From positions 1 through 24,881 of IMG/VR virus record IMGVR_UViG_3300003324_000372: 24,881 nt of DNA; one strand, 5' to 3'. Of the stretch, positions 1-24,881 are shown piece after piece. The notes below the pieces were generated by a model. That model was not told the origin of the DNA. It did no database searches and saw only the letters and a program-made list of their open reading frames with translations. Source of the DNA: a virus. The first letter of the stretch is position 1, and each line of letters opens with the position of its first letter. Position numbers and translations under genes: made by a program.

Positions 1-184
1 CGGTAAAGGTGGAACTTGCCAGCAGTGTACTGAGTGTCGATTCCGTAGCCGCCCCGGTCGGCAACGTGATTGTGCCTGTTACATTAGTCAGGTTCCACGT
101 CCCGCTCTGCCGCGCATTGATGGTTTGGCTAAAGGCGAATGATGGGACGAACATCAAGAGCGCAAGTAATAATAATAGTGGCAT
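1..184 (-). CDS. Signal-peptide tail-region protein, cut by window edge
   Basis: Sixty-one codons are visible before the window ends, so the C-terminus is missing. The protein opens with a classical Sec signal peptide: a run of leucines from residue 3, then a cleavage-like FAFS-Q at residues 16-20. The mature part contains a turn-rich stretch (TGTITLPTGAATE, residues 37-49) of a kind seen in phage tail and fibre proteins. Its ATG shares one base with the TAA of the upstream 151-aa gene (TAATG), which implies coupled translation. It is the last visible gene of the leftward structural operon. The role is probably structural or surface-related, but no family is recognised. A signal peptide is unusual for a virion protein. 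One copy of the dispersed 20-bp palindrome lies inside it. Confidence 0.7.
   Translation of the reverse strand, partial: MPLLLLLALLMFVPSFAFSQTINARQSGTWNLTNVTGTITLPTGAATESTLSTLLASSTFT
72..91. repeat. Dispersed 20-bp dyad site, copy 1
   Basis: On the minus strand it reads CTGACTAATGTAACAGGCAC. It matches the site family described in the findings and lies inside the coding sequence of the signal-peptide protein, in the only frame that avoids TGA and TAA. Confidence 0.6.
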
Positions 185-639
185 TAGACTAACCCCAGGT
201 AAGAGAGTTTTTGCGTACTTGACCCAACGATAGCGTGAATGACGTTGAGAGCGGAGACTTCGACTTCCAGCATATCCCCCGCCCACAGCGGATACCCCGT
301 GCTCGACGTGACCCCCGTCGTGCCGAGATATACGAAATCGGTATTGTCCGTGTGGGCCTTCAGTTTAAATCGTCGAGCACTGACGGATGGGAGCGCCGCT
401 TCGGCCCCCGTCAGAGAGATTTGCCCAGAGATCACCGATGCTGCCCCAAGCCCATCACCCATCTTGACGGGGAATCGCGACCCGCTCGAATCAGCAACCA
501 CTGTTGCCGAGTTCAATGCGCCAAACGCGAGCTTCGAGAGGGGGTAATCACAGGTACCCCCTGTTGGGCCACTGACGACCTCATCACTCGCAAACGTCTT
601 CCCGCCTGACCCTGCATTGGTAGTGAAATTATCAGCCAT
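184..639 (-). CDS. Small phage structural-type protein, 151 aa
   Basis: The protein is rich in Gly, Ser, Ala and Thr with no charged helices or membrane segment, the composition of a beta-rich virion protein. The N-terminus (ADNFTTNAGSGGKTFASDEV) resembles openings of small hypothetical proteins near phage tail genes. The ATG directly follows the TAA of the 38-aa gene (TAAATG), and the stop overlaps the next start by one base, so it is a member of the leftward operon. It may be a minor tail or capsid-decoration protein. That assignment rests on position and composition only, since no domain is recognised. Confidence 0.7.
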   Translation of the reverse strand: MADNFTTNAGSGGKTFASDEVVSGPTGGTCDYPLSKLAFGALNSATVVADSSGSRFPVKMGDGLGAASVISGQISLTGAEAALPSVSARRFKLKAHTDNTDFVYLGTTGVTSSTGYPLWAGDMLEVEVSALNVIHAIVGSSTQKLSYLGLV

Positions 640-756
640 TTATCCCCGCCTTCTTGGCATGATGACCGGACGCCAAATGATGACCGTGACTTGGGCCGCC
701 GTATTACTCGCTCCATCTAACAGATTCATTGCTGCCAACATCGCTGGTGTCACCAT
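640..756 (-). CDS. 38-aa small protein resembling the C-terminus of its neighbour
   Basis: This 38-codon frame fits exactly between two genes: its ATG abuts the TAA of the 130-aa gene and its TAA abuts the ATG of the 151-aa gene. The exact tiling is the main reason for calling it. From residue 12 it reads LDG, then small residues, then QVTVIIWRP and a basic tail. This parallels LNG...VRVTLLMRRP at the end of the 130-aa protein, so it may be a decayed or duplicated C-terminal beta-strand unit. The SD is weak to moderate (AGGCGGGG). Function is unknown. Confidence 0.55.
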   Translation of the reverse strand: MVTPAMLAAMNLLDGASNTAAQVTVIIWRPVIMPRRRG

Positions 757-1149
757 TTATTTCCTCATCGGGTTCGGGCGTCGCATGAGCAACGTCACAC
801 GCACCCCAGACGCCGCCGTAGAACCGTTCAACTTCGGCCGCATAAAGCCCGCATTCTCAATACTGACCGCCGCCCCCGGAGCCGTCAGCGCAATGTCCGA
901 GCCGCCCGCCGCGTTTTTGCACGAGGCGTAATCCGCATCGGTATCGGTCGCCGCTGTTTCCACCGCCACGGTCCCACCCCCGATCGATCCGCCACCATCG
1001 ATCTTCACGTGCCACGTGCGATCAACCCATTCCGGGTATTCAACGCCCGCGCCGATGTTGTCTGTGGTCGAGAGAACCCAGACCACTTTCATCACCGAGC
1101 CGTCGGCATCGCCTACCTTACTGATGAATGTCGGGTTCACTGCTGCCAT
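757..1149 (-). CDS. Phage structural-type protein, 130 aa
   Basis: This is a single-domain protein with alternating hydrophobic strands (MKVVWVLSTTDN, TWHVKIDGG) and a GAAVSIENAGFMRPKL segment followed by a VRVTLLMRRP strand. The pattern is typical of small jelly-roll or beta-sandwich virion proteins. It starts three bases after the stop of the 83-aa gene, with an AAAGGAT-type ribosome site, and is followed without a gap by the 38-aa gene. Position in the tail-fibre region suggests a minor tail or receptor-proximal part. No named family is recognised. Confidence 0.7.
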   Translation of the reverse strand: MAAVNPTFISKVGDADGSVMKVVWVLSTTDNIGAGVEYPEWVDRTWHVKIDGGGSIGGGTVAVETAATDTDADYASCKNAAGGSDIALTAPGAAVSIENAGFMRPKLNGSTAASGVRVTLLMRRPNPMRK

Positions 1150-1152
1150 CCC

Positions 1153-1404
1153 TTATCCTTTCTGTTGACGCACTTCTTTCATCTTGTCGATCACGGCCCG
1201 CCGTTGATTGGCCGGCGCCGCCTCCAGAAAATCCTTCACCTGCTCCCGCTCCTGTTCCACCAGGCGCTGTTGACTCGATTGGAGAAATCCCGCGAATACT
1301 TGGGCGACTTGGTCCTTGGCCGTGGCCTCCGTCACGATGGCCCATTCCGAGTTCGTGAAATCCACGATGAGGCGTTTGGCTTGGTCGTTCCAGAGCAACG
1401 TCAT
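1153..1404 (-). CDS. Small helical phage protein, 83 aa
   Basis: The N-terminus (LLWNDQAKRLIVDFTNSEW) looks like a short beta domain. It is followed by long charged helices from about residue 30 to the end, rich in Gln, Glu, Lys and Arg. The ATG overlaps the stop of the tail-fibre gene by four bases (ATGA), a standard coupling signal. It could be a tail-fibre assembly or chaperone-like protein, as such small genes often follow fibre genes, but nothing in the sequence proves this. Confidence 0.7.
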   Translation of the reverse strand: MTLLWNDQAKRLIVDFTNSEWAIVTEATAKDQVAQVFAGFLQSSQQRLVEQEREQVKDFLEAAPANQRRAVIDKMKEVRQQKG

Positions 1405-3008
1405 AGTTTCATCATCAAGTTCAGGAACAGCGTGGGCTGCATGATATTCATGGCAGCGTTCCCGCCCGTGCTGCCGATGGACCCTGGGTTCTGCACCGAT
1501 GTTCCGCTCGACGTGCCCGCATTAATATTGCTCGTCGAAATCGAGCCTGAGTGCGTATGGGACAATAGTTCGGTCTCGGACATCGCATGAAATTCCTCAC
1601 CGACGTACTCACCAAGAGCCCGCACCCTGGAGTTGTACTGGATCGTCCAGACCGGAGACGACTTGGCCGTTAAATCAATCGGCACAATGTTCTGCGCATC
1701 GGCCAAGCTCGACGCCAACTTCACCGTCGTGGCACTGCTCCGAATCACGTAGTAGGTGTTGCCGCTTGTGAGCCCGGTAATCGACCCGGAGGACAACGTA
1801 AAGGTGACCGGCATACCGGTGATCCAGGTTTGCGTATTGGATCCCACCGCCAGGGTATTCGCCGTCGTGTCCACATCGCCGCTCGTGCCGCTCTCCCGCG
1901 TGATCGGACCAGTCGTCGGATGCCAGCCGGCAATAACGCGGCCAACCGCCCGAGGAATCTGCACCGACTTGTTCGCCGCAAAATCCGCCGCCGCATTGGC
2001 ACCGCGTCCGCCCGTGACCGGACACCATTGATCCGGGCAGTTTCCCCAGATCAGCGCATAGAGATTCGAGGTGTCGGCATGCGCTCGCGTCGTCGCACCA
2101 CTCGCCGCCGACCCGATCGTCCCATCATTCAGGACGATCCAGCCAGCCGGAGCCGTGGCCTGCAGCGTGACTTTTACATCACCGGTAACCCAGACCGCAT
2201 CGACGTACTGTTTCGAGGCTACACCCAGGGGGGTCGTGGGATCCGCCGCCACCGTGGCATTGGTCAAGACCGGCGTCGTTAACGCCAAGCCGGTCAATGA
2301 GCCGCCGGCTGTTCCCGAGAAGTTCGGATTTGCCACGATCGGCGTGACCAAGGACAGATTGGCAAGACTGCCCGACGCCGATCCGCTAAACGTCGGAGAC
2401 GCGATGGTTGCGGTCGTGAGCGAGGGTGTCGTTAAGGTCAATCCAGCCAAGGAGCCGGTCGCGGTGCCGCTGAAATTCGGGGCGCCAATGTTCGGAGCCG
2501 TCAACGATTTGTTCGTGAAGGTTTCGATCCCAGCTAAGGTCGACAAGGTCCCGGATGCCCCAGGGAGATTCAGCGTGGTGGTCGCTGATTGGGCAAACGT
2601 GGTGTTGAACGCGCCGGTCAGGGTGAGATTTCCACTCAAGCTCAATCCGCCCGACATGGGGACCAGTGCCGTACCACCGGGATTCACTGCGATCAGGCGT
2701 CCGCCAAAACCCGTCAACGTCGGCAACTTATCAAAGCCCGCCGCAATGAGATCAAACTCCGCCCGCATCGAGGCCGATGTCGCTGGAGAGGAGGGAGAGG
2801 GGAAGGAGCCGTGCTGGTAGTACTCGTTTGACCCGAATACATCTGTACTAATTGATACAGTCACAATTATTACCAACGCTAGGCGTTTCAGCATGCGACT
2901 TCCTCGGCAAATTGCACACAACATGCATGTCTTCGCGCCGCGCTTGAGCCAGCTCGGAAAGAACTGACTCTCATTCAGCGATTGCATGCATTTCCGGCAT
3001 TTGATCAT
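1401..3008 (-). CDS. Tail fibre with collar-type C-terminal domain (535 aa; 497 aa from internal start)
   Basis: The C-terminal half has the tail-collar architecture: GDVKVTLQATAPAGWIVLND (276-295), GGRG...ADFAANKSVQIPRAVGR, and a final SHTH...MQPTLFLNLMMKL. A beta-rich module (about 375-458, WITGMPVTFTLSSGSITGLT core) is inserted in the collar. Upstream are three shaft repeats starting near residues 177, 205 and 228 with the pattern P-x-FSG-x-A-x-GSL. Two starts are plausible. ATG 3008 has GAGGG and a four-base overlap with the tail gene, and gives a CxxC...CxxC leader (residues 1-38). ATG 2894 has GAGGA and begins a clear signal peptide (MLKRLALVIIVTVSIS). The likely role is host recognition. 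Having both leader types in frame is odd. Confidence 0.85.
   Translation of the reverse strand: MIKCRKCMQSLNESQFFPSWLKRGAKTCMLCAICRGSRMLKRLALVIIVTVSISTDVFGSNEYYQHGSFPSPSSPATSASMRAEFDLIAAGFDKLPTLTGFGGRLIAVNPGGTALVPMSGGLSLSGNLTLTGAFNTTFAQSATTTLNLPGASGTLSTLAGIETFTNKSLTAPNIGAPNFSGTATGSLAGLTLTTPSLTTATIASPTFSGSASGSLANLSLVTPIVANPNFSGTAGGSLTGLALTTPVLTNATVAADPTTPLGVASKQYVDAVWVTGDVKVTLQATAPAGWIVLNDGTIGSAASGATTRAHADTSNLYALIWGNCPDQWCPVTGGRGANAAADFAANKSVQIPRAVGRVIAGWHPTTGPITRESGTSGDVDTTANTLAVGSNTQTWITGMPVTFTLSSGSITGLTSGNTYYVIRSSATTVKLASSLADAQNIVPIDLTAKSSPVWTIQYNSRVRALGEYVGEEFHAMSETELLSHTHSGSISTSNINAGTSSGTSVQNPGSIGSTGGNAAMNIMQPTLFLNLMMKL
2895..3008 (-). other. Zinc-ribbon-like leader fused ahead of tail fibre
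   Basis: These 38 codons run in frame into the fibre gene. They contain C4-x2-C7, a FFPSWLKRG segment and a second cysteine cluster C28, C31, C34, the layout of the tiny zinc-ribbon proteins common in phages. There is no stop before the fibre's signal-peptide methionine. Either an independent mini-gene lost its stop, or the fibre really has two start sites. Confidence 0.45.
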
Positions 3009-5104
3009 TTAATCCCTCGCCGCAGCAGATACGAAATAATCAGGTGGCTGACAGTGAACGGGTAGATGTAGTCGGACGAGCCGCTCAACCGGCCCTGCAT
3101 GTTCTCGCCGTCCCCACTCAGCTCAATTTCGGTAGGTCCGAGTGTCGAGCCGTCCCATACAAACGCGTCCCATTGAATCCCGCTATCCCAGCGGGGCTCA
3201 CCTTGAAAGCTGGAGGGATACGTGATGGCTGCTTGCTGTTCGTATTCGAGCGAGCCATAGCCGCGCTTGTAGCTGAAATCGACTTCGGCATAGCTCGTGC
3301 CTTGAATCGACAGACTGGCCTTCCGATACGATTTCAAAATCCGTGGCGACCGCATATTGGCCCAATTCGGCACCAGATGATGGTCAATCGCCGCCCCATC
3401 GAAAGACGACCCGCGATCCATTTGGTAGACCATGCCGTTCGTGGAACCGAAATAGATGACGCCCGTCCCGTTTGACGCGAGCCCGTTGTAGACACAGTTC
3501 ACCGGATTCGGGAACAGGATCGGGATCGACCCAATCGGTTTGCCGTTCACGACCGTCAGGTACAGTCCGCTGCCGTCCGTGAAGAACAGGCGGTATTGGC
3601 TTTTGGTTTTATGCACGCAGCTCGACGCAACGATGGTGCGCCTGGATTCGATGTAGTTTTGCACGGGATAGGTGAGCGTCCCCGAAGCGAAGTTCCCGAA
3701 CTCCTGCACGCGCGCCAGGTCCACCACGCCGGAGGCACCCAGAAAATACGTACGGTCGAGATTCTGGATGCTCCGTGCCGCGCCGCCAGTCTGCGTATGG
3801 AAATTCACCGGACGGAACGGATTCGACCCGCCGGCCGCTGATCCGTACAGTATCTTGAGCCCGTCCTGCACCGCGATGAACAGCGCCGGCGAATCCTGAG
3901 AGCCTGGTTGAATGGCAAACCCGGTTACCGTGTTGCTCATCCCGTATTCCGCTGTCCCGGCGACAGCCGTCCAGTTGTAGGGCGTCCCGATCCCGGAGTG
4001 CTGGACCGAGCTGCGAAAACTGACGAAGAGGTGATTCTGATGCTCAACAATATGGGTCGGCGCATCAATGGACAGGCCAGTCTTGATCGGCGCATAGGTG
4101 ACGCCGTCAAATTCAAAGCACCGGTTCACTCCGTCGCACCCATAGATCCGTTGACTGCCGAACTGCCCAGAGAAATTGGACGCATAGAATTCGTACGTCC
4201 CGCCCGGCTGCAACACGATCGCCGTTTGCGCACCGGACAGCGTGAGGGTGCCCCCAGAGGTCAAGGCTCCGGCCGTGAGATTCCCTGGTCCGCCGCCTGG
4301 CGCCAAGATCAACCGGCCGGCCGCATCGCCGGCACTCCAGGATCCTGATTGCAGCATGACCCGCCGCACCGTATAGGTGTTGGCCCCTTGCGTAATCGGC
4401 AGCCCTTCAGTCGGCGCCACACTCCCGGCCGTAAAACTGACTTCATTCGGCATGGAGAGTTGCGTCCAGCCCGACAGGCTCGCCTTATAGAGCACACAAG
4501 CGGACGCGGCGAGGTTGTCGCGAAAGGCAAAAACCTCATGGACATTGCTATTGACCATCGAAAAGACGCCCCGAATCGCCCCGGATCCCGGCACCGCCGC
4601 AATCAAGGCTCGGTACACATCGGCCGCCGCATTCAGGTACTGCGCGTTCGTGCGGGAATCGACGAAGGCCGTGACGTTCATCGCCGTCCCAACGAGGGTC
4701 GCACCCACCTGCACCACTTCCGAGGTCGAGAACCCTGCTCCGACAATCAACGTCACGGCCATGTAGTTATTGACGCGGTCAACGCCGATAATCGTCGCGG
4801 TGGTGCCGGTGGTCTGTCCGGTCAAGATGTCACCAACCGCCGGCACGTTCACGAAGCCCGTCACTTGAATGATTGAATACGTCGCGTCCGCCGGCTTCGC
4901 CCGACCATCAAAACGTTCGTATCCGTCGATCCTGGTATGTCCGCCAGAGACCGCACATTCATAGTTCAATGCATCGACGATCGCGCCGGGTTTCAAGTCC
5001 AAGGTCGGCGTCATTTGATCCATGCCGCCCTGAAAGCGAATGGTTTCATACGCGACTTGCGGCAAGGCCTTCATGGGGGTACGGGGAATCGGCATCGTTA
5101 CCAC
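3005..5104 (-). CDS. Large phage tail/neck structural protein, 699 aa
   Basis: Near the N-terminus it carries RFQGGMDQMTPTLDLKPGAI, then NYEC...GGHTRIDGYERFDG. This signature recurs in large uncharacterised structural proteins of podoviruses, encoded between head-tail adaptors and fibres. The rest alternates short beta-strands and glycine turns, compatible with a beta-propeller or tail-hub-like protein. GTG 5104 is preceded by GGGAG and overlaps the adaptor gene by seven bases; ATG 5095, three codons in, is an alternative. It probably forms part of the tail tube, hub or DNA-stabilising plug. The family name is not certain. Confidence 0.8.
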   Translation of the reverse strand: MVTMPIPRTPMKALPQVAYETIRFQGGMDQMTPTLDLKPGAIVDALNYECAVSGGHTRIDGYERFDGRAKPADATYSIIQVTGFVNVPAVGDILTGQTTGTTATIIGVDRVNNYMAVTLIVGAGFSTSEVVQVGATLVGTAMNVTAFVDSRTNAQYLNAAADVYRALIAAVPGSGAIRGVFSMVNSNVHEVFAFRDNLAASACVLYKASLSGWTQLSMPNEVSFTAGSVAPTEGLPITQGANTYTVRRVMLQSGSWSAGDAAGRLILAPGGGPGNLTAGALTSGGTLTLSGAQTAIVLQPGGTYEFYASNFSGQFGSQRIYGCDGVNRCFEFDGVTYAPIKTGLSIDAPTHIVEHQNHLFVSFRSSVQHSGIGTPYNWTAVAGTAEYGMSNTVTGFAIQPGSQDSPALFIAVQDGLKILYGSAAGGSNPFRPVNFHTQTGGAARSIQNLDRTYFLGASGVVDLARVQEFGNFASGTLTYPVQNYIESRRTIVASSCVHKTKSQYRLFFTDGSGLYLTVVNGKPIGSIPILFPNPVNCVYNGLASNGTGVIYFGSTNGMVYQMDRGSSFDGAAIDHHLVPNWANMRSPRILKSYRKASLSIQGTSYAEVDFSYKRGYGSLEYEQQAAITYPSSFQGEPRWDSGIQWDAFVWDGSTLGPTEIELSGDGENMQGRLSGSSDYIYPFTVSHLIISYLLRRGIK

Positions 5105-5832
5105 AAGGCTCCCGCCAGATACGGCTGTGGCGCTTGATCCAGCTCCAACGTGGTGAGCAGTCGGCTATAGCCTTTCTCACCGCGCGACAGCACTTCGAAG
5201 GCCGATTCAGCTTCGCCGTAGTAGGTCATCGCTTTGTACACGATGATCATGTAACTGTGAGAAATCGGCAGTTCGGGCACATCTTCATCCGCTTCCATGC
5301 GGATCGGCGCCGTAAAGTAATCCCCGAGAATGGTGTAGCCCGCCGGCGGCGTGAACGCGAGACCCAATCCGTTATTCGGCAACCAGGTGATCACGTTGGG
5401 GCGCGCCTGACTCGTGCGGATCGTGCCGAACTGATACGTGTCCCGCCAGACTTCATAGGGCATCGGCGACAGATGCTGCTCGGTCGACAGCCCAACGGCC
5501 GTTTCGTAGTTGCGAAAGGAATCCATGACCCAGCGGCCAAACGTGCCGGCGTCCACGCCGCATTCCACGGTCGTATATTCGGCTTGGCCCGCGATGGTCG
5601 GGAACGTGGTGGTATGGCGTTTAAAACGCCAGTCGGGATGGAGCGATTGAATTTCAAACCAGGCTTCAGCGACCCACTCGACCATGCGGCGCATCTCGCC
5701 GACCTGGTTCAGCACCGTGACCGGGAGCAGTGTGGCCCCATGCGCGAGCCGACATTCCTGCACCGTACGCTGACAGATCTCCAAGAAGGTCGCTTGCCCT
5801 TCCGAGGTCCCAATCGGCACCCCAATCGGCAT
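5098..5832 (-). CDS. Probable head-tail adaptor / tail tubular protein, 244 aa
   Basis: The N-terminal two-thirds contains long helices, with ATFLEICQRTVQECRL and MVEWVAEAWFEIQSLHPDWRF (about 15-70), then short beta-strands and a second helical part (SYMIIVYKAMTYYGEAESAF). This helix-plus-insert layout and the phrase WxEIQxxHxDWRF are typical of phage adaptor proteins that seat below the portal. Its position, after capsid genes and before the large tail protein, agrees. The start has GGAG-type spacing and lies nine bases past the stop of the 182-aa gene. Assignment is by pattern and synteny, without a structural match. Confidence 0.7.
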   Translation of the reverse strand: MPIGVPIGTSEGQATFLEICQRTVQECRLAHGATLLPVTVLNQVGEMRRMVEWVAEAWFEIQSLHPDWRFKRHTTTFPTIAGQAEYTTVECGVDAGTFGRWVMDSFRNYETAVGLSTEQHLSPMPYEVWRDTYQFGTIRTSQARPNVITWLPNNGLGLAFTPPAGYTILGDYFTAPIRMEADEDVPELPISHSYMIIVYKAMTYYGEAESAFEVLSRGEKGYSRLLTTLELDQAPQPYLAGALW

Positions 5833-5841
5833 GGAGACTCC

Positions 5842-6390
5842 TTAGGTTGACGCCGCCATGCGCATCAGGCGACGCGCCCAATCCTTCCCGCGTGGACTGT
5901 CGTCCAGAATCGAAATCGTATGGCTGCCCGTGACCGTCCGGCGCAGCAGGTTCTTCGGTTCGCTCCCATCGGCGGCATCCTGAATCGTCATGACGTTCAC
6001 GGCCCGGCCTCGAAGCCAGACCTCGACGTATTTCCGCTTCACAACGACTTCCGTATCCACCGGGATGAACTTCACTTCGCACCAGCCCAGACCCTCGATC
6101 CACTGCTCGACGCCTTTGCCGTTCACCCATGCTTCGACATAGAGCGGCGCATTCGGATCAGCCGCAGCATGGGCCATGATCTTGACGGGTTCTTCGTTGA
6201 ACTTGAGTTCGTCGGCGTAGTCCATCCGGAGCGGACTCTTTTCGATGATCACCTCAGACGGCGTTGGTCGGTAAAACGGCGTATCGCCCAGGCCCAGGTT
6301 GATATCCGCCGGCTGATCGATCTTTTCGGCGTCCGGTGGAATTTCTTTCGACTGTCGCTTCACAGGCTTACTCGGTGTCGCGGTCTCCAT
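5842..6390 (-). CDS. Phage virion-region protein of unknown function, 182 aa
   Basis: The first 30 residues are basic then proline/acid rich and likely disordered. After NLGLGDTPFYRPTPSEV (32-48) come regular beta-strands and conserved-looking turns (NAPLYVEAWVNGKGVEQWIEGLGWCEVKF). The C-terminus is helical and basic (GKDWARRLMRMA). It lies between minor capsid proteins and the head-tail adaptor, where N4-gp56-type podoviruses encode unknown structural proteins. The start follows GGAGAGG. Directly upstream lie a very stable hairpin and a copy of the dispersed palindrome, so its translation or mRNA level may be regulated. Confidence 0.7.
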   Translation of the reverse strand: METATPSKPVKRQSKEIPPDAEKIDQPADINLGLGDTPFYRPTPSEVIIEKSPLRMDYADELKFNEEPVKIMAHAAADPNAPLYVEAWVNGKGVEQWIEGLGWCEVKFIPVDTEVVVKRKYVEVWLRGRAVNVMTIQDAADGSEPKNLLRRTVTGSHTISILDDSPRGKDWARRLMRMAAST

Positions 6391-6414
6391 AGCCTCTCCT
6401 CCGTGGAATGAACC

Positions 6415-6436
6415 GAGCGGGGCCGAAGCCCCGCTC
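6415..6436 (-). terminator. UUCG-capped hairpin between structural genes
   Basis: On the minus strand a perfect 9-bp stem (GAGCGGGGC / GCCCCGCTC) closes a TTCG tetraloop, an exceptionally stable RNA fold. The following bases (GGTTCATTCC) lack a true U-tract, so it may be a weak terminator, an mRNA-stability element or a pausing site, not a complete intrinsic terminator. Confidence 0.5.
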
Positions 6437-6455
6437 TGCCTACTGCAGTACGCAG
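6436..6455. repeat. Dispersed 20-bp dyad site, copy 2 (most symmetric)
   Basis: It reads CTGCGTACTGCAGTAGGCAG on the minus strand, a 20-bp inverted repeat with one mismatched pair. It is intergenic, just after the stop of the 159-aa gene and touching the UUCG hairpin. Confidence 0.65.
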
Positions 6456-6457
6456 CT

Positions 6458-6937
6458 TTAGGAAATCTGTGGACGATCCGGCAGGGTCATCACATCCACG
6501 AAGGTATACGTCACCCCCGTCGCCCCCGACAGGTTGCTCGATCCAAACGTCCAGTTGGAGCCGGTCGACCCCACCTTGATCACGATGTATCCGATTGGGC
6601 AGACCGTCTTCGGCACCGGCCCGAATCCTGGAGCCACGATAAACGCTCCGGCAGCGTCCAGGTCTGTGATCTGGCCCTGCACGACTTTCACATTGCCCGA
6701 GGAATCCAAGCCCACGACGAAGATGCAGCCTTTGTTGGCACCGACCGCCACAAAGGACGCGCCGGTAGCGGCGTCAGTCGTTGGCGTAGCTGCGTTGGTC
6801 ATCGCGGATTTGCTATACGCCTTGCCGTTAATACAGTAGGGAATCGTGCCGGTATTGCTGAGGGTGGTGGTTGTCCCCGCCGCGAGGGTCACCTTCGAGG
6901 TGCATATCGTGAGCGGACCTTGCATCAATGCATCCAT
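6458..6937 (-). CDS. Minor structural protein, 159 aa
   Basis: A Gly/Thr/Ala-rich beta protein with low charge. The N-terminus (LTICTSKVTLAAGTTTTLSN) and later strands (GCIFVVGLDSSGNVKVVQGQ, GYIVIKVGSTGSNWTF) fit a head-decoration or fibre-type beta-sandwich. A ribosome site GAAAGGATGTAACC precedes ATG 6937. It lies shortly downstream of the 172-aa gene, two genes after the capsid gene, which favours a capsid-associated function. No family is recognised. The protein ends just before the palindrome and UUCG-hairpin intergenic region. Confidence 0.7.
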   Translation of the reverse strand: MDALMQGPLTICTSKVTLAAGTTTTLSNTGTIPYCINGKAYSKSAMTNAATPTTDAATGASFVAVGANKGCIFVVGLDSSGNVKVVQGQITDLDAAGAFIVAPGFGPVPKTVCPIGYIVIKVGSTGSNWTFGSSNLSGATGVTYTFVDVMTLPDRPQIS

Positions 6938-6953
6938 GGTTACATCCTTTCAG

Positions 6954-7472
6954 TTAAGGCAATAGCGAGGGATCAAAGCCTGAGTCCAGGCTGACATGCA
7001 CAGCATTCGGGACCACGGTCACATCGTCGAGTGCGGTTGTGCCGCCGACGAAATTTCCGGTTCCCGTCGGATTAATGATCGTAAAGCCGATCACCGCCTT
7101 GCCTTCCGGGATCGGAGGCCATTTCATCGTCGCCAACGTGGCGCCTTCGACCCCCATCGCTGAGGTTTTCGTCCCCTCGCGATCAATGAGATAGACGTAG
7201 ACGTTGAACTTGGCGTTCGTGACCGTCCCGGACAAGGCCGCCATATCAGTCGCCGCCGCGATCTTGACGAGGACGCCTTGCGCGACGGCATAACAATCGG
7301 AGGCTCCTGTTTTGACGAGCGCACTGCCCCCAGCTTTGATAACGAGGCCTGGTGTATTGAGCATGCGGGAGGTGTGCCGGTCTCCGAGTGCCCGCAGAAT
7401 CGTGCCCAACGCCAGACGCGAGGAGCTGTCCGCCACGTTGGCTAAAAAGTTGGTAATTGTTCCGAGCATCAT
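6954..7472 (-). CDS. Minor structural protein downstream of capsid gene, 172 aa
   Basis: An open frame extends upstream into the capsid gene, but the first 32 codons there are out of phase with that gene. The start is placed at ATG 7472 (or 7469), right after GAGAGAGGGC. The protein starts with a short helix (LGTITNFLANVADSSSRLAL), then a beta-rich body (KFNVYVYLIDREGTKTSAMG, GKAVIGFTIINPTGTGNFVG) and ends GFDPSLLP. The beta-rich body and place right after the capsid protein suggest a decoration or head-fibre protein. Function is not proven. Confidence 0.7.
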   Translation of the reverse strand: MMLGTITNFLANVADSSSRLALGTILRALGDRHTSRMLNTPGLVIKAGGSALVKTGASDCYAVAQGVLVKIAAATDMAALSGTVTNAKFNVYVYLIDREGTKTSAMGVEGATLATMKWPPIPEGKAVIGFTIINPTGTGNFVGGTTALDDVTVVPNAVHVSLDSGFDPSLLP

Positions 7473-7492
7473 GCCCTCTCTCTCGTGAGTGG

Positions 7493-8557
7493 TTATTCGA
7501 GGTTCTTGATTCCCACGTTGCCGATGGCGTACCACCCATCGTTCTTCCGGAGGACCGCCTTCCACCACATGGCCCCCACATAGCCGCGCTGGCCGAAGAC
7601 ATCGGCCTTATCCTTCTGCCCCGTCGGCAGATGGGTCGGCTTAATGGCGGATTCGCCGCGCAGCGAGACCTGCGCAAAGGCGTCCATCGCGATCACGAGG
7701 AACGGATAGACATCGATGTTGGAGCCGCTGGTGGACTCAAGATTGGTCGATCCGACGGCCGCGCCGGCGTTCTGCACCGGAGGTAGATCGGGATGCTTAA
7801 TGAATCGGAACTCTTCCACCTTGCCTAACTCATTGGGCATCGGAGAACCTGACGCATACTTGATGCAGTCTTCGAAGCCGGGCAGGTTCCGCACATCCGG
7901 GGCCATGGCGGGATTGATATACACCGCCCAGCCCATCCGGACAGGGGTCGTACCGTACTTCTCCGAGGCCGACAGCATCTTGTTGACCGGCTTCGCGTGG
8001 TTTAGGTCCAGATTCTTCGTGATTTTCCGCAGCATCCCCAGCGTGATCGGCCCGTTCACGGTGGCTTGCGAGGTGCCGGCCCCGCCGTAGTACTGATTGC
8101 TGCCGGCCCGCAGCTCGCCGTAGATCTTGAGCTCGTTCACGAAGGCGATCCGTTCACCGACCTGGATCTTCATTTGGGCCGGGATGTCGTCTTCAAACAA
8201 CATCGCCGTCTTATCGGTATAACCATATAGGCAGGAATACTGCACGAGCTGCGTGGACACATCGACGGGCGTGATGGTCTCCGGAGTTGGGGTCACGCCG
8301 TCCTGTGTCTGGTGCGCCTGCACGACAGCGATGTCCCGGTTCCCGTTCCCATCCTGAAAGAAGCGGTTCTGCGTGTTGGCACTGGTAGCTGTGGCCCCGT
8401 AGGGCAACCACCGACGGCAGACCATCAGATCGCTCTTGTTTTGCGGCATGGGGATTTGCTCCCCGAGCTTCGCGAGGATTTCTTCACAGACCGCATGGGC
8501 CAGGACCTTCCCGGCGAACTTCCCGATGCGGGCGACTGTCGAGGCATACTGTTGCAT
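7493..8557 (-). CDS. Major capsid protein, N4-gp56 family
   Basis: At 354 aa it fits the N4-gp56-type major capsid family (HK97 fold). Typical features are the early CRRWLPYG and TPETITPVDVSTQLVQY segments, the YGYTDK turn before the long spine-helix region, GWAVYINPAMAPDVRNLPGF in the central domain, and a late LRGESAIKPTH...DVFGQRGYVGAMWWKA strand. The start has AAAGGACTAAGCC before ATG 8557, and the gene sits 12 bases after scaffold, the usual head-gene order. It is the shell subunit of the virion. This is one of the most secure calls in the window. Confidence 0.92.
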   Translation of the reverse strand: MQQYASTVARIGKFAGKVLAHAVCEEILAKLGEQIPMPQNKSDLMVCRRWLPYGATATSANTQNRFFQDGNGNRDIAVVQAHQTQDGVTPTPETITPVDVSTQLVQYSCLYGYTDKTAMLFEDDIPAQMKIQVGERIAFVNELKIYGELRAGSNQYYGGAGTSQATVNGPITLGMLRKITKNLDLNHAKPVNKMLSASEKYGTTPVRMGWAVYINPAMAPDVRNLPGFEDCIKYASGSPMPNELGKVEEFRFIKHPDLPPVQNAGAAVGSTNLESTSGSNIDVYPFLVIAMDAFAQVSLRGESAIKPTHLPTGQKDKADVFGQRGYVGAMWWKAVLRKNDGWYAIGNVGIKNLE

Positions 8558-8569
8558 GGCTTAGTCCTT

Positions 8570-9409
8570 TCAGCTCTTGAGGCCCATCGCCTTAAACTCT
8601 TCGGCGAAGCCCGAGCTAAATCCGCCCTCGTCGGTCGGCGCCGTAGCCGGCGTGACCCCTTTGACGGGGACAGCCGCCTTGAGGCGCGCAGTCCGATCCG
8701 GAGCGGCTGGTTTAGTGGGAGGCGCACTGCCTGCTGCAGTAGTCACCTTTGCAGGTGCAGCGGTCGCCTCGGTAAATTTGGTCAACTGTTGTGCGAGATA
8801 CAGCGGGTTGCGGCTGCCCCAGATCTTCTTTTGGTCCACCTCATGGAGCGTGGCAACCCACTTGCGAAACGGGGTGTCCGATCCGGCCGGACCGACAATG
8901 GTCCGCCAATCGGGGAACTCATCTTCAAGGAGGTTGGCCGCGAGCTTCAAACTCACCCGCTCGGCAAGTTGCGCATCGTCGAGAGTCGGGATTTGCGTCG
9001 CCGGCAGTTTGATCTTTTTCGGCACGCGGTTCATACCCTTGGCCAGCATCGATGCCAGCTCCGGAAATTCCGCCTTCAGTTCGGAGAAATCATCTTCTGT
9101 GATGGTATCTAGGTCGAACCCGGCCTTCTCGGCTGCTTGCATCTGCTTGAGGGTTTGCTGGATCTGGCCTAAGGTGCCGAACCCCTGATCGAGCTTGGTC
9201 ACCATACCGAGCACTTTCTCGATCTGGTGGTACTTCTCTTCGGTGAGCTGCACGTACTTTGGCTCCGGCGGAGCCTCGGCCTGCACCTCGGCTTTAGGTT
9301 CGGGTTCCGGCGTTTCCGTCGGTTGACCGGTAAACCCAGCAGAGAAGTTTGTGGCGTAGGTCGCCTCGGTCTCGGGGGTCTCGACTGTCGCTTCGGCTAC
9401 ATCACCCAT
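8570..9409 (-). CDS. Scaffold protein, 279 aa
   Basis: An acidic Pro/Glu-rich N-terminus (about 1-55) is followed by long amphipathic helices (EKYHQIEKVLGMVTKLDQ, LGQIQQTLKQMQAAEKAGFD) and an Ala/Pro/Lys-rich C-terminal segment that may bind the shell. This layout and the location immediately before the major capsid gene are characteristic of phage scaffolds. ATG 9409 is chosen over an upstream GTG/ATG because it has GGAAGGG five bases away and the upstream extension is arginine-rich. The protein would be lost or cleaved at maturation. An intrinsic terminator stands before it. Confidence 0.8.
   Translation of the reverse strand: MGDVAEATVETPETEATYATNFSAGFTGQPTETPEPEPKAEVQAEAPPEPKYVQLTEEKYHQIEKVLGMVTKLDQGFGTLGQIQQTLKQMQAAEKAGFDLDTITEDDFSELKAEFPELASMLAKGMNRVPKKIKLPATQIPTLDDAQLAERVSLKLAANLLEDEFPDWRTIVGPAGSDTPFRKWVATLHEVDQKKIWGSRNPLYLAQQLTKFTEATAAPAKVTTAAGSAPPTKPAAPDRTARLKAAVPVKGVTPATAPTDEGGFSSGFAEEFKAMGLKS
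8727..8746. repeat. Dispersed 20-bp dyad site, copy 3
   Basis: It reads GTGACTACTGCAGCAGGCAG on the minus strand, within the C-terminal coding part of the scaffold gene. It contains the CTGCAG core. Confidence 0.6.
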
Positions 9410-9457
9410 GTGGCCCTTCCCTCTCTGGCTTCGGCGTCTCCGTCGAAACCGGCACAA

Positions 9458-9506
9458 TAAAAAAGGCCACGACAGGCGAGCCGAAACTCACCCCATCGTG
9501 GCCTTT
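9458..9506 (-). terminator. Intrinsic terminator/attenuator upstream of scaffold
   Basis: Perfect 11-bp arms (AAAGGCCACGA and TCGTGGCCTTT) are separated by 23 bases. On the minus strand the second arm runs into TTTTTTATT. It lies between the 66-aa gene and the scaffold ATG, so leftward transcripts must pass it to express head genes. This is consistent with attenuation or antitermination. Confidence 0.75.
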
Positions 9507-9600
9507 GACGTTCGTCGTGGAACGTGGAGGCGTTATCGAATCAACGCTTCTAACTGCCTCTTCACCTCACTCAAATTCCGCTGCAATCCCGTGATCGACT

Positions 9601-9801
9601 TCAAGAGTTCGACGACAGCTCCCCGGTGAATTGCCGGAGGAGAGCTTCCCCCTCGTACAGCTGCCCTCTCACGAACTGCGTGATGCTCTCGGGCTGATCT
9701 CGCGAGCGGAGCTGTGTCAATAGCGCGGCCTCTCGGCTCTTGAAATACTGCACGAGCTTCTGGCCCGTCGGGGAGAGGCGATCGGCTGGGGTCCAATCCA
9801 T
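9601..9801 (-). CDS. Small helical phage protein between portal and scaffold, 66 aa
   Basis: MDWTPADRLSPTGQKLVQYF opens a helical protein (SREAALLTQLRSRD, QFVRGQLYEGEALLRQF) that looks like a real coding frame. The competing frame over the same DNA is arginine-rich nonsense until its last ~25 codons. That frame then gives a leucine-zipper-like end (LLKSITGLQRNLSEVKRQLE) past this stop, to 9533. So either a second tiny product starts at the TTG overlapping this stop, or a frameshift joins the two. The SD is weak, and a promoter-like element ends just upstream. Confidence 0.55.
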   Translation of the reverse strand: MDWTPADRLSPTGQKLVQYFKSREAALLTQLRSRDQPESITQFVRGQLYEGEALLRQFTGELSSNS

Positions 9802-9809
9802 ACTCGTTC

Positions 9810-9837
9810 ATGTAATGAGATCGTCGCCGTTTGTCAA
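9810..9837 (-). promoter_or_regulatory. Promoter candidate before head-gene segment
   Basis: On the minus strand a consensus TTGACA is followed after 16 bases by TTACAT. It is similar to the element at 15138-15166 (TTGACA, 17 bases, TTACAG; both include CATTACA). The predicted start would fall near the 66-aa gene's ATG. The -10 match is only partial. Confidence 0.45.
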
Positions 9838-9847
9838 GTTTCCCGAC

Positions 9848-12211
9848 TTACTGCTCAAAAGAATGCCCATCTTTCGCTCGACCGGGAGGTTCATTAGGGG
9901 CTTGCAGTGCTTCACCGGCACGATCTTCCGCAGCGAGATTGGACTGCGTTTTTAGCTTCATTACAGTTTCGGCAATGTCCGCCTTAATCTGCTCCATCTT
10001 GATCTGCGCTTCCTGCATGGCAATTTGGAGCTTCTGCTCCAATTCCTTCATGCGCGCCATGTGCTCGTTCTGGGTCCGCTGGGTCTCGGCCTGCACATAG
10101 ACGGAGTCCCGATCTTGCTGGGCCTTTGCCTTCTGCAGATCCACCTGGGCGCGAATCTCCGCCACCTGCACTTGTGGCGGCTTCGGCGGCGGCGCTTCAG
10201 CCAGCTTCTTCTGCTCCTCATCGGTATATTGCACGTCCTCGGGATTGAGATGCTTCGACCGGCGTAATTGCGCGTACCACTTCTTAGGATTGATGCCGAA
10301 CTTCGGATCCTGCACCATTGGGTATTCTTGGACCAACCACTGATCTTGAATGTACCGCTCGGCCAGCGAGGCCGCGCCCTTCGCGGAAATTTGAAAGTCG
10401 CCCTTCGCGCTGTCGTCAATCTCAGGATCAGCCATCAGCCATTCGTACAGATCATCGACGTTTGGCTCCCCGATGTAGTCGTCGTATTGACTCGCCACAT
10501 CACGCAAGAGCTGATTCGCGTTGTTGTCTTGCAATTGGGCCGCGCCATATGTATCCGGCGTGGTCTTCCCACTGTGCCCTTGACTGATCAATGGAATGTT
10601 CGTCGAATTCTCCGCCACCAAGTAGGCGTGCATGATGATTGCCAGCATTTTGTCGGTGACGTTCGGAATATCGAAGATGCCGAAGGCTTTGCGGATATCG
10701 TCGACGGTTGCATCAGGCGACAGGTGCCAAAGTTTCAGCATATAGATCATGGGGCTTTGATCCGCCGGCACGACGAGTTGCTTGTTCAAGACCACTTGGG
10801 CGCCCGCCGCCGCGTTGTTCGCCATGGCCCTGAGCGCCGCGTTGATCATATCTTGCGGCATGAAGCACTGTTCGGCCACGCCAATGCCCCAGCACGAGCC
10901 TTCGCGCTCTTCCCACGGCAGAAATCGGTACGGCAAGCGCCCCGACTCTAACGGCGTATGGACGCACTTAATGATCTGATCATTGACCATCGTGACGATG
11001 ACCGGCACGAGCGCCTGCAGCGGGAGGGCGAGATCCTTCTTCTGATCGTCCGGCAGATTGAGGCACGCATTGATGGATTGCGCTTCCTCCAACGTGAGCG
11101 TACCCGTGTAATACCAGAGCTCGAAACGCCCATCCTTGAGCGGCGTGGTCTGACTGTTCGGCCCTTCGTTCTGCTGATCACGCTTCTGTGGCCCTTCCTT
11201 CAGGACCTGCTGTATCGCGCGCACAAAGTAGCCCGGCTCCTTCATGAGCCCCACGAGCGTCTTTTCAGCCGCAAAATCCCGCTCAAAGAACCCACTGCCC
11301 TCGTGAATGTCCTCCCCGCAATCAGGATCGGGGAAACAGTCCCACGGTGACAAGGCTTTGAACGCAGGCTTGAGCACTTCCTTAAACTGCATCACGATGC
11401 GGTTCTCCGCGAGCTTCGACACCACCCGCATCTTCCGCATCTCCGGGAACGGACCTTTCATGACCCCGGTGCCGTACCGACACGCCCGCCGCACCATCTT
11501 CCGAACATGCTTTTGGTATTTACCCTCGATATACCAATCGTAGATGATTTGCTCGGCCTTCTTGGCCTTCTGATGGGCGATCGAAACTTGCTCGTCGGCC
11601 AGATCTTTCGTGGTGAGCGGCACGCCCGGCATCGCTTCTGGCGACAGGCCTGGCGGCATTGCGGGCGATGCCAGCGGATCAGTGGGGTTGGGTGGAACGA
11701 GCTCTTCCGGCTTGGGATCCCGCATCGCCGGTTGCCCGTTGAGCGAGAGCTGCGACGCTTCCTGTTGCAGCTCCGCCAAATCAGACACCGGGGTCGCATC
11801 GAGCGAAAACAACTTGGCGTCGACGGACGTAATAATCGAATTGACTTTGGCCGCTCCCGCCGCTACATACCGCGCCGTGAGCCGCTCAAACGCGGTCGAC
11901 CGCCCTTGGATGCCGGCCGGCGCATCATCGCTCCGCCGAATCCCGTCGGTGAGCGTCAGGCCTTTAGTGTAGCGGGGCCGCACAATCGCCGGCCCTTGCC
12001 CGGTCAGCTCATCGATACAGGCCATGTTGTTGTCGATCTTCCGCCATACTTCCTCGATGCCGCAGGCCGCGCGCCCTTCGACGAATTTCTTGCGCTTCGC
12101 GACTAATGCAGTAGTCAGCTCCTTCAGCACCTGCTCGGCGCGCACCTGATCAGTCTTGCGCTGCTCGAGGCGTTTTTGGATGGAGAGGGGGAGTTCGCGG
12201 AGGCTGTTCAT
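9848..12211 (-). CDS. Portal protein, 787 aa
   Basis: The size, place between terminase and scaffold, and sequence pattern fit a large podovirus portal. There is a helical N-terminus, a stretch binding the core (IIYDWYIEGKYQKHVRKMVR), a wing-like segment around LSPWDCFPDPDCGEDIHEGS, and crown/stem parts such as EGSCWGIGVAEQCFMPQDMI. From about residue 682 to 757 a Glu/Gln/Lys-rich coiled coil forms the barrel-like C-terminal end. The start is ATG 12211, with AGGAGG upstream and a four-base ATGA overlap with the 75-aa gene, and is preferred over GTG 12232. The portal is the dodecameric DNA channel at the vertex and the docking site of the terminase. Confidence 0.88.
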   Translation of the reverse strand: MNSLRELPLSIQKRLEQRKTDQVRAEQVLKELTTALVAKRKKFVEGRAACGIEEVWRKIDNNMACIDELTGQGPAIVRPRYTKGLTLTDGIRRSDDAPAGIQGRSTAFERLTARYVAAGAAKVNSIITSVDAKLFSLDATPVSDLAELQQEASQLSLNGQPAMRDPKPEELVPPNPTDPLASPAMPPGLSPEAMPGVPLTTKDLADEQVSIAHQKAKKAEQIIYDWYIEGKYQKHVRKMVRRACRYGTGVMKGPFPEMRKMRVVSKLAENRIVMQFKEVLKPAFKALSPWDCFPDPDCGEDIHEGSGFFERDFAAEKTLVGLMKEPGYFVRAIQQVLKEGPQKRDQQNEGPNSQTTPLKDGRFELWYYTGTLTLEEAQSINACLNLPDDQKKDLALPLQALVPVIVTMVNDQIIKCVHTPLESGRLPYRFLPWEEREGSCWGIGVAEQCFMPQDMINAALRAMANNAAAGAQVVLNKQLVVPADQSPMIYMLKLWHLSPDATVDDIRKAFGIFDIPNVTDKMLAIIMHAYLVAENSTNIPLISQGHSGKTTPDTYGAAQLQDNNANQLLRDVASQYDDYIGEPNVDDLYEWLMADPEIDDSAKGDFQISAKGAASLAERYIQDQWLVQEYPMVQDPKFGINPKKWYAQLRRSKHLNPEDVQYTDEEQKKLAEAPPPKPPQVQVAEIRAQVDLQKAKAQQDRDSVYVQAETQRTQNEHMARMKELEQKLQIAMQEAQIKMEQIKADIAETVMKLKTQSNLAAEDRAGEALQAPNEPPGRAKDGHSFEQ
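12099..12118. repeat. Dispersed 20-bp dyad site, copy 4
   Basis: It reads CTGACTACTGCATTAGTCGC on the minus strand. Both halves carry the GACTAMTG half-site (GACTA-N-TGCA-N-TAGTC, one mismatched pair). It lies near the start of the portal gene. Confidence 0.6.
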
Positions 12212-12435
12212 GCTGCCGCCTCCTCCTGGCACCGATAGCTCACCCAGCTACCCGGTGCAAACAGCACGACGATCGCGCCGTGCATATTCGTCTGCATCTT
12301 ATCCCGTTCGCAGACCGCGAGATGCCCATCCTGCACCTGCACCACATAGCGCTCGCTGTCGAAACGTTCCTCACCTGAGGCCGTCTTGACAACAATGACG
12401 GTTTTGACGGTGGGCTCTTGATAGCCGATAGCCAT
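12208..12435 (-). CDS. Small protein between terminase and portal, 75 aa
   Basis: ATG 12435 comes one base after the terminase stop (TAATATG), and the stop overlaps the portal ATG by four bases, so translation is coupled on both sides. The sequence begins MAIGYQEPTVKTVIVVKTAS and has regular strands (ERYVVQVQDGHLAVCERDKM, GAIVVLFAPGSWVSYRC), suggesting a small beta-barrel. No family is recognised. A frame extension upstream to 12513 lies wholly in the terminase gene and is rejected. Confidence 0.65.
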   Translation of the reverse strand: MAIGYQEPTVKTVIVVKTASGEERFDSERYVVQVQDGHLAVCERDKMQTNMHGAIVVLFAPGSWVSYRCQEEAAA

Positions 12436-12436
12436 A

Positions 12437-13744
12437 TTACGCCCCAAAGGCTCCCATGGTGCTCGACGGCTGCGGGGCTTTGACCGCATCCCAGAACGTC
12501 GGTTTTGGCCCACTATCGTTCGTCATCAGCTCCACCACCTGGGCCATGTACCCCGCCATATCAGCAGCGTGGCTATGCTGATCGTGCACCGGATGCGACG
12601 GTTCGCCGTGCTTCGGGATCGCGCGTTTGTACCGCTTCAAATGCTCCAACAGTTCGGCACAATGGGTTTGATCGAGATAGATCCGTGGGAATAGTTGCCG
12701 CAGCATACGAATCCGCACATTCTCCGCGTCGGTCGGACTCTTGATCGGCTGCACCGTGAACCCAAACGATTGAAACACTTGCGCATCGCTCTTCCCGGTC
12801 TGCCGCGCCGTGATCCAGCCATCCCATGGCATCCACACCGCGCCCCAATTCAAGCTCATATTCTTCAAATCCGCCGCCACTTCATCAACGCGCTTATACT
12901 GATATTCCTTGTATTTGATGCCACGCACATCGGCGAGGCCACGTTGCCATAAGCCCACCGCAAAAAGGTCGTTCCATCCAAGATCTACCACCACATGCAC
13001 TTTCAACCGAGGATCATAGGGCAGATTCGCAAAGCGCCGTTCGGCCACCATCGCCGCCACCTCTTGGCTGTATATCGCCCCAGTCGCTGAGGAGCGGCAC
13101 TTGCCCTCCCAGATGTACTCGTATTCTTCCTTCGAGAGGGTTGCCTCATCGTGTGCGCGCTCAGCTTCGAGCTCCGACGTAAACCACGGATTATCGCGAT
13201 AGGTGAGATGGACGAGCGTCGAATTCGGCGGCGTGCGCTCCACAAACCGGACATAGGTCGGATCAGTATCCAGTTCAGGGTTAAAGCTAATCCAGATTTC
13301 GCTGCCAGCCTTTCGAATCGTGGGGATGAGGATCTTCCAGCTCTGCTCCGAGACCGTCTGCGCCTCCTCTACCCAGACGATATCAACGCCCTCGAAGGAT
13401 TTGATCGAGGTCGCCGTTTGATCGGAGAGCCCGGAGAAAATGAACGTCGTGCCGTTCTTCCCACGGATTTCTTGTTCGAACGGTTGGTAAAAGTCTTCCA
13501 GCCCCAACAGCGTGAGCTGATCCCGCAAGAGCACATGCACTGAATCCTTAATGGACTTCTGCACTTCCCGTGTGCAGAGAATGCGGAGCGGCTTTTGGGT
13601 ACCGAGAAATTGAAGGGCCCGGGCGATCGTCCAGCTTTTGACGCTGCCCCGGCCGCCTTTGAGGATTTTGTAGCGAGAGGGCTCCAGCAGAAACGTAAGC
13701 TTGTCGATAATCGTAAGGCGATGCTGCTGGACCGCCACGCTCAT
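12437..13744 (-). CDS. terL: Terminase large subunit (Terminase_3-like)
   Basis: The packaging ATPase and nuclease. Walker A is GGRGSVKS at residues 30-37. Walker B is VDIVWVEEAQ near 120-129 with E126/E127, and the coupling motif SFNPE is at 153-157. The C-terminal nuclease shows VVVDLGWND (D254), WDGW near 307-310 and HDQHSHAADMAGY near 387-399, which supply acidic metal ligands. Length (435 aa) and order match the Terminase_3 (PBSX-like) group. The gene overlaps the small-subunit stop by four bases. It acts at the portal to cut and translocate DNA. Confidence 0.93.
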   Translation of the reverse strand: MSVAVQQHRLTIIDKLTFLLEPSRYKILKGGRGSVKSWTIARALQFLGTQKPLRILCTREVQKSIKDSVHVLLRDQLTLLGLEDFYQPFEQEIRGKNGTTFIFSGLSDQTATSIKSFEGVDIVWVEEAQTVSEQSWKILIPTIRKAGSEIWISFNPELDTDPTYVRFVERTPPNSTLVHLTYRDNPWFTSELEAERAHDEATLSKEEYEYIWEGKCRSSATGAIYSQEVAAMVAERRFANLPYDPRLKVHVVVDLGWNDLFAVGLWQRGLADVRGIKYKEYQYKRVDEVAADLKNMSLNWGAVWMPWDGWITARQTGKSDAQVFQSFGFTVQPIKSPTDAENVRIRMLRQLFPRIYLDQTHCAELLEHLKRYKRAIPKHGEPSHPVHDQHSHAADMAGYMAQVVELMTNDSGPKPTFWDAVKAPQPSSTMGAFGA

Positions 13745-14106
13745 GCAGTCTTCACCACTTCCACCGTAAAGGTGTGTTTCACTTCCATCGGCTTCCCGTC
13801 TTTGCCAGTTACTTCCACATTCGCCAGCCGGGGATGTTTATAGGGAGCAAGATCTTTAGCAATCAACGAAGCCTTGGTTAGCAAATCCATTTGCCGCACG
13901 ATCTTTTCATCGACCCGCACAATCTTTTCCCCAAGGATCTGCGCCGCCGCAACATACCCGTTCATCGTCATGGTCATCACATCGATCGGCGACAGGGCAT
14001 CAAGCATGGTCCGTGTGCGTGCCGTGGTATTATGCGTACCAATCGCAGGCCGATCCGTCACCCCTTTCGGCCTTCCAGCTCCTATGCGTCGTCCACCCCT
14101 CGGCAT
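13741..14106 (-). CDS. terS: Terminase small subunit-like protein
   Basis: The first 15 residues contain a GGRRIGAGRPKG motif, a basic AT-hook-like lead seen in many small terminase subunits. A helical body follows (TMLDALSPIDVMTMTMNGYV, AQILGEKIVRVDEKIVRQMD) and then APYKHPRLANVEVTG, another frequent feature of this group. It overlaps terL by ATGA and precedes it, the standard order. Its role would be recognition of the packaging site. The ribosome site is poor (GAATCAAAA), so its level may be low or coupled to upstream reading. Confidence 0.75.
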   Translation of the reverse strand: MPRGGRRIGAGRPKGVTDRPAIGTHNTTARTRTMLDALSPIDVMTMTMNGYVAAAQILGEKIVRVDEKIVRQMDLLTKASLIAKDLAPYKHPRLANVEVTGKDGKPMEVKHTFTVEVVKTA

Positions 14107-14155
14107 TTTTGATTCTTTGATTCTCAGCGACTAATCAATCAAGACGTTAGAAAAG

Positions 14156-14425
14156 CTATCCCCTCCCCACCAGTCCTGTGCTCGGCTCAATGAGCGCTGG
14201 GAACGACGGGCCTTCGATCGCTGGCTGATCCATGCGCTGCTGCGTTACTTCAATTTCCGGCTGCGCGTGTTGTTCCAGCAGTGCTTCTAGGTATTTCAGC
14301 GCGAGCCATCCTAGCTGGTGAGCGCCGGAATGGGGATCAAAGGGTGTGTGACCATCGCCGAAAATCAACTGCATGGCAATTTGGCCGTCGTCACGATCCT
14401 CGATGTTGAGATGGATCTTCGCCAT
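14156..14425 (-). CDS. Small phage protein, 89 aa
   Basis: It starts at ATG 14425, which shares a base with the upstream TAA (TAATG) and has GGAGG eight bases away. An extension to 14512 is a shadow of the 95-aa gene. The N-terminal strand (KIHLNIEDRDDGQIAMQLIF) and helix (GAHQLGWLALKYLEALLEQH) give a compact alpha/beta look, with a proline-rich tail. No family is recognised. It is the last gene before terS in the leftward operon. Confidence 0.65.
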   Translation of the reverse strand: MAKIHLNIEDRDDGQIAMQLIFGDGHTPFDPHSGAHQLGWLALKYLEALLEQHAQPEIEVTQQRMDQPAIEGPSFPALIEPSTGLVGRG

Positions 14426-14712
14426 TATTGTTCCTCCGGACAGGGCAACGGAAGAGAGGCCACATCGAAATGCAGGCTCCCATCGGGCGCCGACCAATGC
14501 CCATTGAGCCACAAGCTCACCCGATAATGCGCCTTGCCAACTTCATGGATTTTTGAAATATAGGCCGTCTGCCAACTCTCCGCTGGCTGCAGGATCACAC
14601 AATCCCCGACCTGATAGCGGCTAGCCTGATCATTTATGTTCTTCGAGAGCGCCGCGAACCCCAGCACCGCCAGACACACTGCCCCCACGACGTAACAGAT
14701 GGGTATCTTCAT
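14425..14712 (-). CDS. Membrane-anchored small protein, 95 aa
   Basis: Residues 4-22 form a hydrophobic segment (PICYVVGAVCLAVLGFAAL), an N-terminal anchor or uncleaved signal. The rest would be periplasmic, with a beta-like YQVGDCVILQPAES and KAHYRVSLWLNGHWSAPDG. AGAGGGG precedes the start, which abuts the upstream TGA. It could be a lysis- or envelope-related accessory protein, but no specific family is recognised. Confidence 0.65.
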   Translation of the reverse strand: MKIPICYVVGAVCLAVLGFAALSKNINDQASRYQVGDCVILQPAESWQTAYISKIHEVGKAHYRVSLWLNGHWSAPDGSLHFDVASLPLPCPEEQ

Positions 14713-15030
14713 TCAGTACCCCTCTTGCTTCTCGCTCTGAAAGCCGGCTGCAAACTGCGCCCCGTCTGAATTGTCGTCGGCGTTGTCCGCCTCGATATCC
14801 ATCACGAGCTTGAGCGCCCCTTCGAGATCGCTCGCGGTCTGCACCGCTTCGCCCTCCGGCTCTTCAGCCGGCATGCCGTCTTGAGTCGCCATCGCCTCTG
14901 GCTCTTTGTAAACACGGAACGAGCCGTCGCTCAGGCGCTCGACGCAAATTTTGAGCGTCACATGGGCGTCACCATCTTGATCAGAGGGCGCCGGCGTGCT
15001 GCCTGTTGCATTAGTCATGTTTGGGGTCAT
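14713..15030 (-). CDS. Acidic small protein, first gene of leftward module, 105 aa
   Basis: Strongly acidic in its second half (EEPEGEAVQTASDLEGALKL, DIEADNADDNSDG), with a short strand HVTLKICVERLSDGSFRVYK near residues 23-42. ATG 15030 has GGAGG five bases upstream and is preferred over GTG 15042. It lies about 110 bases downstream of the TTGACA promoter candidate and contains a dispersed palindrome copy near its beginning, so it may be repressed or terminated early. Function is unknown; DNA mimicry is a possibility from charge alone. Confidence 0.65.
   Translation of the reverse strand: MTPNMTNATGSTPAPSDQDGDAHVTLKICVERLSDGSFRVYKEPEAMATQDGMPAEEPEGEAVQTASDLEGALKLVMDIEADNADDNSDGAQFAAGFQSEKQEGY
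14999..15018. repeat. Dispersed 20-bp dyad site, copy 5
   Basis: It reads ATGACTAATGCAACAGGCAG on the minus strand and lies 12 bases past the start of the 105-aa gene, about 120 bases downstream of the leftward promoter candidate. A bound protein there could block early elongation. Confidence 0.6.
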
Positions 15031-15137
15031 ATCAGCCTCCACGGAGATGCAGGTTGCGGCTTGAGCTCAGGGCGCGGAATCGTCATCACGCCACTCTCGG
15101 AGATCGTATACCCTCGCGCAAGAGGAGCCATAGACCC

Positions 15138-15166
15138 CTGTAATGCGATTGGGTAGCAAATGTCAA
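15138..15166 (-). promoter_or_regulatory. Leftward promoter candidate for structural module
   Basis: On the minus strand a perfect TTGACA (15166-15161) is followed by 17 bases and TTACAG. It is placed in the divergent region, about 105 bases before the first leftward gene. The -10 is imperfect, but the placement and the similar element at 9810-9837 support it. Confidence 0.5.
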
Positions 15167-15167
15167 G

Positions 15168-15196
15168 TTGAAGAGAAGGCAAATATGCCCCATATG
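15168..15196 (+). promoter_or_regulatory. Rightward promoter candidate for micro-gene operon
   Basis: TTGAAG, 17 bases, then CATATG. Its -35 is back to back with the leftward TTGACA, one base apart, as in divergent switches. Both hexamers are imperfect, so this is tentative. Confidence 0.3.
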
Positions 15197-15271
15197 TGTG
15201 TCGCAATTGTGCCCCACTTATAAGGATCGATCTGAAATCTCGATTGGCAGTATCTTAAAAATCAATGATTT

Positions 15272-15285
15272 ACACTCATGAGTGT
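15272..15285. promoter_or_regulatory. 14-bp perfect palindrome, operator candidate
   Basis: ACACTCATGAGTGT is perfectly self-complementary and covers the first codons of the first rightward gene. This is the place and size of an operator for a dimeric XRE-type repressor, two of which are encoded in the window. It is unrelated to the dispersed 20-bp sites. Confidence 0.5.
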
Positions 15286-15433
15286 CGCTCAATTTGTGGC
15301 ATCAGCATTGCTGAGTATCAGAGTCATGAGCAGCCACCGACCAAAACTAAGAGGAAATCTACTCGCCGCCCTTGCCGGGGCGGTCATTCTGGGCGCGATC
15401 TGGATCGGAAGATGGATTCTGCCGAGGAAGTAA
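15278..15433 (+). CDS. Small membrane protein, 51 aa (or 35 aa)
   Basis: The frame gives a basic N-terminal half, then a clear membrane segment (LLAALAGAVILGAIWIG, about residues 29-45) and a basic end (RWILPRK): a single-span protein with positive flanks. ATG 15278 lies in the palindrome and has no ribosome site; ATG 15326 (residue 17) leaves 35 aa and keeps the membrane span. It opens the rightward operon. Tiny single-span phage proteins are often lysis, superinfection or inhibitor factors, but no family can be named. Confidence 0.5.
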   Translation: MSVAQFVASALLSIRVMSSHRPKLRGNLLAALAGAVILGAIWIGRWILPRK

Positions 15434-15461
15434 CATCATCAACAAACCCAAGGAGCAGACC

Positions 15462-15626
15462 ATGATTAAACGATACAGCAGCAAATGTGTTTGTGGATGG
15501 GTAGAGCATCGATATAGAGATATCAATCAGGTAGGGCCTGTATTTTTTGACGGGCGGTGTCGATGCGGCAACGCGCCACTGAGGTTTGCCGCAAAAGTAG
15601 ACGCAAAACCAAGGAGGCAGGCATGA
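15462..15626 (+). CDS. Zinc-ribbon-like small protein, 54 aa
   Basis: An AAGGAG site six bases before ATG 15462 fixes the start. Two cysteine pairs, C9-x-C11 (KCVCGW) and C33-x-C35 (RCRCGN), are arranged like a small zinc ribbon, with a basic tail. The stop overlaps the next micro-gene by ATGA. It probably binds nucleic acid or a host protein; the target is unknown. Confidence 0.65.
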   Translation: MIKRYSSKCVCGWVEHRYRDINQVGPVFFDGRCRCGNAPLRFAAKVDAKPRRQA

Positions 15627-15679
15627 AAAGCTACGTTATGTCCGCGCATCCGGATGCACAGTCCTTCCCTAGATTTTAG
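15623..15679 (+). CDS. 18-aa micro-gene
   Basis: MKSYVMSAHPDAQSFPRF, then TAG. A full AGGAGG lies five bases ahead and the start overlaps the previous stop by ATGA, so ribosomes should initiate here. It may act as a leader peptide for downstream translation. Its length prevents family assignment. Confidence 0.4.
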   Translation: MKSYVMSAHPDAQSFPRF

Positions 15680-15684
15680 GGGTG

Positions 15685-15777
15685 ATGAGGAGACAGCATG
15701 TACGCACAAATTCCCCCTCTCCGCTGAGCGAGCCCGACTGGCGGAGAGACAACCTTCGGGCGAGGATAAAGACATGA
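15685..15777 (+). CDS. 30-aa micro-gene
   Basis: The frame contains SPLSEPDWRRDNLRARIKT and its TGA overlaps the next ATG (ATGA). The ribosome site (AGGGG) is close to the start. A competing nine-codon frame at 15698 has a better site, so which is used is unclear. Confidence 0.35.
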   Translation: MRRQHVRTNSPSPLSEPDWRRDNLRARIKT

Positions 15778-16019
15778 CCACTACTACCAATCTGACCGCC
15801 AACTACAAAGGACGCACCTATCGCTGTCTGTTTATCGGCAACACAAAATATGGTCGCCGTGCTCATCTCCAATTTTTCGATGGCAGCAAGGATTTCTGGG
15901 TGGACGCCAAGCTCGTCTCCGTCTCTAAGGCCTCCAATCGTCCTCGCCGCAACGAGGACGAGGAGTGTGAGATGTGCGGACGAAATAAATACACATGCGG
16001 ACACTGCATCGGATGGTAG
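15774..16019 (+). CDS. 81-aa protein with C-terminal zinc-binding cluster
   Basis: ATG 15774 has GAGG eight bases upstream; the longer open frame upstream is covered by other micro-genes. The N-terminal part has beta-strands (YKGRTYRCLFIGN, RAHLQFFDGSKDFWVDAKLV). The end carries CEMCGRNKYTCGHC, a CxxC...CxxC zinc site at the extreme C-terminus. It may bind nucleic acid or a host protein. No named family is recognised. Confidence 0.7.
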   Translation: MTTTTNLTANYKGRTYRCLFIGNTKYGRRAHLQFFDGSKDFWVDAKLVSVSKASNRPRRNEDEECEMCGRNKYTCGHCIGW

Positions 16020-16027
16020 CAGCCGAA

Positions 16028-16089
16028 ACCTGGCGCAAGGCCAGGTCTGCTGGGAATGACCGCCCAGCACTGACGAGGCAGGTTCCTCG
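16028..16089 (+). ncRNA. Three tandem RNA hairpins between micro-genes
   Basis: Three perfect stems follow each other. The first, ACCTGGC/GCCAGGT (16028-16046), has loop GCAAG. The second, TGCTGGG/CCCAGCA (16048-16069), has an eight-base loop. The third, CGAGG/CCTCG (16074-16089), has a six-base loop. They fill the space between the 81-aa and 115-aa genes and end 20 bases before the next start. No U-tract follows, so a structured regulatory leader or stability element is more likely than a terminator. Confidence 0.45.
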
Positions 16090-16109
16090 ATTACAAAGAG
16101 GTGTGTGTC

Positions 16110-16457
16110 ATGTCTACGCAAACAGAGAAATTGGGATATTCGGATCAGGGAGACAGCGGACAACCAGGATCTGGCTATGTCAAATTTGTCGCATTCGTCA
16201 CGGCGGCGAAAACGGGCTACCAATTGGACGTGCGGCATGTGTGGGGATCGAATCAGGGCTATCTGGAGGAGCACGGGAGAATCGCGCGCAAATATAGAGC
16301 CCGCGATATTGATGAGCTGATGCGCGTAGGAATCGCAGAAATACGGCAAGAAGATGATGATGTGTTCGATGGAGCCACGAAAAGTAAATTGGTGGCGGCG
16401 ATCCGAGAGGCCTGCTTTGAGGCCGAGGACAAGACCAATGTCAGTACGGGAGAATAG
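16110..16457 (+). CDS. 115-aa protein of unknown function
   Basis: ATG 16110 follows GAGGTG; GTG 16101 is a less likely start. The sequence shows an alpha/beta pattern: YVKFVAFVTAAKTGYQLDVR (strand-like), a helix YLEEHGRIARKYRARDIDEL, and a C-terminal acidic helical part. The last 20 bases overlap the 60-aa gene. Nothing identifies a family. It is the largest product of the rightward micro-operon. Confidence 0.7.
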   Translation: MSTQTEKLGYSDQGDSGQPGSGYVKFVAFVTAAKTGYQLDVRHVWGSNQGYLEEHGRIARKYRARDIDELMRVGIAEIRQEDDDVFDGATKSKLVAAIREACFEAEDKTNVSTGE

Positions 16458-16620
16458 CATCCCCCTCTCCGTCGAATTCGCGATCCGGGAGGCAATTCAG
16501 CTGCTCCGCGCCTCCCGGCGCAATTTCAAATCGAAACAGGTCGAGCAGGCGCGTGAATTATTGGAGCTGGCGATCAAAGATTTGCCGCCACGGGTGCCGA
16601 GAAAGGAGCGTGAGCAATGA
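16438..16620 (+). CDS. Helical small protein, 60 aa
   Basis: It starts inside the end of the 115-aa gene with GAGGA nine bases upstream. It consists mainly of two amphipathic helices (EFAIREAIQLLRASRRNF and VEQARELLELAIKDL) and a basic end, like a small protein-binding or DNA-binding helical hairpin. The stop overlaps the next ATG (ATGA). Function unknown. Confidence 0.6.
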   Translation: MSVRENSIPLSVEFAIREAIQLLRASRRNFKSKQVEQARELLELAIKDLPPRVPRKEREQ

Positions 16621-16775
16621 CACCACATACAATACGAGTGCGCAAGACGCCGTATGCCATGCATCCGTATATTGCGACGCTCAAAGGATGCCCGATTTAC
16701 GGCTGGGGGAAAACTCCGGCGGACGCCCGTGCCAAACTGATCGAGAACCTCGCAAAGGACGGGAAGGGAGCCTAA
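16617..16775 (+). CDS. 52-aa protein with HicB-like pattern
   Basis: It starts by an ATGA overlap with an AAAGGAG site upstream. The frame gives strands IRVRKT and YIATLKGCPIYGWG, then a helix TPADARAKLIENLAK. The strand-strand-GxG-helix pattern recalls the small partial RNase-H-like fold of HicB antitoxins, but no HicA toxin lies beside it and the protein is short. The similarity is suggestive only. Confidence 0.55.
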   Translation: MTPHTIRVRKTPYAMHPYIATLKGCPIYGWGKTPADARAKLIENLAKDGKGA

Positions 16776-16841
16776 CCATTGGCTCAAGTTCTATCAATGC
16801 CAACGGCGACACTGCTGTAAAGAACGCATGAAAGCGACGGC

Positions 16842-17018
16842 ATGACTCCATCTGACATGAAATCCCTCCGCCTCGCCTTCCGCTGGTCGCAGCAACGGCT
16901 AGCGGAAGAGCTTGATGTGTCGCGCAATACCGTTGGTCGCTGGGAGTCCGGCACCAGCCCAATTCCGGCGCCGGTACAGCGGTTGCTTGAGGAGTGGCAG
17001 CGCAGGCAGATTTATTGA
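16842..17018 (+). CDS. XRE-family helix-turn-helix regulator, 58 aa
   Basis: The whole protein is one HTH domain: SLRLAFRWSQQRLAEELDVS (helices 1-2), then RNTVGRWESGTSPIPAPVQR (recognition helix and turn), the textbook Cro/CI-type signature with W-E-S-G. It is the final gene of the rightward operon, a position that fits feedback control of the divergent switch at 15131-15285, possibly through the 14-bp palindrome. Its own ribosome site is poor. Its stop overlaps the convergent 85-aa gene by seven bases. Confidence 0.8.
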   Translation: MTPSDMKSLRLAFRWSQQRLAEELDVSRNTVGRWESGTSPIPAPVQRLLEEWQRRQIY

Positions 17019-17269
17019 GCACACTCTCTCTCCGTCTTCTTGAACGCCTTCCATTGCTCTTCGCTCATCACCCCTGGCGTGATAATTCGTCCATGTTCTC
17101 GATGCTCAATATGCGGATAGGCGCTCTTGATCGCCTCGCGCAGGCGCTGTGGACACTGATCGACGAGGTTTTGTGTTCCGCTGGCATCGATCTTTAGCGG
17201 AGCATGCTGATACTCAGCCTGAGCGAGCCAATGGGCTTCAGGATGCTCAACTATTACGGCTTTTCGCAT
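17012..17269 (-). CDS. Small phage protein, 85 aa
   Basis: The frame begins MRKAVIVEHPEAHWLAQAEY and contains AYPHIEHREHGRIITPGVMS and a C-terminal EEQWKAFKKTERECAQ. It mixes strands and helices and is rich in His and Glu. GGAAGGA precedes the start, which overlaps the 44-aa gene. Its end runs into the convergent HTH gene with no terminator between. No family is recognised. Confidence 0.65.
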   Translation of the reverse strand: MRKAVIVEHPEAHWLAQAEYQHAPLKIDASGTQNLVDQCPQRLREAIKSAYPHIEHREHGRIITPGVMSEEQWKAFKKTERECAQ

Positions 17270-17388
17270 GATAGCCGTCCTTCCTTCGCGTGAAAATTGT
17301 GCAGTGTTTTCATTCCGTCATCCCACACGACTTCGCAATATTCCTCATGGGTTCGATAGTCCCGCACATGATATACGATATAAAACAT
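17254..17388 (-). CDS. 44-aa protein
   Basis: ATG 17388 abuts the TGA of the 97-aa gene and has AAGGAGG eight bases upstream. The sequence MFYIVYHVRDYRTHEEYCEV then VVWDDGMKTLHNFHAKEGRL reads like a small beta-hairpin with a helix. The end overlaps the 85-aa gene by 16 bases. Function is unknown, but the start signals make it a credible gene. Confidence 0.55.
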   Translation of the reverse strand: MFYIVYHVRDYRTHEEYCEVVWDDGMKTLHNFHAKEGRLSCEKP

Positions 17389-17682
17389 TCATGGGGCCTC
17401 CTTCTGCATCATCTCGTCGATTGCCTCGGCAAAGATCCGCTTACGATCATGCTTCATCTCAGGGTTACGCAGCTCGTACAGCTCTCGACAGCGGCGGTCA
17501 ATGCGCTGGTACAATTGCTCGATCTTGGCTTCAAGTCGTTCGATGTAGCGCATGTAACACTCACGATGAGTGCCAGCCATACCTGGAATGCCGCGTTCAT
17601 GATGCCATTGCTTCCACAGCTCATAGGCCTGGTCTGGATTGTCATCATCTCTGGCTTTCGATATTTCGCTCAGCTTGACCAT
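17389..17682 (-). CDS. Helical protein, 97 aa
   Basis: Mostly alpha-helical and highly charged: DQAYELWKQWHHERGIPGMA, then a coiled-coil stretch ECYMRYIERLEAKIEQLYQR and a C-terminal KHDRKRIFAEAIDEMMQ. A strong AAGGAGGAG site precedes ATG 17682. The 39-base AT-rich gap upstream may hold a promoter. It is possibly an oligomeric regulator or scaffold-like factor; no family is recognised. Confidence 0.65.
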   Translation of the reverse strand: MVKLSEISKARDDDNPDQAYELWKQWHHERGIPGMAGTHRECYMRYIERLEAKIEQLYQRIDRRCRELYELRNPEMKHDRKRIFAEAIDEMMQKEAP

Positions 17683-17721
17683 GGTGCTCCTCCTTCGCCC
17701 AGCCTTTGATAAATTACTTTG

Positions 17722-18039
17722 CTAACCTTTACTAAGTTTGCCCGCGAGGGCCGCTTGGGCTCTGGCAATATCACACGGAGCCACCTTGTCAAGTGGGACA
17801 ATAGCATCCAAATACGTCGTAATTTCTTCCCGTGACAATTCGCCTCTGATCTTATCAAACATCTGCATAGCCACCTGTTGCAGCGCAAAATAGAGACCGG
17901 TAAGCCGCGCAATCTCCTCCCGCTGGGACTGGTCGTGGGCCAGCACTTTATCTTCTACGTCTTGCTCATCTTGATTAAACGGAGCGTCTTCACACGCATT
18001 GAATACACTAAATACTTCTATTAGTTCCATTCGCGTCAT
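17722..18039 (-). CDS. Helical protein, 105 aa
   Basis: ATG 18039 shares its A with the upstream TGA and has AAGGAGG beside it. The body is helical: DEQDVEDKVLAHDQSQREEI, LTGLYFALQQVAMQMFDKIR, and RAQAALAGKLSKG at the end. It lies in the dense leftward early operon. No domain is recognised. Confidence 0.6.
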   Translation of the reverse strand: MTRMELIEVFSVFNACEDAPFNQDEQDVEDKVLAHDQSQREEIARLTGLYFALQQVAMQMFDKIRGELSREEITTYLDAIVPLDKVAPCDIARAQAALAGKLSKG

Positions 18040-18257
18040 CACCCCTCCTTGCGCTCAGTAGGCTCCGGAATGGGGCCAGCCCATTCGCCGTCTAATTCAT
18101 TTATGATCGTATATTTCGTGCATCCGTTTTCGTCGGTGTAAATCCTGTAGCCGTCCACATCGACCTCATACATTTCCCAGAAAATTCGAGACTTAAAGAC
18201 CGAACCTCGATACCAGTACCACCCAGGCTTCTTCGGCCTCTCAGTCGTCCATTCCAT
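18039..18257 (-). CDS. Small Trp-rich phage protein, 72 aa
   Basis: The sequence opens EWTTERPKKPGWYWYRGS and closes with WAGPIPEPTE. This head and tail recur in small phage proteins with a beta-rich core (PxxPGWYWYR...WAGPIPxP), a family of unknown function. AGGAGG lies before the overlapping TGATG start, and the stop overlaps the 105-aa gene. It is an early-region accessory protein. Confidence 0.65.
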   Translation of the reverse strand: MEWTTERPKKPGWYWYRGSVFKSRIFWEMYEVDVDGYRIYTDENGCTKYTIINELDGEWAGPIPEPTERKEG

Positions 18258-18568
18258 CACTCGCCCTCCTTGAGCGTCTTAATTTCGGCGTCGATCCAGG
18301 CCATAGCCTCACAGTTCGTGCTAATCGTCGCATTCAGCTCTATCCAGTCATCGCCGTCACAGCCCTCCAATCTCCCATCGAGCACATGAATTCTTCTGCT
18401 CAGCTCACTGCGTACCGCCTCCATCCCCTTGATCCGCTGCTCGCGGGCGAAGGCTTCGAGGGCTTCGATTTGCTTAGCATACCCACTTCCCGACTTGTCA
18501 TAATTCACGACAATAAACGGTTCTAGGCTATTTGCTAATACCGTACACTGCTCTCTCAGCTCGCTCAT
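18257..18568 (-). CDS. Helical protein, 103 aa
   Basis: ATG 18568 follows AAAGGGACGAG and starts MSELREQCTVLANSL. A helical repeat-like body follows (KQIEALEAFAREQRIKGMEA, SRRIHVLDGRLEGCDGDDWI) with an acidic end. An open frame continues upstream through GTG 18610 and reads protein-like, so a longer version is possible. It overlaps the 72-aa gene start. Function unknown. Confidence 0.6.
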   Translation of the reverse strand: MSELREQCTVLANSLEPFIVVNYDKSGSGYAKQIEALEAFAREQRIKGMEAVRSELSRRIHVLDGRLEGCDGDDWIELNATISTNCEAMAWIDAEIKTLKEGE

Positions 18569-18712
18569 CTCGTCCCTTTCATTGGGGCACAGGCCATCGG
18601 ATTCGACCACGACACTTATCCCTGGCCATTCAACCTGCCACCAATCTTGAAGACAGCGTTAGGTTACGGAATTATTCACCAAGGCATCGTTGACCTGTGC
18701 CAGTTATCACGT

Positions 18713-18952
18713 CTATTCTTGGCAGCCTGCCGAAATTTGCCTCCAATAGTCCTGCTGATCCTGAGTCGGGAATTTGCGAGCGTCCACAATCTCATCAAAC
18801 TCCCGAATGATCTGTTGATTCACCAGCTCGCAATGCCGCGCCTGCGCTGCACGCGCCGCGTCCTCGGCCTGCTCCTTCATCGTCGCCTGCACCAGCGCGT
18901 AAGCCCCGATGCCCATGAGACAGCCCAATACAATGAATGCCAGTGTTTTCAT
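18713..18952 (-). CDS. Membrane-anchored small protein, 79 aa
   Basis: Residues 4-22 (LAFIVLGCLMGIGAYALVQ) are a clear hydrophobic anchor. The rest is a charged helix (MKEQAEDAARAAQARHCELV) ending DQQDYWRQISAGCQE. One-span topology with an outside helix could suit a spanin-like or envelope factor. The start overlaps the HTH gene stop (ATGA). The roughly 150 bases between this and the 103-aa gene hold no convincing coding frame apart from an undecided extension. Confidence 0.6.
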   Translation of the reverse strand: MKTLAFIVLGCLMGIGAYALVQATMKEQAEDAARAAQARHCELVNQQIIREFDEIVDARKFPTQDQQDYWRQISAGCQE

Positions 18953-19164
18953 GATGGCCTCCTTCCTTTCTTTATGTATTCATAGGCCACAATTTTCCTC
19001 ATCCCCAAGGCTTTCAGAATACTTTTCCCTATCGCTCGATTACCGCGCAGCACATCCGATACATAGGCAGGAGAAATCTTGCATTTCGTCGCCCACTGGT
19101 ACTGAGACCCTGCGCGTTTACATTCCACCGCCAGAAGTTTTCTCAAGAAATCTTGACTAATCAT
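18949..19164 (-). CDS. XRE-like HTH DNA-binding protein, 71 aa
   Basis: A helix-turn-helix pattern spans QYQWATKCKISPAYVSDVLR (about 22-41) followed by GKSILKALGMRKIVAYEYIK. This is the phage subclass ending in ILKALG...VAYE with short regulators. ATG 19164 has GAGGAAG and overlaps the 65-aa gene stop by ATGA; a longer frame to 19185 is within that gene. It is a candidate regulator of the early operon or of one of the operator sets seen here. Confidence 0.75.
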   Translation of the reverse strand: MISQDFLRKLLAVECKRAGSQYQWATKCKISPAYVSDVLRGNRAIGKSILKALGMRKIVAYEYIKKGRRPS

Positions 19165-19358
19165 GACTTCCTCCTCTGCACACACGCCGCTCCCGTGTGT
19201 TTCATCTGCATCCGCTTCACCGCTCGCGCCGCTTTCCGCTTGGCCTCAAGGCACTGTTCATAGGTCGCATATGGCCCTAGCTCTGTCTTCACCGTCGCGG
19301 GCATGTCCAGGCCAGGACCGGCAGGCAAGAGTGAGAATAAAATAAGCATCCAGGTCAT
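19161..19358 (-). CDS. Small secreted-type protein, 65 aa
   Basis: A short hydrophobic lead (MTWMLILFSLLPAGPGLDMP) looks like a signal peptide. The rest is basic with two cysteines (YEQCLEAKRKAARAVKR and TGAACVQRRKS) that could form a disulphide outside the cytoplasm. AGGAG stands eight bases ahead of ATG 19358. Such small cysteine-pair proteins recur in phages, but their role is unknown. Confidence 0.6.
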   Translation of the reverse strand: MTWMLILFSLLPAGPGLDMPATVKTELGPYATYEQCLEAKRKAARAVKRMQMKHTGAACVQRRKS

Positions 19359-19387
19359 GGATTCATCTCCTTCTTCTGGGTATCACA

Positions 19388-19762
19388 TCACCACACCATC
19401 CACGCGACCAGTCCCGCAAGAATGATGACGGCCTGCCCGCCCATGATCCAGTTATGAAACCGCACCGTCTCCTTCAGCGACTCATTCTCTGCTTCCAATG
19501 TGCGCCGGTATTCGTCGCTCGCCTGCTCTAGCTCTTCGCTCGCCTTCTGCATCTGCTCGCATTGAGATGCCTGCTCTGTGCTCAGCGCCACCAACTGTTT
19601 CAGATCGGCATTCTGTTGCCGGAGAAGTTTCGTTTCTTGTTGATCGATTTCGATTTTATGGAGCGCCTTCTTCCAGTCTGACACAGAAAACTGAATCACT
19701 TGTTCCGCTGCCCAGACCGGGGAGGCAATCAGGAGCGCAAGCATGATGATGGGTAGTGTCAT
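19388..19762 (-). CDS. Signal peptide + coiled coil + C-terminal membrane span, 124 aa
   Basis: Residues 1-19 form a signal peptide (ALLIASPVWA-AEQ). Residues about 30-100 are a coiled coil rich in Gln, Glu and Leu (LRQQNADLKQLVALSTEQAS). Residues 104-123 (WIMGGQAVIILAGLVAWMVW) form a membrane span. The protein would sit in the inner membrane with its coil in the periplasm. It overlaps the 145-aa gene, which is a one-span coiled-coil protein too. A spanin-like or envelope-signalling pair is possible, but no endolysin or holin is in this window to support lysis. Confidence 0.65.
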   Translation of the reverse strand: MTLPIIMLALLIASPVWAAEQVIQFSVSDWKKALHKIEIDQQETKLLRQQNADLKQLVALSTEQASQCEQMQKASEELEQASDEYRRTLEAENESLKETVRFHNWIMGGQAVIILAGLVAWMVW

Positions 19763-20196
19763 CGGCTCACCACCTTTCCCGTGATGCCGAGAAGCTGTTG
19801 TGTCTTGGCTTCTAGTTCACGATCCGTCATGGGCTGCGGCGTCCGCTGTGCGGCCTCATTCAAGATCGCGAGCTGATCGTCCACCCGGTTCACTCGTGGG
19901 GTCAGTGCAGCAATCCGGGCTTTCAGATTCGCCGTGAGCTGCCGGTACTGCGCAAGCTGCTTCGCGTGTTCGACTTTCATGGCTTGCAGCTGGTTGACGA
20001 GCCGTTGTGTCTGCTCGTCCTCCTGCACGGGAGTCACTGTGGTTGCAACCTGTTGTACGGGAGACGAGAGATATTTGTGATGGATGAGCCACGCGCCTAG
20101 CGCCCCGCTCATGGCGCACAGGACGGCAAGCGCGCACACGATCGCGGCATATCGCATAATCAGCACCGATCGGTCATAGAGTGTTTCAATCGTCAT
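19759..20196 (-). CDS. One-span membrane coiled-coil protein, 145 aa
   Basis: A membrane segment lies at about residues 16-37 (YAAIVCALAVLCAMSGALGA). A proline- and threonine-rich stretch then precedes a long coiled coil (about 62-100; LVNQLQAMKVEHAKQLAQYR, LKARIAALTPRVNRVDDQL). This N-in one-span layout resembles i-spanins of the Rz type, but the sequence does not prove it. AAAGGAT precedes the start; it overlaps the next gene by ATGA. It likely pairs with that protein. Confidence 0.65.
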   Translation of the reverse strand: MTIETLYDRSVLIMRYAAIVCALAVLCAMSGALGAWLIHHKYLSSPVQQVATTVTPVQEDEQTQRLVNQLQAMKVEHAKQLAQYRQLTANLKARIAALTPRVNRVDDQLAILNEAAQRTPQPMTDRELEAKTQQLLGITGKVVSR

Positions 20197-20233
20197 GGGT
20201 GATCCTTTCTAGAGCAGATCACTAAAAACCAAG

Positions 20234-20584
20234 TCATGATCTCCAACTCTTCCATGGACGCTTTGCATCCCCGGAACCCCAACATTGGCAGCACACATCT
20301 TGTGTGAGGGCTTGTCCGCCAATTCCTCCTCGCCATGTAGCGGTTGATGCATACATCGTGATGCCGAATCCACGACACTTCTCACAGGCCCTCTCAGGAG
20401 AAAGACCCCTCAGCTCCAAGACATCAAAATAGTGACGGTCCTTTCGTTCCGCCAGTTCCGCCTTGAGCGCGTCCCGCTCGGCTTCGAGCATCTTGATGCA
20501 GCAGATCATTTTGATGAGCTGATCCCCGCCACCAAGATTGCGCTTTTTGATCCACTCAATTTGCTCTGTGATTACGTTGTGCAT
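20234..20584 (-). CDS. DnaJ-like zinc-finger phage protein, 116 aa
   Basis: A helical first half (IEWIKKRNLGGGDQLIKMIC, ALKAELAERKDRHYFDVLEL) is followed by two zinc knuckles, CEKCRGFG and CCQCWGSG, with PW near the end. Paired CxxCxGxG knuckles of this kind are common in small early phage proteins. ATG 20584 has GAGGG; an upstream ATG 20638 has no site. A 17-codon frame from 20625, with GAGGGG, overlaps this start and may help initiation. It may be a chaperone-like or DNA-binding early factor. Confidence 0.7.
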   Translation of the reverse strand: MHNVITEQIEWIKKRNLGGGDQLIKMICCIKMLEAERDALKAELAERKDRHYFDVLELRGLSPERACEKCRGFGITMYASTATWRGGIGGQALTQDVCCQCWGSGDAKRPWKSWRS

Positions 20585-20647
20585 CGCGCCCTCGCGTTCA
20601 GGCGGTTCAGGATCTCTCGTCGCATGCCGCCCCCTCATTCAGCACCG

Positions 20648-20896
20648 TTACAGCGCCCCGATCGCCGCCCGACACACCACAATAATCACGCCCCACAGCA
20701 CCGCACTGATGCCCAACGCCTGCACTAACCCCCAGCCAAGATCGCTCATCCTGTACCTCCTTGTCTGCCTACTTATTTCGTCAGTTTTTTTCTGCGCCAG
20801 CAACTTCAAAATCTTCGCTAAGCCATGCCTGGCATAGTCTGCGTTCCGCACTGCCCGTCGTTGCGTCTCCCGTTTCGGGCGCCAGAATCCAGCCAT
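20648..20896 (-). CDS. Small membrane protein with basic N-terminal part (82 aa or 33 aa)
   Basis: The C-terminal 33 residues (MSDLGWGLVQALGISAVLWG, then VIIVVCRAAIGAL) are a one-span membrane protein with its own strong start: AAGGAGG six bases before ATG 20749. The longer frame from ATG 20896, with GAGGT, adds a basic, possibly real segment (ADYARHGLAKILKLLAQKK). The short form is the more secure. A palindrome copy lies just upstream of the short start (20765-20784), so a bound protein could control it. Confidence 0.5.
   Translation of the reverse strand: MAGFWRPKRETQRRAVRNADYARHGLAKILKLLAQKKTDEISRQTRRYRMSDLGWGLVQALGISAVLWGVIIVVCRAAIGAL
20765..20784. repeat. Dispersed 20-bp dyad site, copy 6
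   Basis: It reads CTGACGAAATAAGTAGGCAG on the minus strand. It is the most diverged of the seven core copies in its centre, but both ends match. It lies 16 to 35 bases upstream of the short membrane-protein start at 20749. Confidence 0.45.
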
Positions 20897-20903
20897 CAAG
20901 ACC

Positions 20904-21056
20904 TCAATCCAGGTGTTTCATCTGCTGCAACCCGCACTTCCCGCATTCGCGCATCTGCCGGACGGATGGCTCGGGCTTCATAAAGAACACTGATATTTGG
21001 ACTTCCACAAGCCTCCACATTGACCACTCGTGGAAGATCCACCAACAGGTCTTCAT
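20904..21056 (-). CDS. Small Trp-rich zinc-knuckle protein, 50 aa
   Basis: ATG 21056 lies three bases after the methyltransferase's C-terminal stop and has GAGGTG. The sequence begins MKTCWWIFHEWSMWRLVEVQ and has CGKCG near the end (RECGKCGLQQMKHLD). W-rich small phage proteins ending in a CxxC are frequent neighbours of phage methyltransferases. Function is unknown, but the gene is well placed. Confidence 0.55.
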   Translation of the reverse strand: MKTCWWIFHEWSMWRLVEVQISVFFMKPEPSVRQMRECGKCGLQQMKHLD

Positions 21057-21059
21057 GCG

Positions 21060-21479
21060 TCACCTCAATGAAGCGTGCACTGCGAGAATCCTTCGACCCA
21101 GAAACACAATCACCGGCACCGTGACCGCATTACCCATCGTCTTGTAGCGTGGCCCATCGGCACACGTGCATTTCAGCGAGTCGTACTGCTCCAACGGTTG
21201 ACAGAGGCATGTCCATCCTGGAGGAAACCCCTGCAGCAATTCACACTCCGTCGGCGTGAGACGGCGAACGCCCATGGCTTCGACGTACTGTGTCCGTTGT
21301 CCGCCTTTCCCGTCTGATGTTGACAGTGTGGCCGCGACTGCATGCTGAGAATAAACGCGCTTCGCTTGAGCGTCCCACGGCGTCAGACAGGGCGGCATCC
21401 CTCTCCCGGAGCCGTCTTCGCCAGCGTTGAATCTTGTCGTGATGGAATGAGCGATGAGATGCCCCCCCCTGTGCTTCAT
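21060..21479 (-). pseudogene. C-terminal part of DNA cytosine methyltransferase, out of frame
   Basis: From about residue 7 this frame carries what the upstream fragment lacks: motif IX-like RRLTPTECELLQGFPPGW and motif X-like YKTMGNAVTVPV. No ATG-driven start with a ribosome site makes it a separate gene. It needs a one-base shift in the G8 tract (21462-21469) to join the N-terminal part, giving a complete protein of about 373 aa. It may be expressed only when the tract has seven G's or when ribosomes or polymerase slip there. Confidence 0.75.
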
Positions 21480-22182
21480 TGTCGTCCGGTCCGCCGGAGG
21501 CGAGATTGGTGAGCGCTTGACACACTAAATTCATATCGTCTTCCCCGCCTCTCCCTGGTGGGTTGATGCCAGGGCGATTAGAGCGGCTTCTAAGGCTGGC
21601 GGCAATGTCCGTCCCCACTTCTTCGCTCGACGCAAAATCCCCGCTGCCGCCTTGGGACTCAAAGAGTACTTGCTCGACACCTCGCTCTGTAGGACCGCCG
21701 ACAAAGAACACGCGGCGGCGGCGTTGCGGGACTCCGAAATACTGGCTGTCCAGCACTGCGTAGCCGACCACAGGCCAGCATTCCCGAAGTCCTTCAAGGA
21801 CCGTGGCCATATCCCGTCCGGCATGAGAGCTAAAGAGCCCTGGGACATTTTCAACGAGGCTCCAGGTCGGCTTGAGCGTTTTCGCAATGCGGACGAATTC
21901 ATGGAAGAGACCGGAGCGTTCCCCGGCAAGGCCGGCGCGTTTCCCGGCGACACTGAGGTCTTGGCAGGGGAATCCTCCGACGAGGAGATCAAGAGATTCA
22001 TCCCGGTCGCCAGGCCACTCCCGCACGTCATCCCCGCAGGTAACGTGTGGCCAGTGCTTTGCGAGGACTTTTCTCGCGAAGAGATCACGCTCGATCTGCC
22101 ATTTGATTTCGAATCCCGCATCTTCCAATCCTTTGTCGAAGCCACCCACTCCACTAAAGAGACTGCCGACCGTGAGCTTCAA
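21241..22182 (-). CDS. DNA cytosine-5 methyltransferase (Dcm-like), N-terminal part, frame broken at G8
   Basis: Motif I (FSGVGGFDKG, 9-18), motif IV with catalytic Cys73 (GGFPCQDLS, 69-77), motif VI (ENVPG, 111-115) and motif VIII (QRRRRVFFVG, 153-162) define a C5-cytosine methyltransferase. After residue 240 the frame leaves the true sequence at a run of eight G's; the last 73 residues are nonsense and the motifs IX-X continue in another frame. It starts at TTG 22182 (AAGGTGG) by a TTGA overlap with the 117-aa gene. No partner restriction enzyme is visible, so it is an orphan, probably for DNA protection. Confidence 0.85.
   Translation of the reverse strand: MKLTVGSLFSGVGGFDKGLEDAGFEIKWQIERDLFARKVLAKHWPHVTCGDDVREWPGDRDESLDLLVGGFPCQDLSVAGKRAGLAGERSGLFHEFVRIAKTLKPTWSLVENVPGLFSSHAGRDMATVLEGLRECWPVVGYAVLDSQYFGVPQRRRRVFFVGGPTERGVEQVLFESQGGSGDFASSEEVGTDIAASLRSRSNRPGINPPGRGGEDDMNLVCQALTNLASGGPDDNEAQGGASHRSFHHDKIQRWRRRLRERDAALSDAVGRSSEARLFSACSRGHTVNIRRERRTTDTVRRSHGRSPSHADGV
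21462..21469 (-). repeat. Homopolymer G8 tract inside methyltransferase gene
   Basis: Eight C's on the plus strand, read as eight G's in the gene. Removing one G joins the two parts of the methyltransferase in frame. It could be a phase-variation tract, a slippage site or a read error. Confidence 0.85.
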
Positions 22183-22532
22183 TCCGCCACCTTCTGCGGC
22201 TTGAATGCCGCCATCTTCTCCGCGATCACATACGCCGACTCGACCTTATCCGACCATTGCCCGTCCGCCGGCACATCCAAGAACACCTGCTTCAACCGGC
22301 CCTCGATCGCGAGACACAACACGCTGAGATCCACGCCCGCATTCAGCCCCGCCGCGAGATACCGTTGCGCATCGGCCCAGAGCGAGACGAGGGGTGCGGC
22401 GGTGAGGTCTTGAGATCTCAGGACGAAAATTTCCTCGCCTTCATTGACGTAGATCACTTTCTTGTCAAATCCGAGGCGCTCCGTCGTGTCGCGTGGAGCT
22501 ATCTGGCAGCTCACAAACCCATCACCATTCAT
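22179..22532 (-). CDS. Phage protein of unknown function, 117 aa
   Basis: GGAGGAG precedes ATG 22532. The core FVLRSQDLTAAPLVSLWADA followed by helices and a final IAEKMAAFKPQKVAD recalls a frequent small phage protein (RxQD..A...V..WA... ending in a basic KVAD-like tail) without assigned function. It is translationally coupled to the methyltransferase by TTGA, so it may be a partner or regulator, but that is only from position. Confidence 0.65.
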   Translation of the reverse strand: MNGDGFVSCQIAPRDTTERLGFDKKVIYVNEGEEIFVLRSQDLTAAPLVSLWADAQRYLAAGLNAGVDLSVLCLAIEGRLKQVFLDVPADGQWSDKVESAYVIAEKMAAFKPQKVAD

Positions 22533-22574
22533 AGCGATCTCCTCCGTTTAAAGTGTACTGACTGAAACAGTAGC

Positions 22575-22796
22575 TCACACCTCCACTAGTTTGTGCTGCA
22601 CGGCGAGCCGGAGCATCTGCGCGGTATTCGACACGCGGAGCTTGATCATGAGGTTCGACCGATGCGCCTCCACCGTCTTCACCGAAATCTTCAGCTTGTC
22701 CGCAATCGACCGATTCCCGAAGCCGTGCCATACCCAGTGCAGCACTTCCGATTCTCGTGGCGTCAGCTTCGGAAGTCCTCTCTTCGTGAATGTCAT
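22575..22796 (-). CDS. Stand-alone LuxR/GerE-type HTH protein, 73 aa
   Basis: The protein is a single LuxR-type DNA-binding domain: LTPRESEVLHWVWHGFGNRS, ADKLKISVKTVEAHRSNLMI and KLRVSNTAQMLRLA follow the GerE profile (TxRExEVL...G.sn..IA..L.iS.kTVe.H). It has no sensory domain. AAAAAGGAGGG lies upstream and a dyad-site copy 43 bases before the start. It is a strong candidate for a transcription regulator of early or middle genes. Phage GerE-only proteins are known, but targets cannot be read here. Confidence 0.85.
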   Translation of the reverse strand: MTFTKRGLPKLTPRESEVLHWVWHGFGNRSIADKLKISVKTVEAHRSNLMIKLRVSNTAQMLRLAVQHKLVEV

Positions 22797-22822
22797 ACCA
22801 CCCTCCTTTTTACTCGATAATA

Positions 22823-22939
22823 CTACGGTTCTCTCTGTTTGCCTACTACATTAGTCAGTTTATTTTCACGAATCAAGGCTTCGATGCGTTTTACCGCCGC
22901 CTTCACCTGGATAGCGCGCCCCGCCCGCCGTCGGCTCAT
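22823..22939 (-). CDS. 38-aa basic helical protein
   Basis: The frame MSRRRAGRAIQVKAAVKRIE then ALIRENKLTNVVGKQREP is basic at the start and helical after, with AGGCGGGT before ATG 22939. A competing frame (22988 to 22866) overlaps its first half; this one looks more natural. It contains palindrome copy 7. A small DNA-binding role is possible. Confidence 0.4.
   Translation of the reverse strand: MSRRRAGRAIQVKAAVKRIEALIRENKLTNVVGKQREP
22839..22858. repeat. Dispersed 20-bp dyad site, copy 7
   Basis: It reads CTGACTAATGTAGTAGGCAA on the minus strand. It lies 43 bases upstream of the LuxR-type HTH gene, inside the end of the 38-aa frame, where an operator for that gene would be expected. Confidence 0.6.
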
Positions 22940-22980
22940 TGTCGGCACCCGCCTTCTTGGAAACAGTGTGAATCGCGCTG

Positions 22981-23238
22981 TCATACATCCGCCTCGTTCC
23001 CATTCCGCTCGTGGTACTGCTCGCTTGAGGTCGGCCTGTACTTCCCTGACCGATGTTCATCCAGCATGAACTCCAAGGCCTCCAAACACCAATTCGCCGC
23101 CGAAGAGGCGCGCGATGATTCAGCCATATCCCGAATCCGCTCCGCGAGCCGGCCATTGATCTTCAGCGTAATCGGCCCGCGTCCCTTCCGGTGATACACG
23201 GCATCCAAGTTACAGACTCGACTCGTTTTCATCGTCAC
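22981..23238 (-). CDS. Ribbon-helix-helix-like protein, 85 aa
   Basis: GTG 23238 has GGAGG five bases ahead (an ATG two codons later is also possible). The part ITLKINGRLAERIRDMAESS followed by AANWCLEALEFMLDEH matches the strand-helix-helix design of Arc/CopG-type regulators. A basic lead (CNLDAVYHRKGRG) and a polar tail flank it. It may be a DNA-binding repressor. The assignment is by pattern, and the operator is not identified. Confidence 0.6.
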   Translation of the reverse strand: MTMKTSRVCNLDAVYHRKGRGPITLKINGRLAERIRDMAESSRASSAANWCLEALEFMLDEHRSGKYRPTSSEQYHERNGNEADV

Positions 23239-23270
23239 GACACCCTCCTTTCGATAATGAAGGCCCATTC

Positions 23271-23462
23271 CTATACATTCAGTAGAATGCAGGTCACCAC
23301 TATGCCCAAGCAGACCCAATACGCAACTAACTGCTGCGTCGTAACTTTCCCGGAGGGACCCACCGGCGTGCGATCCAATAATCCGTCCGGGTGGTTCACC
23401 ATGTCACGATGCACACACAGCGCCGAGAGGAGCGGTTCGATGCGATGCTGGTCTCGCGTCAT
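23271..23462 (-). CDS. Small C-terminal membrane protein, 63 aa
   Basis: ATG 23462 follows an AAAGGA site at long spacing. A basic soluble part (TRDQHRIEPLLSALCVHRDM) is followed by a C-terminal membrane segment (LVAYWVCLGIVVTCILLNV, 45-63). The frame upstream of 23462 belongs to the nuclease gene region. Possible roles include membrane anchoring or superinfection exclusion. No family is recognised. Confidence 0.55.
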   Translation of the reverse strand: MTRDQHRIEPLLSALCVHRDMVNHPDGLLDRTPVGPSGKVTTQQLVAYWVCLGIVVTCILLNV

Positions 23463-23481
23463 AGATGAAGCAATCCTTTCT

Positions 23482-23889
23482 CTATTTCGTGAAGTCCTGC
23501 CACCAGTCCTGAAACGCCTCATACTCATCACACCACACCGCCGCGCCGCCCGCTTGTCGAATCGCTTGCAATTCCGCTACCTGTAACACCGTCGGTCTCT
23601 GCCCAAGCCGCTTACACTCTATGGCGAAGTAGCGTCCCCGATAGCATCCCACAATGTCGGGGAGGCCGGCGGTATAGACGGAGCCGTGGATTTTACGGGC
23701 ACGACAGCGGGGGACGGCTTTGAGATGGGCGAGGATGCGCGCCACGAGGGCTGATTCACGAGCTGAGTTTTCAGCGCGAGAAAGCCCGAGCGATCGTTTT
23801 TCAAATAGGCTTGATCCAGCAACTCGACGAGGTCGAACACCAACGGGGGATGCCCCTCGCCCATTGTGCCCGCGCAAATCTCTCTCCAT
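23482..23889 (-). CDS. VRR-NUC domain nuclease
   Basis: From residue 45 the PD-(D/E)xK-type VRR-NUC pattern is clear: E45, then KIHGSVYTAGLPDIVG (D78), FAIECKRLGQ (E91-x-K93) and TVLQVAELQAIRQAGG (Q103). The first 40 residues are arginine-rich and overlap the C-terminal half of the 107-aa frame, so the true start is uncertain; only ATG 23889 or TTG 23877 is available. Alternatively a frameshift from the 107-aa protein joins it. Such nucleases act in phage recombination or replication next to helicases, as here. Confidence 0.8.
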   Translation of the reverse strand: MERDLRGHNGRGASPVGVRPRRVAGSSLFEKRSLGLSRAENSARESALVARILAHLKAVPRCRARKIHGSVYTAGLPDIVGCYRGRYFAIECKRLGQRPTVLQVAELQAIRQAGGAAVWCDEYEAFQDWWQDFTK

Positions 23890-23942
23890 TCATCCCTCCA
23901 ATCTAAGTCAATAACCTGTTTCGCCGCCGCCCACCTGCTCAT
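23619..23942 (-). CDS. 107-aa protein overlapping the nuclease in another frame
   Basis: ATG 23942 overlaps the helicase stop (ATGA). The first ~60 residues look real (SRWAAAKQVIDLDWRDEWRE, HPPLVFDLVELLDQAYLKND). The last ~45 are Ser/Pro-rich and lie over the nuclease core, so they may be a by-product of frame overlap. A single-base shift near 23760 would fuse the good part to the nuclease. Function unknown. Confidence 0.45.
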   Translation of the reverse strand: MSRWAAAKQVIDLDWRDEWREICAGTMGEGHPPLVFDLVELLDQAYLKNDRSGFLALKTQLVNQPSWRASSPISKPSPAVVPVKSTAPSIPPASPTLWDAIGDATSP

Positions 23943-24881
23943 CGATACCCCGTGATGCTGAGCCCGACTGGCTGCGCCCAATACAACGCTTCCTTGGCGC
24001 GCGTCATCCCCACATAGACCATCCGCCGCACACTATCTTGCGATTCCCCTGGCGTCGTCCATTCGCGGTAGCCAGCTGGCGATAAATCCGGAAACAACAC
24101 CACAATCTGACTTTCTCCGCCTTTATACGAGTGGATCGTGCCAATCGACACGTGCGGCTTCGCCCGCAGCGCCGACACCCCACGCGCTTCGAGAATGGCG
24201 CACGCATACCCCATCGGTTTTTCATACGTCTTCAGGAGATGCTGCTGAAGCCAATTGATATTCCCAGAGGTCGCGGCGTCCGCCGCCTCATCACTCGGCA
24301 TCCACGCGTCCAAGTCTTCAGCCGCCACGGTAAGGGTGGCGGTCTCCGTTGCTTCCGCCTTTTTCCGCATGGCCGTCTTGGCCCCACGCGCAAACACGGT
24401 GTCCGCTTCCAGCGACGAGGCCCAGAGCCAGAGATCCCGGTAGGTCCACCACTTCCCGGCATCCTGCACCTGGCGATACGCCAGCAGCCGATCCGCCGCA
24501 CTGATGGTTCCAGCTCGCCCCATGAGCGGATTCCAATCACCGCGTTGCTTGCGGTACGGGTTCCAAAAAGGGATGCCCCACGCTCGAAGTTGGTGTTTAA
24601 TGGGATCGATAAAGAAAGAACAGGAAGCCAGGAACGCCACGCTCTTCCCTTGATCAAGCCAGCTCTCCAACTGATCCTTGAGGGGGAGGAGGTATTTGTA
24701 AGTGATATTGAGTCCGCCCACTTCGCCATCATACTCGCGAGGTTGGTACTCTTTCGGCATGCGCTGCGTCACCGCCTCAATCCATCTGACTGCTGCAGCA
24801 TGCACGGCACGAGGCACGCGATACGACTGATTGAGCACGCGGACTTGCTCCGGCGGAAGTGGCGGCGAGAGAAAGGTATCC
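23939..24881 (-). CDS. UvrD-like DNA helicase, C-terminal part, cut by window edge
   Basis: The frame is open to the window edge, so the ATPase N-terminus is missing. Visible motifs are motif IV-like LNQSYRVP near the edge, motif V IGTIHSYKGGES and motif VI VYVGMTRAKEAL (about residues 232-243 and 274-285 counted from GTG 24838). This is superfamily-1 UvrD/Rep-type helicase layout with a central 2B-like insert. It would unwind DNA in phage replication or recombination and is followed by the nuclease. The ninth codon region near 24786 holds a possible eighth dyad site. Confidence 0.85.
   Translation of the reverse strand, partial: DTFLSPPLPPEQVRVLNQSYRVPRAVHAAAVRWIEAVTQRMPKEYQPREYDGEVGGLNITYKYLLPLKDQLESWLDQGKSVAFLASCSFFIDPIKHQLRAWGIPFWNPYRKQRGDWNPLMGRAGTISAADRLLAYRQVQDAGKWWTYRDLWLWASSLEADTVFARGAKTAMRKKAEATETATLTVAAEDLDAWMPSDEAADAATSGNINWLQQHLLKTYEKPMGYACAILEARGVSALRAKPHVSIGTIHSYKGGESQIVVLFPDLSPAGYREWTTPGESQDSVRRMVYVGMTRAKEALYWAQPVGLSITGYR
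24786..24805. repeat. Possible eighth dyad site
   Basis: CTGACTGCTGCAGCATGCAC on the plus strand matches the site consensus at about 16 of 20 positions. It lies in helicase coding sequence, so chance is harder to exclude than for the other seven. Confidence 0.35.

Follow-up and report, generated by a model that had tools for sequence, protein, structure and literature searches.

The 24,881-base virus record described here (IMGVR_UViG_3300003324_000372; the window, in what follows, is this whole stretch of DNA) carries a C5-cytosine methyltransferase gene whose reading frame is divided at a run of eight G's, and the explanation that we favour, with a probability of about 55%, is that this G8 is prone to slippage, that it lies in the non-conserved linker between motifs VIII and IX, and that the phage population mixes full-length and broken alleles. 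The recorded allele would be the frame-broken state, from which a one-base change of the tract would restore a single 373-aa enzyme by uniting the frames. If the relatives described below are a guide, slippage during phage DNA replication would alter the tract length at high frequency, one length class making the full enzyme and the other lengths leaving two fragments (off, or working as a two-fragment enzyme), and the population would be a mixture of alleles and hence of methylated and unmethylated genomes. We infer that the tract varies within the phage population and that its change is reversible, selected and able to alter DNA methylation. The usual role of phage methyltransferases is protection from host restriction; this may be the purpose here as well, and in hosts with methylation-dependent nucleases the broken allele would be at an advantage.

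In bacteria, methyltransferases that vary in phase through homopolymers are known. The M.Hpy300X-like gene of H. pylori, for instance, belongs to a type III m6A system, carries a G9 tract and is phase-variable (PMC12003011). As in the bacterial poly-G/C methyltransferases, the tract of the window lies inside an ORF and a one-base change joins two frames; unlike the H. pylori gene, however, the one described here is phage-borne, orphan and of the C5-cytosine type, has its tract in the linker ahead of motif IX, and is so far a predicted switch. No report of homopolymer phase variation of phage-encoded C5-methyltransferases was found in the open-access literature searched, which does not by itself prove novelty.

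The methyltransferase gene and its G8 tract

All the motifs looked for are present and in order (Table 1), with I, IV, VI and VIII in the upstream frame (alpha) and IX and X in the downstream one (beta), as the original prediction had read them. Both frames match PF00145 in Pfam, with E-values of 4.6e-47 and 1.3e-9, one per frame, and alpha and beta cover positions 2-167 and 249-322 of the profile in order. The joined frame, for which about 373 aa had been anticipated on a one-base change of the tract, is exactly 373 aa long and scores 181.4 bits against TIGR00675 (dcm; cut-off 100.65), a cut-off that beta alone (P0001) does not reach (35.5 bits). Since the Pfam, NCBIfam and PDB profile matches (HhaI and HaeIII among the latter) agree, the enzyme family is settled and, read through, the gene is predicted to encode an ordinary 373-aa C5-cytosine methyltransferase of the Dcm superfamily. 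Most C5-methyltransferases carry all their motifs on one polypeptide, M.AquI being an exception, and in the window the motifs are spread over two frames, which part at the G8.

Table 1. Features of the divided methyltransferase gene and the adjoining ORF (positions in the window)
Feature	Positions	Strand	Basis
Whole C5-cytosine methyltransferase gene, two frames	21060..22182	-	PF00145 in both frames; joined reading 373 aa
Alpha ORF, 313 aa, TTG start at 22182	21241..22182	-	ORF translation, homology
Beta ORF, 139 aa, open from ATG at 21479	21060..21479	-	ORF translation
G8 tract at the frame junction (C8 on the + strand)	21462..21469	-	sequence
Motif I (SLFSGVGGFD; VGSLFSGVGGFD)	22135..22170	-	sequence; conserved in A4
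Motif IV with catalytic Cys (GGFPCQDLSVAG, PCQ)	21943..21978	-	sequence; invariant in A4
Motif VI (ENVPG)	21838..21852	-	sequence; invariant in A4
Motif VIII (QRRRR, QRRRRVF)	21712..21726	-	sequence; conserved in A4
Motif IX (RRLTPTECELLQGFP; VRRLTPTECELLQGFP)	21222..21269	-	sequence; conserved in A4
Motif X (YKTMGNAVTVPV)	21111..21146	-	sequence; conserved in A4
Upstream ORF, function unassigned	22179..22532	-	ORF call; no family match

The frames do meet at the tract, as had been proposed: the homology of alpha stops there, its final ~75 aa being an out-of-frame reading, and alpha runs 239 nt into beta. At this point the two frames are one base apart, and a one-unit change in length toggles the full-length ORF. 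At its other end, the TTG start of the methyltransferase overlaps the stop codon of the upstream ORF (TTGA). Beta has an in-frame ATG four codons ahead of the tract, formed from N-E codons (AATGAA) and preceded by a weak GGA only, without a clear ribosome site.

Is the recorded allele, then, switched off, as the original prediction held? The broken frame stands and the off state is putative, as natural C5-methyltransferases, and engineered ones too, work as two polypeptides when split at this place (PMC3404938), and many of the phage relatives are split genes. The AlphaFold2 prediction for the joined chain, suggestive only because it was built on 14 sequences, is mostly confident over residues 1-175 and 304-373 and has a pLDDT below 50 over residues 176-303, which include the tract. 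A break in such a linker may leave the folded domains unharmed, and several C5-methyltransferases reassemble from separated halves (PMC3404938), so that "off" is better read as "frame-broken".

The tract is also exceptional within its own genome, being the sole G/C run of at least 7 in all 24.9 kb. With the threshold lowered to 6, the window has two G/C runs vs about 13 expected under a dinucleotide model, and the genome seems to avoid such homopolymers, this site excepted. The G8 lies inside an ORF, at odds with the genome background, and belongs to the length range (a homopolymer of about 7 or more) by which contingency genes are recognised. None of the other window genes scanned that have a recognised family looks broken. 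Neither a second copy of the phage (sought with the exact flank pattern and a variable gap in between) nor a sister phage (sought by a terminase-based search, which returned relatives at ~50-56% identity only) was found; tract-length variation between otherwise identical genomes was seen in relatives, namely in Omegavirus and in the pair L343/L376.

G runs in related phage methyltransferases

In 41 related IMG/VR loci, collected for their protein similarity without regard to tracts, 24.7 kb lie between motifs VIII and IX, and this variable region contains 18 G runs of at least 8, vs one in 164 kb of flanking sequence, and C runs of at least 8 are absent from the same loci. The variable-region runs number 23, 21 and 18 at thresholds of at least 6, 7 and 8, respectively, i.e., nearly all runs that reach 6 also reach 8, whereas chance gives a steep fall-off. 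A simulation on 62 beta ORFs, in which synonymous codons were redrawn from the usage of each locus, yielded a mean of 1.8 runs and a maximum of 7 in 1000 draws, vs 29 observed, the set having been found with a module pattern that permits a run but does not require it. This rules out that the runs merely reflect Gly-Gly stretches combined with the use of GGG codons. G runs in phage methyltransferases are far commoner than chance or codon usage would produce. In 20 records (402 kb), picked for having a tract, nearly every G run of at least 8 is inside the methyltransferase gene. The idea of phase variation gains support from these G8-G12 runs, so far above expectation in related phage C5-methyltransferases, and the supposition that such tracts would be uncommon in a phage fails for this gene family, many phage relatives bearing them.

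The sequences also indicate that these runs slip. A scan with the pattern of one module (ETW..GGV), allowing any length between its two anchors, matched at least 80 contigs; among the 80 matches listed, 35 have a G run of at least 7 and 45 an interrupted one (GGAGGAGT and similar), with a bimodal distribution of run lengths. Frame breaks occur in 7 of the former (twice at G7 and five times at G9) and in none of the latter (Fisher p = 0.002, a guide only, contigs of one lineage not being independent). The locus L343 carries an in-frame G8 and L376 an out-of-frame G9, their flanks being 99.75% and 97.5% identical. A quick tree built on the alpha domain calls for 12 changes of the tract label, at least five of them forced by well-supported branches, and the out-of-frame alleles are scattered at the tips. 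Some of the out-of-frame IMG/VR alleles may be assembly errors, to which isolated mycobacteriophages are less exposed. It is among such isolates that the check on tract length in related phages gave its clearest outcome: six Omegavirus isolates from different places in the US show no mismatch over 603 upstream and 440 downstream bases (1043 in total), and their tracts nonetheless differ, with G8 in Dove, G9 in Beem, Dallas and Phoebus, and G10 in NihilNomen and JuicyJay. Near relatives of these six carry G9 (HokkenD, Yeet, Schatzie) or G8 (Bombitas).

The homologous methylase of the Omegavirus mycobacteriophages is annotated as two genes, and its alpha ORF stops after 248, 280 or 232 aa (747, 840-843 and 696 nt in the annotation). 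These phages (Dove, Beem, NihilNomen, Lucky2013 and others) share with the window the homologous alpha and beta parts, a G6-G10 run in the variable region with a frame change ahead of motif IX, and one alpha frame that reads into the DDNQAQAGHL module. In contrast to the window, their tract is in an STLQGGG module, ~35 codons upstream of the window's site, and some copies have an HNH insert. Because the frame changes a second time farther downstream, no tract length yields a single full-length ORF, and the Omegavirus switch, if acting, would work through the alpha/beta pair. In eight Omegavirus records (L210-L217: Hannaconda, Schatzie, Yeet, HokkenD, Bombitas, KashFlow, Thibault and Constella), alpha contains a long insertion that includes a gene for an HNH endonuclease; one of these records remarks on undetermined intron boundaries, and an intron in the methylase gene is possible.

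More generally, motifs IV and IX are in different frames in 38 of the 76 pairs found in related loci, which comprise several sorts of layout. In about 25 IMG/VR contigs, alpha ends in ...VVHEE* or similar and overlaps the start of a separate beta, M..LWFTKSRRAQNVDDYETW.EGGVVPTLNAF (overlapping pairs occur in L072, L074, L077, L090, L098, L107, L111, L115 and L119, among others), and this widespread two-gene C5-methyltransferase of environmental phages looks like a heterodimer of the M.AquI type. Many of the separate beta genes have a G8-G12 run ~17 codons from the beta start. That the runs of the IMG/VR relatives mark the alpha/beta junction itself was considered and discarded, as beta mostly starts before the run and in the same frame. 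Cassettes of 30-40 aa that recur, seemingly shuffled among phages, make up the stretch between motifs VIII and IX (L050, L086, L088, L098, L110, L111), for example IIDGTRVNDVRVYED..PTVISR.GTGGGNVPMI, FYGNRV.DIR.Q.D.INTLQARMGTGGNNMPMV and REGKPGGGKGPLLSED; several of them are glycine-rich and able to carry a G run.

Origin of the break and competing explanations

The closest relative, L003 (IMGVR_UViG_3300020202_000003), has a methyltransferase that is 68% identical overall and shares the C-terminal insert GWTCLCQP..YDS..C.C.DGPRY with the window; unlike it, L003 has one intact ORF, of ~391 aa from its second start, in which GGTGAACAT replaces the G run. An alignment of the two puts the junction at most a few codons away from the tract. 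A second relative, L450 (IMGVR_UViG_3300018079_000170), is a single open frame, the part compared starting after motif VI, and has the blocks EDDxNLV, SDDNEAQ-GHL and GWTCLC in common. Neither has the G run or the frame change and, since both are single ORFs, the ancestral state was most simply one chain and the break of the window is derived. Compared with L003, both halves have diverged mainly at third codon positions, with dN/dS of ~0.36 in alpha and ~0.14 in beta (where dS is saturated). These values show that both halves have been under selection through most of their history, so that the break is either recent or tolerated; they give no date for it. The synonymous divergence between the window (21472-22182) and L003 is ~0.5 in the alpha half and 2-3 in the beta half; the lower value in alpha suggests that the catalytic half may have recombined recently between phages.

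The module in which the tract lies, DDN[QE]AQ-x-GHL, occurs in about 50 other phage sequences among the matches listed, in frame in all of them, and there its site is almost never a run (mostly GCNGGN). The sole other run at this module among those matches is that of L479 (CAAGGGGGGCAT, a G6, in frame). The enriched tracts of the relatives sit in other modules, so the tract of the window is an independent, private gain, made in a region where phage methyltransferases repeatedly acquire G runs.

A slipping tract has to be weighed against other accounts, the first being an indel in the consensus or assembly at the G8, or else a one-off real frameshift, which would leave the gene intact or freshly dead without any switching. 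Homopolymers are the commonest site of indel errors, the phage is known from one virus record with no second copy found, its closest relatives are intact, and one event would suffice. We nevertheless consider this unlikely: the clustering of G runs in just this region across the family would then be accidental, the G8 stands out from a genome in which runs are otherwise depleted, and had its length simply been miscalled, a shorter run of G's would remain, in a family whose runs slip. It is also rather improbable that the recorded allele encodes a working two-polypeptide enzyme, with alpha (motifs I-VIII) and beta (IX-X, from the ATG at 21479) translated apart and assembling, so that the G8 would not be an off state. 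The precedent is M.AquI, a stable pair of subunits with motifs I-VIII and IX-X, respectively, whose two frames are divided in the variable region at the same place as in the window, and inactive halves of M.BspRI, M.BsuRI, M.HhaI and M.SssI complement each other (PMC3404938); the overlapping pairs of ~25 IMG/VR relatives, the two annotated Omegavirus genes, the in-frame ATG of beta and the position of the break in a linker of pLDDT below 50 point the same way. However, in contrast to the stable subunit pair of M.AquI, the nearest relatives of the window are single chains, with the split not kept in L003 and L450, and the junction is a G run; besides, the 239-nt overrun of alpha into beta differs from the tight overlaps of genuine pairs, and the beta ATG comes from N-E codons and follows a weak GGA.

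Slippage-based frameshifting had been put forward in the original prediction as an alternative; the ribosome or the RNA polymerase would slip on the run and give the joined protein at a fixed rate. The run is exactly at the junction, and a +1 move, or the loss of one G in the transcript, would join the frames; the usual slippery sites of phages are of the -1 type, and here a +1 would be needed. Furthermore, the tract-bearing relatives are mostly in frame already, and L003 and L450 have neither the run nor the frame change. Programmed frameshifting is accordingly very improbable and is rejected as the main explanation, given that its site is not conserved.

Wider reading and neighbouring genes

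Beyond the window, it can be proposed, tentatively and at somewhat less than even odds, that C5-methyltransferases with selected poly-G contingency tracts ahead of motifs IX-X are widespread among tailed phages of varied hosts and habitats, whose populations would continually yield methylated and unmethylated genomes, the window being one independent gain. Such phage-side phase variation would plausibly be a hedge between nucleases that cut unmethylated DNA and those that cut methylated DNA. Were phages to switch their own methylation so frequently, a plaque-purified stock would be an epigenetic mixture, with a bearing on the infection of restricting hosts and on the reading of split "methylase" annotations, as in Omegavirus. 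The idea lends itself to a direct test, as M. smegmatis mc2 155 supports the growth of Omegavirus isolates.

Among the neighbouring genes scanned, no cognate restriction enzyme was recognised, which fits the description of the methyltransferase as an orphan. Two ORFs upstream of it (22575-22796) there is a stand-alone helix-turn-helix protein of the LuxR/GerE type (73 aa; PF00196, 8.8e-20). Farther on are a small nuclease matching PHROG 93 (endonuclease; 23482-23889) and, adjoining it, the C-terminal part of a UvrD-like helicase (23939-24880), which are likely to form a recombination/replication module cut by the end of the record. Taken together, the LuxR-type protein, the nuclease and the helicase suggest that the methyltransferase lies in a replication or regulation region.
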